Shown: positions 1 through 64,000 of the stretch, piece by piece
How positions within the stretch are numbered: the stretch's first letter is position 1
Layout: each line of letters starts with the position of its first letter
Assembly (NCBI RefSeq): GCF_026427775.1
Contig: NZ_CP044532.1
Location: forward strand, 2,914,001 to 2,978,000
Source: Arthrobacter sp. CDRTa11
Lineage (GTDB): Bacteria; Actinomycetota; Actinomycetes; Actinomycetales; Micrococcaceae
Reading direction: 5' to 3'
DNA length: 64,000 bases
Translations under genes and position numbers: made by a program
Notes under the pieces: generated by a model
The model's input: the letters and a program-made list of their open reading frames with translations, nothing else
Told to the model about the DNA's origin: nothing
The model's database searches: none

Positions 1-313
1 GGTAACGTCGCTGCTGCAAAAGGAAGCGGCTAAGCGCCGTGACACCGCCCGGATTTACTCCGAGGCCGGCGAACCTGAACGGGCAGCAGCCGAAATCGCT
101 GAAGCTGAGGTCATTGAGGCGTATCTTCCGCAGGCCCTGACCCCAGCGGAAGTGGAAGCCATCGTGGATGAAACCATCGCAGAACTCACCGCCGAAGGGC
201 AGGCACCCACCTTGCGCCACATGGGCGCCGTCATGAAACCCGTTACCGCCAAGGTGGCAGGGCGCTTCGATGGCAAGGCCGTCAGCGAAATCGTCCGGAG
301 CCGCCTCACCTAA
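1..313 (+). CDS. GatB/YqeY domain protein, C-terminal part
   Basis: The reading frame is open from the window edge to a TAA at 311-313, so the N-terminus is missing. The visible 103 residues are helical and charged, and include AAEIAEAEVIEAYLPQALT and a MGAVMKPVTAKVAGRFDGK segment. These match the C-terminal part of the YqeY family, which shares the tail domain of the GatB amidotransferase subunit. The cellular role of stand-alone YqeY proteins is not settled; tRNA-dependent amidotransferase-like functions are only inferred from the fold. A terminator-like hairpin follows directly. Confidence 0.85.
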   Translation, partial: VTSLLQKEAAKRRDTARIYSEAGEPERAAAEIAEAEVIEAYLPQALTPAEVEAIVDETIAELTAEGQAPTLRHMGAVMKPVTAKVAGRFDGKAVSEIVRSRLT

Positions 314-319
314 AACGAA

Positions 320-348
320 AGGCACGTCCACTGTCAGTGGGCGTGCCT
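320..348. terminator. Hairpin after yqeY-like gene
   Basis: Arms of 14 bases (320-333 and 335-348) pair with a single G-T wobble, starting seven bases after the yqeY-like stop codon. There is no clear T-run. The hairpin lies between two convergent genes and could serve both strands. Confidence 0.6.
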
Positions 349-406
349 CATCGAATCGTGCGGGCGCCGGCGGTTTAAGCCGACAGTGGACTCCGGAGGT
401 CCGGAA

Positions 407-709
407 TCAGCCTTCGCAGTCGGTGCAGTAGCTGTGTCCATCTTTTTGCCGTGCAATCTGGGACCGGTGCCGCACCAGGAAGCAGGAGTAGCAGGTGAAC
501 TCGTCGTCTGCCTGGGGAATGACCTGCACGACCAGTTCCTCGGCGACAAATTCGCCTCCCGGAACGCCGGCGCCATCCAGCCCATCGGCCTCATCGAGTT
601 CGAGGACGACGCTGCGTGCGTCCGGTGCATTGGCGGACTGAAGCGCCTCCAGCGAGTTGTCCTGCGATTCCTTGACGTCGGAGCGGAGCTCGTCGTAATC
701 GGTTGCCAC
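407..709 (-). CDS. DUF4193 family protein
   Basis: This encodes a 100-residue protein starting at a GTG (707-709 on the + strand), beginning MATDYDELR and ending with CxxC-type pairs (CYSC and CTDCEG) that suggest a small zinc-binding module. The acidic N-terminal half and the C-terminal cysteine pairs fit the actinobacterial DUF4193 family, which is about this long. Function is unknown. It is transcribed toward the yqeY-like gene. No strong ribosome-binding site is seen. Confidence 0.8.
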   Translation of the reverse strand: MATDYDELRSDVKESQDNSLEALQSANAPDARSVVLELDEADGLDGAGVPGGEFVAEELVVQVIPQADDEFTCYSCFLVRHRSQIARQKDGHSYCTDCEG

Positions 710-1075
710 TTAGGTGTTTCTCTTTTCTTTGGTTCTGTCTGTCGCGTATGCAACGTACAGCATCAGGCTGGTATTCCCCAATAGGCAGCGACGATCATTT
801 GCACAAAGACACGTCCGGTTGGTGCTTTTGTGACCAATGGCACCGCTGGGAGACGAAATTCCGCGTCTTAAGGCGCGACTGGTGCGAGTTGCCGCCCAAT
901 TGTGACGCACAGGAGTCGGACGCGGCAAGAGTTTGTGCGTGCAGGGGATGGGAGGCTTTCCGCGACGGGATCGGCAGTGGCGCCCATGTGACGGACGCCA
1001 TGGCCAGGTTGCCCGGGCCAGGCCGGGCCGGCAGGTAACCTGTTCGTTCCGGCCACACCTTTAAAGGACACGAAT
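710..1075. other. Gene-free divergent intergenic region
   Basis: This 366-bp stretch separates the DUF4193 gene (left) from the lipoprotein nuclease gene (right). An open frame on the + strand across 703-1038 has no recognisable protein signature, and its composition looks non-coding. A loose inverted repeat, CAGGTT (1005-1010) and AACCTG (1037-1042), encloses a very GC-rich core just upstream of the nuclease gene and could be a hairpin. No clear promoter is identified. Confidence 0.5.
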
Positions 1076-1762
1076 ATCTCCAGCTTCCCCGTAAAAGCCC
1101 TGTCCCTATTCGTTGCAGCCCTGCTGACCGGCGGCCTGACCGGTTGCGAACCCGGCTCAACGAGGGGCACCGCCTACGCAGGGACAGAGGCGAAGGCCGG
1201 CGACGCCGCAGCCGCGCTTGCCCAATTGGAGACAATCCCAGTAAAGGGCCGTGCACCCAAGACCGGCTACAGCCGGGGCGAGTTTGGTCCGGCCTGGGCG
1301 GATGTGGACCGGAACGGCTGCGACACCCGCAACGACATCCTGGCCCGTGACCTCGTCGAAGAGACGTTTAAGGACGGGACCCACAATTGCGTTGTGCTGA
1401 CCGGAACGCTCCCCGACAAATACACAGGGAAGACCATAGCGTTCATCCGGGGAGCCGAGACAAGCTCCGAGGTCCAGATCGACCATCTTGTCCCGTTGTC
1501 GCTGGCATGGCAGACCGGTGCCCAGCAGATCAGCGAAGAAGAACGAAAACAATTTGCCAACGATCCCCTTAACCTGATGGCAGCGGACGGCCCGGCGAAC
1601 ATGTCCAAATCCGGCAAGGACGCCGCCACCTGGCTGCCGTCCAACAAATCGTTTCGCTGTGAGTACGTTGCCCGCCAGACGGCAGTCAAGGCCAAGTACA
1701 AGCTGTGGGTCACCAAGCCGGAGCATGACGCCATCGCCGGAATCCTGAACACCTGCCAATAG
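1076..1762 (+). CDS. HNH/DUF1524-type secreted lipoprotein nuclease
   Basis: The frame reads a classical lipoprotein signal: a basic start, the hydrophobic run ALSLFVAALLTGGLTGC with lipobox LTGC, then a mature region. That region carries IDHLVPLSLAW followed by NPLNL-like and NMSKSGKDAATWLP segments, as in HNH family (DUF1524-like) endonucleases that use the DH pair at the metal site. The protein is predicted to be anchored outside the membrane and to degrade or recycle DNA. No ATG, GTG or TTG exists in frame before a TTG at 1226, which would cut off the whole signal. A purine-rich AAAGGA at 1063-1068 lies 7 bases before an ATC at 1076, so ATC is proposed as start. The function is reasonably sure; the start is uncertain. 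Confidence 0.7.
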   Translation: MSSFPVKALSLFVAALLTGGLTGCEPGSTRGTAYAGTEAKAGDAAAALAQLETIPVKGRAPKTGYSRGEFGPAWADVDRNGCDTRNDILARDLVEETFKDGTHNCVVLTGTLPDKYTGKTIAFIRGAETSSEVQIDHLVPLSLAWQTGAQQISEEERKQFANDPLNLMAADGPANMSKSGKDAATWLPSNKSFRCEYVARQTAVKAKYKLWVTKPEHDAIAGILNTCQ

Positions 1763-1820
1763 GCTGTCTCCGCTTCGTCCCGGCTTTCAGGCTCTTATCC
1801 CTCCACCCGCAGACGACGTT

Positions 1821-2714
1821 TTAACCCGCCGGGTTAAGCCGCTTCGGAAAAGCAACCCGGTCAAGGTCGTTGGCAATCACCACTGTTGCTCCTCCGGCAC
1901 GTGCCCTGGCCTGTGCTGCCAGTAAGCCAACGTCTGGGTAGCGGGCGGAGAAGTGGGTCAGGACCAGAGTGCGGACGCGGCCAGCGGCCGCCAAAGCGCC
2001 GGCCTGCCCTGCGGTGAGATGCCGGTACTGCGTTGCCAGGTCAACCTCGGCGTCGCTGAACGTGGACTCGGCCACCAGCAGGTCCGCGCCCTCGGCAAGG
2101 TCTTCGGCGCCGGCACAGGGTGCCGTATCCATCACAAAGGCGAAGCGTTGGCCCCGCCGCGGAACACTTACATCCTTTATATGTAAGGAACCAAGGCTGC
2201 CCTCGCGCTGCAGGCGGCCGACGTCGGGCCCGCTGATCCCTGCCTGTTCGAGCCGCTCCGGGAGCAGCGTATGCCCATCCGGTTCCACGAGCCGGTACCC
2301 GTATGTTTCGATCCTGTGGTTCAACGGGCGTATCTCCAGTCCGGGGGCCACGGTGCAACTGCCGGCATGCGGGTGCAACTGCAGGTCAAGGCCCGGCGGA
2401 GCAAGGGAAACGAGGGCCCGGACTGCGTCCCCGCCTGAAGCCGGAAAATGCAGGTGGACGGGATGCTTCACGCCGTCCAGGACCATCCGGGAAAGTACGC
2501 CGGGAAGCCCAAAGCAATGGTCACCGTGGACATGCGTCAGGCAGATCCGGTTGATCTGGTGGGCCGAAACACCAGCAAACATCATCTGGCGCTGCGATCC
2601 CTCACCAGGATCAAACAGTAAACCTTCGCCGTCCCACAGCAGGAAATAGCCGTTGTGGTTTCGGGACCGGGTGGGGACCTGGGAGGCTGTGCCCAGGACG
2701 ACGAATTCACGCAT
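1821..2714 (-). CDS. rnz: Ribonuclease Z
   Basis: This 297-residue metallo-beta-lactamase fold protein matches the short form of RNase Z, the endonuclease that removes 3' trailers from pre-tRNAs lacking an encoded CCA. Visible metal ligands include the THVHGDH motif (H61, H63, D65, H66), the later DTAPC aspartate and the LTHFSARY histidine near the C-terminus. The substrate link fits this window, where tRNA-Leu has no encoded CCA. It is convergent with the nuclease gene. A 7-bp palindrome at 1821-1837 overlaps its stop codon. Confidence 0.93.
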   Translation of the reverse strand: MREFVVLGTASQVPTRSRNHNGYFLLWDGEGLLFDPGEGSQRQMMFAGVSAHQINRICLTHVHGDHCFGLPGVLSRMVLDGVKHPVHLHFPASGGDAVRALVSLAPPGLDLQLHPHAGSCTVAPGLEIRPLNHRIETYGYRLVEPDGHTLLPERLEQAGISGPDVGRLQREGSLGSLHIKDVSVPRRGQRFAFVMDTAPCAGAEDLAEGADLLVAESTFSDAEVDLATQYRHLTAGQAGALAAAGRVRTLVLTHFSARYPDVGLLAAQARARAGGATVVIANDLDRVAFPKRLNPAG

Positions 2715-2849
2715 GAAACTGAGTGTGCCACGCGACTGGACCAGCGACAGGTGGTCACGGGATGAACTTTCTCCATCGAAAGTACATTTAGGGCCCTGTT
2801 GGTCCTAGTATTGGGACGTCTCATCACTCTTACATCCGGGGGAAATACC

Positions 2850-3338
2850 TTGAGTTATCCGCAACAACAACAGCAACAGCCGTTCCTGCAGGCCGGCGAG
2901 CCGCCGCTTTGGGCACCGTATTACGGTGCGCCGTTGCCGGTAGCGGTGAAGCGTTTCTTCAAGAAGTACGCAACGTTCTCCGGCCGGGCCAGCCGCAGCG
3001 AGTACTGGTGGTGGACTCTCGTCTCCGTCGGTGTCAGCATCATCCTGCAGATCGTTGCGGGCATTATGGGGGCTGCCGGAGCGACCGTTACGGCAGACGG
3101 GACGGCCGTCCCGGGGGCAGGAGCAGTTCCTGTCTACATTGTCTTGGTAATCTGGGGCCTCGCCACCATTGTTCCGTCGCTGGCGCTGGCGGTCCGCCGC
3201 CTCCACGATGCCAACCTCACTGGTTGGCTGCTCCTCGTGGTGCTCGTTCCGTTCGTGGGTGCAATTGCCTTGCTGGTGATGACCATCCTGGCTTCCAAGC
3301 CTGAAGGCCAGCGGTTCGACCAGCCAGGCAGCGTGTAG
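2850..3338 (+). CDS. DUF805 family membrane protein
   Basis: A 162-residue protein from a TTG start at 2850, preceded by a GGGGGA ribosome-binding site. The N-terminus is a glutamine run and a proline-rich stretch. The DUF805 domain follows: a FFKKYATFSGRASRSEYWWW segment, two or three hydrophobic helices, and the AVRRLHDANLTGW motif typical of the family. It is an inner-membrane protein of unknown function. An upstream ATG at 2799 is in frame but would place non-conserved residues before the usual N-terminus. Confidence 0.85.
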   Translation: MSYPQQQQQQPFLQAGEPPLWAPYYGAPLPVAVKRFFKKYATFSGRASRSEYWWWTLVSVGVSIILQIVAGIMGAAGATVTADGTAVPGAGAVPVYIVLVIWGLATIVPSLALAVRRLHDANLTGWLLLVVLVPFVGAIALLVMTILASKPEGQRFDQPGSV

Positions 3339-3376
3339 TAGCCAGTGGCACCATTGGTCAGCTCAACGTGACCGAC

Positions 3377-3419
3377 CAACAGAAGAACCCGCCGTCATGC
3401 ACGGCGGGTTCTTCTGTTG
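3377..3419. terminator. Perfect 19-bp hairpin terminator
   Basis: Arms 3377-3395 and 3401-3419 pair perfectly over 19 bp with a 5-base loop, 39 bases after the DUF805 stop codon. The arms are symmetric, with A-rich and T-rich flanks inside the stem, so the hairpin may work in both directions. Confidence 0.75.
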
Positions 3420-3498
3420 CGGGGGAGAAGTTGCCTAAGCCACGGGCGTGAGCAACATCACCTCCGCGAGTGAATGCCGCCGGTTTGCGGGTCCACGA

Positions 3499-3533
3499 AA
3501 AAGCCCCTGGAATCAGTGGATTCCAGGGGCTTT
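3499..3533 (-). terminator. Terminator of tRNA-Leu
   Basis: An inverted repeat of 14 bases (AAAGCCCCTGGAAT and its complement) sits 8 bases beyond the 3' end of the tRNA on the minus strand. It ends in a short T-run in that direction. Confidence 0.75.
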
Positions 3534-3541
3534 CCCTTGTG

Positions 3542-3624
3542 TGCGCGGAGGGGGACTTGAACCCCCACCCCCTTTCGAGGACTAGCACCTCAAGCTAGCG
3601 CGTCTGCCATTCCGCCACCCGCGC
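3542..3624 (-). tRNA. tRNA-Leu (anticodon GAG)
   Basis: Reading the minus strand, GCGCGGG at the 5' end pairs with TCCGCGC at the 3' end, with A as discriminator. The anticodon stem CTAGC/GCTAG holds a 7-base loop TTGAGGT, which gives anticodon GAG. A long variable arm and a GGTTCAAGTC T-loop are present, as expected for a class II leucine tRNA. CCA is not encoded, so RNase Z-type processing plus CCA addition is expected. Confidence 0.95.
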
Positions 3625-3798
3625 AGGTGGTATTTCGGACAACGTTTCCGCCTTTCAGCGGTTCGCTTTTCTCCGAAGCAGCGAGAAAAACTCTAACACG
3701 AACTCTACGGAAAGATGGAATCGGGGCGAGTGGGTAGGCTGATGGCAAGCGAGTCGCCCTGGTTCTTAGCAGCCGTTCCCCCGTAAGAGGAGAAATCG

Positions 3799-5103
3799 AT
3801 GTCTGACGTCCGTCCCGAGGATGAAGTTGTAGGGATCTGCCAGGACCTCATCCGGATAGATACTTCAAACTATGGCGACGGCTCAGGGCCGGGGGAGCGG
3901 GCCGCGGCGGAATATACGGCTGCATTGATCGAAGAAGTGGGCCTGACTGCTGAGATCTTCGAATCCGCTCCCGGCCGCGCCAATGTGGTCACGCGGATGG
4001 CCGGCGAGGATCCGTCGGCAAGCGCACTGGTGGTGCACGGGCACCTGGACGTTGTTCCCGCGTTGAGGGACCAGTGGTCGGTGGATCCCTTCGGTGCCGA
4101 ACTTCGGGATGGCCTGATCTGGGGCAGGGGTGCGGTGGACATGAAGGACATGGACGCCATGATCCTCTCCGTTATGCGGGGCTTGGCGCGCACAGGACGA
4201 AAGCCCAAGAGGGACATAGTTTTTGCCTTCTTTGCCGATGAGGAAGCCGGCGGTGAGTACGGAGCCCGGTATGCAGTGGACAAGCGTCCCGAGCTCTTCG
4301 AGGGCGCCACCGAAGCCATCTCAGAAGTGGGCGGCTTCTCGGCGACCATTGGCGGCCAGCGCACGTACCTGCTGCAGACCGCAGAAAAAGGCATTTCCTG
4401 GCTGCGCCTGGTGGCCCACGGACGCGCCGGGCACGGGTCCCAGATCAGCACGGACAATGCCATCACACGGCTGGCGGCAGCCGTGACCCGCATCGGCGAG
4501 TACAAGTGGCCGATTGAGCTGACACCCACCACCCGCCAGTTCCTGGACGGTGTTACTGAGCTCACAGGAGTCGAGTTCGATGCCGACAATCCGGACCTCC
4601 TGTTGAACCAGCTCGGAACGGTGGCACGGTTCGTCGGCGCCACCCTGCAAAACACCACCAACCCCACCCTCCTGAAGGGGGGCTACAAGCACAACGTCAT
4701 TCCCGAGTCAGCGGAGGCCCTGGTGGATTGCCGGACCCTGCCGGGACAGCAGGAACATGTCCTCGAGATCGTCCGTGACCTCGCCGGAGCGGGCGTCGAG
4801 GTCAGCTATGTCCACTCGGACGTCTCCCTGGAGGTTCCCTTCGCGGGCAACCTTGTGGATTCCATGATCGACGCCCTGCATTCCGAGGATCCCGGCGCCA
4901 AGGTGCTCCCGTACACACTCTCGGGTGGGACCGACAACAAGTCCCTGAGCAGGCTGGGGATCACCGGCTACGGCTTCGCGCCGCTGCAGCTGCCCGATGA
5001 GCTGGACTTCACCGGGATGTTCCACGGAGTGGACGAGCGTGTCCCTGCCGATTCACTCAAATTCGGCGCCCGGGTGCTTAACACCCTGCTCACCAACTAC
5101 TGA
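3799..5103 (+). CDS. M20/M25/M40 family metallopeptidase
   Basis: A 434-residue protein with the di-zinc aminoacylase/carboxypeptidase signature. HGHLDVVP holds H82 and D84, GRGAVDMKD holds the bridging D114, and FFADEEAGG holds the general base E148 and metal ligand E149. It should hydrolyse peptide or N-acyl amino acid bonds in the cytoplasm; the substrate cannot be read from sequence. A strong AGAGGAGAAA ribosome-binding site precedes the ATG. The next gene starts 11 bases downstream, so the two may be co-transcribed. Confidence 0.92.
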   Translation: MSDVRPEDEVVGICQDLIRIDTSNYGDGSGPGERAAAEYTAALIEEVGLTAEIFESAPGRANVVTRMAGEDPSASALVVHGHLDVVPALRDQWSVDPFGAELRDGLIWGRGAVDMKDMDAMILSVMRGLARTGRKPKRDIVFAFFADEEAGGEYGARYAVDKRPELFEGATEAISEVGGFSATIGGQRTYLLQTAEKGISWLRLVAHGRAGHGSQISTDNAITRLAAAVTRIGEYKWPIELTPTTRQFLDGVTELTGVEFDADNPDLLLNQLGTVARFVGATLQNTTNPTLLKGGYKHNVIPESAEALVDCRTLPGQQEHVLEIVRDLAGAGVEVSYVHSDVSLEVPFAGNLVDSMIDALHSEDPGAKVLPYTLSGGTDNKSLSRLGITGYGFAPLQLPDELDFTGMFHGVDERVPADSLKFGARVLNTLLTNY

Positions 5104-5114
5104 GCAGGCCACGT

Positions 5115-6275
5115 ATGACGCCGGAAGAAATCCTGCCCCAGGCGCTGCTGGAGCGCATCCGCGGCCGGGCCGCCGGCTATGACCGTGATAACGCCTTTTT
5201 CCATGAGGATCTGGCGGAACTGGCCGCAGCGGGGTACCTCAAGCTCTTTGTCCCTGCAGCCGACGGCGGTGCGGGGTTGGGGCTTGAAGCGGCGGCACAG
5301 TGCCAGCGGAGGCTGGCAACGGCTGCGCCTGCCACCGCACTGGCGGTCAACATGCATTTGGTGTGGACCGGCGTCGCACACGTCCTGGCCGAGAGAGGCG
5401 ACCACTCACTGGACTTCGTCCTCAAGGAGGCCGCGAACGGCGAAATCTTTGCCTTCGGCAATTCTGAGGCAGGTAACGATTCAGTCCTCTTCGATTCGCG
5501 GACCGTGGCCACGCCACTGCCCGGTGGCGGCTACAGGTTCACCGGGGCAAAGATCTTCACCAGCCTTTCCCCGGCGTGGACCAGGCTGGGGATCTTCGGA
5601 AAGGATGAAGGCGCACGCGGCGGAGAGGGAGAACTGATCCACGGGTTCATCACCCGTGAGACCCCGGGCTACACAATCCTGGACGACTGGAACACGCTCG
5701 GGATGCGGGCCAGCCAGTCCAACACAACAGTCCTGAACGCCGCCGAAGTCCCCGCTGACCGGATCTTCCGCAGGCTGCCCGTCGGGCCGAATGCCGACCC
5801 GTTGATCTTCGCCATTTTCGCCTGCTTTGAATCACTCCTCGCCGCCGTGTACACCGGCCTTGGAGAGCGCGCCCTGGATCTGGCCGTGGAGGCCGTCAAG
5901 CGCCGCACCTCCTTCAAGAACGGTGGCCGCAGCTATGCCCAGGATCCCGACATCCGCTGGAAAGTGGCAGAGGCCGCCATGGCCATGGACAATCTCTACC
6001 CCCAGCTCCTGATGGTGACGCGTGACGTTGACAGCCGTGTGGACCACGGGCCGCAGTGGTTCCCCAAGCTCGTCGGACTGAAAATCAACGCCACAGAGAC
6101 CGCCCGCCGGGTGGTTGACCTTGCCATCAGGGTCAGCGGAGGCTCAAGTTACTTCCAGGGCAGTGAACTGGAGCGCCTGTACCGCGACGTTCTCGCCGGG
6201 ATGTTCCACCCCTCCGATGACGAATCAGCGCACAATACAGTGGCGAATGCCTGGCTTGGCCCCCTGGAACAATAA
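5115..6275 (+). CDS. Acyl-CoA dehydrogenase family protein
   Basis: A 386-residue flavoprotein of the acyl-CoA dehydrogenase superfamily. It has the N-terminal helical domain, a central beta domain with FAFGNSEAGND and TGAKIFTSLSP (the FAD/substrate segment), and a C-terminal helical domain ending GGSSYFQGSELERLYRDVLAGMFHPSDDE. The usual catalytic glutamate is not obvious at either classic position. This subfamily is often annotated as a dehydrogenase or a related flavin monooxygenase, and the exact reaction is unknown. It follows the M20 peptidase gene closely, which suggests an operon. Confidence 0.85.
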   Translation: MTPEEILPQALLERIRGRAAGYDRDNAFFHEDLAELAAAGYLKLFVPAADGGAGLGLEAAAQCQRRLATAAPATALAVNMHLVWTGVAHVLAERGDHSLDFVLKEAANGEIFAFGNSEAGNDSVLFDSRTVATPLPGGGYRFTGAKIFTSLSPAWTRLGIFGKDEGARGGEGELIHGFITRETPGYTILDDWNTLGMRASQSNTTVLNAAEVPADRIFRRLPVGPNADPLIFAIFACFESLLAAVYTGLGERALDLAVEAVKRRTSFKNGGRSYAQDPDIRWKVAEAAMAMDNLYPQLLMVTRDVDSRVDHGPQWFPKLVGLKINATETARRVVDLAIRVSGGSSYFQGSELERLYRDVLAGMFHPSDDESAHNTVANAWLGPLEQ

Positions 6276-6284
6276 TGGTTGGGG

Positions 6285-6518
6285 CTAGACAGTCCGTTGA
6301 ACCTGCATGACCCTGCGCCGGAGCCAAAAGCGGCGTCCTCCACCGAGGTAGAGCTTGCTGCGCTCGAGTTCCCACTTGCCGTACTCGGAGTGCTCCGCGA
6401 GCCGGCGCCGTGCCTCACGCAGTGAATCGTCAGGGCTTACCGTCAGTACGAGGTACTCGTACTGCCTCAAATAGTCCCGTTCCCGGTGGACGGAGCTGGT
6501 GAGAAATTGTTCCTTCAT
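6285..6518 (-). CDS. DUF5703 family protein
   Basis: A 77-residue basic protein with QYEYLVLTVSPDDSLREARR followed by YGKWELERSKLYLGGGRRFWLRR, which is the DUF5703 pattern conserved in actinobacteria. The function is unknown. The ATG at 6518 is preceded by a GGAGAG ribosome-binding site. A longer reading to 6614 would overlap the divergent gene at 6558 and is not preferred. Confidence 0.85.
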   Translation of the reverse strand: MKEQFLTSSVHRERDYLRQYEYLVLTVSPDDSLREARRRLAEHSEYGKWELERSKLYLGGGRRFWLRRRVMQVQRTV

Positions 6519-6557
6519 TGCTCTCCATTCTCGTCCATTTCCAGCTAACGTGAAGTC

Positions 6558-6824
6558 ATGAGCATCGATCCGCGTGTCGCGCTTCAGTCCTTGACCGCTG
6601 CCTTGGAAGAACACCTTATCGCAGCCTCCAACCGGCGAGGCGATGGCGACCCCACAGTGGAAGCAGCTTTTTTCGCTGTTGCCGATGCCTTCGAAGTTTA
6701 CGAGGACGCACTCTACGAGGCGTACAACGAAGTGACGCCGCTGCAGGTGTTTGACGACGAGGAAGATGAAGAGGAAGACGGCGTCCTGGACGACGACGAG
6801 GACCTGGAAATCGTCGAGGAGTAA
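6558..6824 (+). CDS. Small acidic conserved protein
   Basis: An 88-residue protein. Residues 1-60 are predicted helical (LQSLTAALEEHLIAASNRRG, then FFAVADAFEVYEDALYEAYNE). The last 25 residues are almost entirely Asp and Glu (DDEEDEEEDGVLDDDEDLE). I do not recognise a named domain. The acidic tail suggests a binding partner that is basic or nucleic-acid associated, but that is inference. It is divergent from the DUF5703 gene with a 39-base gap. Confidence 0.75.
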   Translation: MSIDPRVALQSLTAALEEHLIAASNRRGDGDPTVEAAFFAVADAFEVYEDALYEAYNEVTPLQVFDDEEDEEEDGVLDDDEDLEIVEE

Positions 6825-6855
6825 CGTCCGCCGGTTGCAGCAAATGCCGGCAGGA

Positions 6856-7815
6856 TCAGGACGGTTCTGAAACGTCCTCGAGGGCGCGGGAAATCTCCGG
6901 CGGCAAGGGTGTCAGCTGGGCATCAAGGATCTCTTTAAGCTGGACAGGCGTCCGGGGGCCCACCATCGCTGTGGCAACCCCGTGTTGGGAAAGCAGCCAG
7001 CTGAGGGAGACATCCAGCGGTGTGCGGCCCAACCCCTTGGCAGCCATGGCCACCGCTTCCACCACACGGGACGGCTTCTCTGCCAGGTACGGTTCAACGT
7101 AGGGCGCAAGGATGGAGTGTGCGGCCCGGGAGTCGCCAGGGATGTTGCCCCGGTACTTGCCCGTGAGGACACCCCGGCCCAGCGGGGCCCATGCCATCAG
7201 GCCCAGACCTGCGTCCTCCACTGCGGGAATGAGCTCCTCTTCCGCCTTCCGCTGAAGCAGCGAATATTCTGACTGCGCAGCCACCAGTGGAAACCCGGCC
7301 ACGGCGGCGGCCTTGGCAGTTTGCCAGCCGTTGAAGTTTGAGACGCCCGCATACCTGGCCCGCCCGGTCCGCAGGGCGAATTCGAGGGCCGAGAGGGTTT
7401 CCTCCAACGGGACGTTGGCGTCCCATGCCTGCGCAAACCAAATATCCACGTAGTCAGTCCCGAGCCTTGCCAGGCTGGCGTCCAGCCCGGACAGCAGCGC
7501 GTTCCGTGAGGTGTCCACTGTGCGCCGGCCGTCCGACGTCGACATCCCGGCTTTGGTGGCGATGGAGACTTCGGTCCGGGAGACAACATCCCCCAGCAGC
7601 GATCCGATCATCGCCTCTGCGCGGCCGTCCGCATAGGACGCTGCCGTGTCGATGTGCTTGCCACCGGCACTGACGAAAGCGCGCAGCAGGTCCGTGGCGT
7701 CCTGTTCATCGGTATCGCCTGCCCAGGACATGGTGCCCAGGGTAAGGGCGGAGACCCGCAATCCACTGTTGCCGACATAACGCTGCTGCATAGCAGCAAG
7801 CTTACGGGGAATCAT
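6856..7815 (-). CDS. Aldo/keto reductase with altered catalytic tetrad
   Basis: A 319-residue TIM-barrel oxidoreductase expected to use NADPH. The Asp, Tyr and Lys of the AKR tetrad are visible at D56 (HIDTAAS), Y61 and K88 (ATKAG). The position that normally holds the catalytic His is Q129 (DIWFAQAWD instead of the usual YQIHxWD pattern). SNFNGWQ and the nucleotide-binding VGPRTPVQL segment are present near the expected places. It is divergent from uppP with a 27-bp gap. The substrate is unknown. Confidence 0.9.
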   Translation of the reverse strand: MIPRKLAAMQQRYVGNSGLRVSALTLGTMSWAGDTDEQDATDLLRAFVSAGGKHIDTAASYADGRAEAMIGSLLGDVVSRTEVSIATKAGMSTSDGRRTVDTSRNALLSGLDASLARLGTDYVDIWFAQAWDANVPLEETLSALEFALRTGRARYAGVSNFNGWQTAKAAAVAGFPLVAAQSEYSLLQRKAEEELIPAVEDAGLGLMAWAPLGRGVLTGKYRGNIPGDSRAAHSILAPYVEPYLAEKPSRVVEAVAMAAKGLGRTPLDVSLSWLLSQHGVATAMVGPRTPVQLKEILDAQLTPLPPEISRALEDVSEPS

Positions 7816-7842
7816 CAGGGTCCATGACGTAGGGTCTTTACC

Positions 7843-8676
7843 GTGAACTGGTTTGAGGCGGCCCTGCTGGGCCTTGTGCAGGGACTGACCGAATTTCTAC
7901 CGATTTCATCAAGCGCGCACCTGCGGATTGTGGGGGAGTTCCTGCCGAACGCCGCCGATCCCGGTGCCGCCTTTACCGCCATAACGCAACTGGGAACCGA
8001 AACGGCGGTCCTTGTCTTTTTTCGGCATGACATCGTCAGGATCTTCAGGGCGTGGACCGGCGCACTCACCGGCAAAGTGTCCAGGCAGGACCCGGATGCG
8101 CGGATGGGTTGGCTCGTTATTCTCGGAAGCCTGCCCATCATCGTCCTGGGGCTTCTGTTCCAGGACCAGATCGAATCAGTACTGCGGAGCCTGTGGATCG
8201 TGGCCACCACGCTGATCGTCTTCGGGCTGGTCCTGGCGGTGGCCGATGCGGTGGGCAGACAGGAACGCGAGCTGACCCGGCTGACGTACAAGCATGGTGT
8301 CTTTTATGGACTTGCCCAGGCAATGGCGCTTATTCCCGGCGTTTCGAGGTCGGGCGGGACCATCACGGCCGGCCTGCTGATGGGCTACACCAGGGAAGCC
8401 GCGGCACGGTATTCATTCCTCCTGGCCATTCCTGCCGTTTTCGGCAGCGGTCTGTTCCAGCTCTACAAGACCGTCACCAACGAGGGCATCAGCGGACCCT
8501 ACGGCCTGCCGGAGACGGCGATGGCCACCGTCATTGCGTTTGCCGTGGGCTATGTGATCATCGGCTGGTTCCTGAAGTTCGTTTCCACCCGCAGCTACCG
8601 CCTCTTTGTCTGGTACCGGATCTTCCTGGGGATGGCGCTGTATCTGCTGCTCGGTTTCAATGTCATCAGCGCCTAG
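7843..8676 (+). CDS. uppP: Undecaprenyl-diphosphatase
   Basis: A 277-residue polytopic membrane enzyme that dephosphorylates undecaprenyl pyrophosphate to recycle the lipid carrier for peptidoglycan. Diagnostic motifs are [18 protein letters not shown] near the N-terminus and [17 protein letters not shown] in the middle, which carry the catalytic Glu, Ser and Arg residues of the BacA/UppP family. About seven to eight hydrophobic segments are visible. It starts with GTG at 7843. mshC starts 16 bases after its stop. Confidence 0.95.
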
Positions 8677-8691
8677 CACTAGGCTTGGCCT

Positions 8692-9975
8692 GTGAAATCC
8701 TGGATATCCCGCCCTGTTCCCGAACTGCCCGGAAGAATGTCCGCCGTACGGCTGTTCGACACAGCCCGCGGCATCGAAGTGACACTTCCCGCGGGCCGAG
8801 ACCAGTCGATGTATGTCTGTGGAATCACCCCTTATGACGCCACGCACATGGGGCACGCTGCCAGTTACGTGGCCTTTGACCTGCTGAACCGGGCCTGGCG
8901 CGACGCCGGGCAGCGCGTTTCGTACGTCCAGAATGTCACCGACGTTGACGACCCCCTACTGGAACGGGCCACAGCCACGGGAGTTGACTGGAGGGACCTT
9001 GCGGCCAGCCAGGTTGAGCTCTTCCGGACCGATATGGAAGCACTGAACGTGCTGGCACCGGATAACTATGTTGGGGCCGTGGAATCCATTCCCCTCATTG
9101 TCCCGGCGATCGAGCACCTTGTCCGGCTCGGCCTCGCCTATCGCGTGCCGGGTAGTGCGGAAGAACCCGACGGCGATGTGTATTACGACGTCGAGGCAGC
9201 CGGCAAGCATTCCGTCCCCGATGAACCGGATGCCTGGACCCTGGGCTCCATTTCGGGCATGGCGGAAACTGAGATGCTGGAGCTCTTTGCTGAACGGGGC
9301 GGCGATCCCGGGCGGGCCGGCAAGCGGCAGGCCCTTGATCCACTCCTCTGGCGGGTTGCGCGGGACGGCGAGCCCAGCTGGCCCGGCGGCGAGCTTGGGC
9401 CGGGCAGGCCCGGCTGGCACATCGAGTGCACAGTCATCGCCCAGAAATACCTCCCGGCCCCCTTCACCGTCCAGGGCGGCGGCTCTGACCTGATCTTCCC
9501 CCATCACGAAATGGGTGCCGGGCATGCGTATTCTCTGGCCGGCGTGCCGTTGGCCCAGCACTTTGCCCACGCCGGCATGGTGGGCCTTGACGGTGAAAAG
9601 ATGAGCAAGTCCAAGGGAAATCTGGTCCTGGTCTCCGCATTGCGGGCTGCAGGGGAGGAGCCCGCGGCCATCCGCCTGGCTATCCTGGCACACCACTACC
9701 GTACGGACTGGTCCTGGACAGGGTCCGGATTTGCCCAGGCGAAGGAACGGCTGGAGTCCTGGCGCCGCGCCCTCGCCAGTGCTCCCGCGGGATCCGCGGC
9801 TGGCCTTATTGCCGGGATGCGCGAGGCAATGGCCGCTGATTTGAACGCGCCCGGGGCGCTGGCGGCCGTGGACAAATGGGCTGCGATGGCTACCGCATCA
9901 GGCACTGAGGGGAGCCAGCATGACCAGGCTCTTGCCAGCGACGCGATAGATGCACTTCTCGGCGTCCGGCTGTAA
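8692..9975 (+). CDS. mshC: Mycothiol cysteine ligase
   Basis: A 427-residue protein related to cysteinyl-tRNA synthetase. It activates cysteine with ATP and joins it to GlcN-myo-inositol, the third step of mycothiol synthesis in the cytoplasm. The class I signature appears as THMGH, and the KMSKS loop as [10 protein letters not shown]. Zinc/cysteine-binding residues include YVCGITPYD and GWHIECT. It is shorter than CysRS and lacks the anticodon-binding domain, as expected for MshC. It starts with GTG at 8692, just after uppP. Mycothiol is an actinobacterial marker. Confidence 0.95.
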
Positions 9976-9987
9976 CGATTTCTTTTT

Positions 9988-10021
9988 GAGGCCGCTTCCC
10001 GTCCGGATGCGGGTCGGCCTC
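9988..10021. terminator. Hairpin between convergent mshC and PAC2 genes
   Basis: GAGGCCG at 9988-9994 pairs with CGGCCTC at 10015-10021, with an inner CCCG/CGGG pair. It lies 12 bases after the mshC stop and abuts the PAC2 gene stop. The T-run is upstream rather than downstream, so efficiency is uncertain. Confidence 0.5.
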
Positions 10022-10927
10022 TTAGGGCCGGTCCTGGCCGCGGCGTTTGAGGTACCGCTCAAACTCCCGTGCGATGGATTCCCCGCTCGCCTCAGGAAGG
10101 TCGGCCGTATCCTTGGCCTCTTCCAACTGGCGCACGTAGGCAGCGATCTCCGGATCCTCGGTGGCGAGCTCATCAACGCCCCGCTCCCAGGCGTCGGCTT
10201 CCTCGGCCAGTTCGTGTGTATCCAAAGGCACCTGCAGCAATTCCTCAATCCGGTGCAGGAGGGCCAGCTGCGCCTTGGGTGACGGCGCCTGGGCTACGTA
10301 GTGCGGTACGGCCGCCCACAGCGACACGGTAGGAATCCCGGCGAGCAGCGAGACTTCGGACAGTACGCCCACAATCCCCACCGGACCTTCATACTGGGAG
10401 GCCTCCAGGTTCAGCCGCTCCCGGAGCGGCCCGTCGTCGGAAGAGGTACTGACGGGGATAGGCCGGCTGTGCGGAACGTCAGCCAGCAGGGCTCCCACCA
10501 GCACCACGTAGTCCACCTTCAACGCCTCCGCATGCACCAGCAGCTCGGCCGTGTAGGCACGCCATTTATAGGAGGGCTCAGTTCCCTGCACAAAGATGAC
10601 ATCCACGTTGGAGCCGGGCGCACTCGCCTTGTAGATGCGCGTAGATGGCCATTTGATCTTCCGTTCACCTGCCGCGTTCCGCCGCACCGTTGGACGGGTG
10701 AACTGGAAGTCGTAGTATTCATCAGCGTCGATGGAGGCAACCTTCTTGCCGCCCCAGAGCTTGTTGAGGTAGCGAAGTGAATCGCTCGCGGCCTCGCCGG
10801 CGTCGTTCCAGCCTTCAAAGGCGGCCAACATCACGGTCACCCGCTCTCCGTCCGCCACTGGCAGCAGGAACCGCTCGGGCTCGTCCGCGGCATCCGGTTC
10901 GGTGGTGTCTCCATCGAAGCTATTCAT
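10022..10927 (-). CDS. PAC2 family protein
   Basis: A 301-residue protein with AAFEGWNDAGEAASDSLRYL near the N-terminus, FVQGTEPSYKWRAY in the middle and a helical C-terminal region. This is the pattern of the PAC2 family, named after the eukaryotic proteasome assembly chaperone. Actinobacterial members are widespread and their role is not established; the presence of a proteasome locus 3 kb away is suggestive but not proof. An acidic N-terminal tail precedes the domain. It is convergent with mshC. Confidence 0.88.
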   Translation of the reverse strand: MNSFDGDTTEPDAADEPERFLLPVADGERVTVMLAAFEGWNDAGEAASDSLRYLNKLWGGKKVASIDADEYYDFQFTRPTVRRNAAGERKIKWPSTRIYKASAPGSNVDVIFVQGTEPSYKWRAYTAELLVHAEALKVDYVVLVGALLADVPHSRPIPVSTSSDDGPLRERLNLEASQYEGPVGIVGVLSEVSLLAGIPTVSLWAAVPHYVAQAPSPKAQLALLHRIEELLQVPLDTHELAEEADAWERGVDELATEDPEIAAYVRQLEEAKDTADLPEASGESIAREFERYLKRRGQDRP

Positions 10928-11077
10928 TTCTTCACCCTACGTCCAAGAAGCTGGGTGATGCATCGAATGAACCGCCAAAAAAACAAGCCGGCGCGGCGTA
11001 AGGGTTCAAGGAGGCCCCCATATTCGCCAAGGGCGTAGCCCGCAGCTGGCGTTCAGGTGGCACCGTAGACTGAAACC

Positions 11078-11827
11078 ATGCGATCCACTGCCTCCCCTTC
11101 CCCGCTGAGAGCCGTTCTTTGGGACATGGACGGCACCATCGTGGACACGGAACCATACTGGATCGCCGCCGAACACGCGCTGGTCCAGGCGTACGGCGGG
11201 ACCTGGTCGCACGAGCAGGCCATGCAGCTGGTGGGGCAGTCCCTGACGTTTTCCGCAGGCATTCTGCAGGAGGCCGGTGTCCGGCTGGAGATCCGGGAGA
11301 TTATCGACACCCTGACTGCCGAGGTCATCCGCAATGTGCAGCGCAAGGTTCCTTGGCGTCCCGGTGCGCGGGAACTGCTGGATGACCTCCACAGTGCCGG
11401 CATCCGGTGCGCCCTGGTCACCATGTCTGAAGGCCCGCTGGCACGCCAAATCGTTTCCAGCCTTCCCCGGCAGTACTTCGAATTCCTGGTTACCGGAGAC
11501 ACTGTGGTCCGCGGCAAGCCGGACCCTGAGGCGTACCTGACGGCCGTTGAACTGCTGCGCCAGGATGATCCCGGCCTGAGCGTGGACCACTGTGTGGCGC
11601 TGGAGGATTCGGCACCGGGCGTTGCGGCCGCGGTGGCCTCAGGTGTTGCCACCGTTGCCATTCCTCACATGGTCCCGCTGCCGCCAGATCCACGGCACCT
11701 CACGTGGGATTCACTGGAGGGACGCACCGTGGCCGACCTGGAATCCATCGCTGTGCGCCGGGGCGAACAGCAGGCCCAAACAACGGCAATGCCGGCAAAC
11801 GCTTCGAGGAGCCTCGCACTTGACTGA
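11078..11827 (+). CDS. HAD family hydrolase
   Basis: A 249-residue phosphatase-like protein. Motif I is LWDMDGTIVDTEPYW with nucleophile D16 and acid/base D18. Motif II is LVTMSEG, the lysine comes in RGKPDPEAYL, and the last acidic motif is ALEDSAPGV. The cap domain between residues 25 and 95 is of the beta-phosphoglucomutase type. It probably removes phosphate from a small sugar phosphate. Its stop overlaps the start of the site-2 protease gene by 8 bases, so the two are translationally coupled. Confidence 0.92.
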   Translation: MRSTASPSPLRAVLWDMDGTIVDTEPYWIAAEHALVQAYGGTWSHEQAMQLVGQSLTFSAGILQEAGVRLEIREIIDTLTAEVIRNVQRKVPWRPGARELLDDLHSAGIRCALVTMSEGPLARQIVSSLPRQYFEFLVTGDTVVRGKPDPEAYLTAVELLRQDDPGLSVDHCVALEDSAPGVAAAVASGVATVAIPHMVPLPPDPRHLTWDSLEGRTVADLESIAVRRGEQQAQTTAMPANASRSLALD

Positions 11828-12986
11828 AACGAAAGCGCCCTCCCGCCGGGAGGGCATTCCGCTGGGCAGGATTGCGGGCATTCCCGTCATTTTGGCGTAC
11901 TCCTGGTTTGTCATCGCCGCCTTTACGGTGGTTGCCTTCGGGCCCGCGCTCCTGGCGAGGAATCCCGCCCTGGGCTTCGCCGCCTACGTCGTAGCCTTTG
12001 CCTACGCCGTGCTCTTGCTGATCTCCGTCCTCGTCCACGAACTGGCTCACGCGCTGACCGCCAAGATCTATGGCTGGCCCACGCAGAAAATCGTCCTGAA
12101 CCTTTGGGGCGGGCACACACAGTTCGAAAACTTCACGGCCACCCCGGGGCGCTCCGTGCTGGTGGCATTGGCCGGGCCGGCTGCCAACTTCGTTCTTGCC
12201 GGTGCGGCTTGGCTGGTGCTTTCCATGACGAGCCTTCCCAGCGTGGCGGACATCCTGACAAATATCTTTATGGTGGCAAACCTGCTGATCGGCATATTCA
12301 ACGTCCTGCCCGGACTCCCACTAGACGGTGGGCGCCTGGTCGAGTCGGCGGTCTGGAAAGCAACAGGAAGTCAGGCAAAAGGCACAATCGCGGCGGGCTG
12401 GGCCGGACGCGTCCTTGTTGTCGCCCTGGGTTACTGGTTTATTGTCCGGCCGCTGCTGGCCGGTGAGCAGCCGGACTTTAGCTTCCTGATGATCACCATC
12501 CTCGTCGCCGGATTCCTGTGGATGGGCGCCTCGGCCTCCATCCAACAGGGAACACTGCGCAGCAGGCTCCACCTCGTGAGCGCTGTAGCACTGTCCGAAC
12601 CCGCCGTCGGCATTCCAGCTTCAGCAACGGTGGCGGAAATCCTGCGGCTCTCACCGTCGGGAACCCCTGCAGTTGTTGTCTGCGGCCCGGACGGCCGCCC
12701 GCAGGGAGTAGTGGACCCATCGGCTGTTTCTGCCGTTCCCCCTGCCGCCGCGGGAACCACCCCCGTCACCGCCGTGTCCTATGCCCTGGTTCCGGGCGCC
12801 TATGTGCCCGAATGGTCCAAGGGGCAGGAGCTCATCCAGTACCTCGCCCAACTGGAGGGCCGGGAATATGCTGTGGTGGACCACCGGGGGACGGTGACCG
12901 GGCTCCTGCGGCAGAATGCCGTGCTGGCCGCCATCACCGGCAAGGGTGTCCGGCCCAATGGCTATCCGCAGGGCCAAAACCGGTAG
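11820..12986 (+). CDS. Site-2 protease family membrane metallopeptidase with CBS-like tail
   Basis: A 388-residue protein from a TTG at 11820. It has several transmembrane helices, the zinc motif LVHELAHAL (H73, E74, H77) and the third ligand region LPGLPLDGGRL. The C-terminal 130 residues resemble a degenerate CBS pair facing the cytoplasm. Proteins of this M50 subclass cleave substrates within the membrane; the substrate here is unknown. The longer frame reaching back into the HAD gene is not the real N-terminus, because similarity starts at PLGRIAGIPV. Confidence 0.9.
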   Translation: MTETKAPSRREGIPLGRIAGIPVILAYSWFVIAAFTVVAFGPALLARNPALGFAAYVVAFAYAVLLLISVLVHELAHALTAKIYGWPTQKIVLNLWGGHTQFENFTATPGRSVLVALAGPAANFVLAGAAWLVLSMTSLPSVADILTNIFMVANLLIGIFNVLPGLPLDGGRLVESAVWKATGSQAKGTIAAGWAGRVLVVALGYWFIVRPLLAGEQPDFSFLMITILVAGFLWMGASASIQQGTLRSRLHLVSAVALSEPAVGIPASATVAEILRLSPSGTPAVVVCGPDGRPQGVVDPSAVSAVPPAAAGTTPVTAVSYALVPGAYVPEWSKGQELIQYLAQLEGREYAVVDHRGTVTGLLRQNAVLAAITGKGVRPNGYPQGQNR

Positions 12987-13119
12987 AGTTACGTGCCGGT
13001 CGTGCATTGCCGCTGAACGGTTGCCGACGAGGGCCTCTGTGCAGGGCCGGGCTGGCCATAACAGTGCGCGGCCCAACAGTTTCAGCGGCCCCACAGTCTT
13101 ACAGGAGCGAGGAAGAATC

Positions 13120-14184
13120 ATGAGCAGCGAAACTGCCGCCAACGAAGCCACAGCAGCAACCCAAGACGGTGTTGTTGGCAGCGGCTTGCAGCCAACAGGC
13201 GCTGCACGGCGCCGGGGTCCCTTCCGCGAAGGGGAGCGGGTCCAGCTGACTGACGAGCGCGGCCGGATGAACACCATCACGCTGGAAACCGGCGGCGCGT
13301 TCCACACCCACCGCGGTTTCCTGAACCACGACGAGATCATCGGCAAGGTGGACGGTTCGGTGGTGGTGAACAACGTCGGCCAGCAGTACCAGACGCTGCG
13401 CCCGCTGCTCTCCGATTTTGTGCTGTCCATGCCCCGGGGCGCCGCCGTGGTTTACCCGAAGGATGCAGGGCAGATTGTCACCATGGCGGACATCTTTCCC
13501 GGCGCCAGGGTGGTGGAGGCCGGAGTCGGTTCAGGCGCGCTGTCCATCTCACTGCTCCGCGCTGTGGGCGACAACGGCTACCTTCACTCCTTTGAACGCC
13601 GGGCGGAATTCGCGGACATTGCCCGGGGCAACGTGGAGACCATCTTTGGTGGCCCCCACCCCGCCTGGAAGGTCTCACTCGGCGATTTCCAGGAGGAAGT
13701 GGTCCGCAGCGAAGCCCCCGGGTCTGTTGACCGTGTGGTCCTTGACATGCTGGCGCCGTGGGAGTGCCTCGACGCCGTTGCCACGGTGCTTGCGCCGGGC
13801 GGCGTTTGGATCAATTACGTAGCTACCGTCACGCAGCTTTCCCGGACGGCCGAGGCCATCCGCGCCGACGGCCGTTTCACCGAGCCCGATGCATGGGAAT
13901 CCATGGTGCGCGGCTGGCACCTGGAAGGCCTGGCGGTCCGCCCGGACCACCGCATGGTGGCCCACACCGGTTTCCTGCTGGTGACACGCCGGCTGGCTGA
14001 CGGTGTCACCGGGATTTCGGTCAAGCGCCGGCCGTCCAAAACGGATTTCAATGAAGAGGACGTCAATGCCTGGACGCCCGGGGCGGTGGGCGAACGGCTG
14101 GTATCAGACAAGAAACTTCGCCGTGCAGCGAGGGACGCCATCGCCGGCACCAACGTTAAAGACGAACCGGAGATCACGAACTAG
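13120..14184 (+). CDS. trmI: tRNA (adenine-58-N1)-methyltransferase
   Basis: A 354-residue protein with the TrmI architecture. There is an N-terminal OB-like region (REGERVQLTDERGR), a YPKDAGQIVTMADIFPGARVVEAGVGSGALSISL core with the SAM-binding loop VEAGVGSG, and the catalytic DMLAPWE segment. It methylates A58 in the tRNA T-loop. The ATG at 13120 is preceded by a GAGGAAG ribosome-binding site. This gene regularly lies just before the proteasomal ATPase gene in actinobacteria, as it does here. Confidence 0.94.
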   Translation: MSSETAANEATAATQDGVVGSGLQPTGAARRRGPFREGERVQLTDERGRMNTITLETGGAFHTHRGFLNHDEIIGKVDGSVVVNNVGQQYQTLRPLLSDFVLSMPRGAAVVYPKDAGQIVTMADIFPGARVVEAGVGSGALSISLLRAVGDNGYLHSFERRAEFADIARGNVETIFGGPHPAWKVSLGDFQEEVVRSEAPGSVDRVVLDMLAPWECLDAVATVLAPGGVWINYVATVTQLSRTAEAIRADGRFTEPDAWESMVRGWHLEGLAVRPDHRMVAHTGFLLVTRRLADGVTGISVKRRPSKTDFNEEDVNAWTPGAVGERLVSDKKLRRAARDAIAGTNVKDEPEITN

Positions 14185-14263
14185 TCCATATTTCGGGAGT
14201 CTTCAGCTGTACCTGCCAACTTGGGGCTAAGGTCTTAAGAGAAGCGCAGGAAGGGGCTGATGC

Positions 14264-16018
14264 ATGATGGAGACGCCGAACCAGGACTCCGGACGCACAC
14301 CGGCGGAGCAGTCTGCCGCCAACGATCTGTCCGTTGCCGACCGGCAGGTTAACATCCTCCGGGACAAACTCAGGCACATCGACCGCCAATTGGCAGCCGC
14401 GACACAAAACAACGCCAAGCTGGTCAGCATGCTGGAAACTGCGAAAGCGGAGATTCTTCGGCTGAAGAACGCCTTGGACCAGGAAGGGCAGCCGCCGTAC
14501 AGCTTTGGCACCATTCTCCAGTTGAATCCGAAGCGGCAGCCGTCGGCCGGCAGCAGCGGGCAAGCCGCAACTGAGGAATCCGCCGACATCTTCAATGCCG
14601 GCCGCAAGATGCGGGTGGGGATCAGTCCACTGGTCAACATCAACCAGTTGGCAGTGGGCCAGGAGGTCCTGCTCAACGAGGCACTGCTGATCGTGGCCGG
14701 ACTCGGGTACGAGCGTGCCGGAGAGCTTGCGACACTCAAGGAAATGCTCGGCGCCGACCGCGCCCTGGTGGTGGGGCGCGCGGACGAAGAGCGGGTGATC
14801 CGGCTGTCCGGGGCGCTGCTGTCCGAAAAGCTCAGGGTGGGCGATGCACTGTCCATCGACTCCCGCACAGGATATGCCCTGGAGAAGGTGCCCCGGTCTG
14901 AGGTGGAAAACCTCGTGCTCGAGGAAGTCCCGGACATCACCTACGAGGACATCGGTGGACTGGGGCCACAGATCGAGCAGATCCGCGACGCCGTCGAGCT
15001 GCCGTTCCTGCACCCTGACCTCTACCGTGAGCACGGCCTGAAGGCACCCAAGGGGATCCTGCTTTATGGCCCGCCGGGCTGCGGCAAGACCCTCATCGCC
15101 AAGGCAGTAGCCAACTCGTTGGCCGCCCGGGCGGCAGAACGTTCAGGCAACGTAGACCTGAAGAGCTACTTCCTGAACATCAAGGGTCCGGAACTGCTGG
15201 ACAAGTACGTGGGGGAGACCGAACGGCACATCCGCCTGATCTTCTCCCGGGCCCGCGAAAAGGCCTCCGACGGCAGCCCCGTAGTGGTGTTCTTCGATGA
15301 GATGGACTCCCTTTTCCGCACCCGCGGAACAGGGATCTCCTCAGACGTCGAAACCACCATCGTTCCCCAGCTGCTCAGTGAGATCGACGGCGTGGAGCGG
15401 CTGGACAACGTGATTGTGATCGGCGCCTCCAACCGCGAGGACATGATTGATCCGGCCATCCTGCGTCCGGGGCGCCTGGACGTCAAAGTCAAGATCCACC
15501 GTCCCGACGCCGAGGCCGCAGCCGACATCTTCAACAAGTACATCACCACTGATCTGCCGTTCCACGAGTCCGATCTGGCAGAGCATGACGGTGACGTCCA
15601 GGCAACGGTGGATGCCATGATCCAGCGCACGGTGGAAGCCATGTACTCCACGGACAAGTCCAACGAGTACCTCGAGGTCACCTACGCCAACGGCGACACA
15701 GAGATGCTCTACTTCAAGGACTTCAACTCCGGCGCCGTGGTGCAGAATGTGGTTGACCGGGCCAAGAAGTACGCCATCAAGGATTTGCTGACGCTGCACC
15801 AGAAGGGCCTGCGGATCGAGCACCTGCTGCGCGCCGTGGTGGATGAATTCCGCGAACACGAGGATATGCCCAACACCACCAATCCGGATGACTGGGCACG
15901 CATCTCCGGCAAGAAGGGCGAGCGGATCACCTACATCCGCACCATTGTGCAGGGCAAGGCAGGCCAGGAGCCAGGCAAGTCTATTGAGACGATGCCGAAC
16001 ACAGGGCAGTACCTGTGA
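14264..16018 (+). CDS. arc: Proteasome-forming AAA ATPase ARC/Mpa
   Basis: A 584-residue hexameric ATPase that unfolds pupylated proteins and feeds them to the 20S core. It shows an N-terminal coiled coil (residues 22-75, recognises Pup), double OB domain (about 80-210), and an AAA module with Walker A GPPGCGKT (269-276), Walker [10 protein letters not shown] and the arginine-rich second region of homology. The C-terminus ends in QYL, the docking motif that opens the PrcA gate. A second ATG follows directly at 14267. It overlaps dop by 4 bases. Confidence 0.97.
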
Positions 16019-17688
16019 CGGCTGCACCGGAACCCGTCGTCGGGGGATCGCTCCCCGTCGGCGGGGCCATGCGCGTTATGGGGGCCGAGACCGAGTACGG
16101 GATCCATGCCCCCTCGGCCCCCGGCGCCAATGCCACCATGATGTCCGCCCGGGTAGTGCAGGCGTATGCGCAGGTGACACGCCAGCGCGCCGCCGGAGGA
16201 GCAGAGACGCGGTGGGACTACACCGACGAGGAGCCCCTGCACGACGCCCGCGGCTGGACGCTTGAGCGGGAATCTGCCCACCCCAGCCAGCTGACTGACC
16301 AACCGCCGGTTCTTGACGCCGAAGCCGTGGCCCTTGCCTACGGACGCGAGGAACTGGAACTCGACGGGCAGGACGAGTCAGGCACGCTGCTGATGAACAT
16401 GGTCCTGGGGAACGGCGCGCGCCTGTACGTGGACCATGCCCACCCGGAGTATTCCAGCCCTGAGGTCACCAGTCCCCGTGACGCCGTGAAGTGGGACGCG
16501 GCAGGGGACCTCGTAGCCCTGGCCGCAGTCCGGCGGCTCGCGGCGGATCCGGAACTCCCCGCCGTCAACCTCTACAAAAACAACACGGACAACAAGTCCG
16601 TCTCGTACGGGTCCCATGAGAACTACCTCATGCCGCGTTCTGTCCCGTTTGGCGACATCGTGCGGGGCCTGACACCCTTCTTCGTCACCCGGCAAATCAT
16701 GTGTGGTTCCGGCCGGGTGGGCCTGGGACAGGACAGCTCCACACCGGGTTACCAGATCAGCCAGCGGGCGGATTTCTTTGAAGCGGAAGTGGGCCTTGAG
16801 ACCACCATCCGGCGGCCCATCATCAATACCCGTGATGAACCGCATGCCACGGCAGACAAATACCGTCGGCTGCATGTGATCATTGGGGACGCCAACCTGA
16901 GCCAGGTGTCCAACTACCTGAAGTTCGGCGCCACAGCCCTGGTTCTCAGCCTCATCGAAGCCGGCCTTGCGCCGAAAGTGGAAGTGCACGAGCCCGTCGC
17001 CGGGCTGCAGGCCGTCAGCCACGACACGTCGCTGACCGCCAAACTCAGGCTGCTGGACGGGCGCCGGGTAACAGCCCTGGACCTTCAGTGGATGTATCAC
17101 GAGGCCGCCGCAAAGCTCGCCCAGGACACTGGAGTGGGCGACGCCGTCGACGGGGACGGGCACACCCACGAGGTCCTGGAGCGCTGGGCGTCCACGCTCA
17201 CGCAACTGGACTCGGACAGGGCGGCTGCCGCCTCGTCGGTGGAGTGGCTGGCAAAGCTTTCCCTCCTGGAGGGTTACCGGGACCGTGACGGACTGGCCTG
17301 GGACGACGCCCGGCTTGGCCTGGTGGATCTGCAATGGGCGGATATCCGCCCGGAAAAGGGCCTGTATTACAGGTTCCTCGCGCGGAACCGGATGCAACGG
17401 ATCATCGACGACGCCGACATCGCCACTGCGGTCACCGAACCGCCGTCGGACACCCGGGCCTTTTTCCGTGGCCGTTGCATCAGCAGCTTCGGCAAGGATG
17501 TGGTGGGGGCCAGCTGGGACTCGGTGATCTTTGACGTTCCGGGGTACGGCCGGCTCCAACGGGTGCCCACCAGGGAACCGCTGCGCGGCACCAAAGCACT
17601 CACCGGAGGGCTCTTTGCCCGCCATCGGACGGCCGGTCCTTTCCTGGCAGAGCTGCTGGGACACAAGACTGCTCCGCCTCCGGCGTAA
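16015..17688 (+). CDS. dop: Pup deamidase/depupylase
   Basis: A 557-residue ligase-fold enzyme that converts the C-terminal Gln of Pup to Glu and also removes Pup from substrates. Typical motifs are [10 protein letters not shown] near the N-terminus (Mg/ATP site), [12 protein letters not shown] and a [12 protein letters not shown] segment. It begins with GTG at 16015, overlapping the arc stop in GTGA. Deamidation is needed here because the Pup in this window ends in Gln. Confidence 0.96.
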
Positions 17689-17776
17689 ACCGCCCAAGCC
17701 GGTCAATGGCGTGGCAATATTGGGCATATCGGAAGATCCGTCCCGGATCCGATGACTCACAGAGGGAGTGATAACA

Positions 17777-17980
17777 ATGGCAGGCCAGGAGCAGCAGCAG
17801 CCACAATCGCGCGACAGCCAGGTCGAGGAAGACGTGCCGGAGGCCCCTCCCGCGCCCCCTGAAGCCCAGGCATCGGCGTCCACCCAGGGCGTGGATGACC
17901 TCCTCGACGAAATCGACGGCGTCCTTGAATCCAACGCTGAAGAGTTTGTCCGCGCGTTCGTCCAAAAGGGCGGTCAGTAA
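17777..17980 (+). CDS. pup: Prokaryotic ubiquitin-like protein Pup
   Basis: A 67-residue acidic, largely disordered protein. The C-terminal half VDDLLDEIDGVLESNAEEF forms the helix bound by ARC, and the last residues are KGGQ. The terminal Gln must be deamidated by Dop before PafA can ligate Pup to lysines. The ATG at 17777 has a GGGAG ribosome-binding site 8 bases upstream; an in-frame GTG at 17768 would overlap that site. Confidence 0.97.
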   Translation: MAGQEQQQPQSRDSQVEEDVPEAPPAPPEAQASASTQGVDDLLDEIDGVLESNAEEFVRAFVQKGGQ

Positions 17981-18062
17981 CCCGGGTTCCGGATGCTGGC
18001 GGAAGCCGCGGACGGCCGGAAACTGTACAGACGCTGAAGTACCACGTTCAAGGAGTGCATGA

Positions 18063-18884
18063 GTGCAGGAATCAACCGCCAATCAGGTAGCCGCCAGTGC
18101 GACGTCGTCATTTACCGAGCATCTGCAGCGGGACCGCCCGGAGCTGCTTCCCTACGGCCGTGACCTCCCGGCCGGAGCAAATCTGAGCACACCCCTGCAG
18201 GTGCCGCACGCCACCACCATCGTGGCGATGAGCTACGGTGGCGGCGTGTTGATGGCCGGTGACAGGCGTGCCACCATGGGCAACGTGATTGCCAGCCGGC
18301 ACATTGAAAAGGTATTTCCGGCAGATCAGTACTCGGTCCTGGGCATAGCGGGAACAGCAGGCATCGCAATAGACCTCACCCGCCTCTTCCAGGTGGAGCT
18401 GGAACACTACGAAAAGATCGAGGGCACGCTGCTCAGCCTGGATGGCAAGGCCAACAGGCTGGGGGCCATGATCCGTAGCAACCTTCCCATGGCCATGCAG
18501 GGACTGGCCGTGGTTCCGCTCTTTGCAGGCTTTGACACCACGGCCGGCGTGGGCCGCCTCTTCTCCTACGACGTCACCGGCGGCCGGTACGAGGAACGCG
18601 AACACCACACGGTGGGGTCCGGTTCGGTTTTCGCCCGCGGCGCCCTTAAAAAGCTATGGCGGCCCAACCTCACGGAAGCCGAGGCAGTTTCGGTGGCCGT
18701 GGAATCGCTTTATGACGCTGCCGACGACGATTCCGCCACCGGCGGCCCTGATCCCGTCCGTCAGCTGTGGCCGATTGTCTATACGGTGAACAGGTCCGGT
18801 GCCCGGCGGGTGCCCGAGTCCGAACTGGCCACGGTGGCAGGAAACATCATCGAAGCCCGTACCAGCGCACGGCGGGAGGCCTAA
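18063..18884 (+). CDS. prcB: Proteasome beta subunit
   Basis: A 273-residue proteasome subunit with a propeptide of 50 residues. The mature protein should begin at Thr51 ([14 protein letters not shown]), the N-terminal nucleophile. GDRRAT and the catalytic Lys/Asp region follow. It starts with GTG at 18063, with an AAGGAG ribosome-binding site about 8 bases before. The prcA ATG comes one base after its stop, so the subunits are co-translated. Confidence 0.96.
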
Positions 18885-18885
18885 G

Positions 18886-19593
18886 ATGACGCAGCAGTTT
18901 TATGTTTCGCCCGAGCAGCTGATGAAGGACCGTGCGGACTTCGCACGGAAAGGCATCGCACGCGGCAGGTCTGTGGTGGTGGTCAGCTGTGAGGACGGCA
19001 TCGCGCTTGTTGCGGAAAACCCGTCACCATCCCTGCATAAAATCGGCGAGATCTACGACAAAATCGCGTTTGCCGCTGTCGGCAAGTACAACGAATTCGA
19101 AAGCCTGCGCCAGGCGGGCGTGAGGTATGCCGATGTCCGCGGATACTCGTATGACCGCGAAGATGTCACGGCCCGCGGACTCGCCAGTGTCTATGCGCAA
19201 AGCCTCGGGGCCGTGTTCACGGCGGAACAGAAGCCCTTCGAAGTGGAGTTGGCCGTGGCCGAGGTGGGCCCCACGCAGGAACGCGACCACCTCTACCGGC
19301 TGACTTTCGACGGCTCCATCGCAGATGAGGACGGCTTCATAGTGATGGGCGGCCAGGCTGAGAAGGTGTCATCCGCCATCGCGGCAGGCTGGCGCTCGTC
19401 ATTGCGGTTCCCCCATGCAATCCGTCTCGCGATGGAAGGCCTGGTCACGGACACGGAAGCAGGGGAACTGCCGGCCAAGGCGGTGGAAGTGGCTGTGCTG
19501 GACCGCATGTCCGAGAGCTCCCGTGGCTCGCGGCGCGCGTTTCGGCGACTGAACGACGCCGATCTCACGGCGTTGCTTGCTGAGGAGGACTGA
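18886..19593 (+). CDS. prcA: Proteasome alpha subunit
   Basis: A 235-residue structural subunit forming the outer rings of the 20S core and the docking surface for ARC. The N-terminus ([29 protein letters not shown]) is the gating segment and lacks a catalytic Thr. The rest follows the alpha-type fold. It sits one base after prcB and one base before pafA, so all three are likely on one transcript. Confidence 0.95.
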
Positions 19594-19594
19594 G

Positions 19595-20959
19595 ATGGAC
19601 AAGAGGATCTTCGGTATTGAAACCGAGTTTGGCATTTCGTACTCGAGCCCGGATTCCCGGCCGTTGGCGCCCGAGGAAGTGGCCCGCTACCTTTTCCGCA
19701 AGGTGGTCAGCTGGGGGCGGTCATCCAATGTGTTCCTGACCAACGGTTCCCGCCTCTACCTCGATGTCGGATCGCACCCCGAGTACGCCACCGCTGAATG
19801 TGATGACCTGGCCCAGCTCATTGCCCACGACCGGGCCGGTGAACTCATCCTTGATGACCTCGTGGACGAGGCTCAATCGAGGCTGGCGGCTGAGGGCTTC
19901 AACGGCACCGTGTACCTGTTCAAGAACAACACTGATTCAGCCGGGAACTCCTACGGCAGCCATGAAAATTACCTGATCCCGCGGCGGGGCGAGTTCTCCA
20001 GGCTGGCCGAAATCCTCATTCCCTTCCTTGTCACCCGGCAGCTCATCGCCGGGGCGGGCAAAATCCTCAAAACACCGCACGGGGCAACCTACGCGTTTTC
20101 GCAGCGGGCCGATCACATCTGGGAGGGCGTCTCGTCCGCCACCACCAGGTCCCGCCCCATCATCAACACCAGGGACGAGCCACACGCCGACGCCGAGTTC
20201 TTCAGGCGGCTCCATGTCATTGTGGGCGATTCGAACATGTCCGAAACGACGGCCCTGCTGAAGGTGGGCACGGTGGACCTGATCCTGCGGATGATTGAGG
20301 CGGGTGTGATCATGCGCGACATGAGGATGGAAAACCCCATCCGCAGCATCCGGGAAATTTCCCACGACCTCAGTGGCCGTGCCCTGGTCCGGCTGGCGAA
20401 CGGCCGCCAGCTGACAGCGCTGGAGATCCAGCAGGAGTACCTAACAAAGGTCACCGCTTTTGTCCAGGAGAACGGCGCGCACAACCCGCATGTCCCGCTC
20501 ATCCTTGACCTGTGGGGCAGGACCCTGAGGGCCATTGAAAGCGGCGATACCAGCTCCATCGAAACCGAAATCGACTGGGCCATCAAAAAGAAGCTGATGG
20601 ACAACTACCGGGAACGGCATGGCCTGGGCCTGGACGCACCGCGGATTGCGCAGCTTGACCTCACTTACCACGACATTTCGCGCAGCCGCGGCCTCTACTA
20701 TCTGCTCCAGTCCAGGGGCGCAGTGCGTCGCGTGGTGGATGACACCATAGTCAAGGATGCAGTGGACGCGCCGCCCCAGACCACCAGGGCTAAGTTGCGG
20801 GGGGACTTCGTCCGCCGCGCCCAGGAACTGGGCAGGGACTACACGGTGGACTGGGTGCATCTGAAGCTCAATGACCGCGCACACCAGACCATCCTGTGCA
20901 AGGATCCGTTCCGCAGCGTTGACGACCGTGTGGATGCCCTGCTGGACTCTATGGGCTGA
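19595..20959 (+). CDS. pafA: Pup-protein ligase
   Basis: A 454-residue enzyme of the glutamine synthetase-like fold. It uses ATP to join the C-terminal Glu of Pup to substrate lysines. Motifs include [11 protein letters not shown] at the N-terminus (Mg/ATP site), [13 protein letters not shown] and [13 protein letters not shown]. It is a paralogue of Dop in this window and lacks the extra Dop loop. A GAGGA ribosome-binding site overlaps the end of prcA. Confidence 0.96.
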
Positions 20960-21046
20960 CACACAGCTTGAGGGGCTATTCTGGATAGGGCCGTTCTTTG
21001 GCCCTGCAGCGGTGCCGAGTGTACGAGTTCCGGCGCCGCATCCACC

Positions 21047-22000
21047 TTGCCCCGACGAAAGTTCTCTTACGTGCGCCGACTACTTGCAATTCTTATCCCC
21101 GGTCTGCTGTTGCTTACCGCCTGTGGCGGCTCGCCCGCAGCACCGGAACCCACCAGTCAGTCCACTGGCGATACTGCGAAGTTCGACTCCCTGAAACTGA
21201 CGGACAACGGGGACAAAAAAGCTCCCGGCGTCGAATTTACCAAACCACTCGAAGTGACTGAACCCACCGTCAAGGTGGTCGCCGAGGGCAGCGGGGATCC
21301 CGTCAAACCGAACCAGGTTGCGAACATCTCGATTCTCGCCCTGAACGGAACCGACGGCTCCACCCTGGAGGACACCTTCGCCGGTGAGCCCGAGCCCCTG
21401 GAACTCAACGAGGACCTCAAGACCGGAAGCGCCTTCATTTACAACGCATTTGTTGGTGCCAAGGTCGGCTCAAGCCTTGCCCTTGCCATTCCCGGCCAGG
21501 CTGCCGCCGCCGGTGCCCCGGCCCAGCCCACGCAGCTGCTGCTGATCAAGGTGCTCTCCGCTGCGGACGTTACCCCGGCGCTCGAAAAGCCTGAGGGCGA
21601 TCCCGTTACGCCGCCTGCCGGCCTTCCCACCGTCAAGGAAAATGACAAGGGCGTTCCGGAGATCTCCGTGGATGGCGCTGCGGCGCCGACTGCCCTCGTG
21701 GCCCAGGACCTCATCAAGGGCAAGGGTGCCGAGGTCAAGGCAACAGACACCCTCACCGTCAACTACGTGGGTGTGAACCTCGTGGGCGGCACCAAGTTTG
21801 ATTCAAGCTTCGACCGCGGAGAGCCCGCCAGCTTCCCGCTGACGGGTGTCATCAAGGGCTGGACGCAGGGGCTCGCCGGGAAGACGGTCGGCTCGCGCGT
21901 CCTGCTGGTCGTCCCCAAGGACCTGGCCTACGGTGACGCCGGGCAGGGCGAAGCTAAGGGCGACCTTGTTTTCGTTGTCGACATCCTCGGCGTTAAGTAG
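21047..22000 (+). CDS. FKBP-type prolyl isomerase, lipoprotein
   Basis: A 317-residue secreted lipoprotein. The signal is LLAILIPGLLLLTACGG with lipobox LTAC. Two FKBP-like modules follow. The first (about 60-170) lacks most of the family motifs and is probably degenerate. The second (about 210-317) has DTLTVNYVGV, FDSSFDRGEP, VIKGWTQGL and VPKDLAYGD, and should catalyse cis-trans prolyl isomerisation outside the membrane. The start is a TTG at 21047; a GTG at 21071 is an alternative that keeps the signal. Confidence 0.88.
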   Translation: MPRRKFSYVRRLLAILIPGLLLLTACGGSPAAPEPTSQSTGDTAKFDSLKLTDNGDKKAPGVEFTKPLEVTEPTVKVVAEGSGDPVKPNQVANISILALNGTDGSTLEDTFAGEPEPLELNEDLKTGSAFIYNAFVGAKVGSSLALAIPGQAAAAGAPAQPTQLLLIKVLSAADVTPALEKPEGDPVTPPAGLPTVKENDKGVPEISVDGAAAPTALVAQDLIKGKGAEVKATDTLTVNYVGVNLVGGTKFDSSFDRGEPASFPLTGVIKGWTQGLAGKTVGSRVLLVVPKDLAYGDAGQGEAKGDLVFVVDILGVK

Positions 22001-22060
22001 CTCGACAGCATATCCACACACCTCAACCACACCACGCCCCACCAATTAGAAGGAGCAACC

Positions 22061-22456
22061 ATGTCATTTGGTCAGCGCAATTTCGACCGCCAGAAGCCGG
22101 AAATTGACTTCCCGGAAGGCGATGTCCCCACGGAGCTGGTCATCACCGACCTCATCGAGGGTGACGGCACCGAGGCCAAGGCCGGCGACACCGTCTCCAC
22201 CCACTACGTGGGTGTTGCCTGGTCCACCGGCGAAGAATTCGACGCATCCTGGGGCCGCGGCGCACCGCTGGACTTCCGCGTAGGCGTCGGCCAGGTCATC
22301 CAGGGCTGGGACCAGGGCCTGCTCGGCATGAAAGTGGGCGGACGCCGCCGCCTGGAGATACCCTCTGAGCTTGCTTACGGATCACGCGGGGCCGGCGGAG
22401 CCATCGGCCCCAACGAAGCGCTGATCTTTGTGGTCGACCTCGTGGGCGTCCGCTGA
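22061..22456 (+). CDS. FKBP-type prolyl isomerase, cytoplasmic
   Basis: A 131-residue single-domain FKBP without signal peptide. It shows THYVGV, FDASWGRGAPLDF, VIQGWDQGLLGMKVGGRR and IPSELAYGSRG, all in family order. It should accelerate prolyl isomerisation in the cytoplasm. An AGAAGGAG ribosome-binding site precedes the ATG. It follows the lipoprotein FKBP by 60 bases and precedes pafBC, a conserved order near actinobacterial proteasome genes. Confidence 0.93.
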   Translation: MSFGQRNFDRQKPEIDFPEGDVPTELVITDLIEGDGTEAKAGDTVSTHYVGVAWSTGEEFDASWGRGAPLDFRVGVGQVIQGWDQGLLGMKVGGRRRLEIPSELAYGSRGAGGAIGPNEALIFVVDLVGVR

Positions 22457-22578
22457 TTAGAGCCGTATAGGGCGTAGCCGCCCAAGGCGTAGCCGCAAAA
22501 AGCACTGGCGCCGGCGCTGAAGGCGCGGTAACGATCAGGACTGTTGTCCTGTCGTTGCCGCGCTTTCTGCTTTCCGGC

Positions 22579-24591
22579 ATGGACTTTAGTAACGTAGCCT
22601 GCGTGTCCGCATCCCGTACAGAGCGCCTCCTGAATCTGCTGATTGCACTCCTCAACACCAAATACGGCCTCCGCCGCAGCGAGCTGCGCGAAAAGGTCTA
22701 CCACGACACGTCCGGCAATGACGTGGCCTTTGGCAGGATGTTCGAGCGTGACAAAAACGACCTGCGGCAGTTCGGCTTCGACGTGGAGACCGTTACAGAC
22801 CTGGGCTGGAGTGAAGACGATCCCGCCACCACGCGCTACCGGATCGGCAAGGAGTCCAACAGGCTGCCGGACGTCCGGCTCAGCCCGGGGGAGTGGACAG
22901 TACTCCTGCTGGCTTCGCAGCTCTGGGAACGGGCGGCCCTGGGCGCCGCCGCACAGAACGCGCTGCGGAAGCTGCAGGCTTCCGGCGGCCTGTCTGACGT
23001 TGAACTTCCCGTCGGTGTTCAGCCACGAATCAAACCCGCCGGCAGGGCGTTTGATGAGCTCGTCGGCGCCATGCACGCCCAGCACCCGGTCACCTTCAGC
23101 TATCTGGCAGGCAGTACCGGCAACGAAGAGCTCCGGACGGTGGAACCCTGGGGCCTGGGAAGCCGGTTCGGCCAGTGGTACCTGGCCGGCTATGACCGCA
23201 CCCGCCAGGCTGTGCGGCATTTCCGCCTCTCCCGGATCACCAGTGCCGTTACAGTCCGGGACAAGGAGCGCTATTCTCCGCCGGAGAACTTCAACATCCG
23301 TGAAGTGCTGGCCAGGCTTCCGGAACTCCCGCTTCGGACCGCCGTCGTGGACGTCAAGGCGGGGCGGCTGGTGGGCTTGCGCCAGCGCGCTGCCGGTTCC
23401 GCGGAAGGCGGGGATACAGGAGTGCCCGACGCCGGCTACGACAGGCTTGAGCTTCAGTTCAGGGATGCGGAGGTGCTTGCCGAGGAACTGGCTTCCTACG
23501 GCCCGGATGCCCTGGCAGTCTCGCCGGAAGATCTCATGGCGGCCGTGCGGCGGAGACTGCGTGCCGCCGCCGACTTCTGCGCCGCTCCGGTTCCGGAGTT
23601 CAGGTTTTCGGATGCCACTGCAGCCCGGACGGCCCGCAAGCGCACGTCTGAAGACCAGCTCAAACGGATGCTGCAGCTGGTGCCATTCCTGGTGCACAAC
23701 CAGGGGCTGCACATCCAGGACGTTGCGCAGCGCTTCGGAGTCACGCGCAGCGAACTGGAAGATGACTTGCGGATCCTCATCTGTTCGGGCCTGCCGGAGG
23801 GGTATCCGGACGACCTCCTGGACATCCAGTGGGAGGACGACCACGTGTACATCACCCAGGATCTGGATCTCACCAGGCCGGTCCGTTTCACCGTGGAGGA
23901 GGCCTGTGCCCTCCTCACTGGTTTGGAGACCCTCAACGGCCTGCCGGAACTCGCTGAAGGCGGAGCGCTGGAATCCGTGACCCTGAAGCTTATGGCAGCG
24001 GCCGGTGAAGAGGGACTTCGCGCCGGCTCCCTCGCAGGGCCCGAGGTGGGTCCGGCGGACTCCGCCATTCTCGAACTGATCCATCAGGCGATCGCTGAGC
24101 GGGCCCAGCTGCACCTTGTGTATTTGTCCCCGCAGCGCGACCGGTTTTCAGAACGCGACGTTGACCCGCTCCGCCTTTATTCGCTGGACAACACGTGGTA
24201 TTTCGAGGCGTACTGCCATTCGGTGCAGGGCTTGCGGAACTTCAGGCTGGACCGGGTCCAGGAGTTGCGGCCAAACGGCAAGCAGGCGTCAACCAACATG
24301 GAGCCCGCCGAAGGTTTCCCCGCCAAGCTCTTTACTCCCACCGACGACGACGTCACCGTGACGGTCCAGCTCACCAGGCAGGGCGCCGGCCTGGCTGATG
24401 ACTACTACGCCGAACGCACGGCAGTCCTTCAGGATGGCGGCCTGGTGGCGGAGATCCGGTTCGGCAACACGGCCTGGCTGCCCATGTTTGTGGCCCAGCA
24501 CGGGGGTACGGTGCGCATCCTGGAGCCTGTGGAGCTGGCGGACTCCGCACGCAACTGGATCAAGGCCTCGTTGGACCGGTACGGCGGCTAG
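22579..24591 (+). CDS. pafBC: Fused PafB-PafC DNA-damage regulator
   Basis: A 670-residue protein made of two tandem copies of winged-helix plus WYL architecture. Copy one has an HTH at about 10-75 and a WYL segment (TFSYLAGS, then EPWGLGSRFGQWYLAGYD). Copy two has an HTH at about 365-410 (LKRMLQLVPFLVHNQGLHIQDVAQRFGV) and a second WYL domain (LHLVYLSPQRDRFSERDVDPLRLY). In mycobacteria the two halves are separate genes, PafB and PafC, that activate LexA-independent DNA-damage genes. A natural fusion is known in Arthrobacter. The ATG at 22579 is preferred over an earlier TTG at 22555. Confidence 0.93.
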   Translation: MDFSNVACVSASRTERLLNLLIALLNTKYGLRRSELREKVYHDTSGNDVAFGRMFERDKNDLRQFGFDVETVTDLGWSEDDPATTRYRIGKESNRLPDVRLSPGEWTVLLLASQLWERAALGAAAQNALRKLQASGGLSDVELPVGVQPRIKPAGRAFDELVGAMHAQHPVTFSYLAGSTGNEELRTVEPWGLGSRFGQWYLAGYDRTRQAVRHFRLSRITSAVTVRDKERYSPPENFNIREVLARLPELPLRTAVVDVKAGRLVGLRQRAAGSAEGGDTGVPDAGYDRLELQFRDAEVLAEELASYGPDALAVSPEDLMAAVRRRLRAAADFCAAPVPEFRFSDATAARTARKRTSEDQLKRMLQLVPFLVHNQGLHIQDVAQRFGVTRSELEDDLRILICSGLPEGYPDDLLDIQWEDDHVYITQDLDLTRPVRFTVEEACALLTGLETLNGLPELAEGGALESVTLKLMAAAGEEGLRAGSLAGPEVGPADSAILELIHQAIAERAQLHLVYLSPQRDRFSERDVDPLRLYSLDNTWYFEAYCHSVQGLRNFRLDRVQELRPNGKQASTNMEPAEGFPAKLFTPTDDDVTVTVQLTRQGAGLADDYYAERTAVLQDGGLVAEIRFGNTAWLPMFVAQHGGTVRILEPVELADSARNWIKASLDRYGG

Positions 24592-24601
24592 ACTTCTCAG
24601 C

Positions 24602-24952
24602 ATGCCTTGGTGGTCCTGGATTCTGCTCTGGATAGCGCTTGTTGCGCTCTCCCTCCTCTTCTATGTGTTTTTGGGCATCCGCCTTTTCCGACAGTTCATG
24701 GCAACCGTCAAAGACCTCGGTGCCGCCGGCGAGAAACTGGGGCGGCTGAATCCGGCTCTTCCTCCGCCCGGGGACAGCCCGTCGGACACGGCGGAGCAGC
24801 CCGGTTCAGCCGTTTTTGCCTCACCTGTACGGATGCGGCATGATTACCACACATCCGTCTCATCACGCCGGGAACAGCGCCGCCAAAGGCGGGTTCGGCG
24901 CAGGACCGACCGGGGCCAGCCGCAGCTACTGGGCGATCTCGACTTCACTTAG
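24602..24952 (+). CDS. Small single-pass membrane protein
   Basis: A 116-residue protein with one N-terminal transmembrane helix ([21 protein letters not shown]). A helical juxtamembrane segment, a proline-rich linker and a very basic tail ([17 protein letters not shown]) follow. I do not recognise a named domain. The basic tail should lie in the cytoplasm. The gene starts 10 bases after pafBC and ends 32 bases before tatA, a position that is conserved in relatives as far as I recall; the function is unknown. Confidence 0.75.
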
Positions 24953-24984
24953 ACGTAGGATGTATCCAGAGGAAAGGAACTCCC

Positions 24985-25257
24985 GTGGGAAGACTCTTTG
25001 ATGGCCCGTGGCCAATCGTAATTATCATCGTCGTGGCGTTGCTGCTCTTTGCCGCGCCCAAGCTTCCTGCCATGGCGCGCAGCCTTGGCCAGTCGATGCG
25101 GATCATTAAATCCGAAGTCAAGGAAATGAAGAACGACGGCAAGACTGAGACCCCCGATGCATCGGGGCCCGTGGAGGGCAAGGTCGTCAACCATCCGCAG
25201 GGCAAACCCGGTGAGCCGACCGACGGTACTGACGCTCCGCCGTCGAACCGCGCTTAA
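24985..25257 (+). CDS. tatA: Sec-independent translocase subunit TatA
   Basis: A 90-residue protein with one N-terminal membrane helix ([21 protein letters not shown]), the FxxxKLPxxARSLGQS hinge and an amphipathic helix ([12 protein letters not shown]), then a disordered hydrophilic tail. It multimerises to form the Tat pore. The start is GTG at 24985 with an AGAGGAAAGGA ribosome-binding site. tatC follows 6 bases later. One likely Tat substrate is encoded in this window, at 50217. Confidence 0.94.
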
Positions 25258-25263
25258 CCTGCA

Positions 25264-26100
25264 GTGGCACTAACGAGGGGCCGTAAATCAAACCCTGAAG
25301 GGCGGATGGCTCTTTGGGACCACCTCAGGGAGCTGAAGAACCGGCTGATCAAGTCGGCCATCGGCGTTGTCGTCGGCGGCGTGGGCGGCTGGTTCCTCTA
25401 TGACCCGTTGCTCGCGGCATTGGCCGAGCCGGTGAACCGCATTTCGCAGCAAACGGGTGGGCTCTCGGCCATTAACTTTGGCACGATTGCTTCACCGTTC
25501 GACTTCAAATTGCAGATGTCGTTGCTGATCGGCCTGGTTATTTCCAGCCCGATCTGGATCTACCAGTTGTGGGCGTTCATCACCCCGGGCCTGACCTCGA
25601 AAGAGCGGCGCTACACCCTGGGCTACATGGCGGCAGCCGTGCCATTGTTCCTGGCGGGAATCTACGCGGGCTGGCTGGTGGTCCCGCAGGTGGTCCGGGC
25701 ACTGACGCAATTCACTCCGACCGGGTCTTCCAGTGTCATAGATGCCCGCACCTACATCGAGTTTGTGACCCGGATGGTGCTGGTCCTGGGCGTCGCCTTC
25801 CTGGTGCCGGTGGTCCTTGTGGGAATCAATATGGCTGGCGTCATCTCCGGCCAGACCATCCTCAAGGCGTGGCGCATCACCGTATTCCTGGTCTTTGTGC
25901 TGGCGGCCATCGCTGCCCCTGGTGCCGACGCAATCTCGATGTTTATGCTGGCTGGTCCGTTGCTGGTGCTCTTCTTTGCCGCCATCGGAATCTGTTTGAT
26001 GAACGACAAACGGCGCAGCCGGCGGGCAGCCAAGCAGGCTGCCGAGACTGAGGCGAATGCCGATATCGCAACCCCGGGTACCGAGCTGAAGAACCTGTAG
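25264..26100 (+). CDS. tatC: Sec-independent translocase subunit TatC
   Basis: A 278-residue membrane protein with six hydrophobic helices. It forms the twin-arginine signal receptor with TatA/B. Key segments are MALWDHLRELKNRLIKS at the cytoplasmic N-terminus, SPIWIYQLWAFITPGLTSKERR and the FLVPVVLV helix. It starts with GTG at 25264. The C-terminus is an extended charged tail. No tatB is seen nearby. Confidence 0.95.
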   Translation: MALTRGRKSNPEGRMALWDHLRELKNRLIKSAIGVVVGGVGGWFLYDPLLAALAEPVNRISQQTGGLSAINFGTIASPFDFKLQMSLLIGLVISSPIWIYQLWAFITPGLTSKERRYTLGYMAAAVPLFLAGIYAGWLVVPQVVRALTQFTPTGSSSVIDARTYIEFVTRMVLVLGVAFLVPVVLVGINMAGVISGQTILKAWRITVFLVFVLAAIAAPGADAISMFMLAGPLLVLFFAAIGICLMNDKRRSRRAAKQAAETEANADIATPGTELKNL

Positions 26101-26124
26101 CCCTCAGCGCATTAGGCTTGGGGT

Positions 26125-29076
26125 ATGTCCTCCATTTCCGGGCCGCTCTCTTCGGGGCCATTTTCTACCGGGCCAACCGATCCAGAACCACTGTCGCCCG
26201 CAGAAAGCTACCGGGCCAGCGCAGAGCGTACAGCCGAGGCAGCCACGTACCTTGGCGGCTTCATCCGTACCCTGGACTTTGAGCTTGACGATTTTCAGCG
26301 ACTGGCCTGCCTTTCCCTCCAGGCCGGCAAGGGAGTACTGGTGGCAGCCCCCACCGGAGCGGGCAAGACGATCGTGGGCGAGTTCGCCATTTACCTCGCG
26401 CTGGAGCGGAACCTCAAAGCCTTCTACACCACCCCCATCAAGGCGCTAAGCAACCAGAAGTTCACTGAGCTTGCCGAGAAATACGGGCCCGCGAACGTGG
26501 GCCTCCTTACCGGTGACACCAGCATCAACGGAGACGCCCCCGTTGTGGTGATGACCACCGAAGTCCTTCGGAACATGCTCTATGCCGATTCCGATACGTT
26601 GGATGACCTGGGCTTTGTGGTGATGGACGAAGTGCACTACCTCGCGGACCGCTTCCGCGGCGCGGTGTGGGAGGAAGTCATCATCCACCTTCCCAGCGAG
26701 GTCCAGGTAGCGTCCCTGAGCGCCACGGTATCCAACGCAGAGGAGTTCGGTGCCTGGCTGGACACAGTTCGCGGCGATACAGACATCATTGTTTCCGAAC
26801 ACCGCCCGGTGCCCCTCTGGCAGCACGTTATGGTCGGCAGGGAGATTGTGGACCTGTTCGCCGGCGAAACCACGTTTGATGAGATTGCGCCGCCGGCGGA
26901 GGCCGGCGACGGAATTGGCGTCGAAGTACTGCGGGATGAACCGGCGCGGCCTCAACCCCAGCCACGGGGGTTTGAAGTCAACCCCGACCTGCTGGCCATG
27001 GCCAGAATAGAGAGCCGGCAGAACTTCAATGGCCGCTTTGGACATGGCGGACGCAGCCAGCGCCGCCAGCACAGGCAGCGGGGCGACGACGGGCCTCCCC
27101 AGGCCGCCACGGGTGTGCGGCGGGCCAGCCGCCCCCAGGTCATAGCCAGCCTCGACAAACAGGACCTGCTCCCGGCCATCACCTTCATCTTTTCCAGGGC
27201 GGGCTGCGATGCCGCCGTGGCCCAGTGTGTCTCCTCGGGTTTGTGGCTGACCAGCGAGCGGGAGCAGCGCATTATCGCCCAGCGTGTTGACGAAGCCGGG
27301 CAGGACATCCCGTCTGACGACCTCGACGTCCTGGGCTTCTGGACCTGGCGTGACGGCCTGCTCCGGGGCTTCGCCGCCCATCATGCCGGGATGCTCCCCA
27401 CGTTCAAGGAAGTGGTGGAGAAGCTGTTTGCCGAAGGGCTGGTGAAGGCGGTTTTCGCCACCGAAACCCTCGCCCTGGGCGTGAACATGCCGGCACGTTC
27501 AGTGGTCCTGGAGAAGCTGGACAAGTTCAACGGCGAAGCCCACGTGGACATCACCGCAGGGGAGTACACACAGCTCACCGGGCGCGCCGGACGCCGGGGC
27601 ATCGACGTCGAGGGCCACGCTGTGGTGCTGTGGCAGCCGGGCACCGATCCGGCAGCGGTCGCGGGCCTGGCCTCCCGGCGGACCTACCCCCTGAACTCCA
27701 GCTTCCGCCCCACGTACAACATGAGCATCAACCTGCTGGCGCAGTTCGGCCGTGCCCGCGCCAGGGAGATCCTGGAGTCATCCTTCGCGCAGTTCCAGGC
27801 AGACCGTTCTGTCGTAGGCCTGGCCAAACAGGTCCGCAGCCGCGAAGAATCCCTGGCCGGCTACGCGAAGTCCATGACGTGCCACCTTGGCGACTTCACC
27901 GAGTACGCGCGCTTGCGCCGGGAACTGTCCGACGCCGAGAATGTCACCTCGCGCACCAAGTCACGGGCCCGAAAATCCCTGAGCGACGACTCCCTCGCGC
28001 GCCTGCTTCCCGGAGACGTGGTGGACGTGCCCGGCGGCCGCGCCCCGGGCCCGGCCATTGTCCTCAGCTCCGATCACAGCAGCCGCGAGCCGCGGCCGGC
28101 TGTCCTCACCCTGGACAACCAGCTGCGCAGAATCGGGACGGATGACCTTGAAGGGCCAATTGCACCCCTGACCCGCATCCGGATACCAAAATCCTTCAAC
28201 GCCAAGGTCCCCAAGTCCCGCCGGGACCTCGCGTCCTCCGCCCGGAACGCACTTCGGGAAAACAGGCCGCCGGCCCCCAGTAGCAACCGCAACAACGATT
28301 TTGGCCTGGCAACTGCATTGCCCAACCAGGAAAAGCGCATCGCAGACCTGCGCCGGGCGCTCCGGGCCCATCCCTGCCATGGCTGCAGCGAACGCGAAGA
28401 CCATGCACGGTGGTCGGAACGCTGGTGGAAGCTGCGGCGCGAAACTGATGCACTGGTCCGCCAGATCCAGGGCCGGACCAACACCATCGCCAAGACGTTC
28501 GACCGCGTCTGTGATGTGCTCTCCGCCTATGGCTACCTGGAAGCTGCCGCTGACGGCAGGCTGACCATCAGCCCGGATGGCCAAAGGCTGCGGCGGATTT
28601 ACGGTGAAAAAGACCTGCTCATTTCGCAGTCCCTCCGGCTGGGTGCGTTCGATGACCTGGACGCCGTGGAGGTAGCCGCCCTGGCGAGCGTCCTGGTGTA
28701 CCAGGCCAAACGCGAGGACAGGGGGCTTCGGCCCAGGATGCCCAGCATCTCCCTTGAATCCTCGGTGGACCTGGTGATCCGCGAATGGTCCGCCCTGGAG
28801 GACGTGGAAGAACAGAACAAGCTGCCACTCACGGGGGAACCTGAACTGGGACTCGTGTGGCCAATGTACAAATGGGCCCGCGGGAGGCATCTTCAGGAGG
28901 TGCTCAACGGCACAGACCTGGCCGCCGGCGACTTTGTCCGGTGGGTCAAGCAGGTTATTGACCTCCTGGACCAGATTGCCAAGATTCCCGGTCTTGAACC
29001 ACGCCTGGCACGCCTGTGCGCCGAAGCGATCTCCCTGATCCGGCGCGGAGTGGTGGCCTACTCTTCAGTCCTCTGA
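26125..29076 (+). CDS. helY: Ski2-like DEAD/DEAH helicase (HelY family)
   Basis: A 983-residue RNA helicase-like protein. Motif I is AAPTGAGKT, motif II DEVHY (VVMDEVHYLADRFRG), motif III SLSATVSN, and motif VI QLTGRAGRRG. A basic, low-complexity insert (about 290-335, NGRFGHGGRSQRRQHRQRG) sits between the two RecA lobes. The C-terminal 180 residues match the DSHCT domain of Ski2/Mtr4 helicases. It probably unwinds structured RNA for degradation. It follows tatC by 24 bases, the usual actinobacterial order. Confidence 0.92.
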   Translation: MSSISGPLSSGPFSTGPTDPEPLSPAESYRASAERTAEAATYLGGFIRTLDFELDDFQRLACLSLQAGKGVLVAAPTGAGKTIVGEFAIYLALERNLKAFYTTPIKALSNQKFTELAEKYGPANVGLLTGDTSINGDAPVVVMTTEVLRNMLYADSDTLDDLGFVVMDEVHYLADRFRGAVWEEVIIHLPSEVQVASLSATVSNAEEFGAWLDTVRGDTDIIVSEHRPVPLWQHVMVGREIVDLFAGETTFDEIAPPAEAGDGIGVEVLRDEPARPQPQPRGFEVNPDLLAMARIESRQNFNGRFGHGGRSQRRQHRQRGDDGPPQAATGVRRASRPQVIASLDKQDLLPAITFIFSRAGCDAAVAQCVSSGLWLTSEREQRIIAQRVDEAGQDIPSDDLDVLGFWTWRDGLLRGFAAHHAGMLPTFKEVVEKLFAEGLVKAVFATETLALGVNMPARSVVLEKLDKFNGEAHVDITAGEYTQLTGRAGRRGIDVEGHAVVLWQPGTDPAAVAGLASRRTYPLNSSFRPTYNMSINLLAQFGRARAREILESSFAQFQADRSVVGLAKQVRSREESLAGYAKSMTCHLGDFTEYARLRRELSDAENVTSRTKSRARKSLSDDSLARLLPGDVVDVPGGRAPGPAIVLSSDHSSREPRPAVLTLDNQLRRIGTDDLEGPIAPLTRIRIPKSFNAKVPKSRRDLASSARNALRENRPPAPSSNRNNDFGLATALPNQEKRIADLRRALRAHPCHGCSEREDHARWSERWWKLRRETDALVRQIQGRTNTIAKTFDRVCDVLSAYGYLEAAADGRLTISPDGQRLRRIYGEKDLLISQSLRLGAFDDLDAVEVAALASVLVYQAKREDRGLRPRMPSISLESSVDLVIREWSALEDVEEQNKLPLTGEPELGLVWPMYKWARGRHLQEVLNGTDLAAGDFVRWVKQVIDLLDQIAKIPGLEPRLARLCAEAISLIRRGVVAYSSVL

Positions 29077-29142
29077 GGACCTTTCCAACCTGCCCTGGCG
29101 CACATGCACGCCGCCCGCATCACTGAGGAGCTTTACAACGCC

Positions 29143-30801
29143 ATGACCAGCACGCCTTCCCCGGAGCCATCCCGTCCCGAACGCAAGGTTGTCCTCTACC
29201 GGAACGGCTCCGTGTACACCGCCGCGGACCCCTTCGCCACAGCAATGCTGGTGGACGGCGACACCGTTGCATGGGTGGGCTCAGAGCAGGCTGCATCATC
29301 CATCGCGGACAGCTCCATGGAGATCATCGACCTGCGCGGAGCCCTGATCGCCCCAGGATTTGTCGATTCACACATGCACCTGACAGAAACGGGCATTGCC
29401 CTTGGCTCGCTCCAGCTCGGGGACGTCCGCTCCGCCGGGCAGCTCCTGCAGGCGGTCGCATCGTCAAAGGCAGACGGGCCGGTGCTGGGGCATGGCTGGG
29501 ACGAATCCACGTGGGCCGACCCCGCCCTGCCCACCCCTGAAGAGCTGCAGCGGGCCGCCGGCGGGAGGGACGTCTACCTGTCCAGGGTGGACGTTCATTC
29601 TGCCCTCGTGTCTTCATCGCTGGCCGCATCCGCCGGGCTTGCCGGACTGGATGGTTTCTCAACCGGCAGCCAGGTCAAGAGGGCCGCCCACACGGCCGCA
29701 CGCCAGGCCACGCGGCAACTTCCCGCGGAGTCGCTTCGGGCATATCAAGAGCAGGCATTGAGGGAAGCCGCGGAGAATGGCTATGTTGCCTTGGCGGAGA
29801 TGGCCGCGCCGCACATCGGAGGGGCGGCGGATCTTCATATGGCCGCCTCCTGGACCACTGACCGGGACGAACAGGCTGTCCCGGAGGTTCTCCCGTACTG
29901 GGGAGAACTGGCCACTTCGGAAGAACATGCCCGGGGAGTCCTGGACTCACTCCGCGTCCCGGTGCGGGGCCTCGCAGGCGACTTGAACATTGACGGATCC
30001 ATAGGCTCCCGGACGGCAGCCCTCCGGTCCGACTACGCTGACGCGCACGGTGAGCGGGGCAGCCTGTACCTCTCCGCGGACCAGGCGGCCGCCCACCTCG
30101 CGGCCTGTTCACTACTGGGTATCCAGGGTGGATTCCACGTCATTGGCGACGCCGGGCTGGATGCGGCGCTGGCAGCGTTTGACCTTGCGGCGGCCGAGGT
30201 TGGCGAACAACGCATCCGCGCTGCCGGCCACCGGCTTGAGCACGTGGAAATGGCTGATTCCGACGCCGTCTCGCGGCTGGCGCACTACTCTGTAACGGTC
30301 AGCGCCCAGCCCGGATTTGATGGGGCTTGGGGTGCGGCAGGCGGCCTTTACGAGCAGCGCCTGGGCAGCCGCAGCCGGACCATGAATTCCTTCGCGTCCT
30401 TCTATTCGGCGGGGGTTCCCATTTGCTTTGGCAGCGACAGCCCCGTCACAGCATTGCGGCCCTGGTCCAGTGTCCGGGCCTGCCTGGAGCATCACAACCA
30501 GGACGAACGGATTTCGGCGAGGGCGGCGTTCCTGGGCCATACCCGGGCTGGCTGGCGGGCGGCCAAGTACCGTAACCCCATGGCCGGACAACTCGTGCCG
30601 GGCGCGCCCGCCTCATTCGCCGTGTGGGAGGTGGAGGAACTGATGGTCCAGGTGGCCGACGGAAGGGTTCAGTCCTGGAGCACTGATCCGAGGGCACGCA
30701 CTCCCTTGTTGCCGGCCTTGGATACCGGCCGGGACCCCGTCTGCCTGCAGACTGTGAGGGATGGCCGCGAGCTGTACGCCAGTCCCGCACTCCGATCCTG
30801 A
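29143..30801 (+). CDS. YtcJ-like metal-dependent amidohydrolase
   Basis: A protein of about 552 residues of the amidohydrolase superfamily. DSHMHLTETG holds the first metal-binding His pair, HVIGDAGLDAAL and HRLEHVEM carry later histidines, and CFGSDSPV holds the catalytic Asp. The family hydrolyses formamides or cyclic amides; the substrate is unknown. The ATG at 29143 has a GAGGAG site 12 bases upstream. An in-frame ATG at 29104 is possible, but no ribosome-binding site is seen before it. Confidence 0.87.
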   Translation: MTSTPSPEPSRPERKVVLYRNGSVYTAADPFATAMLVDGDTVAWVGSEQAASSIADSSMEIIDLRGALIAPGFVDSHMHLTETGIALGSLQLGDVRSAGQLLQAVASSKADGPVLGHGWDESTWADPALPTPEELQRAAGGRDVYLSRVDVHSALVSSSLAASAGLAGLDGFSTGSQVKRAAHTAARQATRQLPAESLRAYQEQALREAAENGYVALAEMAAPHIGGAADLHMAASWTTDRDEQAVPEVLPYWGELATSEEHARGVLDSLRVPVRGLAGDLNIDGSIGSRTAALRSDYADAHGERGSLYLSADQAAAHLAACSLLGIQGGFHVIGDAGLDAALAAFDLAAAEVGEQRIRAAGHRLEHVEMADSDAVSRLAHYSVTVSAQPGFDGAWGAAGGLYEQRLGSRSRTMNSFASFYSAGVPICFGSDSPVTALRPWSSVRACLEHHNQDERISARAAFLGHTRAGWRAAKYRNPMAGQLVPGAPASFAVWEVEELMVQVADGRVQSWSTDPRARTPLLPALDTGRDPVCLQTVRDGRELYASPALRS

Positions 30802-30840
30802 ACGGCGCCGGCCCCGATCCCTGGGCGGGGCCGGCTCCGT
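30802..30840 (+). terminator. GC-rich hairpin after amidohydrolase
   Basis: ACGG-C-GCCGGCCCC pairs with GGGGCCGGC-T-CCGT around an 11-base loop, beginning at the stop codon. No U-run follows, so termination may depend on other factors. Confidence 0.6.
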
Positions 30841-30869
30841 TCCTGACCGGGGCGGCCGGGGAATCACCC

Positions 30870-30875
30870 TATAAT
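30870..30875 (+). promoter_or_regulatory. Probable -10 box for the mannosyltransferase gene
   Basis: A perfect TATAAT lies 76 bases before the GTG start of the mannosyltransferase gene, in an otherwise GC-rich region. No good -35 is seen at the normal distance, so only the -10 is proposed. Confidence 0.5.
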
Positions 30876-30951
30876 AGGTAGTTGCGCCTGCGCCTGCGAT
30901 AACCGCTGAGGCTCAGTCGCTCCGACCGCTCCCATCCAGGAAAGGCTCCCT

Positions 30952-31695
30952 GTGCGCGTCCTTACCATCATTCCCACCTACAACGAGCTGGAATCCCTGC
31001 CGAAGACACTCCAGCGCCTGCGCGCGGCTGTGCCGGCGTCGGATGTGCTTGTGGTGGACGACAACAGCCCGGACGGCACAGGCCAGCTTGCCGACAGCTT
31101 CGCTGCCGACGATCCCCAGGTCCACGTCCTGCACCGCAAAGGCAAGGAAGGCCTGGGCGCCGCTTACATTGCGGGTTTCCGCTGGGGCCTGGACGCCGGA
31201 TATGACGTCCTGGTGGAGATGGATGCTGACGGGTCCCACCAGCCCGAACAGCTTCCCCAGCTGCTGGAGGCAGTAGAACAGGGTGCAGACCTGGCCATGG
31301 GTTCCCGTTGGGTCTCCGGCGGAAAAGTGGTCAACTGGCCGCTGTACCGCCAGGCCATTTCACGGACCGGCAGCACGTACGCCCGCATCATGCTCGGTCT
31401 CAAGATCAAGGACGTTACCGGCGGATACCGGGCCTTCCGGCGGACAACCTTGGAAAAGCTGAATCTGGACCAGATTGATTCGGTTGGTTACGGCTTCCAG
31501 GTGGACCTTGCATGGCGCGTGGCCAAAATGGGGCTGCGGATCGAGGAACGCCCCATCACCTTTGTGGAGCGCGAGCTGGGCGCTTCCAAGATGAGCGGAA
31601 ACATCGTGGTCGAAGCAATGATCAACGTCACCAAGTGGGGCCTGCAGGCCAGATGGAACAAGCTGACTGGACGCGACACTGCGGACCAGGGGTAG
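30952..31695 (+). CDS. Polyprenol monophosphomannose synthase
   Basis: A 247-residue GT2-family enzyme that transfers mannose from GDP-mannose to polyprenyl phosphate at the inner face of the membrane. Motifs are TIIPTYNE at the N-terminus, VVDDNSPDGTG, EMDADGSHQPEQLP (the DxD metal site) and GSRWVSGG. It lacks the N-terminal acyltransferase domain of mycobacterial Ppm1, so it corresponds to the catalytic domain alone. It starts with GTG at 30952 with an AGGAAAGG ribosome-binding site. Confidence 0.93.
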   Translation: MRVLTIIPTYNELESLPKTLQRLRAAVPASDVLVVDDNSPDGTGQLADSFAADDPQVHVLHRKGKEGLGAAYIAGFRWGLDAGYDVLVEMDADGSHQPEQLPQLLEAVEQGADLAMGSRWVSGGKVVNWPLYRQAISRTGSTYARIMLGLKIKDVTGGYRAFRRTTLEKLNLDQIDSVGYGFQVDLAWRVAKMGLRIEERPITFVERELGASKMSGNIVVEAMINVTKWGLQARWNKLTGRDTADQG

Positions 31696-31727
31696 CAGAA
31701 CCGGCCGAACAGGCGCGGAAACTGAAA

Positions 31728-31765
31728 GGGCCGCCCCGCACCATGTAAGTGGTGCGGGGCGGCCC
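31728..31765. terminator. Strong 15-bp hairpin terminator
   Basis: Arms 31728-31742 and 31751-31765 pair perfectly over 15 GC-rich bases with an 8-base loop. It lies between the convergent mannosyltransferase and rbpA genes and probably serves both. Confidence 0.8.
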
Positions 31766-31798
31766 TTGCCAGTTGGTGACGCTGTTACAGCGTTGCGG

Positions 31799-32146
31799 CT
31801 AGGCGCTGCGCCGTTCGCCACGCCGTTCGCGCAGGATGGTCAGCCGGTCTTCAAGGATCTGTTCCAGCTCGGGGAGCGAGCGGCGTTCCAGCAGCATGTC
31901 CCAGTGGGTGCGGACAGCTTTTTCGTTGCTGGTGTCCGGGCGTTCACCGTCGACCAGAAGTGCTTCCTTGCCGGTCTTGGAAACCCACACGGGGGGAATC
32001 TCGGCTTCGGAGGAGAACGTAACGAAGACCTGCTCGCCGTCCTCGCACCTGTATTCGACACGCTGACGCGGGGCCGGCTCCACGCCGGACTCGGTCTCCA
32101 TGCTCTGTGCACCAAGGCGCATACCCCGCAGGCTGCGATCGCTCAT
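31799..32146 (-). CDS. rbpA: RNA polymerase-binding protein RbpA
   Basis: A 115-residue transcription factor specific to actinobacteria. It binds RNA polymerase and the principal sigma factors and stabilises the open complex. Visible parts are the N-terminal tail MSDRSLRGMRLGAQSMETE, the core around YRCEDGEQVFVTFSSEAEIPPVW, the basic linker and the sigma-interacting C-terminal helices (HWDMLLERRSLPELEQILEDRL). The start at 32146 is chosen because it matches the conserved N-terminus. A promoter and a structured 5' leader lie upstream. Confidence 0.96.
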   Translation of the reverse strand: MSDRSLRGMRLGAQSMETESGVEPAPRQRVEYRCEDGEQVFVTFSSEAEIPPVWVSKTGKEALLVDGERPDTSNEKAVRTHWDMLLERRSLPELEQILEDRLTILRERRGERRSA

Positions 32147-32299
32147 GTTTTCTCCCTTTGGTCGGTTCGCGGAGCAAGGCTCCACGCTAGCCGACGGCGA
32201 CCAGGCGCCGTCGGACTACTGTGTGCACTGTGCTGCATCATAAGATTCAACGCATTGCGAAGCGTTCTTGTTCCAGCGGATCTGCACCTACCGGACAAA
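32147..32299 (-). promoter_or_regulatory. Structured 5' leader of rbpA
   Basis: The predicted untranslated leader is about 150 bases and holds at least three hairpins. CCGACGGCG/CGCCGTCGG (32191-32214, 9 bp) is the strongest, GGAGC/GCTCC (32171-32183) lies nearer the start, and AACGC/GCGTT (32249-32266) is near the 5' end. No U-run follows the strong hairpin, so it is not a simple intrinsic terminator. A role in mRNA stability or translation control is inference. Confidence 0.5.
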
Positions 32300-32305
32300 T
32301 ACCCT

Positions 32306-32334
32306 ATTATACGGGTGCGCGGCCGGTGGGGCAA
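32306..32334 (-). promoter_or_regulatory. Sigma-70-type promoter of rbpA
   Basis: On the minus strand, TTGCCC (32329-32334) and a perfect TATAAT (32306-32311) are separated by exactly 17 bases. Transcription should start near 32299. Confidence 0.75.
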
Positions 32335-32412
32335 AATACCATACTCCTGAGCGGGTGAACAGGGGCGAAGAGCAGCGGCAAAGAACACGGCAAGTGAGGA
32401 GGGTACAGAACA

Positions 32413-32443
32413 GGGAGGTGACCTCCAATGAAGGTTACCTCCC
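32413..32443 (-). terminator. Hairpin after SPFH gene
   Basis: GGGAGGTGACCT and AGGTTACCTCCC form a 12-bp stem with one G-T wobble and a 7-base loop. It lies 41 bases downstream of the SPFH stop on the minus strand, and just upstream of the rbpA promoter. Confidence 0.6.
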
Positions 32444-32484
32444 CGTCTGCTGCACCCCGTACAGCCTGGGCGCCGGCCCGGTTA

Positions 32485-33429
32485 TCAGGGCTGCGGCTGC
32501 TTCTCCGGCTCGTCGAACAACCCGCCGCCTGAGCGCGGATCGGGATTGGTGCCGCCCAGCGCATTTCCGATGCCCTTGAGGGCCTCGCCGACTTCACTGG
32601 GGATGATCCACAGCTTGTTGGATGATCCCTCAGCCAGTTTGGGCAACGTCTGCAGGTACTGGTAGGCAAGCAGTTTCTGGTCGGGGTTGCCCTTGTGGAT
32701 GGCGTCGAAGACCTTCTGGATGGCCTGGGCTTCACCATCCGCCCTCAGGATGGCTGCCTTCGCATCACCCTCTGCTGCCAGGATGGAGGCTTGCCGCTGG
32801 CCCTCAGCCGTAAGGATGGCGGACTGCTTGGTACCTTCGGCAGTGAGGATGGCTGCCCGACGGTCACGTTCGGCCCGCATCTGCTTTTCCATCGAGTCCT
32901 GGATGGAGTGCGGCGGATCGATGGCTTTGAGCTCCACGCGTGAAACACGGATGCCCCACCGGCCGGTTGCCTCATCGAGCACTCCGCGCAGTTGGCCGTT
33001 GATCTGGTCCCGGGAGGTCAAGGCCTCTTCCAGGTTCAGGCCGCCCACGACGTTGCGGAGGGTGGTGGTGGTGAGTTGCTCGACGGCCTGGATGTAGTTG
33101 GCAATTTCGTACGTGGCGGCACGCGGATCGGTGACCTGGAAATAGACCACCGTGTCGATCGACACCACCAGGTTGTCTTCGGTGATGACCGGCTGGGGAG
33201 GAAATGAAACCACCTGTTCCCTCAGGTCCAGGAGCGGCAGGAGCCGGTCCACGAAGGGGATCAGGATGGTCAGGCCGGGGTTAAGGGTCCGCTGGTACTT
33301 GCCGAGCCGCTCGACGACGCCTGCCCTCGCCTGTGGAATGATTCGCACTGAGCGGACCAGAACGATAATCACGAACACGATCAGGACCACCAGCACAATG
33401 GCCACGGCGGCTCCTCCTGCGTTATCCAT
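32485..33429 (-). CDS. SPFH/stomatin-like membrane scaffold protein
   Basis: A 314-residue protein of the stomatin/QmcA type. It has one N-terminal membrane helix (VAIVLVVLIVFVIIVLV), an SPFH domain (about 30-190) and a helical region built from four 11-residue repeats (AILTAEGTKQS, AILTAEGQRQA, SILAAEGDAKA, AILRADGEAQA). Such proteins form large membrane rings and work with NfeD proteins. The nfeD-like gene lies 38 bases upstream on the same strand. The C-terminal tail is Gly/Pro-rich. Confidence 0.92.
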   Translation of the reverse strand: MDNAGGAAVAIVLVVLIVFVIIVLVRSVRIIPQARAGVVERLGKYQRTLNPGLTILIPFVDRLLPLLDLREQVVSFPPQPVITEDNLVVSIDTVVYFQVTDPRAATYEIANYIQAVEQLTTTTLRNVVGGLNLEEALTSRDQINGQLRGVLDEATGRWGIRVSRVELKAIDPPHSIQDSMEKQMRAERDRRAAILTAEGTKQSAILTAEGQRQASILAAEGDAKAAILRADGEAQAIQKVFDAIHKGNPDQKLLAYQYLQTLPKLAEGSSNKLWIIPSEVGEALKGIGNALGGTNPDPRSGGGLFDEPEKQPQP

Positions 33430-33467
33430 ACATCTCCTTTATTTCCCCAGTAGTTAGTGAAGCTGTA

Positions 33468-33932
33468 TCAGGATGGGTTGGCGGTTTCCGGCTGGGCTGC
33501 GACCACGGCGGTTGCGCCGTCGATTGCGGACACCACTACCCGTTGCCCCGCGGGCAGCACGCCTGTTGCCGAGCGCGCGCTCCAGACGTCGCCACCGATC
33601 TTTACGAGGCCACCCGTGGAGCTCACCGCTTCCATCACGAGGGCCTGTTCGCCAATGAGCCGGTCTACGTTGGTGCGCTGCTCGGAGGGTCCCTTTTTCA
33701 GGTGTTTGAGGGCCACGGGCCGGACAAACGCAATCATCAGCAGTGATACGACGCAGAAAACGACGATCTGCAGCCATAGGTCCGCGCCCGCGAAATCGGC
33801 GACAAGGGCGGCGAGGGTGCCACCGCCAAGCATGATGAAGAACAGGTCAAGGGTGATCATCTCGATCACTGCGAAGGCAAGAAATACGGTGAGCCACAGC
33901 GCCCACCAGTTCTCGCTCAGCCATTCGAACAT
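33468..33932 (-). CDS. NfeD family membrane protein
   Basis: A 154-residue protein with a short N-terminal amphipathic segment, two or three membrane helices (ALWLTVFLAFAVIEMITLDLFFIMLGGG and LWLQIVVFCVVSLLMIAFV) and a C-terminal OB-fold domain (GEQALVMEAVSSTGGLVKIGGDVWSARS). It lacks a protease domain, so it is the short NfeD form that partners SPFH proteins. The start MFEWLSENW (33932) is chosen because the earlier ATG adds a non-hydrophobic tail. Confidence 0.9.
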   Translation of the reverse strand: MFEWLSENWWALWLTVFLAFAVIEMITLDLFFIMLGGGTLAALVADFAGADLWLQIVVFCVVSLLMIAFVRPVALKHLKKGPSEQRTNVDRLIGEQALVMEAVSSTGGLVKIGGDVWSARSATGVLPAGQRVVVSAIDGATAVVAAQPETANPS

Positions 33933-34064
33933 TCCGTCCCCCTTCGTCGGCATCCTGCAGCCTGACGCAGCCACAGGTCCTCCGGTAACTGTTATTCCAT
34001 CCTAGTCCGAAGGCATGCCGGGCGGCAGGCGGCGGATAATGCGTGGGGGATAGTGGCCAAGTTG

Positions 34065-34961
34065 TTACCCTGGGCGCCCTGCCAGGCCAAGGACCGTGAT
34101 CCGGAAGCGGGCCTCCACTGCGGTCATCGGGGCAAGGCCGGAGAGCCGTTGGATCAGTCCTGCACGGTTCAGGTGGTGGCCCGCAGGCCCCATGAATGCC
34201 AGGTCGGCAACTTCGGTTGGTGTCAGGGTCATGGGTATATCCAGGTCCTGGGCAGACTCGACATCAAAATGCCCGGACATCGCCTCGGCCAGCCTGTCGT
34301 CCTTATCTGCTTCGATCCCCAGCATTCCCGTTTCCGCCCTCACCGCCGCCAGATGCCCCGCCCGCGGGGTGACCACCACCAGCCTGCCGGCCGGCCTGAG
34401 AATCCGCGCGAATTCGGCTGCGTTCCGCGGTGCGAAAATGACGGTGACAACGTCGACGGCGGAATCCGCCACGGGAAGCGGCTGCCAGACATCGCAGGCA
34501 AGGTTGACTGCTTCCGGGTTGAGCCGGGCCGCCCTCCGGAGCGCGTATTTGGAAATGTCCAGGGCAATGACGTGGAGACCCGTCGTTGCCGGCGCTACGG
34601 TGTCCAGCAACTGCCTGAGGTAGTGGCCGGTTCCCGTTCCGGAATCGACTACGGCGCGGCCGCTTCCGGCCAGATGGGGGGCAGCGGCCGCCGCGACTGC
34701 CTCAGCCAGGGGCCTGTAGTGGCCGCCTTCGAGGAAATTGAAGCGCGCGGCCACCATCTCGGCGGTGTCGGACTCAAAAACGGTGCCCTTTCCAACCAGC
34801 AGATTGAAGTAGCCCTGTTTGGCCGCATCGAAACTGTGCCCGGCACCGCAGCGCAAGGCGACGGCGGGGAAGGCAGGCCCGCCGTCGCCTGTGGCGTCGA
34901 GCGCTGCCCGGCACACGGGGCACAGCAACGGAAGGGGAGCGGAGATTGGCATAGGCACCAT
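34065..34961 (-). CDS. RlmA-like 23S rRNA guanine-N1-methyltransferase
   Basis: A 298-residue SAM methyltransferase with an N-terminal zinc site (C14, C17, C38, H42 in CPVC and CGAGH) followed by KQGYFNLL. VVDSGTGTGHYL is the SAM loop, and FAPRNAAEFARILRPAGRLVVVTPR is the catalytic region. This is the layout of RlmA/TlrB enzymes that methylate G745 or G748 of 23S rRNA. Members of the TlrB branch can give macrolide resistance; which base is modified here cannot be told. Confidence 0.88.
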   Translation of the reverse strand: MVPMPISAPLPLLCPVCRAALDATGDGGPAFPAVALRCGAGHSFDAAKQGYFNLLVGKGTVFESDTAEMVAARFNFLEGGHYRPLAEAVAAAAAPHLAGSGRAVVDSGTGTGHYLRQLLDTVAPATTGLHVIALDISKYALRRAARLNPEAVNLACDVWQPLPVADSAVDVVTVIFAPRNAAEFARILRPAGRLVVVTPRAGHLAAVRAETGMLGIEADKDDRLAEAMSGHFDVESAQDLDIPMTLTPTEVADLAFMGPAGHHLNRAGLIQRLSGLAPMTAVEARFRITVLGLAGRPG

Positions 34962-35009
34962 CTTAGGGCGGGCGCCTCAGCAGCCGGCCCCGAAAAAACC
35001 CAGGGCCCC

Positions 35010-35687
35010 TTAGGGGAGCGGCTCAGCCGCTTCCGGGAGGAAACCCAGGGCAGCGCGTGCCTTGCCAATGCCCGGCTCGGCCCAACGGGCTGCATATTCG
35101 GCATTGCTGCTTAATGACCTGAGCTCGGCGCGGTCAACGTAGAGGATGCCCTGAAGGTGATCGGTCTCATGCTGGACGATCCGTGCCTGCCAGCCTTCAA
35201 ACTGCCGTTCGGTGGAGACGCCACCCGGCGTTTCGAACCTGAGCAGTACCAGTTCCGGGCGAACCACCACGGCCTGCAAACCATTCAGGGACAGGCAGCC
35301 TTCAAAAAAGGCTGCGGTCTGTGAACCGACCGGGCTGTAGCGTGGATTCAGGACGCTGAGGAAGCCCAGCGGTGTCCGGTGGCGGAGCGCGGCTGCCTCC
35401 GGATCGACGTCGAACTGGTCCTCCAGCACCGCGAGCTGCAGGGGAATTCCCAGCTGCGGGGCTGCCAGTCCCACGCCCGGGGCTTCGTGCATCACGCGCC
35501 TCATCAGGCTGATCAGCTGGTCCAGTTCTGCCGGGCTGATCTGGCCGTCAAAGGCCGCTGCGTGCTGGCGCAGCACTGGATGCCCGGCCTGGACGATCGG
35601 CGGGAGTGATTCGGCAGCGAGGATCTCCTGCACTGTTTCCTGGATAAACGACGGGCTGAACGGCGTCGGGGGTGATGCTGGGTTCAT
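35010..35687 (-). CDS. def: Peptide deformylase
   Basis: A 225-residue metalloenzyme that removes the formyl group from nascent proteins. All three motifs are intact: GVGLAAPQ (71-78), EGCLSL with metal ligand C131, and QHETDHLQG with H173, E174 and H177. An N-terminal extension of about 25 residues and a C-terminal extension of about 35 residues are typical of actinobacterial forms. It is divergent from the NTF2-like gene. Confidence 0.95.
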   Translation of the reverse strand: MNPASPPTPFSPSFIQETVQEILAAESLPPIVQAGHPVLRQHAAAFDGQISPAELDQLISLMRRVMHEAPGVGLAAPQLGIPLQLAVLEDQFDVDPEAAALRHRTPLGFLSVLNPRYSPVGSQTAAFFEGCLSLNGLQAVVVRPELVLLRFETPGGVSTERQFEGWQARIVQHETDHLQGILYVDRAELRSLSSNAEYAARWAEPGIGKARAALGFLPEAAEPLP

Positions 35688-35745
35688 GGGGAAAGCCTAG
35701 CGGCGGACAAAGGCGTGGCGGCAGGCATCCGCTAGTCTCAATGCC

Positions 35746-36165
35746 ATGGCTGAACTGACCGCACCGGAGACCCTGCCCGTGGACGTCGTACTCGACTTTG
35801 TCCGGACCCTTGAGGCCGGAGGGGGCGGGGCGAAGATCCGCCGATTCCTCTCCGACGAGTTTGTGTTGGTGGAGGCGCCGCATTTGCTGGCCCCTAACGG
35901 CGCAACCCGCACCCTGGAGCAGGTACTCAAAGGTGCCGACCAGAGCTCACAGGTGGTTGCCAACCAGAAGTTCGACATTCGCCGCACCACCAGCGAGGGC
36001 GGCCGCGTTGTGCTCGAAGCGGACTGGTCAGCGACGTCCGTGATGGACCTCCGGTATTGGGATTCGGGCGAGACGATCCGGGCCAGGACCTCATCGGTGT
36101 TTGAGGTCCGGGACGGACTTATCGTCAGCCAGGACAGTTACGACTGCTACTTCCCCGGTTCCTGA
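35746..36165 (+). CDS. NTF2/SnoaL-like protein
   Basis: A 139-residue protein with the cone-shaped NTF2-like fold. An N-terminal helix (DVVLDFVRTLEAG) is followed by a beta-rich part with SVFEVRDGLIVSQDSYDCYF, the classic last strands of SnoaL-like proteins. Members can be small-molecule isomerases, hydrolases or ligand-binding proteins. No specific active-site set is recognisable. The gene ends 32 bases before the convergent monooxygenase gene. Confidence 0.8.
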   Translation: MAELTAPETLPVDVVLDFVRTLEAGGGGAKIRRFLSDEFVLVEAPHLLAPNGATRTLEQVLKGADQSSQVVANQKFDIRRTTSEGGRVVLEADWSATSVMDLRYWDSGETIRARTSSVFEVRDGLIVSQDSYDCYFPGS

Positions 36166-36197
36166 GCCCGCCGGCGCCACTGCCGCAGTGCGTCTTA

Positions 36198-37331
36198 TCA
36201 CTGCATGGTGAATCGCCTGGCGACAAGCCTGTTGACTGGCGGGACGGAGGCAATGGCCCCGATAACACCGTTCCGCAGGTCCACCCAGGGCGCCGGCAGC
36301 GGCCGGCCCAGCATCATGTTCACCTCGGACTGCCGCCGAGCGGTACGGGCGGCCTTCCGTCGGTGGAGTTCGAATGTCCGGAGGGCCTGTCCAACCGGCT
36401 GCCCCTCCAGGGCGGCAAGGATGATGGGCGCCAGTTCCTGAGCGTCGAGCCAGCCCAGGTTCATGCCCTGGCCGCCGATCGGGCTGATTTCGTGGGCAGC
36501 ATCGCCGATCAGCGCAACCCGTCCTGCCACCAGCCTGCGGGCGATGGTTGACCGGACGCTGAAACTGCTGAGCATGCTGTTGGTACCGGAGTCCAGGTCG
36601 ACGCCGGTGCGCTGCTGGACAAGCCAGGTAAGGTGCCCTGCGCTGGGGGCTGGACCCGGCTCGCTGACCCGGACTACCCAGCGGCGAAGGCCACCGGGCA
36701 GCGGGAAGGATTCCACGATCCCGCCGGCGGCAAGGAAAAGCACGGCATCCTGGCCGAAAGCTCCGGCGTCCGCAAAGTCGCCCATGACGTAGTGATCGGG
36801 GTATCTTCGGGTCCGGACGGGTATGCCGAGCAGGCTCCGCATGACTGACCTGGAGCCGTCCGCGGCTACCGCCAGGGCAGCTGAAACCTGCACCGGCGCG
36901 GTGCCGGCCGCAGCACTGATGGTGACCCGGCCGCCGTCGTCCCCTATTCCAGTGGCCCGGATCCCCCTGACCAGGGCCGCCGGATCAAGCTCACGGACCC
37001 TCCTCTCCAGGAGGGCTTCGGTCCGGAACTGCGGAAGGGCCAGGACAAACGGAAACCGGTCGGACACAGGTGTAAAGGACATGGAACCCACCGCCTTCCC
37101 CCCGCTGATGGCAAAGCCGCGGCGGATGGGCACGCCTTCGCTAACCATCTTTGAAGCGACGCCTGCCCGCTCCAGCGCCTGCAGCGCGGGCGGGTGGATG
37201 CCGATGGCCCGCGAGTGCAGGTCCCGGTGAAGCCGCTGCTCCAAGACCTGCACCGCCACGCCCTCCTGCAGGAGCAGGACGGCAAGATAAAGCCCCACGG
37301 GTCCGCCACCCACGATCACCACGTCAGCCAT
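36198..37331 (-). CDS. FAD-dependent monooxygenase
   Basis: A 377-residue aromatic-hydroxylase-type flavoprotein. VVIVGGGPVGLYLA is the FAD-binding Rossmann motif, and GRVALIGDAAHEISPIGGQGMNLGWLDAQEL is the second FAD motif. It probably hydroxylates a polyketide-derived phenol, by analogy with SrsC of Streptomyces. The start MADVV (37331) overlaps the methyltransferase stop by 8 bases, so it is the last gene of a three-gene operon that begins with the type III polyketide synthase. Confidence 0.9.
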   Translation of the reverse strand: MADVVIVGGGPVGLYLAVLLLQEGVAVQVLEQRLHRDLHSRAIGIHPPALQALERAGVASKMVSEGVPIRRGFAISGGKAVGSMSFTPVSDRFPFVLALPQFRTEALLERRVRELDPAALVRGIRATGIGDDGGRVTISAAAGTAPVQVSAALAVAADGSRSVMRSLLGIPVRTRRYPDHYVMGDFADAGAFGQDAVLFLAAGGIVESFPLPGGLRRWVVRVSEPGPAPSAGHLTWLVQQRTGVDLDSGTNSMLSSFSVRSTIARRLVAGRVALIGDAAHEISPIGGQGMNLGWLDAQELAPIILAALEGQPVGQALRTFELHRRKAARTARRQSEVNMMLGRPLPAPWVDLRNGVIGAIASVPPVNRLVARRFTMQ

Positions 37332-38025
37332 CAACGCTGCCCTTGCGGCGGACCAGCACCTGGTGGAACGGGGCGTGCGTCTCCACATTCCAGCCCGGGG
37401 GAGCGAGGGCAGCCAGCTCCGCGGGAATGTAACTGCGCCTGATGGAGGTCAGGCCATCAGCCCGGATGAAGGAGCCCCGGAAGGGAAGGGCTGCGACAGA
37501 GAACAGGGCGTAGGCAAGCGCGCTCCGCCGCAGGTCGTTATGCAGCACTGTGCGGCGTGCGAGCGCCTCGGAGTCCAGCAGCAGCTGCTGCACTTGAGGC
37601 GGCTGCAGGTGGTGCAGGACGTGGTTGGAGATCACTACGTCGTAACTGCGCCCTTCGGTCAGCAGGTCGGAACTGTGCGCCTGCCGGAATTCAACGTCCG
37701 GAACCTTCGGCCTGGCGGCGGCGAACGCATGCGCCCTCCCGTCGGGGTCGATTCCGGTGATGTGAAGCTTCAACCTGTCGTGCTCCGCCCACCTGGACAG
37801 CGTTACGGCAAGATCTCCGCCGCCGGATCCGATGTCCAGGAGAGTGGTGCCTGACTCTTCCGACAGGAGTGGCCTCAGTTCACGGGAGTAGAGCCTGCGC
37901 CAGCCCGACAGCGTCCGGTTGATGATGGCGAACTGCCGGTAGGTGCGGTCCAGGCCCCGGGGGTCGCAGTCCGGCAGGTCCATGATTTCCACGGCGTCGG
38001 AGTCCCGCCGCCGCATCCGCAACAC
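37324..38025 (-). CDS. Class I SAM methyltransferase
   Basis: A 233-residue methyltransferase with LLDIGSGGGDLAVTL as SAM-binding loop, GIDPDGRA as motif II and the VVISNHVLHHL segment. It lies 9 bases after the polyketide synthase gene and overlaps the monooxygenase gene. By context it should methylate the polyketide product. It is a soluble class I type, unlike the membrane methyltransferase SrsB in Streptomyces, so the chemistry may differ. Confidence 0.9.
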   Translation of the reverse strand: MLRMRRRDSDAVEIMDLPDCDPRGLDRTYRQFAIINRTLSGWRRLYSRELRPLLSEESGTTLLDIGSGGGDLAVTLSRWAEHDRLKLHITGIDPDGRAHAFAAARPKVPDVEFRQAHSSDLLTEGRSYDVVISNHVLHHLQPPQVQQLLLDSEALARRTVLHNDLRRSALAYALFSVAALPFRGSFIRADGLTSIRRSYIPAELAALAPPGWNVETHAPFHQVLVRRKGSVDG

Positions 38026-38034
38026 CTTGCCCTC

Positions 38035-39240
38035 TCAGGCCAGCGATTCCGCGGCTGCCTGCCCCTGGGCCAGCCCGCTGGCTGCCGGGCTCCGCAGCAG
38101 AACTTGAGGCGCCTGCCGAAGCTTGGTGAAGAGGCCCGTTTCAACAGTAAGGCCAGGCCCGAAAGCCATGGAACAGATACGTTCGTCGCCATCTTCCGGC
38201 GGCTGTTCCAGGATGTACCTCAGGACAAACAGGACCGTGGCACTGCTCATGTTTCCGTAGTTCCGCAGCGTTTCACGGGCAGGAACAAGCTGCTGGTCCG
38301 TCAGTTCCAGCCTCGACTGGACCTTGTCCAAAATGCTCCGGCCGCCAGGGTGGATGGCCCAGTGGCGGATGCCGCTGTAGGGGAGTCCCAGCACGGTGGG
38401 GTCATGAGCCAACAGTGGTTGGAGCGCGCCGACAATATGGTCATCAATAATGTGCGGTACGTAGTTTCCCAGCACCATTTCAAAACCGTGGTCCCCGATG
38501 TTCCACGCCATGGATTCCTCGCCGACGGGCGTCAGTACGGTTTCAAAGTGGTCCAGCTGCAGGAGCGCGGGTGCTTCCGGGAACTCCCGGGCAGTAACGA
38601 CGGCGGCTGCCGCGCCGTCCGCAAACAGCGCCGACCCCATGATGGTGTCCGGATCGTTGGACGTACGGACATGCAGGGAACAGAGTTCCGCGCAGACCAC
38701 CAGGACAACTGCTTCGGGATCCGCCTCGCAGAAGGACTTGGCGGCCCGCAGGGCGGGGAAAGCTGCATAGCAGCCCATAAATCCAAGGTGGTAGCGCTGC
38801 ACGGCCGGATCCAGCCCGAGGGCCCGGACTATCTTGTAGTCGGGACCCGGGTTGAAGAAGCCTGTGCAGGAGACGGTGATGAGGTGGGTGATGCCGGACG
38901 GATCCAGTTCGGGGCAGGCGTCCATGGCCGCCTGCGCAGCGTCGATAAAAAGCTTGGTGGCCTCGCGGGCAAAGATTTCATTCCGCACCTTTGTACTGGG
39001 GTTAAGCAGCAGTCCGGTGGCCGGGTCAAAGAACTGGGGATCGTCTGCCCGGAAGTCCATCGTCATTTCCTCGACAGCCGTGTAACGCGTGTCGATCGCC
39101 GCAGAGTCGAAGCAGGTGCTTACCAGTCGGGAACCAAGCCTGGACAGCCCGGGCTGCGCCGCAAAAACGTCCCTGGCTTCTGTCTGGACCAGCATCGTCG
39201 GCGGGACAGCAGTTTCCAATGAACGCAGATAGACCGTCAT
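38035..39240 (-). CDS. Type III polyketide synthase
   Basis: A 401-residue chalcone/stilbene synthase-like homodimeric enzyme. It extends a CoA- or ACP-bound starter with malonyl-CoA and cyclises the chain. The catalytic triad is complete: C157 (LGFMGCYAAF), H297 (WAIHPGGRS) and N330 (NYGNMSSAT). Bacterial relatives make alkylresorcinols, alkylpyrones or tetrahydroxynaphthalene; the starter cannot be told. The ATG at 39240 is used because similarity begins at TVYLRSLETAVP. A much longer in-frame extension upstream is not coding. Confidence 0.93.
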   Translation of the reverse strand: MTVYLRSLETAVPPTMLVQTEARDVFAAQPGLSRLGSRLVSTCFDSAAIDTRYTAVEEMTMDFRADDPQFFDPATGLLLNPSTKVRNEIFAREATKLFIDAAQAAMDACPELDPSGITHLITVSCTGFFNPGPDYKIVRALGLDPAVQRYHLGFMGCYAAFPALRAAKSFCEADPEAVVLVVCAELCSLHVRTSNDPDTIMGSALFADGAAAAVVTAREFPEAPALLQLDHFETVLTPVGEESMAWNIGDHGFEMVLGNYVPHIIDDHIVGALQPLLAHDPTVLGLPYSGIRHWAIHPGGRSILDKVQSRLELTDQQLVPARETLRNYGNMSSATVLFVLRYILEQPPEDGDERICSMAFGPGLTVETGLFTKLRQAPQVLLRSPAASGLAQGQAAAESLA

Positions 39241-39401
39241 TGCTTCATTCTTGGCGAGCGCCGCACATATGACAATGGCAAGTGGGGTCAATGCGCCTTT
39301 GAACTGCGGAGACTTGGCTCCGTGCACCCTCGGGCCGGGCCGCGGCGCCACCGTAGCGGCAGGGGCTGGACAACCTGACTGGTACGTGGCAGCATCGCGA
39401 C

Positions 39402-39851
39402 GTGACCAGCAAACCCGCCACGCCGCCGAACCTGCGGGACCTCGCCCTGCTGCGCCGCGTCCGCGACAGGATGGACCGGGAGTACACCAGGCCACTGGAT
39501 GTGGAAGCACTTGCCCGGGGGGTGAACATGTCCGCCGGACACCTCAGCCGCCAGTTCCGTCTGGCCTACGGCGAGTCGCCGTATTCCTACCTGATGACCC
39601 GCCGCATCGAACGCGCCATGGCGCTGCTGCGCATCGGTGAGCTCAGCGTCACCGAAGTCTGCTTCGCCGTCGGATGCTCGTCGCTGGGCACGTTCAGCAC
39701 CCGCTTCACCGAGCTGGTGGGTGTTCCGCCCAGCGTCTACCGGCGCGAGAGCGCCCATGCGGCGGCAGAAATCCCCTCCTGCGTGGCGAAACAGGTGACC
39801 AGACCGGTCAGGAATCGAGAAGCACGGGCCCCGGAGCCGCAGTTAGCATGA
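39402..39851 (+). CDS. Short AraC-type transcriptional regulator
   Basis: A 149-residue protein that is little more than an AraC DNA-binding domain. LDVEALARGVNMSAGHLSRQFRLAYGESPYSYL is the first HTH, and SVTEVCFAVGCSSLGTFSTRFTELVGVPPSVYR the second. It has no separate ligand-binding domain. It starts with GTG at 39402, and its stop overlaps the VOC gene in ATGA. It probably controls the VOC gene and the type III synthase side of the divergent region; that is inference. Confidence 0.9.
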   Translation: MTSKPATPPNLRDLALLRRVRDRMDREYTRPLDVEALARGVNMSAGHLSRQFRLAYGESPYSYLMTRRIERAMALLRIGELSVTEVCFAVGCSSLGTFSTRFTELVGVPPSVYRRESAHAAAEIPSCVAKQVTRPVRNREARAPEPQLA

Positions 39852-40267
39852 CTGCCATGGACATCACCATTCACTCAAGCTTCCTTCCGCACAACGATCC
39901 CGAGGCCTCGCTGGCCTTCTACCGCGACACCCTCGGCTTTGAGGTCCGCAACGACGTGGGACACGGCACCATGAGATGGATCACGGTGGGCCCGGCCGGC
40001 CAGCCCGACACATCCATCGTCCTGCATCCGCCGGCCGTAGACCCCGGCATCACCGACGACGAGCGCCGCACCATCACCGAAATGATGGCCAAGGGCACCT
40101 ACGGCATCATCCTGCTGGCCACTCATGACCTCGACGGCGTCTTCGCCAAGGTGCAGGAAAGCGACGCGGAGGTTGTCCAGGAACCGACGTCCCAGCCGTA
40201 CGGCATTCGGGACTGCGCCTTCCGCGATCCAGCGGGAAGCCTGATCCGCATCCAGGAACTGAACTGA
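39848..40267 (+). CDS. VOC family (glyoxalase-like) protein
   Basis: A 139-residue protein of the vicinal oxygen chelate fold, with [25 protein letters not shown] at the start and [23 protein letters not shown] at the end, the usual two beta-alpha-beta modules. Members include glyoxalases, dioxygenases and antibiotic-binding resistance proteins. The 4-base overlap with the AraC gene indicates co-translation. Confidence 0.88.
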
Positions 40268-40354
40268 GCAGAGCACAGGCTGGTTAGACTGCACGAAGCT
40301 GGACAGAGAAAGCCAGGTGACCGCGACCGCGGTCCTGTAACGGATGGAGACACC

Positions 40355-42754
40355 ATGAGCACGGCCACGGGGACGGACACACAATCGCCGGGACTGCACG
40401 TTGCAGACAGCCACGATCTGATCCGCGTGCAGGGCGCCCGGGAAAACAACCTCAAGAACGTCAGCGTCGAGATCCCGAAGCGCCGGCTGACGGTGTTCAC
40501 CGGCGTTTCCGGTTCGGGGAAGAGCTCGCTGGTGTTTGCCACCATCGCTGCCGAGTCGCAGCGGATGATCAATGAAACCTACAGCGCCTTTGTGCAAGGG
40601 TTCATGCCGTCCCTGGCTCGTCCGGACGTTGACGTGCTCGAGGGCCTCACGACTGCCATCATCGTTGACCAGGAGCGGATGGGCGCAAACCCCCGTTCCA
40701 CCGTGGGAACTGCCACTGACGCCCACGCCATGCTCCGGATTCTGTTCAGCCGGCTCGGCAACCCCTACGTCGGGCCGCCCACAGCGTTCTCCTTTAATGT
40801 CCCGACGCGCAAAGCGAGCGGGGTGATGAGCACAGAGAAGAGTGGCCGGGTAGAGAAGAGCGTTGTCCAAAACGTCGTTTACCTTGGCGGCATGTGTCCC
40901 CGCTGCGAGGGCATGGGCTCAGTCTCTGACTTTGACCTCTCTGCGCTTTACGACGAGAGCAAGTCGCTCGCCGAAGGTGCCTTGACGGTGCCCGGCTACA
41001 GCATGGATGGCTGGTACGGCCGCATCTTCAGCGGCGCAGGCTTCAATATGGACAAGCCGATCGCAAAGTTCACCAAGAAGGAAATGCAGGATCTCCTCTA
41101 CAAGGAGCCAACAAAGATCAAGGTGGAGGGCATCAACCTCACCTACGAAGGCTTGATCCCGAAGATCCAGAAATCGATGCTGTCCAAGGACGTCGAGGCG
41201 ATGCAGCCGCACATCCGGGCTTTCGTGGATCGTGCGATCACGTTTCAGACCTGCCCTGAATGCGACGGGACCAGGCTGAGCCCGGAGGCCCGCTCCTCAA
41301 AGATCCAGGGCAAGAACATCGCGGACCTGTGCGAGATGCAGATCAGCGACCTGGCCGGGTGGGTCCGCGAGCTGAAAGAGCCATCGGTGGCACCGCTGCT
41401 GAAGGGGCTGCGGCACCTGCTGGATTCGTTCGCCGAAATAGGCCTCGGCTACCTTTCACTGGACCGGCCGGCGGGCACGCTGTCCGGGGGAGAGGCCCAG
41501 CGGACCAAGATGATCCGGCACCTCGGGTCCTCCCTCACCGACGTCACCTATGTGTTCGACGAGCCCACCATCGGCCTGCACCCCCACGACATCGAGCGGA
41601 TGAATCAGCTGCTGCTGCAGTTGCGCGACAAGGGCAACACCGTGCTCGTCGTGGAGCACAAGCCAGAGACAATCGCCATTGGTGATCACGTCGTCGACCT
41701 CGGTCCCGGTGCGGGCACCGCCGGCGGTGAGGTGGTCTTCGAGGGCAGCGTCGAGGCGCTTCGGCGCAGTGACACCATCACCGGGCGGCATCTTGACGAC
41801 CGGGCTGCCCTCAAGAAGGCAGTCCGCACACCCAAGGGTGCGCTGGAGGTCCGCGGTGCGGGCACGCACAACCTGCAGAATGTGGACGTTGATGTGCCGC
41901 TCGGTGTGCTCTGCGTGGTGACCGGCGTCGCCGGCTCGGGGAAGAGCTCACTGATCCACGGCTCGGTTGCCGGGCGCGAAGGCGTGGTGGTGGTTGACCA
42001 GGGTGCCATCAAGGGCTCACGCCGGAGCAACCCCGCGACGTACACCGGCCTGCTGGAACCCATCCGCAAGGCTTTCGCCAAGGCCAACGGCGTGAAGCCG
42101 GCGCTTTTCAGTTCCAACTCCGAGGGCGCCTGCCCCAACTGCAACGGCGCGGGTGTCATCTTCACGGAACTGGGGGTTATGGCTACTGTCGAGTCGACGT
42201 GCGAGGTCTGCGAGGGCCGGCGGTTCCAGGCATCTGTCCTGGAATACACGATGGCCGGGCGGAACATCGCCGAGGTGCTGGCAATGTCCATGACTGAGGC
42301 GGAAAAGTTCTTCGGCGAAGGGGAAGCCCGTACGCCCGCCGCCCATAAGATCCTGGACCGAATCGTGGATGTTGGGCTCGGGTACCTCACCCTCGGCCAG
42401 CCGCTGACCACGTTGTCCGGGGGAGAGCGGCAGCGTGTCAAGCTTGCCACCCAGATGGCTGAGAAAGGCGATGTCTACGTCCTCGATGAACCGACCACCG
42501 GGCTTCACCTTGCCGACGTCGAGAACCTGCTGGGCCTGCTCGACCGCCTGGTCGACTCCGGAAAGTCCGTCATTGTCATTGAGCACCACCAAGCAGTGAT
42601 GGCGCACGCCGACTGGATTATCGACCTCGGACCGGGAGCAGGCCACGACGGCGGCCGGATCGTTTTCGAGGGGACGCCAACAGATCTTGTGACCAGCCGG
42701 CCAACACTCACCGGCGAACACCTCGCCGCGTATGTGGGTAGTTATGTCAACTAA
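40355..42754 (+). CDS. Short UvrA-like ABC ATPase
   Basis: A 799-residue paralogue of excinuclease subunit UvrA. It has two ABC modules with Walker [10 protein letters not shown] (near 49) and GVAGSGKSS, signature LSGGEAQR and LSGGERQR, and D-loops FDEPTIGLH and LDEPTTGLH. Zinc-binding CxxC pairs are present (CPRC, CPEC, CPNC, CEVC). It is about 150 residues shorter than housekeeping UvrA and lacks the UvrB-binding insertion, as in class II UvrA and the DrrC/UvrA-like resistance proteins. A role in self-resistance or in repairing specific adducts is plausible. Confidence 0.92.
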
Positions 42755-43291
42755 CTCGATTGTCCGCCTGGCATGTCCGTGCAGGGTGGGTTTTCCCGGC
42801 CGATCGCACGTTCCCGTGAAAACCTTGCACGGCATCCCGTACAGGAAACCTTGTGATTCTCGAGGCTCTGGACCGGAGCCGCGAGGAAACGCTCTGCGGG
42901 CTTCAATGAATGCCCAAATGGGGCACTTTGACGACAACATTCGAATGGAACAACTCGCACCGGGATGACACAACATCAGCAGCGATTACCACCGTTGAAT
43001 AACGCCGATAATCTACATTATGTAAAGTAAAACAGTGATTATTGCATCTGATGCACGATTCACTCCTCCTCCACCCACTGCCACCCGGTATCGCGTCACT
43101 TGAAGCCGAAATAGCCTGTGACCTGCCGAAACACCGTGCGGAGGGTCGGCCGGGCTACTCGTAAATCCACCGCGCAGGCCCTCAGGAGCTGGATTGCATC
43201 AGGCTGGAATGGCCTTCAGATCCGCGGATTTGCGCGGGTTCTGCATTAATTGCATGATTCTTGCATCCAATGCAATGTATCGGGAGGGTTC
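42755..43291. other. Gene-free AT-richer region upstream of recombinase
   Basis: This 537-bp stretch has no convincing gene. A short frame at 42732-42968 has no recognisable signature. Its right half is AT-richer than the surroundings. It contains a TACATTATGTA palindrome (43014-43024) and the TTGCAT-type palindromes listed separately. It may hold recombination or regulatory sites for the cassette that follows. Confidence 0.6.
43043..43275. repeat. TTGCAT palindrome cluster
   Basis: TGCATC-T-GATGCA (43043-43055) and TTGCAT-CCA-ATGCAA (43261-43275) are perfect inverted repeats. Extra copies of the half site TTGCATC (43194-43200) and TGCATTAATTGCAT (43242-43255) lie between and beside them. 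The last palindrome ends 16 bases before the GTG of the recombinase gene. They probably bind the HTH protein or the recombinase. Confidence 0.6.
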
Positions 43292-44389
43292 GTGGCGGTC
43301 GATTCAGCGGGACGGGTGCTCGACTTCGGCGCTGTGCGTTTCCTTCACCCGGAGGACCACGTGTTCACCCAGATGCTCACTGGCTGGCGCAACCAGCAGT
43401 TGAGCCGGAACCTGGCGTTTGGCACCATCGAGGGCCGCGAACGGCTGGTGACGCGGTTCCAGGAGTCCACTAACGAGTATCCATGGCAGTGGACGCCGGC
43501 CCACGTGGATGAGTTCTTCGGGGATCTTCGCAGCGTGAGGCATGCCGCGCAGTCCACCATCCGGAGCTACCAGGCAGCGCTGAGGGCGTTCTGCGCCTAC
43601 GCAGCGTCGCCCGAGTATGGCTGGGACCGGGTCTGCGAACAGTACTTTGGAACGCACCCTTCGCAGGTCTGCTTTGACTGGAATACCGCGGTCCATGCGC
43701 AGGCGACAGAGTCAGCTCCAGTCCGGCGCCCGTTCACCAGGCAGGAGCTGCAGGCCTTCTTTGACCGGGCCGATGACGAGGTGGACCGGATTGCGACCTT
43801 GGGCCGCAAGGGCTGGCTGCCGGCCTACCGCGACGCTGTCCTGTTCAAGGTGGCCTACAGCTGGGGGCTGCGACGCAATGAGGTCAGACACCTCCAGACC
43901 GTGGATTTTGCCCGGAACCCGCACGCCCGGGAATTCGGCAAGTACGGGGTTCTGCAGGTCCGCTATGGCAAGGCCATGAAAGGGTCTCCCCCGAAACGCC
44001 GCAGCGTCCTGACGGTGTTTGACTGGTCGGCGGAGGTCATCGCCGACTGGCTGGAACGCGGCCACCGGCACATGACCGACGGGCTGGACCTGTTCCCGTC
44101 CGAACGCGGCACCCTTGTCTCGGAGACAGCACTGAACCGCAGGTTCAACCGCTACTGCGAAGACCTGGGCCTCTCCCCCGGACTGGACATCCACTCGCTG
44201 CGCCGCTCCTACGTCACCCACCTGATCGAAGCCGGCATGGACCCCCTGTTCGTCCAGCACCAGGCTGGACACGAGCACGCCTCGACCACGGCCCTCTATA
44301 CCTCCGTCTCCAGCGACTACCGGGTCAACACGCTGCGCCGGGCCCTGGACTCCACCGTCCGGGACGCCCTGGCCGGAATGGAAGACTGA
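43292..44389 (+). CDS. Tyrosine recombinase/integrase
   Basis: A 365-residue site-specific recombinase. An N-terminal SAM-like core-binding domain (about 40-125) is followed by a catalytic domain. The residues are visible in order: Arg in WGLRRNEVRHL, Lys in YGKAMKGSPPKRR, HSLRR, GHEH and the nucleophile Tyr in TTALYTSVS. It starts with GTG at 43292, preceded by GGGAGG. The HTH gene begins 5 bases later, and the third gene overlaps that one, so the three form a unit. Confidence 0.92.
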   Translation: MAVDSAGRVLDFGAVRFLHPEDHVFTQMLTGWRNQQLSRNLAFGTIEGRERLVTRFQESTNEYPWQWTPAHVDEFFGDLRSVRHAAQSTIRSYQAALRAFCAYAASPEYGWDRVCEQYFGTHPSQVCFDWNTAVHAQATESAPVRRPFTRQELQAFFDRADDEVDRIATLGRKGWLPAYRDAVLFKVAYSWGLRRNEVRHLQTVDFARNPHAREFGKYGVLQVRYGKAMKGSPPKRRSVLTVFDWSAEVIADWLERGHRHMTDGLDLFPSERGTLVSETALNRRFNRYCEDLGLSPGLDIHSLRRSYVTHLIEAGMDPLFVQHQAGHEHASTTALYTSVSSDYRVNTLRRALDSTVRDALAGMED

Positions 44390-44394
44390 ACCTC

Positions 44395-44727
44395 ATGAAA
44401 CGAGAGATCGACTACCGGTGGCGGCTTGCAGAACTCATGGCAGCCCGGGGAATGCACAACAGCACCGACTTGAGCCCGTTGCTGAAGGAACGCGGCATCG
44501 AACTCTCTGCCTCCCAGGTCTATCGGCTCGTCACCCAGCGCCCGGAACGCGTTTCACTGATGATGATCGCTGCGCTCTGCGACATCTTCTCCTGCGGACC
44601 CGAGGACCTCGTCACCGTCACGGCCACAGATGCCAAGGTCCGCAAGGTCGCCTCCGACGCCAACGTCGTGGACCTGAACAAGACCATCCGGCCCAAACGG
44701 GCCCGCGTGATCCGCGATGACGGCTGA
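44395..44727 (+). CDS. XRE-type helix-turn-helix protein
   Basis: A 110-residue protein with a lambda-repressor-like HTH (residues 5-70: WRLAELMAARGMHNSTDLSP, then SASQVYRLVTQRPERVSLMMIAALCDIFSC) and a basic tail ending RPKRARVIRDDG. It sits between the recombinase and the zinc-ribbon gene and overlaps the latter by 11 bases. It is the best candidate to bind the palindromes upstream of the cassette, but it could also be a recombination directionality factor. Confidence 0.88.
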   Translation: MKREIDYRWRLAELMAARGMHNSTDLSPLLKERGIELSASQVYRLVTQRPERVSLMMIAALCDIFSCGPEDLVTVTATDAKVRKVASDANVVDLNKTIRPKRARVIRDDG

Positions 44728-46220
44728 AATCACACCGCGGATTGCCGTCCGCGGCCGGCCCCGCACGGCAGGGGCGTTCACCTGCGACAGATGCTCCAGG
44801 GCAGCCGGCAGGCACCGCGCCAGCTGGCCAGAAGGCAGGATCTGCGGGACCTGTTTCACGATCGCCATGCGCACCCACGGTCCCTGCCCCGGCTGCCGAA
44901 CAGAGCGCATGCTTCCCGGGCGGTCTGCTGCCCACGGCGACCAACCGGTCTGTGTCGATTGCGCGGGTATCACCCAGGATTACCACTGCTCCCGCTGCGG
45001 CACGGAAACGGAGCACTACCGCCAGAACACTTGCGCACGCTGCTCACTTCGGGATGACCTCACCGTCCTGTTGCGCGTCGACGAGGCCCGGGGACCGGAA
45101 ACGACGGCGACGAAACTCCTCGGCGCGCTCTGCGGAGCCCAGCGCCCTGAAAGTATCCTCACATGGCTGCGCAAACCCGGTGTCCGCGACTTGCTCGCCC
45201 GGCTTGCCACCGGCGGCATCCCCCTCAGCCATGAAGCGCTGGACAAGGAACCAAACAGCCTGCGGGTGGAACACATGCGCAGCCTGCTCACCCACCACAA
45301 GCTACTCCCGAACAGGGACCACTACCTCGCTCTCTTCGAAGGCTGGCTCACCAACAAGCTCGCGGACCTTGACGACGCCGACATCAGACGGCCGGTCGAG
45401 TCTTTTGCCCGGTGGCACCACCTGCGACGCATCCGGAGCGTCTCTACACGGGAAACCCACCCGAGGCCCCGTCCACAGCGCGAAGCAGGAAATCACCGAA
45501 ACCATCAAATTCCTCACCTGGCTCAAGCTCACCCACGGACGGACCGTCGCCTCCTGTGTCCAGGCCGACGTCGACACCTGGCTGGCCGACGGCCCGACCA
45601 CCAGACACGCCATCAGAACCTTCTTCGTCTGGGCGGTCAAGAACCGGACCTGCACCAACATCACCATCGGATTCCGACAAGCCAAGACCGTGCCACTGCT
45701 CTCCCAGGGCCATCGGCTCGCCATGCTCAAAGCCTGCCTCACCGACAACATCGACACCCTGCACTACCGCGTCGCCGCCACTCTCCTGCTGCTCTACGCC
45801 CAGCCAGTCGTGAAGATCGCCGCGATGAAAAGCACCGACGTGATCCTCACGCCCGATGGCCCGCGTCTGTCACTCGCGGAAGGAGATCCAGCGCCAGTAC
45901 CCGAACCGTTCGCCTCACTGCTCACCCAACACCTGGCCGCACGCCCCAACTTACGCACAGGCAGCAGCTCGGGCAGCAAATGGCTGTTCCCCGGATACCG
46001 GCCCGGGCAACACATCCACCCCAACACGCTCATGGAACGCCTCAGAGAAATCGGCATCGACCTCCTGGGCGCACGCAACGCATCCCTCCGCGCCCTCGTG
46101 AATGAAGTGCCAGCACCACTCGTGGCCGAAATGCTCGGCTACAGCTACCAAGTCACCCAGAAACACTCCGCAGCAGCGGCAGAACCGTGGTCGCGTTACG
46201 CAGGCAAAGAGATGGCATAG
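44717..46220 (+). pseudogene. Zinc-ribbon recombinase-like protein, frameshifted
   Basis: Two frames together encode about 500 residues. The first (from ATG 44717) has six CxxC knuckles at C23/26, C43/46, C57/60, C79/82, C91/94 and C106/109, then helices ending FARWHHLRRIRS. Near 45440-45455 coding switches to the +1 frame. That frame continues with GPVHSAKQEITETIKFLTWL and a C-terminal half like a degenerate tyrosine recombinase (RNASLRALVNEVPAPL, LGYSYQVTQKHS, WSRY), ending at 46220. A one-base insertion or two-base deletion would explain this. A sequencing error or programmed shift cannot be excluded. Confidence 0.75.
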
Positions 46221-46259
46221 ATAATGGCCGAACAGATACTCCGCTACTAGGGAGAACGC

Positions 46260-46493
46260 ATGACGCCCGGAACAATATTCGGACTGGCACTGGTAGGGGC
46301 AGGAATTTTTCTCTTCGCTATTTCACCTGCCCTGACGGAACGGGTGGCGAGGATCCGCGTCGAGTGGTTTCAGCCAAATCTGGACCGGCCGGCATTCAAG
46401 CGGCGAAACGTCAGAATACTGCGGATCATGGCCGGGGCTTGGGTTGGGATCGGCGTCGCCATTGCGATCCTTGGGCTTGTCTCGGCTAGATAA
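46260..46493 (+). CDS. Small two-helix membrane protein
   Basis: A 77-residue protein with two hydrophobic helices (GTIFGLALVGAGIFLFAI and MAGAWVGIGVAIAILGLV) joined by a basic loop (VARIRVEWFQ...FKRRNVRILR). No family is recognised. The start at 46260 has a GGGAGA site. It lies 39 bases after the recombinase cassette, and could belong to it or to the flanking chromosome. Confidence 0.6.
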   Translation: MTPGTIFGLALVGAGIFLFAISPALTERVARIRVEWFQPNLDRPAFKRRNVRILRIMAGAWVGIGVAIAILGLVSAR

Positions 46494-46672
46494 ACCTCGG
46501 TGGCAGAGTTCCTCAACTGGCCATCACGAGACCGCTGGGCGGCACTATCGGCTCCACCGTTTAAATGCGGGCTCTGTAGCCAGCTGAGAATAGTTCGAAA
46601 CCGAATAATCACCGTTACCAGTAGTAATGCTTCGGCCCAACAGCTGAATCAATTCGCCCAGTCCCCCAGCTC

Positions 46673-47125
46673 CTAGCCTGCTGCTTCTCCGACCATCCAA
46701 AGCGGGCCATTGGCGCAGCCGGGCTCAGTCCACCCGTCATGGAACGAGTCAACAAGGCCACCGCCGAAGGCAAAAGGCGAGCCCGAACGCGCCACAACAT
46801 TCTTGCTTGCGTCAAGAACCTCAAAGGACTTCGAATCTCCCTGGACCACGTACCCCTGGGGCCATACAAGAGTGGCCAGGAAAGAATCTCCCGCCGTCTT
46901 CGCCTGTATGCAGCCGTTGCCGTCTACCGTCAACGTGCCGGAGAAAAGCGCGTCCATGCCGCTCAGCTGCGGTATATCAGATGTGACGATGCGGAGGGTG
47001 GAGGATGGTGAGGGCCTTTCGACGGGCGGGACACTGGCAGTCGCGCCGTCTTGTACCGCTGCCGCGCAGGATGCCAGGCAAAGAGCAATGACGGCCAAGG
47101 CAGTGCAGGAAAGTGCGTGCTTCAT
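46673..47125 (-). CDS. Putative lipoprotein
   Basis: A 150-residue protein with a lipoprotein signal (MKHALSCTALAVIALCLASC, lipobox LASC), a Ser/Pro-rich linker and a beta-rich domain of about 90 residues ending WTEPGCANGPLWMVGEAAG. No family is recognised. A GGGGGAAAG site precedes the ATG at 47125. It lies 38 bases downstream of the phosphotransferase gene on the same strand. Confidence 0.75.
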   Translation of the reverse strand: MKHALSCTALAVIALCLASCAAAVQDGATASVPPVERPSPSSTLRIVTSDIPQLSGMDALFSGTLTVDGNGCIQAKTAGDSFLATLVWPQGYVVQGDSKSFEVLDASKNVVARSGSPFAFGGGLVDSFHDGWTEPGCANGPLWMVGEAAG

Positions 47126-47163
47126 TTCTTTCCCCCGATCACAAAACAATGTCTCTAGCCAGC

Positions 47164-47967
47164 CTAAAGCTCGGTAAGGGCGATGACAGCCTCCGCTATC
47201 GGCGCGTGCCGCTCTGCCTGCACGTCATCCCAGTACCCGAGCAGGTGAAGCGTTGTCATCCGGAACACCAGCGCCCTCAGCAGCAGCTGGCGCCACTCCG
47301 GAATGCCGTGGTGACCTGCCAAATCATCCAGCGGGTATCCATGCCAACAGGCGGCATCGGCCACTGCAATCGCCGCCCCCAGTCCTGCCGGACGCCAATA
47401 AGGCGCCCAGTCGATCAACGCCGGCGGCCGCCCCTGTGCAAACAGGACGTTGCCCAACAGATCACCGTGAATGACCTGCGAGGGCGTTTCCACCGGGTGG
47501 TACTCCCCCACCAACAGCTCCAGAAGCTGATCGGCAGGCAAAGCCGCCTCACCCCAGGCCGCACGGTCGGCATTGCTCCACGGATCGTTGGACGCCATGA
47601 TGAAGGCCGGCTGCGGGAGCCCCGCAATGGCACGGTGAAACGCCTCACCTGCCCGGACGACGTCGGAAACCCGGGTCTCGTCCGCGGCGCCCGGGATCCA
47701 CTCGGCAGCTTGCCAGCCGTCGCGGACCCACTTGCCGTGATCGTCGCGGATGGGCCGTGGAACGGTGAACTTACCGGCACCGTCAAGCGCTGCCAGCACC
47801 TCTGACTTCCAGGCAGCCTCTTCGGAATCCTCAGTGGGGCGAAGCACGACGTGCCCTGCCCGCCAGGTGAGCCCCCGGCCGCCAGTCAACCGCTCGGGCG
47901 GCCCCGAAGCCCCGAATGCCGCGAACACTGACCGTGGAGGTGCTGTCGGCGAAATACTTCCAGCCAT
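47164..47967 (-). CDS. Aminoglycoside phosphotransferase-fold kinase
   Basis: A protein of about 267 residues with the APH/choline kinase fold. The Brenner motif is VIHGDLLGNVLF (catalytic D, Mg ligand N), and the second metal site is ALIDWAPYWRPAGL. It probably phosphorylates a small molecule; the family is broad and antibiotic resistance cannot be claimed. The start at MAGSIS (47967) is preferred; MHTGR at 47982 is possible. The much longer frame upstream lies within the opposite methyltransferase region and is not coding. Confidence 0.8.
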   Translation of the reverse strand: MAGSISPTAPPRSVFAAFGASGPPERLTGGRGLTWRAGHVVLRPTEDSEEAAWKSEVLAALDGAGKFTVPRPIRDDHGKWVRDGWQAAEWIPGAADETRVSDVVRAGEAFHRAIAGLPQPAFIMASNDPWSNADRAAWGEAALPADQLLELLVGEYHPVETPSQVIHGDLLGNVLFAQGRPPALIDWAPYWRPAGLGAAIAVADAACWHGYPLDDLAGHHGIPEWRQLLLRALVFRMTTLHLLGYWDDVQAERHAPIAEAVIALTEL

Positions 47968-48040
47968 CCGTCCAGTATGCATGCGGTTGCCCAACGCCAT
48001 CCGCATCGCCCCGCGATCGTGCGAAATCCTGCCTGCTTGT

Positions 48041-48892
48041 CTATTCGGCTGTTTTCCGAGCAACGATCGTGTAGGTGCACGGCACAAGGTCCCGCTCGGG
48101 CACCGGCCACGCATAACCGCCTGGAACCTCCAGCATGCGCGGGCTGAACTTCCAAGGAATGGTGTTGTCCTCGTCGAAACGGAGAATTTGCAGGCCTGCC
48201 CTGATGAGCGAGTTGAGGATGTCGGACAGGGGGTGGGCCCACTGATAGGTCCGGGAGTGCGCGACTTTTCCATCGCCGACATACGTGGACTCGTCATCCC
48301 ATACCTGCGCCCTGCCGTTGCCAAAATATGGATACCTCAGCTGCAGGCCGTCGGCGTGCTCATCAAGGGCGTAGAGGGCAGGATGCCCATCGCGGATGTA
48401 AAACAACCCTCCTGCCCGAAGGAGACCTGATACCTGGGTTGCCCAACGGTCCAGGTCAGGCAGCCAGGTAATGGTTCCGATGCTGGTGTACACGAGGTCA
48501 AAATGGCCTTCGACGGCGGCACGGGCCTCGAGGACGTCCGTCTCGATCCACGTTGCTTCGAGTCCCATATGCTGTGCCAGCCTGGCGGCAGATTCCAGCG
48601 CGGCCGGGGAGAAATCGACGCCTGTGACCTGGGCACCGGCCCGCGCCAGGGACAGTGTATCCGTTCCGATATGGCACTGAAGGTGGCAGACATCCAGACC
48701 CGCCACCGTGCCCCCTGGAAGGAACGGCTGCAGCGCGGCAAGGTCGGTGAGGACGATTTCGGTCAGGTAGTCCGGATCGTCCAAGTCGCTGACCGCATAC
48801 GCCTTTTCGTGCAACGGAACCCGGTCTTCCCAGTTGTCGCGGTTGCTCGCGCGCGCTGATTCCCATTCGACCGCAATCGGACTTTCACTCAT
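48041..48892 (-). CDS. Class I SAM methyltransferase
   Basis: A 283-residue methyltransferase with GLDVCHLQCHIGTDTLSLARAG as SAM loop, VTGVDFSPAALESA as motif II, and a GLFYIRDGHPALYALDEHADG core. It has the YPYFG and TYQWAHPLSDILNSLI C-terminal pattern of small-molecule methyltransferases common in actinobacteria. The substrate is unknown. It is divergent from the methyltransferase at 49053. Confidence 0.88.
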   Translation of the reverse strand: MSESPIAVEWESARASNRDNWEDRVPLHEKAYAVSDLDDPDYLTEIVLTDLAALQPFLPGGTVAGLDVCHLQCHIGTDTLSLARAGAQVTGVDFSPAALESAARLAQHMGLEATWIETDVLEARAAVEGHFDLVYTSIGTITWLPDLDRWATQVSGLLRAGGLFYIRDGHPALYALDEHADGLQLRYPYFGNGRAQVWDDESTYVGDGKVAHSRTYQWAHPLSDILNSLIRAGLQILRFDEDNTIPWKFSPRMLEVPGGYAWPVPERDLVPCTYTIVARKTAE

Positions 48893-49052
48893 AAGCCGAG
48901 TCTATGCAGAGGCACGGACCGGCGGCGAAACCCACCACGTCGTCGTCGAGCTTTACATCCGCCTCCTGCCGCGCTCACAATAAGCGCACCACAGCCTCCA
49001 AGGGCCAACAGCGGGCTGTCCATTGAAAACCTGCACAGCAAGGGGCAATGAC

Positions 49053-49916
49053 ATGAATGAGCAGACAGATGCCATCGACGCGGACCGGGTACTGAAGCAA
49101 AAGCACCGGGCCATGTGGGCCCAGGGCGACTACCCAGCCCTCGCCGGCGAACTGATTCCGGACCTCGGGGCGATCCTCGTCGAAGCGTGCGGGGTCAAGT
49201 CCCGGCAGCGTGTCCTTGACGTGGCCGCCGGCGCCGGCAACGCGGCGATCCCAGCAGCCATGATGGGAGCGGAAGTGGTGGCCAGCGACCTCACCCCCGA
49301 ACTCTTCGACGCCGGGCGCCGGCAGGCAGCGGACCGTGGGGCTGAACTGGAATGGATGGAAGCCGACGCCGAATCCCTGCCCTTTCCTGACGACGAATTC
49401 GATGTGGTGCTGTCCTGCCTGGGTGTGATGTTCGCACCGCACCACCAGGCGGCTGCTGATGAGCTGGTGCGCGTGTGCAAACCCGGCGGCACCATTGGGC
49501 TGCTGAGCTGGACTCCTGACGGGTTCATCGGCAGGATGTTCGCGGCCATGAAGCCGTTCGCTCCCCCACCCCCGCCTGGTGCCCAGCCACCGCCTCTTTG
49601 GGGCAGCGAAGTCCACGTGCGCGAGCTCTTGGGAGACAGGATCACGGATGTCCAGGCGCGGACGCAGACAGTCTCAATCACCAGCTTCCATAGGCCGGAC
49701 GACTTTCTGCACTACTTCAAGTCCCATTACGGCCCGACCATCTCCGTCTACAAGTTCCTCGCCGGGGATGAGGAAAAGATCACGGCTCTGGACAAGGCGC
49801 TCACGGAACTGGCCGATACCTTCAGCGACGCCCACGGTGATGCGCCATCGCAGATGGACTGGGAATACCTGCTGCTGACGGCCAGGAAGCAGCAAAGGGA
49901 AACCCGCCACTCTTGA
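49053..49916 (+). CDS. Class I SAM methyltransferase (UbiE-like)
   Basis: A 287-residue methyltransferase with VLDVAAGAGNAAIPAAMMGAEVVASD as SAM loop and motif II, and EADAESLPFPDDEFDVVLSCLGVMFAPHH as the UbiE-like core. A proline run (APPPPPGAQPPP) lies in the C-terminal half. The substrate is unknown. The start at 49053 follows an AAGGGG site; an in-frame ATG at 49023 is less likely. Confidence 0.88.
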   Translation: MNEQTDAIDADRVLKQKHRAMWAQGDYPALAGELIPDLGAILVEACGVKSRQRVLDVAAGAGNAAIPAAMMGAEVVASDLTPELFDAGRRQAADRGAELEWMEADAESLPFPDDEFDVVLSCLGVMFAPHHQAAADELVRVCKPGGTIGLLSWTPDGFIGRMFAAMKPFAPPPPPGAQPPPLWGSEVHVRELLGDRITDVQARTQTVSITSFHRPDDFLHYFKSHYGPTISVYKFLAGDEEKITALDKALTELADTFSDAHGDAPSQMDWEYLLLTARKQQRETRHS

Positions 49917-49990
49917 TAGCGGAGCAATCGTGCTCTGACCGATTCAGGCCGGCTCTTGAACTTCCGGCCCTCCCATGTGAGTATTCACGG

Positions 49991-50012
49991 AGCGGGATAA
50001 CGATTTCCCGCT
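49991..50012. repeat. AGCGGGA inverted repeat
   Basis: AGCGGGA and TCCCGCT are separated by 8 bases (TAACGATT), 75 bases after the methyltransferase stop. It could be a weak terminator or a protein-binding site. The rest of 49917-50216 shows no gene; a LacI-type operator lies at 50071. Confidence 0.45.
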
Positions 50013-50070
50013 GCCCTTCGGCCCGGTGTATGGCAATTTTTCAATGCTGCGGATGGACGTGGGAGAGTGT

Positions 50071-50084
50071 TGTTAGCGCTCACT
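50071..50084. promoter_or_regulatory. LacI-family operator
   Basis: TGTTAGCGCTCACT closely matches the LacI-family half-site palindrome TGTTAGCGCTAACA, with the AGCGCT core intact. It lies 133 bases before the alginate-lyase-like gene. No lacI gene lies in this window, so the regulator would be elsewhere. Confidence 0.6.
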
Positions 50085-50216
50085 CACCAACTGCGCCCGC
50101 TGTGATTGCCATGGCGAGCCGTGGGGCGGGCCCATGTCTGGACGGAGTGCAGTGCCGCCGTCGCAGTCGTAATCGACGGACCCACAACTTCAGCCAGCCC
50201 TAGCGAACGGAAGTCA

Positions 50217-51929
50217 ATGACGACGAATTACCGCCACCCGCACTCATTCGGCAGTACGATTTCACGCAGGTCCCTGATAGCAGGCGCCTCACTGGCCATA
50301 CCTCTTGCAGCTTTCGGAAATTTGGGTGCTTCGGCAGCCAAGGACAAGCCCCGTCCCGTGCCGCTCGCCACTGCAGCCGGGACGTCCACCTACGCACACC
50401 CTGGGCTGGTGCACACGCTGTCGGACATCGAACGCGTATCGACACAGGTGGACAGTGGCGCCCAGCCCTGGCTGGGTGGCTGGGACCGCCTGGTGGCAAA
50501 CGGGCGTTCCCATTCCGGCTGGCAGCCGCGTCCGTTGGAGACAGTCGTCCGCGGCGGCGACGGCTCCAACTACGGGCAGCTGTTCCCCGACGTCCATGCC
50601 GCGTACCAGAACGCCCTGAGGTGGCGGATCTCCGGCGACGCCGCCCATGGTGCGGCTGCCGTGCGGATCCTCAACGCCTGGTCCGGGATGTTGACCACGG
50701 TCACCGGCAACGCCGACCGCTTCCTGGCCGCCGGCATCTACGGCTACCAGTTCGCTAACGCGGCAGAGCTGGTGCGGGACCACCCAGACTTCGAATTCGA
50801 GCGGTTCCGGGACATGCTCCTCAACATTTTCCACCCGATGAATGAGGACTTCCTCACAAATCACAATGGTGCTGTCATCACGAACTACTGGGCCAACTGG
50901 GACCTCTGCAACATGGCATCGATCATGGCCATCGGCATCCTCGCGGACCGCGACGATCTGGTGGACCGCGCGGTCACCTACTTCCAGAGCGGGGCGGGCA
51001 ACGGCTCGCTGGCGAACGCCGTGCCCTTCGTTTACGAGGACGAGGGCCTGGCCCAGTGGCAGGAGAGCGGCCGCGACCAGGCGCATACCATTATGGGCAT
51101 CGGGCTCATGGGTGCCTTCTGCGAAATGGCCTGGAACCAGGGCATCGACTGCTACGGGCACGACAACAACCGCTTCCTCAAGGCAGCGGAGTACGTCGCG
51201 AAGTACAACCTCGGCAACGACGTCCCGTTCACCCCGTACACCTGGCAGTCCGGCCCAAAGGCCACTACCGCACCCCACGTCGGCTGGCAGACCCAGACAG
51301 TCCCCGGAGCCGGCTCCCGCGGGCAGGCCCGGCCGGTGTGGGATCAGGTCCTGGGACACTACTCCGGCCGCATGGGCCTCAGCACCCCCTGGGTCAGCCA
51401 AATCGCTGCCACCCTTCGGCCGGATAGCGGAGGAGGCGATTACGGCAGCACCTCCGGCGGGTATGACGCCCTCGGATTCGGCACGCTGATGCAGTATCCC
51501 GCCCAGACCGGCAGCCGCCTTTCCCGGTTGCAAAGCTTCAACGTCCCGGGCCGCTATGTCCGGCACTCCGGTGCAACAGTCCGCCTCGATCCCACGACGT
51601 CGCCGGTCAACGACTCACAGTTCCGGGTAGTTCCCGGGCTTGCCAGCGGGGCAGAAGGGCGAATCTCCTTTGAATCCCTGGACATGCCCGGCTACTTCCT
51701 GCGCCACTGGAACTACCAGTTCAGCCTGGTGAAGAATGACGGCTCGGCGATCTTCAAAGCGGACACGACCTTCCTTCCTGTGCCCGGCCTGGGCCACAGC
51801 CGCCTGACATCCTTCCGGTCGCACAACTTCCCGGACCGGTATATCCGCCACCAGAACTACGCCCTGGTTCTGGCTCCAATGGTGAGCGACTTGGACCGTG
51901 CAGACGCAACATTCCGGATGGTTGACTAG
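50217..51929 (+). CDS. Tat-exported alginate lyase/AbfB-domain protein
   Basis: A 570-residue secreted protein. The N-terminus has a twin-arginine signal (STISRRSLIAGASLAIPLAAF) cut near ASA. An alginate-lyase-like helical domain follows (about 70-430) with NYWANWDLCNMASI and DQAHTIMGIGLM segments. The last 150 residues form an AbfB (CBM42-like) beta-trefoil with repeats such as SFNVPGRYVRH, SLDMPGYFLRH and SHNFPDRYIRH. AbfB modules bind arabinose side chains, so the substrate is probably a plant polysaccharide. A LacI-type operator lies upstream. Confidence 0.88.
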   Translation: MTTNYRHPHSFGSTISRRSLIAGASLAIPLAAFGNLGASAAKDKPRPVPLATAAGTSTYAHPGLVHTLSDIERVSTQVDSGAQPWLGGWDRLVANGRSHSGWQPRPLETVVRGGDGSNYGQLFPDVHAAYQNALRWRISGDAAHGAAAVRILNAWSGMLTTVTGNADRFLAAGIYGYQFANAAELVRDHPDFEFERFRDMLLNIFHPMNEDFLTNHNGAVITNYWANWDLCNMASIMAIGILADRDDLVDRAVTYFQSGAGNGSLANAVPFVYEDEGLAQWQESGRDQAHTIMGIGLMGAFCEMAWNQGIDCYGHDNNRFLKAAEYVAKYNLGNDVPFTPYTWQSGPKATTAPHVGWQTQTVPGAGSRGQARPVWDQVLGHYSGRMGLSTPWVSQIAATLRPDSGGGDYGSTSGGYDALGFGTLMQYPAQTGSRLSRLQSFNVPGRYVRHSGATVRLDPTTSPVNDSQFRVVPGLASGAEGRISFESLDMPGYFLRHWNYQFSLVKNDGSAIFKADTTFLPVPGLGHSRLTSFRSHNFPDRYIRHQNYALVLAPMVSDLDRADATFRMVD

Positions 51930-51972
51930 CTCCGGCTCAAAAGGACCCGGAATGCACGCAGTGACTGCGGTA

Positions 51973-52011
51973 CATCGTGGGGCGGGAGCGCCGGCCCTCC
52001 GCCCCACGATG
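51973..52011 (+). terminator. Terminator of lyase gene
   Basis: CATCGTGGGGCGG and CCGCCCCACGATG form a perfect 13-bp stem around a 13-base loop, 43 bases after the lyase stop codon and just before the trp-like promoter. Confidence 0.7.
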
Positions 52012-52016
52012 CCCGC

Positions 52017-52046
52017 TTGCGGGAAGCGGCTCCGGCCCCCTAAGAT
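52017..52046 (+). promoter_or_regulatory. Predicted promoter of the attenuated operon
   Basis: TTGCGG (52017-52022) and TAAGAT (52041-52046) are 18 bases apart. Transcription would start near 52053, right at the leader ATG, so the leader peptide mRNA is probably leaderless. Confidence 0.5.
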
Positions 52047-52053
52047 CGGGCCC

Positions 52054-52095
52054 ATGCGCTTCTCAGCTTCTTCTTCTTGGTGGCCCGCCCCGTAA
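52054..52095 (+). CDS. trpL: Tryptophan leader peptide
   Basis: A 13-residue reading frame, MRFSASSSWWPAP, carries two tandem Trp codons (52078-52083) and ends with TAA at 52093-52095. No ribosome-binding site is seen; the ATG is probably at or near the 5' end of the transcript. Stalling at the Trp codons would control the hairpins that follow. Confidence 0.85.
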   Translation: MRFSASSSWWPAP

Positions 52096-52154
52096 GGCGG
52101 ACTGACGCGCGCACAACCACGCTCACGACCGCCTCGCCAGGCGGTCGTTTTTTT
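52085..52154 (+). promoter_or_regulatory. Transcription attenuator
   Basis: Three mutually exclusive pairings are visible. CCGCC (52085-52089) can pair with GGCGG (52096-52100) as the pause hairpin. The same GGCGG can pair with CCGCC (52129-52133) as antiterminator. CGACCGCC (52126-52133) can pair with GGCGGTCG (52140-52147), followed by a seven-T run, as terminator. Ribosome stalling at the Trp codons would favour the antiterminator when charged tRNA-Trp is scarce. Confidence 0.85.
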
Positions 52155-52198
52155 GCTGCACCGGTCGGGCGGGGTGGACATAAACCCAGGGACTGTCC

Positions 52199-54136
52199 AT
52201 GACCTCGCTCCTCACCCGCATCGTTAACTCCTCCACGGAGGCGTCACTGCCTTTCGCCGTCATACGGCGCCAGCAGTCCGACGTCGTAGACGTCCTCACA
52301 GGCGACATTGTCGACGTCGAGAACCTGGCGGACATTCCCCTCGACTGGACGTCCGGCGGGCAGGACGTGCTTACCATGGTTCCGTTCCGCCAGGTCAGGG
52401 AGCGCGGATTTATGGCGACCGACGACGGCGCGCCGCTCCGTTGCCTGCTCGTAACGGAACGTGAAACGGTAACCATCGCTGAAGCGCTGGCCATTCTTCC
52501 CGCCAATACGGTTCCCATCGAGTCTCTGGGGTTTGAGACGTCCGACGCAGACTACGCCGGGATCGTACGGCGGGTTATCGACGAGGAAATTGGACAAGGC
52601 GAAGGCGCCAACTTTGTCATCCGGCGCTCTTTCCGCGGAGGCATCGAAGCTTCCCCGGCGTTTGCGGTGCTTGCATGGATGCGTGCGCTGCTCCTCGCAG
52701 AGCAGGGCGCCTACTGGACCTTTGCGGTGCACTCCCCCGGGCATTCACTTGTCGGAGCAACTCCGGAGCGCCACGTCTCGGTCAAGGACGGCATGGTAAC
52801 GATGAATCCCATTTCCGGGACATACAGGCACCCAGGCGCCGGTCCCACTGCAGAAGGCGTCCTGGGATTCCTGTCCGACATCAAGGAGAGTGGCGAACTC
52901 TTTATGGTGGTCGATGAGGAACTGAAGATGATGAGCGCCATCTGTCCGGACGGCGGGCGCATCCTGGGCCCGTACCTCAAGCAGATGTCCAGGCTCAGCC
53001 ACACCGAGTATCTGCTGGAGGGCCGAACCGGACTGGATCTGCGGGAGGTCCTGCGTGCCACCATGTTCGCTCCCACCGTTACCGGCTCTCCCATGGAGAA
53101 CGCCTGTTCCGTTATCGAACGCCATGAAGAGGGTGGCCGCGGATACTACTCAGGTGTCTTGGCGTTCTTTGAGTCCCGAATGGACGGGAACGGTTGCGTT
53201 TCCTATGAGCTGGACGCACCAATCCTCATCCGCACGGCCCACGTGGACGGGACCGGCGCCGTCACCGTGTCGGCAGGCGCTACGCTCGTTCGGCTCTCGA
53301 CGCCGGAAGGAGAGGCAGCAGAAACGCATGCAAAAGCGTCAGGAATACTCTCGGCGCTTGGGCTCCTCCCCTCGACGCCGGCCCCACCGGCCGTGGACCT
53401 GAACTCACTGCCAGGCGTGGCTGAGGCGCTTCTGGATCGAAACAGCCAATTGGCACCGTTTTGGATCCGCCCCCAGGGCTGGGAACAACACCCGCCCCTT
53501 GCCGGCAAAACAGCGCTTGTCATCGACTGCGAGGACCAGTTTACCGAGATGCTCGCCCATCAACTGCGCCACCTCGGCATGGAAACCACCGTGGTCCGAT
53601 GGGATGCCGCCGTGGATATTTCCACCGCCGACCTGGTGGTCTTCGGCCCTGGCCCCGGAGATCCGCGGAGCGACACCAGCAGGCGGCTGGCAACCGTGCG
53701 GACCCTGATGCTTGCCAGGCTGGAGGCGGGCCGGCCGCTGCTGGCCGTCTGCCTGAGCCACCAGCTCCTGTCGATCCTTGCGGGGCTTCCCGTTGAAGCA
53801 TTGCCTACCCCGCGTCAGGGCACACGGCTTGACGCAGACGTTTTCGGTACCCGGGCCAGCCTCGGCTTTTACAACACCTTCGCCGCCATGGCTGAGCCAG
53901 GCCAGCTGGCAACACCTCGCCTCAACCTGGAGATCTCCGCAGACAACGGCATCGTGAACGCGTTACGCGGCGAAGGGGTCGCATCCATTCAGGGACACCT
54001 GGAATCTGTGCTCTCCACCGATGGCCTGGCCACCTTGGAGCGGCTCATACGATCCGTGCTTTCCGGGCCCGCGGCCGGGCAGAGCTTCGCGGAGGGCCTG
54101 TCGCTGCGGAGGCTGGCGGCCGGTCAGCCGTCGTAG
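52199..54136 (+). CDS. PhzE-like fused anthranilate/ADIC synthase
   Basis: A 645-residue fusion of a chorismate-utilising domain (1-390) and a class I glutamine amidotransferase (430-645). The synthase part has MNPISGTYRHPG (202-213) and SCVIERHEEGGRGYYSGV-like motifs, as in PhzE. The amidotransferase part has GPGPGDP, catalytic C518 (AVCLSHQ) and H600/E602 (QGHLES). Products could be ADIC or anthranilate. No phzD, phzF or phzB is nearby, and a tryptophan attenuator precedes it, so a role in Trp supply is more likely than phenazine synthesis. Confidence 0.9.
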   Translation: MTSLLTRIVNSSTEASLPFAVIRRQQSDVVDVLTGDIVDVENLADIPLDWTSGGQDVLTMVPFRQVRERGFMATDDGAPLRCLLVTERETVTIAEALAILPANTVPIESLGFETSDADYAGIVRRVIDEEIGQGEGANFVIRRSFRGGIEASPAFAVLAWMRALLLAEQGAYWTFAVHSPGHSLVGATPERHVSVKDGMVTMNPISGTYRHPGAGPTAEGVLGFLSDIKESGELFMVVDEELKMMSAICPDGGRILGPYLKQMSRLSHTEYLLEGRTGLDLREVLRATMFAPTVTGSPMENACSVIERHEEGGRGYYSGVLAFFESRMDGNGCVSYELDAPILIRTAHVDGTGAVTVSAGATLVRLSTPEGEAAETHAKASGILSALGLLPSTPAPPAVDLNSLPGVAEALLDRNSQLAPFWIRPQGWEQHPPLAGKTALVIDCEDQFTEMLAHQLRHLGMETTVVRWDAAVDISTADLVVFGPGPGDPRSDTSRRLATVRTLMLARLEAGRPLLAVCLSHQLLSILAGLPVEALPTPRQGTRLDADVFGTRASLGFYNTFAAMAEPGQLATPRLNLEISADNGIVNALRGEGVASIQGHLESVLSTDGLATLERLIRSVLSGPAAGQSFAEGLSLRRLAAGQPS

Positions 54137-54594
54137 GCCTGCTGAAGCTGCGCGATGTCCAACTTCTGCATTCCAAGCATCGCCTGCATGGCGCGCTGCG
54201 AGCCCTCGGGATCAGCACCCCCCAGGAGTGATCCGAGAACCGAGGGGATGATCTGCCAGGACACCCCATAACGGTCCTTCAGCCACCCGCACCGCTGCTC
54301 GGATCCGCCGTCGGTAAGTGCTGCCCAGTACCGGTCCACCTCGTCCTGATCGGCGCAATCGACCACAAAGGAAACTGCTTCGGTAAAATTGCTCGCCGGG
54401 CCGCCATTGAGTGCCATAAACCTGCGCCCTTCGATCTCGAACTCCACCGTCATTGCCTGGCCCGCAGGCCCTGGGCCGCCCTCCCCGAACCGGGCCACGT
54501 TAAGGATCCGGGAATCACTGAAGACCGACGTGTATAAACCGGCGGCTTCTTCGGCCTGGTTCTCGAACCACAGGCATGTCGAAATTTGCTGCAT
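54124..54594 (-). CDS. VOC/PhnB-like protein
   Basis: A 156-residue PhnB-type VOC protein. It shows STCLWFENQAEEAAGLYTSVF at the start, FALNGGPASNFTEAVSFVVDC in the middle and GVSWQIIPSVLGSLL near the end, a pattern often annotated as 3-demethylubiquinone methyltransferase-like, although catalysis is unproven. The start at 54594 is used because the longer frame lacks similarity. The last 13 bases overlap the end of the PhzE-like gene on the other strand. Confidence 0.85.
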   Translation of the reverse strand: MQQISTCLWFENQAEEAAGLYTSVFSDSRILNVARFGEGGPGPAGQAMTVEFEIEGRRFMALNGGPASNFTEAVSFVVDCADQDEVDRYWAALTDGGSEQRCGWLKDRYGVSWQIIPSVLGSLLGGADPEGSQRAMQAMLGMQKLDIAQLQQAYDG

Positions 54595-54721
54595 CTGCTT
54601 CCTATCCGAGCTGAGCCTAATCCGGCGTGCATGGCTGCACAACGATTCCTGATGGGTCGCCGAAGGGCACGTGGCAGGACTCACGGCTTTTCTCTGTCGG
54701 GAAACCGTTAGGCTCGAAGGC

Positions 54722-55153
54722 GTGAATCCCGAGACCAGACAGACGAAACAGCAAAACAGGTCCGACGGCGCCGGCCGCCTTGTCATCGCGGGAGCGGCCT
54801 CGACTGATGCCCTCCTTATCCTGGTCTTCGCAGCCATCGGCCGGGACGCCCATCAGCGCGGCGACGTCGTCACGGGGGTACTGCTGACGGCCTGGCCCTT
54901 CCTTGCCGGAGCTGCGCTCGCGTGGGCTGCGGCAAGAGTCTGGCGCCGTCCCCTGTCTGTCCGCCCGGCAGGGCTGGCAGTCTGGCTCGGAGCCGTCGCG
55001 GGCGGGATGCTCCTGCGTGCGCTGACGGGACAAACCGTGGTGATCGCGTTTGTCGTCGTCGCCCTGCTGACTTTGGGCGTGTTCCTTATGGGCTACCGTC
55101 TCCTGCTGGCACTGCTCATCCGGTTGCGGCGCCCGGCAAACAAGGGCTCATGA
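54722..55153 (+). CDS. DUF3054 family membrane protein
   Basis: A 143-residue protein with four hydrophobic helices and the DUF3054 pattern (DALLILVFAAIGRDAHQRGD, LTAWPFLAGAALAW, GGMLLRALTGQ, AFVVVALLTLGVFLMGYR). Family function is unknown. It starts with GTG at 54722. Confidence 0.85.
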   Translation: MNPETRQTKQQNRSDGAGRLVIAGAASTDALLILVFAAIGRDAHQRGDVVTGVLLTAWPFLAGAALAWAAARVWRRPLSVRPAGLAVWLGAVAGGMLLRALTGQTVVIAFVVVALLTLGVFLMGYRLLLALLIRLRRPANKGS

Positions 55154-55233
55154 CCGGAGCGATGTAATAGGCTGGCAGCACTGAACAGTCCCGCCGGCGC
55201 ACTGCTACGGCCTACAAATCCGGAAGGATTGAA

Positions 55234-55515
55234 GTGATCACCGCATTCGTTCTGATCAAAACAGATGCCGCCCGCATTCCCGAAACGGCCGAGGAGATTT
55301 CCGCCATCCAGGGCATCAGTGAGGTGTACTCCGTTACCGGGGAATGGGACCTCATTGCCGTGGCCCGGGTCTCGCGCCATGAGGAACTGGCCGATGTCAT
55401 TGCAGACAGGCTCTCGAAGGTTCCGGCTGTGGTGCATACCAGCACCCACATCGCTTTTCGCGCCTACTCCCAGCACGACCTGGATGCGGCGTTCGCGCTG
55501 GGCTTCGAGCAGTAG
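55234..55515 (+). CDS. Stand-alone Lrp/AsnC ligand-binding (RAM) domain
   Basis: A 93-residue protein equal to the effector-binding domain of Lrp/AsnC regulators without a DNA-binding part. SEVYSVTGEWDLIAVARVSRHEELADVI is the typical core. Such proteins may sense amino acids or modulate full-length regulators. It starts with GTG at 55234 with a GGAAGGA site. It converges with trpD. Confidence 0.88.
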   Translation: MITAFVLIKTDAARIPETAEEISAIQGISEVYSVTGEWDLIAVARVSRHEELADVIADRLSKVPAVVHTSTHIAFRAYSQHDLDAAFALGFEQ

Positions 55516-55535
55516 CTTCCACAGCAACCGAACGC

Positions 55536-55572
55536 AGAGCGGGGCCCGGCGAATCAGCCGGGGCCCCGCTCT
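55536..55572. terminator. Bidirectional hairpin terminator
   Basis: AGAGCGGGGCCC (55536-55547) and GGGCCCCGCTCT (55561-55572) form a 12-bp stem between two convergent genes. Confidence 0.75.
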
Positions 55573-55598
55573 GCCGTCTGGCACTGCCAGGCGGCGGG

Positions 55599-56657
55599 TC
55601 AGGCCTGCGTGAGCGATACCCACTTATCAAGGACTGCGGCGGCAGCACCTGAGTCGATTGAGGCAGTGGCCCGCGCCAGCGCTGTTCGCATACGTTCAAG
55701 GAATGGCCCGTGGGCTTCTGTATCGAAAGCCACCAGTCCTGCTGCCGCATTGAGCAGGACTGCATCGCGGGCTGGTCCGGCCTTGCCGGCCAGGACGTCG
55801 CGCACGACGGCGGCATTGGCCTGCGCATCTCCGCCACGCAGCTCTTCCACAGTCGCCGGACGGATTCCAAGATCGGCCGGGGAGAACGACGACTCGGTGA
55901 CGTCACCGTCCCGGATCTCCCAGACCGTCGAGGGTCCGGTGGTGGTCAGTTCGTCCAGCCCGTCGTCTCCGCGGAACACCAGGCCCCTGCTCCCCCGGCG
56001 GGCCAATACGCCTGCCACCAAAGGCGCCATCCTGGCGTTTGCCACCCCAACGGCTGAGGCCTGGACATGAGCCGGGTTGGTCAGCGGGCCCAGGAAGTTG
56101 AAGGCGGTGGGGATGGCCAGTTCACGCCGGGGCACGGCGGTGTGACGGAACGACGGATGGAATACCTGCGCAAAGCAGAAGGTGATGCCTGCTTCCTCGG
56201 CGTTGCTGGCCACCTGGTCGATGGGGAGGTCCAGCCTGACCCCCAATGCCTCCAGCACATCGGCCGAACCGGAAGAGGACGACGCCGCGCGGTTGCCGTG
56301 CTTCACCACCTTGGCACCGGCACCTGCAGCCACCAGGGCCGCCATGGTGGAAATGTTCACTGTGTTGAGCTGGTCTCCCCCGGTACCAACAATGTCCAGT
56401 TTCTGCCCGGAAATACTCACCGGCCGGGCGTGGCCCAGCATTGCTTCGACCAAACCTGAGATCTCTTCGACAGTTTCGCCCTTGGCGCGGAGGGCAACCA
56501 GGAAGCCGGCAATCTGAGCCGGGGTCGCCTCGCCGGACATAATGGTGCCCATCGCCCAGGCGGTACTGTCCGCTGTCAGGTCTGTGCCATTAATGAGTGC
56601 GGAGATGAGGCGCGGCCACGTGTTGCCGGCCGCCGGTGCCGATGCCTGAGAAGTCAC
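55599..56657 (-). CDS. trpD: Anthranilate phosphoribosyltransferase
   Basis: A 352-residue enzyme that joins anthranilate to PRPP in the second step of tryptophan synthesis. The PRPP-binding GTGGD ([17 protein letters not shown]), [21 protein letters not shown] and [10 protein letters not shown] segments are all present. It lies 1.5 kb from the end of the PhzE-like synthase but on the other strand, not in one operon. It is divergent from ctaE. Confidence 0.95.
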
Positions 56658-56770
56658 CCCCTGATGCTATCGACCGGGCGGCGGCCCTGACCAATGTGAA
56701 CCCGGCCGGGAACTTTTCCCGCTGATTTCGCGTCTTTGTAGAAAAAGTCCCAACGAAAAGCCGGTTCGCG

Positions 56771-56805
56771 TTGGGAACTACGGAAGTTTATAGACATAAT
56801 GTCTA
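56771..56805 (+). promoter_or_regulatory. ctaE promoter with TAGACA palindrome
   Basis: TTGGGA (56771-56776) and CATAAT (56795-56800) are 18 bases apart. A perfect inverted repeat TAGACA-TAA-TGTCTA (56791-56805) overlaps the -10 and ends one base before the GTG at 56807. Transcription would start near that GTG, so ctaE may be leaderless. A second repeat (TCCCAACG/CGTTGGGA, 56748-56776) overlaps the -35. Confidence 0.55.
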
Positions 56806-56806
56806 T

Positions 56807-57445
56807 GTGACATCTGCGACCCATGCCCCCAGTACCCCGGCGCACCCCACGCTGAACCGCCCCAATATGGTTTCCGTTGGAACCGTAGTGTGGCTGTCCA
56901 GCGAGTTGATGTTCTTCGCCGGTCTCTTCGCCATGTACTTCACGCTGCGCTCCACTAGCGGTGAGATGTGGGCGGAAGAGACGGCCAAGCTCAACTTCCC
57001 CTTTGCGCTCGTCAACACGATTGTCCTTGTGGCCAGTTCCTTTACTTGCCAGATGGGCGTCTTCGCCGCCGAACGGCTGCAGCCCCGCAAGTCCGGTGGC
57101 CCGTTCCAGTTCTCCCGCTGGGGCATGAACGAGTGGTTCACCCTGACTTTCCTCATGGGCGCGTTCTTCGTCGCCGGCCAGGCCACGGAATACGCGATGC
57201 TGGTATCTGAGCATGTTTCGCTCTCCTCCAACGCCTACGGCTCGGCCTTCTACATCACCACCGGGTTCCACGGCCTGCACGTTATCGGTGGCCTCGTGGC
57301 CTTCCTCTTCATCATCGGCCGCTCGTTCGCCGCGAAGAAGTTTGGTCACTTTGAAGCAACCTCCGCGATTGTCACGTCCTACTACTGGCACTTCGTGGAT
57401 GTCGTGTGGATCGGCCTTTTCCTGGTCATCTACGTACTCAAGTAG
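56807..57445 (+). CDS. ctaE: Cytochrome c oxidase subunit III
   Basis: A 212-residue membrane protein with five hydrophobic helices, as in actinobacterial aa3 oxidases. [24 protein letters not shown], the [14 protein letters not shown] segment and [14 protein letters not shown] are diagnostic. It starts with GTG at 56807. It leads the ctaE-qcrC-qcrA-qcrB operon. Confidence 0.94.
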
Positions 57446-57531
57446 CCAGCTTTGATTCTTTTTCTACAAGAGGCAGAATTTCAAGAAGCGGCTCACGGAG
57501 CCGACGCACGATCGAATAAAGGAACCACCAC

Positions 57532-58320
57532 GTGAAGGCACTCTCGCAAAAGCGGCGTCACCCACTTGCAGCAATAGCGCTGCTCCTGATGGGGCTCCTC
57601 GTCACTGGTGGGCTTTACGCCGTTGCCACCACCGTCAACGAGGCGAAGGCTTCCACCACCAGCTACAGCGCCGATGATGTTGAAGAGGGCGGCAAGCTCT
57701 TCGCGGCTAACTGCGCCACCTGCCACGGCATGGGCGCCAGCGGAAGCCAGGACGGCCCGTCCCTCGTGGGTGTCGGCGCCGCAGCGGTTGACTTCCAGGT
57801 TGGCACCGGCCGGATGCCCATGCAGATGAACGGCCCGCAGGCCGCCGAGAAGCCAGTTCAGTTCAACGACGAACAGACCCACCAGCTTTCAGCCTATGTT
57901 GCTTCCCTGGGAGCCGGGCCGGCAATCCCTGAAGAGCACCTGCTGGACGAAAAGGGTAACTCAGCCGAAGGCGGCGAGCTCTTCCGCACCAACTGCGCCA
58001 TGTGCCACAACGCTGCCGCTGCCGGCGGTGCGCTGACGCGGGGTAAGTTCGCACCCGCCCTGGCCGATGTTTCGGGCAAGCACATTTACGAGGCCATGGC
58101 TACCGGCCCGCAGAACATGCCTGTATTCAGCGATGCCAACATCACCCCCGAAGGCAAGCGCGACATCATCACGTTCCTGAAGCAGATCGAGTCCAACGGC
58201 TCCCCCGGCGGCGCCGACCTCGGTGCACTGGGTCCTGTCGCCGAAGGCCTGTTCGTCTGGGTCGCGGGGCTGGGTGTCATCATCGCTTTCACCATCTGGC
58301 TGACCTCGCGGACGTCCTAG
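57532..58320 (+). CDS. qcrC: Di-haem cytochrome c of the bc1 complex
   Basis: A 262-residue membrane-anchored cytochrome with two CxxCH haem sites, C61/C64/H65 (CATCH) and C155/C158/H159 (CAMCH). It has a membrane helix at each end. In actinobacteria QcrC replaces soluble cytochrome c and passes electrons from the bc complex to the aa3 oxidase within a supercomplex. It starts with GTG at 57532. Confidence 0.96.
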   Translation: MKALSQKRRHPLAAIALLLMGLLVTGGLYAVATTVNEAKASTTSYSADDVEEGGKLFAANCATCHGMGASGSQDGPSLVGVGAAAVDFQVGTGRMPMQMNGPQAAEKPVQFNDEQTHQLSAYVASLGAGPAIPEEHLLDEKGNSAEGGELFRTNCAMCHNAAAAGGALTRGKFAPALADVSGKHIYEAMATGPQNMPVFSDANITPEGKRDIITFLKQIESNGSPGGADLGALGPVAEGLFVWVAGLGVIIAFTIWLTSRTS

Positions 58321-58423
58321 GCGTTTCGCTTGCCACAGAAAAAACTTCTGCTGATCAGTCAGCAGTTCGAAATTGAAAAACTAACTCGGCAGAAGCCGGG
58401 ACGAGAGAAGGATGAGGCGAATT

Positions 58424-59494
58424 ATGGGCAACCATAGTGACGGCAGTCCGAGCCACTCGGGCACCGTAGCTACGGCTGGTCAGAATGAGGTGGAGAAGTT
58501 CCAGGATCCTGGACTCCCTCCGCATCGTTTGCGCCTGGCTGACACGGACCCGAAGGCCGCAAAGCGTGCAGAACGGCAGGTCGCCCTACTTTTTGGCAGC
58601 TCTGTTGTCGGCACCGTGATCTTCCTGGTGGCGTACTTCGCCATCGACCTTGGCAACGATTCCAGCATTGCCGCTGTCCGCCTCCAGAATGCCCTGCTGG
58701 GCATCGGCACTGCTTTTGCCATGCTTGGCATCGGTACCGGCATTGTCCATTGGGCCAAGGCCCTCATGCCGGACCATGAGGTCTCGGAAGAACGCCATGG
58801 CATCCGCACGGAAGAGGACCGCCTCGCCGCTGTCCGCATCGTAGATGACATTGTGGAAGAGACCGGAATCAAGCGCCGTCCGCTCATCCGCAACACCCTT
58901 CTCGGCGCTGTTGCCCTGGCGCCCCTGCCCGCAGTGGCTATATTCGGTGACTTGGGCCCGCGCCCCGACATGGCACTGTCGCACACCATGTGGGCACCCC
59001 AGGAGGGCAAGCTCAAGCGCCTGGCCAGGGACCCTGACGGGACCCCGATCAAGGCTTCGGACGTCACCCTCGGCTCCGCCTTCCACGTCATCCCGGAAGG
59101 CCTGAACGAACTGCATGAGGGCAAGCTCAACGAAAAAGCCAAGGCTGTTGTGCTGCTGATGCGCCTGGATCCGGCATCGCTGAATCCTTCGGCGGGCCGC
59201 GAGGACTGGAGCTACAACGGAATCGTTGCCTACTCCAAGATCTGCACTCACGTCGGGTGCCCCGTTGCTCTTTACGAGCAGCAGACGCACCACCTGCTGT
59301 GCCCGTGCCACCAGTCCACTTTTGATCTCACCAACGAGTGCAAAGTGATCTTTGGCCCGGCCAGCCGGCCCCTTCCGCAGCTTCCCATTGCCGTGGATGA
59401 CGAGGGCTACCTGGTCGCAACCAGCGACTTCAAAGAACCTGTAGGACCTAGTTACTGGGAGCGTGATGAGCATGAGCGCAGCATCAAGAGCTGA
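58424..59494 (+). CDS. qcrA: Rieske iron-sulfur subunit
   Basis: A 356-residue protein with three membrane helices, typical of actinobacteria, and a C-terminal Rieske domain. The 2Fe-2S ligands are C274 and H276 in CTHVGCP and C293 and H296 in CPCHQSTF; C279 and C295 form the disulfide. The start at 58424 has a GAAGGATGAGG site upstream; ATG at 58412 is the alternative. It overlaps qcrB. Confidence 0.95.
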   Translation: MGNHSDGSPSHSGTVATAGQNEVEKFQDPGLPPHRLRLADTDPKAAKRAERQVALLFGSSVVGTVIFLVAYFAIDLGNDSSIAAVRLQNALLGIGTAFAMLGIGTGIVHWAKALMPDHEVSEERHGIRTEEDRLAAVRIVDDIVEETGIKRRPLIRNTLLGAVALAPLPAVAIFGDLGPRPDMALSHTMWAPQEGKLKRLARDPDGTPIKASDVTLGSAFHVIPEGLNELHEGKLNEKAKAVVLLMRLDPASLNPSAGREDWSYNGIVAYSKICTHVGCPVALYEQQTHHLLCPCHQSTFDLTNECKVIFGPASRPLPQLPIAVDDEGYLVATSDFKEPVGPSYWERDEHERSIKS

Positions 59495-61148
59495 AGCCCC
59501 CGCCTTCGTCGCCAAGACCAAAGCCGGACGCATTACCGATTTCGTTGACGAGCGCGTCGGCGGCGCCGGAATCCTGCGTGAATTCGGGCGGAAAGTCTTC
59601 CCGGACCACTGGTCGTTCATGTTCGGCGAAGTCGCGCTGTATTCCTTCGTCATCCTGCTGCTGTCAGGTACGTTCCTGACGTTCTTCTTCGATCCGTCGA
59701 TGGCGGAAACGCACTACGACGGCTCGTACGTGCCCCTCAAGGGCGTCGAGATGTCAGTCGCCTACAGCTCATCGCTGGACATCTCCTTCGACGTTCGCGG
59801 CGGCCTGTTCATGCGTCAGGTGCACCACTGGGCGGCCCTGCTGTTCGTGGCGTCCATCGCCGTGCACATGCTCCGCGTCTTCTTCACCGGAGCCTTCCGG
59901 AAGCCCCGTGAAATGAACTGGGTGGTGGGTGGCGTCCTGCTCATCCTGGCGATGGCAGCCGGCTTTACCGGCTACTCCCTCCCCGATGACCTGCTGTCCG
60001 GCAACGGCCTGCGCATCATCGACGGCGTCATGAAGGCAATCCCGGTGATCGGAACCTACGCTTCCTTCTTCTTCTTCGGAGGCGAATTCCCCGGAACGAT
60101 GGTCATTGGCCGGCTCTATATGCTCCACATCCTGCTGGTTCCGGCGCTGATCCTCCTGATGATCGTCCTGCACCTGTTTATGGTGGTCATCCACAAGCAC
60201 ACCCAGTACCCCGGCCCCGGCCGCAACGACGGAAACGTCGTAGGCTACCCGCTGGGCCCCGTATACGCTGCCAAGGCAGGCGGATTCTTCTTCATCGTCT
60301 TCGGTGTCATCGCACTGATGGCGGGGTTCTTCACCATCAACCCGATCTGGAACTACGGCCCCTACGACCCCTCACCGGTGTCGGCAGGTACCCAGCCTGA
60401 CTGGTACATCGGCTTTGTTGACGGTGCCCTGCGCCTGATGCCCGGTGTGATCGGGGACTTCCACTTCGAGTACGTCATCTTCGGATACACGCTCACCCTC
60501 AATGTCCTGCTGCCGGCCCTGGTTCCCGCAGGCATTCTCTTCACGGTGATGTTCATGTACCCGTGGATCGAACGGTGGATCACCAAGGACAACCGAGAGC
60601 ACCATGTCCTGGACCGTCCCCGCAACGCACCAACGCGTACTGCCATCGGCATGGCCGGCTTCGTCTGGTACTGCGTGATGTGGGCAGCTGCCGGCTCGGA
60701 CCTCATCGCTACGCACTTCCATGTGTCGCTGAACGATGTCACCTACTGGCTCCGGGCGCTCTTCTTCATCGGCCCGATCATCGCGTTCATCGTCACCAAA
60801 CGCGTCGCGCTGGCACTTCAGCGCAAGGATCGCGAAATCGCGCTCCACGGCCGTGAGACCGGACGCATCGTGCGACTGCCGCATGGTGAGTTCATTGAGG
60901 TGCACGCGCCGCTGGACGAGTACAAGCGCTACAAGCTGGTTGGCTTCGAGTCACCGGCACCACTTCCGGCAGTGCCCAACGATCACGGCATCGTCACCCG
61001 CAAGGAGAAGCAGCGCGCCTGGCTCTCACAGTGGTTCTTCGAGGACCGCGTAGCCCCGGCCACACCCGCGGAGCTGGAGGCAGCACACGGCCACCACGCC
61101 CACCCGGCAGTTGAAGCAGCCGAGGAAAGCAAGAGCCTCAGCCACTAA
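59466..61148 (+). CDS. qcrB: Cytochrome b subunit of the bc1 complex
   Basis: A 560-residue polytopic protein holding two haems b. It shows RQVHHWAALLFVASIAVHMLRVF (haem ligands), the GYSLPDDLLSG segment and PDWYIGFVDGALRLMPG. The extended C-terminal cytoplasmic tail (about 100 residues) is typical of actinobacteria. GTG 59463, ATG 59466 and ATG 59472 are all possible starts. It overlaps qcrA by 29 bases. Confidence 0.95.
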   Translation: MSMSAASRAEAPAFVAKTKAGRITDFVDERVGGAGILREFGRKVFPDHWSFMFGEVALYSFVILLLSGTFLTFFFDPSMAETHYDGSYVPLKGVEMSVAYSSSLDISFDVRGGLFMRQVHHWAALLFVASIAVHMLRVFFTGAFRKPREMNWVVGGVLLILAMAAGFTGYSLPDDLLSGNGLRIIDGVMKAIPVIGTYASFFFFGGEFPGTMVIGRLYMLHILLVPALILLMIVLHLFMVVIHKHTQYPGPGRNDGNVVGYPLGPVYAAKAGGFFFIVFGVIALMAGFFTINPIWNYGPYDPSPVSAGTQPDWYIGFVDGALRLMPGVIGDFHFEYVIFGYTLTLNVLLPALVPAGILFTVMFMYPWIERWITKDNREHHVLDRPRNAPTRTAIGMAGFVWYCVMWAAAGSDLIATHFHVSLNDVTYWLRALFFIGPIIAFIVTKRVALALQRKDREIALHGRETGRIVRLPHGEFIEVHAPLDEYKRYKLVGFESPAPLPAVPNDHGIVTRKEKQRAWLSQWFFEDRVAPATPAELEAAHGHHAHPAVEAAEESKSLSH

Positions 61149-61165
61149 GACAGCTACCACAGCAC

Positions 61166-61204
61166 AAAGGAAAGGCCCGGTCCTCATGATCGGGCCTTTC
61201 CTTT
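61166..61204 (+). terminator. Terminator of the qcrCAB operon
   Basis: AAAGGAAAGGCCCG pairs perfectly with CGGGCCTTTCCTTT over 14 bp, followed by TT. It starts 17 bases after the qcrB stop. Confidence 0.8.
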
Positions 61205-61251
61205 TTGTGCCGTGCTTCTATTTGGTTCCCTGGGAACCAGGGCTATAACAG

Positions 61252-62043
61252 CTACGGGTTCCGGTAGCCGGACGAATGATTTCGGGCCGGCCGCGCTCCC
61301 GGACGCTGCAGCGGAACCCATAGCTTGTAACGGTCAGCGCGGTAGTACGAGACGGAGTAGTCCACCATGGCCCGGGCCACGAACGCATGCCGCTGGATCT
61401 TCAGCAGCGGTGATCCGACGTCGACGTTGAGTAGCCGGGCGGTGGAGGGCGATGCCGCCGTCGCTTCAATCATGTCCTCGCCCCACTCCATCACAAGCCC
61501 GAACTGCTCGCTGAGCACGTTGTAGAGGGATGTGGGCGGTTCACCGTCCAAAAGCCCCGGCACCCGGTGCGCCGGAATGAAGTTTTCATCCACGCTCATA
61601 GGCTCGCCGTCCGCCAGCAGAAGGCGGCGGAAACGCACCAGGGCCGTTCCCTCCTCCAGCTGAAGCTCACGGGCCAGGAAGGCGCTGGCAGCGATCTGCT
61701 CAAAGCTCAGTACCTTGGCGGCCGGCACCATGCCGCGGCGCTGCATCTCCTCGCTGTACGAGGTCAGCTTGACCTGCAGGTCAAGCTTTGGCTTGCGGAC
61801 GAACGTGCCAAGGCCCACTACGCGTTCTATGACCTCTTCACCGACCAGTGCATCGATGGCCTGGCGCACAGTCATTCGCGCGAGGCCAAAGCGTTCGGCA
61901 AGGTCCCGTTCCGAAGGCAGTGCCGATCCAGGCGGGCAGGAGTCCGCAATGTAGGAACGAAGGATCTCGCGCAGCTGAATGTAGATGGCAGTCCCGCTGC
62001 TACGGTCTATCTCGCCTGCGACGGCGCCTGCGCTACCGGCCAT
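61252..62043 (-). CDS. GntR/HutC regulator, DasR-like
   Basis: A 263-residue repressor with an N-terminal winged HTH (about 18-85, SERDLAERFGLARMTVRQAI) and a C-terminal UTRA domain (LTSYSEEMQRRGM, FIPAHRVPGL, SYYRADRYKLWVPLQRPG). The LTSYSEEM and YYRADRYK stretches are like DasR, the GlcNAc-responsive regulator. A DasR-type operator lies in the divergent region, supporting this. The effector is probably glucosamine-6-phosphate, but that is inference. Confidence 0.85.
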   Translation of the reverse strand: MAGSAGAVAGEIDRSSGTAIYIQLREILRSYIADSCPPGSALPSERDLAERFGLARMTVRQAIDALVGEEVIERVVGLGTFVRKPKLDLQVKLTSYSEEMQRRGMVPAAKVLSFEQIAASAFLARELQLEEGTALVRFRRLLLADGEPMSVDENFIPAHRVPGLLDGEPPTSLYNVLSEQFGLVMEWGEDMIEATAASPSTARLLNVDVGSPLLKIQRHAFVARAMVDYSVSYYRADRYKLWVPLQRPGARPARNHSSGYRNP

Positions 62044-62095
62044 GGCCCGGAGCCCCTGCTTCTCTGTTCACCATCCAATCTTAAGCTAAACCGGC

Positions 62096-62111
62096 GGAGG
62101 TCTAGACCAGT
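62096..62111. promoter_or_regulatory. dre-type DasR operator
   Basis: GGTCTAGACCAGT (62099-62111) matches 13 of 16 positions of the DasR consensus ACTGGTCTAGACCAGT, with the whole palindromic centre. It lies 52 bases upstream of the regulator start and 91 bases upstream of the HPr start, so it may control both. Confidence 0.7.
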
Positions 62112-62201
62112 GGTGGCCACATGCCGGCCGGTTTGGGAGCCCATACATCCCGGCGGATATATTTGGACAGGAAAATTTGAAAATTGACGGAGGGGGCCGT
62201 T

Positions 62202-62513
62202 GTGACAAAAGGAGTCCCGTTGCCCATTCACAAGGCCGTGGTGTCGGCGTCGATCGGCCTTCATGCCAGACCAGCTGCTGTATTCGTCAGGGCCGTGACC
62301 GACACCGGGCTGCCGGTCACCATCAGCAAGGCAGGTATTGAAGGCGTAGATGCCCGCTCGCTGCTGGAAGTCATGACCGCAGACTTCCACTACGGGTGTG
62401 AAGTGGAGCTCTCCATTCGGGATGCGGCCCTGGAGGGACATTCAGGCCTCCAAACAGCGGAGGGGGCCCTCAGCATGCTCGCCGACCTGTTGGAGTCGCA
62501 GGGGGCCCACTAA
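62202..62513 (+). CDS. ptsH: HPr family phosphocarrier
   Basis: A 103-residue HPr protein of the phosphotransferase system. The active-site His is H21 in GLHARPAA. The region that usually holds the regulatory serine is DARSLLEVM. It passes phosphate from EI to sugar-specific EIIA. The GTG at 62202 is preceded by GGAGGGGG. A dre site upstream fits DasR-controlled PTS genes. Confidence 0.9.
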   Translation: MTKGVPLPIHKAVVSASIGLHARPAAVFVRAVTDTGLPVTISKAGIEGVDARSLLEVMTADFHYGCEVELSIRDAALEGHSGLQTAEGALSMLADLLESQGAH

Positions 62514-62588
62514 GGCGCTGCCAGCGCTGCTTCACAACGGCAAGTAACAGTAACTCAGGTTTTCAGAACCTGGCGCCCTCATACAAAA

Positions 62589-62641
62589 ACTGCTCCCCGA
62601 AAGCCGGACCTGAATTCTCAGTCCGACTTTCGAGGAGCAGT
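62589..62641. terminator. Long hairpin between convergent HPr and ctaF genes
   Basis: Arms 62589-62609 and 62621-62641 pair over 21 positions with two G-T wobbles around an 11-base loop, between convergent genes. It probably terminates both. Confidence 0.75.
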
Positions 62642-62675
62642 TCAGAGGCGGAGCGCAAATACGCTCGCCGAAATG

Positions 62676-63077
62676 CTAGTGTGCGTGGTCTCCCCGGCTG
62701 TACTCGTAAACCCAGCCGACGAGGGCTATGACTGCGAGTCCAGCGCTGATGAAGACGATCCAGAAACCAATTGCCATACCCAGGAATCCACCGGCGCAAG
62801 CCAGGCCCAGGACCAGCGGCCACCAGCTCCAGGGGCTGAAGTGCCCCTGCTCGCCGGCACCTTCGTGGATTTCTGCGTCGTTGCGGTCTTCCGGACGCAT
62901 ACCAACGCGCTTCCCGGTGAAACCAAGGTAGCCGCCAATCATGCCGGCCAGCCCGCCTACGAGGAGGATTCCCAGGGTGCCAACCCACTCATGCCAGTCC
63001 GTCAGGAAACCGTAAACGATTGAGACCGGTACGAAGAAGAAAACTCCGGCTCCAAATATCCATGATTCGATTTTCAC
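62676..63077 (-). CDS. ctaF: Cytochrome c oxidase subunit IV, actinobacterial
   Basis: A 133-residue protein with four hydrophobic helices ([67 protein letters not shown]). It matches CtaF of the actinobacterial aa3 oxidase. The GTG start at 63077 overlaps the ctaD stop (GTGA), indicating coupled translation. Confidence 0.93.
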
Positions 63078-64000
63078 TTGGCGGTGTCCTTCTGGTCGGC
63101 GTTACCAAGGGCAGCAGCAGCCACGGCAGGCGACTGGACTGTGTGGACCTGGGAGAGTTCCGGGTGGTGCAGGTCCAGCGCCGGGCGCTCCGAACGGATC
63201 CGCGGCAATGATGTGAAGTTGTGCCGCGGCGGCGGGCAGGACGTGGCCCACTCCAGCGAGGCGCCGAAGCCCCACGGGTCATCCACCTGCACCTTTTCGG
63301 CGCTGCGCCAGGTGATGTAGACGTTCCAGAAGAACGGAATCAGGGACGCTCCCAAGACAAACGAGGCGATGGTGGAGAACTGGTTCATCCAGGTGAAGTT
63401 GTCCTCCACGAGGTAGTCCGCATACCGGCGGGGCATGCCTTCGACACCCAGCCAGTGCTGGATCAGGAAGGTGCCGTGGAAGCCCAGGAACAGCAGCCAG
63501 AAGTGGATCTTGCCAAGGCGCTCGTTAAGCATCTTGCCGGTGAATTTAGGCCACCAGAAGTAGAAGCCGGCGAACATCGCGAACACCACGGTGCCAAACA
63601 CCACGTAGTGGAAGTGCGCCACCACGAAGTAGGAATCCGAGACGTGGAAGTCCAGCGGCGGTGACGCCAGGATGATGCCGGTCAGGCCGCCGAACAGGAA
63701 GGTGATGAGGAAGCCGATGCTCCAGAGCATGGGCGTCTCAAACGTGATGGAACCGCGCCACATGGTGCCAATCCAGTTGAAGAACTTCACGCCGGTGGGC
63801 ACCGCGATCAGCATGGTCATAAAGGCGAAGAAGGGCAGCAGCACGGAGCCGGTCACGTACATGTGGTGCGCCCACACGGTGACGGACAGGGCGGCGATGG
63901 CGATGGTGGCGTAGACCAGGCCCTTGTAGCCGAAGATCGGCTTGCGGCTGAAGACCGGGAAGATCTCCGAGACGATGCCGAAGAACGGCAGCGCGATGAT
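63074..64000 (-). CDS. ctaD: Cytochrome c oxidase subunit I, C-terminal part
   Basis: The frame is open to the right window edge, so the N-terminus is missing; about 308 residues are visible. AHHMYVTG (haem a3 region), [24 protein letters not shown] and [15 protein letters not shown] (CuB and haem-ligand histidines) identify subunit I of the haem-copper oxidase. It is followed by ctaF with a 4-base overlap. Confidence 0.96.

Follow-up and report, generated by a model that had tools for sequence, protein, structure and literature searches.

The locus at positions 52017 to 54136 of the window (the whole 64,000-nucleotide stretch of Arthrobacter sp. CDRTa11 DNA that was analysed) is very probably a self-contained, tryptophan-attenuated, fused glutamine-dependent TrpE(G) of the Streptomyces type, and the genome's second anthranilate synthase in addition to a canonical trpE. 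The anatomy of the locus, the conservation of its leader and helices, its family placement and its genome context were observed directly and form the basis of this reading.

Anatomy of the locus

The features of the locus and the neighbouring trpD are as follows.

52017..52046, forward strand: predicted promoter from sequence, TTGCGG-N18-TAAGAT; the -10 box ends 7 nt 5' of the leader ATG
52054..52095, forward strand: trpL leader peptide MRFSASSSWWPAP and stop codon, 13 aa with two Trp codons; leaderless mRNA predicted
52078..52083, forward strand: tandem Trp codons TGGTGG, putative ribosome stall site
52085..52100, forward strand: 1:2 pause hairpin CCGCC/GGCGG; region 1 (CCGCC) is at 52085-52089
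52095..52100, forward strand: region 2, AGGCGG, its first bases inside the leader stop codon
52095..52134, forward strand: 2:3 antiterminator, AGGCGG (52095-52100) with CCGCCT (52129-52134)
52125..52154, forward strand: 3:4 intrinsic terminator, 10 pairs and a loop of 4; stem 52125-52148, seven T at 52148-52154
52199..54136, forward strand: trpE(G), PhzE-like fused anthranilate synthase of 645 aa (Chorismate_bind and GATase), with chorismate-binding (residues 117-379) and glutamine amidotransferase (440-615) domains
55599..56657, reverse strand: trpD, anthranilate phosphoribosyltransferase (uses anthranilate), in a separate operon 1.5 kb downstream of trpE(G)

An earlier note on this DNA had described a leader with tandem Trp codons, pause, antiterminator and terminator pairings and a seven-T run, and all of these elements were located at 52054-52154. 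Folded in isolation, the 3:4 terminator (-18.3 kcal/mol, z -5.25) was the only helix far below shuffled sequences. The 2:3 antiterminator reached -14.4 kcal/mol (z -1.76), with 15 of 200 shuffles equally good, and the 1:2 hairpin (-11.0 kcal/mol, z 0.24) was as stable as shuffled sequence. The single-sequence fold of the whole 111-nt leader was of ordinary stability (z -1.17). The composite arrangement, a WW leader and stop, then a hairpin with 8 or more bp and a U-rich tail (at least 6 T in 8), occurred once in the window and in none of 40 dinucleotide shuffles. Rfam models gave nothing at gathering score over the leader; relaxed-threshold matches (microRNA, sRNA, antisense and cis-regulatory), all below gathering scores, were dismissed as chance. 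A generic sigma-70 scan of 51800-54300 found no promoter.

The top PDB sequence match of trpE(G) was 3r74, with 520 bits against 58.5 bits for the best TrpE, which bears out the previously noted resemblance to PhzE rather than TrpE. The 3r74 entry is deposited as 'Anthranilate/para-aminobenzoate synthases component I'; we take it (also 3r74-3r76) to be PhzE, the ADIC synthase of phenazine clusters. With 3r74, trpE(G) has the motifs MNPISGTYR and PTVTGSP in common. Against the canonical TrpE models TIGR00564 and PRK13571, trpE(G) scored 84 and 92.5 bits, below the cut-offs of 517.7 and 693. The remark that no phenazine genes lie nearby also stands: none was seen among the eight neighbouring frames scanned, and the window's genome yielded no PHZA_PHZB family gene in a search that was strongly positive for Pseudomonas PA7. 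The eight frames encode methyltransferases, an alginate-lyase/AbfB protein, a 3-dmu-9_3-mt family protein, a DUF3054 protein and three products without a match.

Two features of the surroundings were recorded separately. A 607-aa protein with alginate-lyase and AbfB domains (50106-51929) lies directly upstream of the attenuator, in a variable region. At 44717-46220, a pair of long frames (462 and 492 aa) overlap and lack Pfam matches; the end of the second is recombinase-like by eye, and the pair looks like one gene split by a frameshift.

Other chorismate enzymes in the genome

The window's genome holds four Chorismate_bind genes. The canonical trpE (C1:2036457-2037866) scored 754 bits with PRK13571 and 599 bits with TIGR00564, and lies about 1.2 kb before an IGPS gene. 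A second further gene carries the PabB-type motif GSMTGAPK, and the one that remains besides these two and trpE(G) was taken for an isochorismate synthase candidate. No WW leader ORF was found in the ~450 bases before the canonical trpE. A 7-residue WW ORF about 450 bases before it is out of frame inside the upstream gene and was rejected as a leader. The check for another trpE that the earlier note had suggested thus returned a canonical gene at a separate locus. Since this gene is also in the genome, trpE(G) is probably a starvation-inducible second anthranilate synthase. This agrees with the 'alternative, starvation-induced anthranilate supply' put forward before: the other, canonical trpE has no WW leader, the attenuator is conserved, and genome context points to the family being an anthranilate synthase. 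The nearby trpD and the separate canonical trpE are points absent from the earlier note.

Conservation of the leader and its helices

Homologues were compared in a set of 111 rows, comprising the best 80 of more than 80 named loci, 30 Streptomyces loci, one per genome, and the window; L005, which is the window itself and is counted once as such, and L006 are left out of this set. Among the matches listed, a WW leader lay upstream in 88 of the 111 homologues (72 of the 80 named loci, 15 of the 30 Streptomyces loci and the window), and 78 of these 88 passed a strict hairpin test. The Streptomyces loci are the best match per genome, so their 15-to-15 split is not a frequency. The 23 rows without a leader are L083 and L096, which are at contig ends, L120, in which the motif was not found and which was left unscored, and 20 others. 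The combination of a PhzE-like gene with a Trp attenuator, known from Streptomyces, is here found in many other actinobacteria.

Among the matches listed, 83 distinct leader stretches were analysed for pairing. A terminator hairpin was present in 81, a 2:3 helix of at least 5 bp in 78 (mean 21.2 and maximum 31 when the segment holding region 2 was shuffled), and both the 2:3 and 1:2 helices in 77; terminator loops of up to 24 were allowed. Five leaders failed the helix criteria (L036, L092, L098, L100 and L101). Some of these failures may be scripting misses, and L036 and L100 have plausible terminators. L067, whose leader reads MSANRTWWHCA by eye, was left out of the helix and -10 box counts. 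The 2:3 pair types shift in step by lineage, from AGGCGG/CCGCCT in Arthrobacter to GGCGGT/ACCGCC in many Microbacterium and GGCGGCC/GGCCGCC in Streptomyces. Regions 1, 2 and 3 read CCGTCT, AGACGG and CCGTCT in Kutzneria CA-103260 (L102), and CCGCCT, AGGCGG and CCGTCT in Kutzneria strain 744 (L106); this difference is a two-sided change in the 1:2 helix.

In each of the 88 leaders tested among the matches listed (the window, L006 and 86 others), a TAnnnT box precedes a start codon by 6-8 nt, as against 14 of 352 when the test was slid to four other places. An in-frame leader ATG or GTG counted when the hexamer ended 5-10 nt upstream of it; among several such starts, the one that fitted was taken. 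In S. lividans, which transcribes trpL1 leaderless, TAnnnT is the reported -10 consensus (PMC8079986). With the box at this distance, the leader mRNAs would be leaderless and ribosomes probably enter at their 5' ends; for the window, leaderless transcription is predicted and fits the position of its -10 box. The conserved box suggests that leaders of the TrpE(G) family are leaderless in general, as reported for S. lividans.

Family placement

In a midpoint-rooted tree of 70 rows (Microbacterium rows were thinned for all trees), the 20 leaderless rows among the matches listed formed one clade with the P. aeruginosa PA7 enzyme (SH-aLRT 99). The gene for the PA7 enzyme lies about 3 kb from two phzA/phzB-type genes, and most other members of the clade carry no pathway assignment here. 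The window enzyme fell in a leader-bearing group of 23 rows (SH-aLRT 100), whose sole leaderless row, L096, is truncated at a contig end. With TrpE and PabB as outgroup, the leader-bearing rows all stood on one side of a branch with a support of 99, and the leaderless row L141 stood apart from the other leaderless rows. In the midpoint tree the leaderless clade is nested inside leader-bearing rows. A descent of PhzE from an attenuated TrpE(G) does not follow from these trees, as the midpoint and outgroup trees disagree and the root branches, of length 5, make direction unreliable in outgroup rooting.

Four positions (273, 357, 383 and 514), all hydrophobic-hydrophobic exchanges, separate leader-bearing from leaderless rows. 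The comparison used 49 of the 87 leader-bearing rows and 20 leaderless rows, with L083, L096, L101 and L120 dropped. The cleanest is position 273, with Leu in 49/49 sampled leader-bearing rows and Ile in 20/20 leaderless rows; the window enzyme has Leu273 and Val357. Descent alone would produce fixed differences, the leaderless rows being a single clade, and the four positions are possibly a purely phylogenetic signal.

Across 15 genomes searched for PHZA_PHZB, PA7, G291 and G298 were strongly positive, G262 and G289 were weakly over the cut-off, and G288 was below it. The G262 match, in Microbacterium barkeri (C5:149377-149760, 41 bits), is in a genome that carries a leader-bearing enzyme and is probably a distant relative. 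A PHZA_PHZB match of 27.5 bits was seen in Yinghuangia. Planobispora (L113, genome G297) has a leaderless homologue of the phenazine clade, and its genome gave no TrpE above the cut-off. This is either an anthranilate synthase without attenuator or an assembly gap; the absence of a leader therefore does not cleanly denote an ADIC synthase.

Distribution and movement

Full-length homologues, counted for the most part irrespective of a leader, were found in 2 of the 61 genomes that sampled the genus, in 1 of 197 in the family sample (the window's own genome) and in 60 of 297 in the order sample (18 of 94 genera). In Streptomyces they occurred in 58 of 61 genomes, with or without leader. The other Arthrobacter-type carriers seen were G048 (L006, 77%) and a named MAG (L035, 78%). 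In both, our reading of the ORFs places the gene between ftsK-like genes and an RNase J-like gene, away from trpD. Compared with L035, the window shows DNA similarity over 52036-54046, a stretch that opens 18 bases ahead of the leader ATG, so that leader and gene are shared and the flanks are not. Six relatives in the genus match on the trpD side from ~54126 or 54790, and lack the gene and its upstream neighbours. This pattern fits a leader-plus-gene unit gained at two places; loss elsewhere is also conceivable. The idea of a mobile island was dropped: no direct repeats of at least 18 bases were found in 42800-55200, and no clear GC anomaly was found.

One of the six relatives has an apparent fructan-utilisation cluster at the trpE(G) site. 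Upstream of the trpD region, 59 bases of the window (43001-43059) are common to relatives in the genus though the intervening DNA differs; they match L168 (121-179, 91.5% identity) and, over 27 bases, L169 (4888-4914). This stretch may be an edge of the variable region or a shared promoter.

Anthranilate or ADIC as product

The TrpE survey covered 46 of the best 80 named loci and the window's genome, giving 45 genomes with L089 and L092 missing. A TrpE over the TIGR00564 cut-off was found in 22 of the 45, and 23 were below: all 21 Microbacterium genomes (G259, G261-G272 and G274-G281; loci within L040-L093), Scrofimicrobium and Planobispora. By comparison, trpD was present in 45/45 genomes searched and IGPS in 26/26 tested, including all 23 without a TrpE over the cut-off. 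Each Microbacterium genome gave three sub-cut-off TIGR00564 matches. Five residual matches, from 3 of the 21 genomes, were scanned: L145, L147 and L148 are PabB-type, with PabB as best model just below the PabB cut-offs, and L171 and L172 are isochorismate synthases above the TIGR00543 cut-off. One residual match in Scrofimicrobium is PabB-type. As Microbacterium has trpD and IGPS and no TrpE over the cut-off, its TrpE(G) homologue is a candidate anthranilate synthase; it appears to be the best and, by these searches, the only one. The attenuated PhzE-like enzyme thus seems to have taken the place of canonical TrpE in Microbacterium.

The S. venezuelae enzyme SvTrpEG is described as highly similar to PhzE (PMC3111181), and the title of Ashenafi 2008, as given in the same source, calls S. 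venezuelae TrpEG an anthranilate synthase and not an ADIC synthase. The fused S. venezuelae enzyme is described as monomeric, and ammonia as no substitute for glutamine (PMC5897657); trpE3 and trpE are listed as single genes in S. coelicolor (PMC5036795). Lim6, a PhzE homologue, makes mainly ADIC with anthranilate as a minor product (PMC5958127), so the two activities are not strictly separate.

The earlier note had also raised an 'unrecognised ADIC-derived pathway' tied to Trp level. The corresponding rival reading is a genuine ADIC synthase of the PhzE type that, under Trp control, supplies a pathway other than that of phenazines. PhzE is the closest solved structure, MNPISGTYR and PTVTGSP are shared with it, and sequence is described as uninformative on why PhzE stops at ADIC (PMC5958127). 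However, PhzE-like sequence is common to the whole actinobacterial TrpE(G) family, and it is the leaderless homologues, not the leader-bearing ones, that group with the Pseudomonas phenazine enzyme. With no PHZA_PHZB gene in the genome, an ADIC synthase rejected in the Ashenafi title for S. venezuelae TrpEG, and Microbacterium otherwise left with no anthranilate synthase, we find an ADIC pathway unsupported and an ADIC product very improbable. A role in specialised metabolism, with the anthranilate going into a metabolite other than Trp, is suggested by the accessory status of the gene in the genus (2/61 sampled) and by the variation of the surrounding region between relatives; it is very improbable, as the eight neighbouring frames scanned include no biosynthetic cluster and Trp-codon control suits Trp supply.

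A reading of the leader as a random ORF in GC-rich spacer DNA, with a terminator belonging to the upstream gene, has virtually no chance of being right. The terminator does lie ~200 bases past the stop of that gene, and the single-sequence fold is unremarkable. Against this, leader, helices and -10 box are conserved across actinobacteria, the composite did not recur in shuffled sequence, and two other Arthrobacter genomes keep leader and gene together at a different locus.

Proposed mechanism

The scheme for a Trp-attenuated anthranilate synthase is deduced from sequence as regards transcription start, termination, Trp response and catalytic product. Judging from the -10 box, RNA polymerase would start at or beside the leader ATG, and the ribosome would load at the 5' end. 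When charged tRNA-Trp is ample, the ribosome would reach the stop codon and cover region 2, so that 3:4 forms and transcription ends at the U run. When it is short, the ribosome would stall at WW and cover region 1, 2:3 would form, and the gene would be transcribed. TrpE(G) would then convert chorismate to anthranilate, for TrpD and Trp synthesis.

A wider proposal, which we consider rather unlikely, is that a portable promoter-leader-terminator-TrpE(G) cassette is acquired by Arthrobacter as a Trp-starvation booster, that phenazine ADIC synthases are the branch that lost the attenuator as well as the pyruvate-lyase step, and that the attenuator predicts anthranilate. If it were true, positions of the Leu273 type would be a short list for the unexplained difference in product. 

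Independently of this proposal, the attenuator may be a cheap genomic label for anthranilate versus ADIC synthases, a difference described as not visible in sequence (PMC5958127). Naming by best match ('PhzE', phenazine) misleads here: the branch with the Trp attenuator probably belongs to Trp biosynthesis.

Comparison with known systems

The attenuated TrpE(G) system itself is already known, in its Streptomyces type. For the S. venezuelae trpE(G) attenuator, both PMC1262725 and PMC4833913 refer to Lin et al. 1998. By 2005, attenuation of trp genes was on record for Streptomyces and Corynebacterium (PMC1262725), and PMC4833913 lists a 2015 proceedings paper that deals with Trp-dependent attenuators across Actinobacteria. 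In S. lividans, trpL1 (MFAHSTRNWWWTAHPAAH) is reported to precede a monocistronic trpE, to be leaderless and to be seemingly independent of Rho (PMC8079986). Streptomyces leaders found here, such as MFAHSTRTWWWTAHPAAH, match S. lividans trpL1. A limited search for literature specific to Trp attenuators of Arthrobacter returned nothing but a broad review. On the basis of this limited search, the new points may be the breadth of the leaderless design, the replacement in Microbacterium and the close match between leader and clade.

The locus shares with the Streptomyces trpE(G) attenuator a tandem-Trp leader directly upstream of a PhzE-like fused gene, the terminator, a leaderless leader mRNA (reported for S. 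lividans, predicted here) and a separate canonical TrpE over the cut-off, present in both Streptomyces genomes searched (G291 and G294). It differs in that the window leader has 13 aa and two Trp codons, whereas Streptomyces leaders have 18 aa and three, and in that region 2 lies at and beyond the stop codon, not within the leader ORF. Moreover, it is rare in the genus Arthrobacter, whereas a homologue of either kind occurs in 58 of 61 Streptomyces genomes. With PhzE, trpE(G) shares the fused architecture, the active-site motifs and the 520-bit match; in contrast, it is separate from the leaderless Pseudomonas phenazine clade, has no phenazine genes and is expected to make anthranilate. The same overall reaction is expected as for canonical TrpE, but scores are far under the cut-offs of the TrpE models. 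Finally, the trp attenuator of E. coli uses the same 1:2, 2:3 and 3:4 pairing and Trp codon logic; unlike it, the attenuator described here precedes a single gene, and its leader mRNA is predicted to be leaderless.
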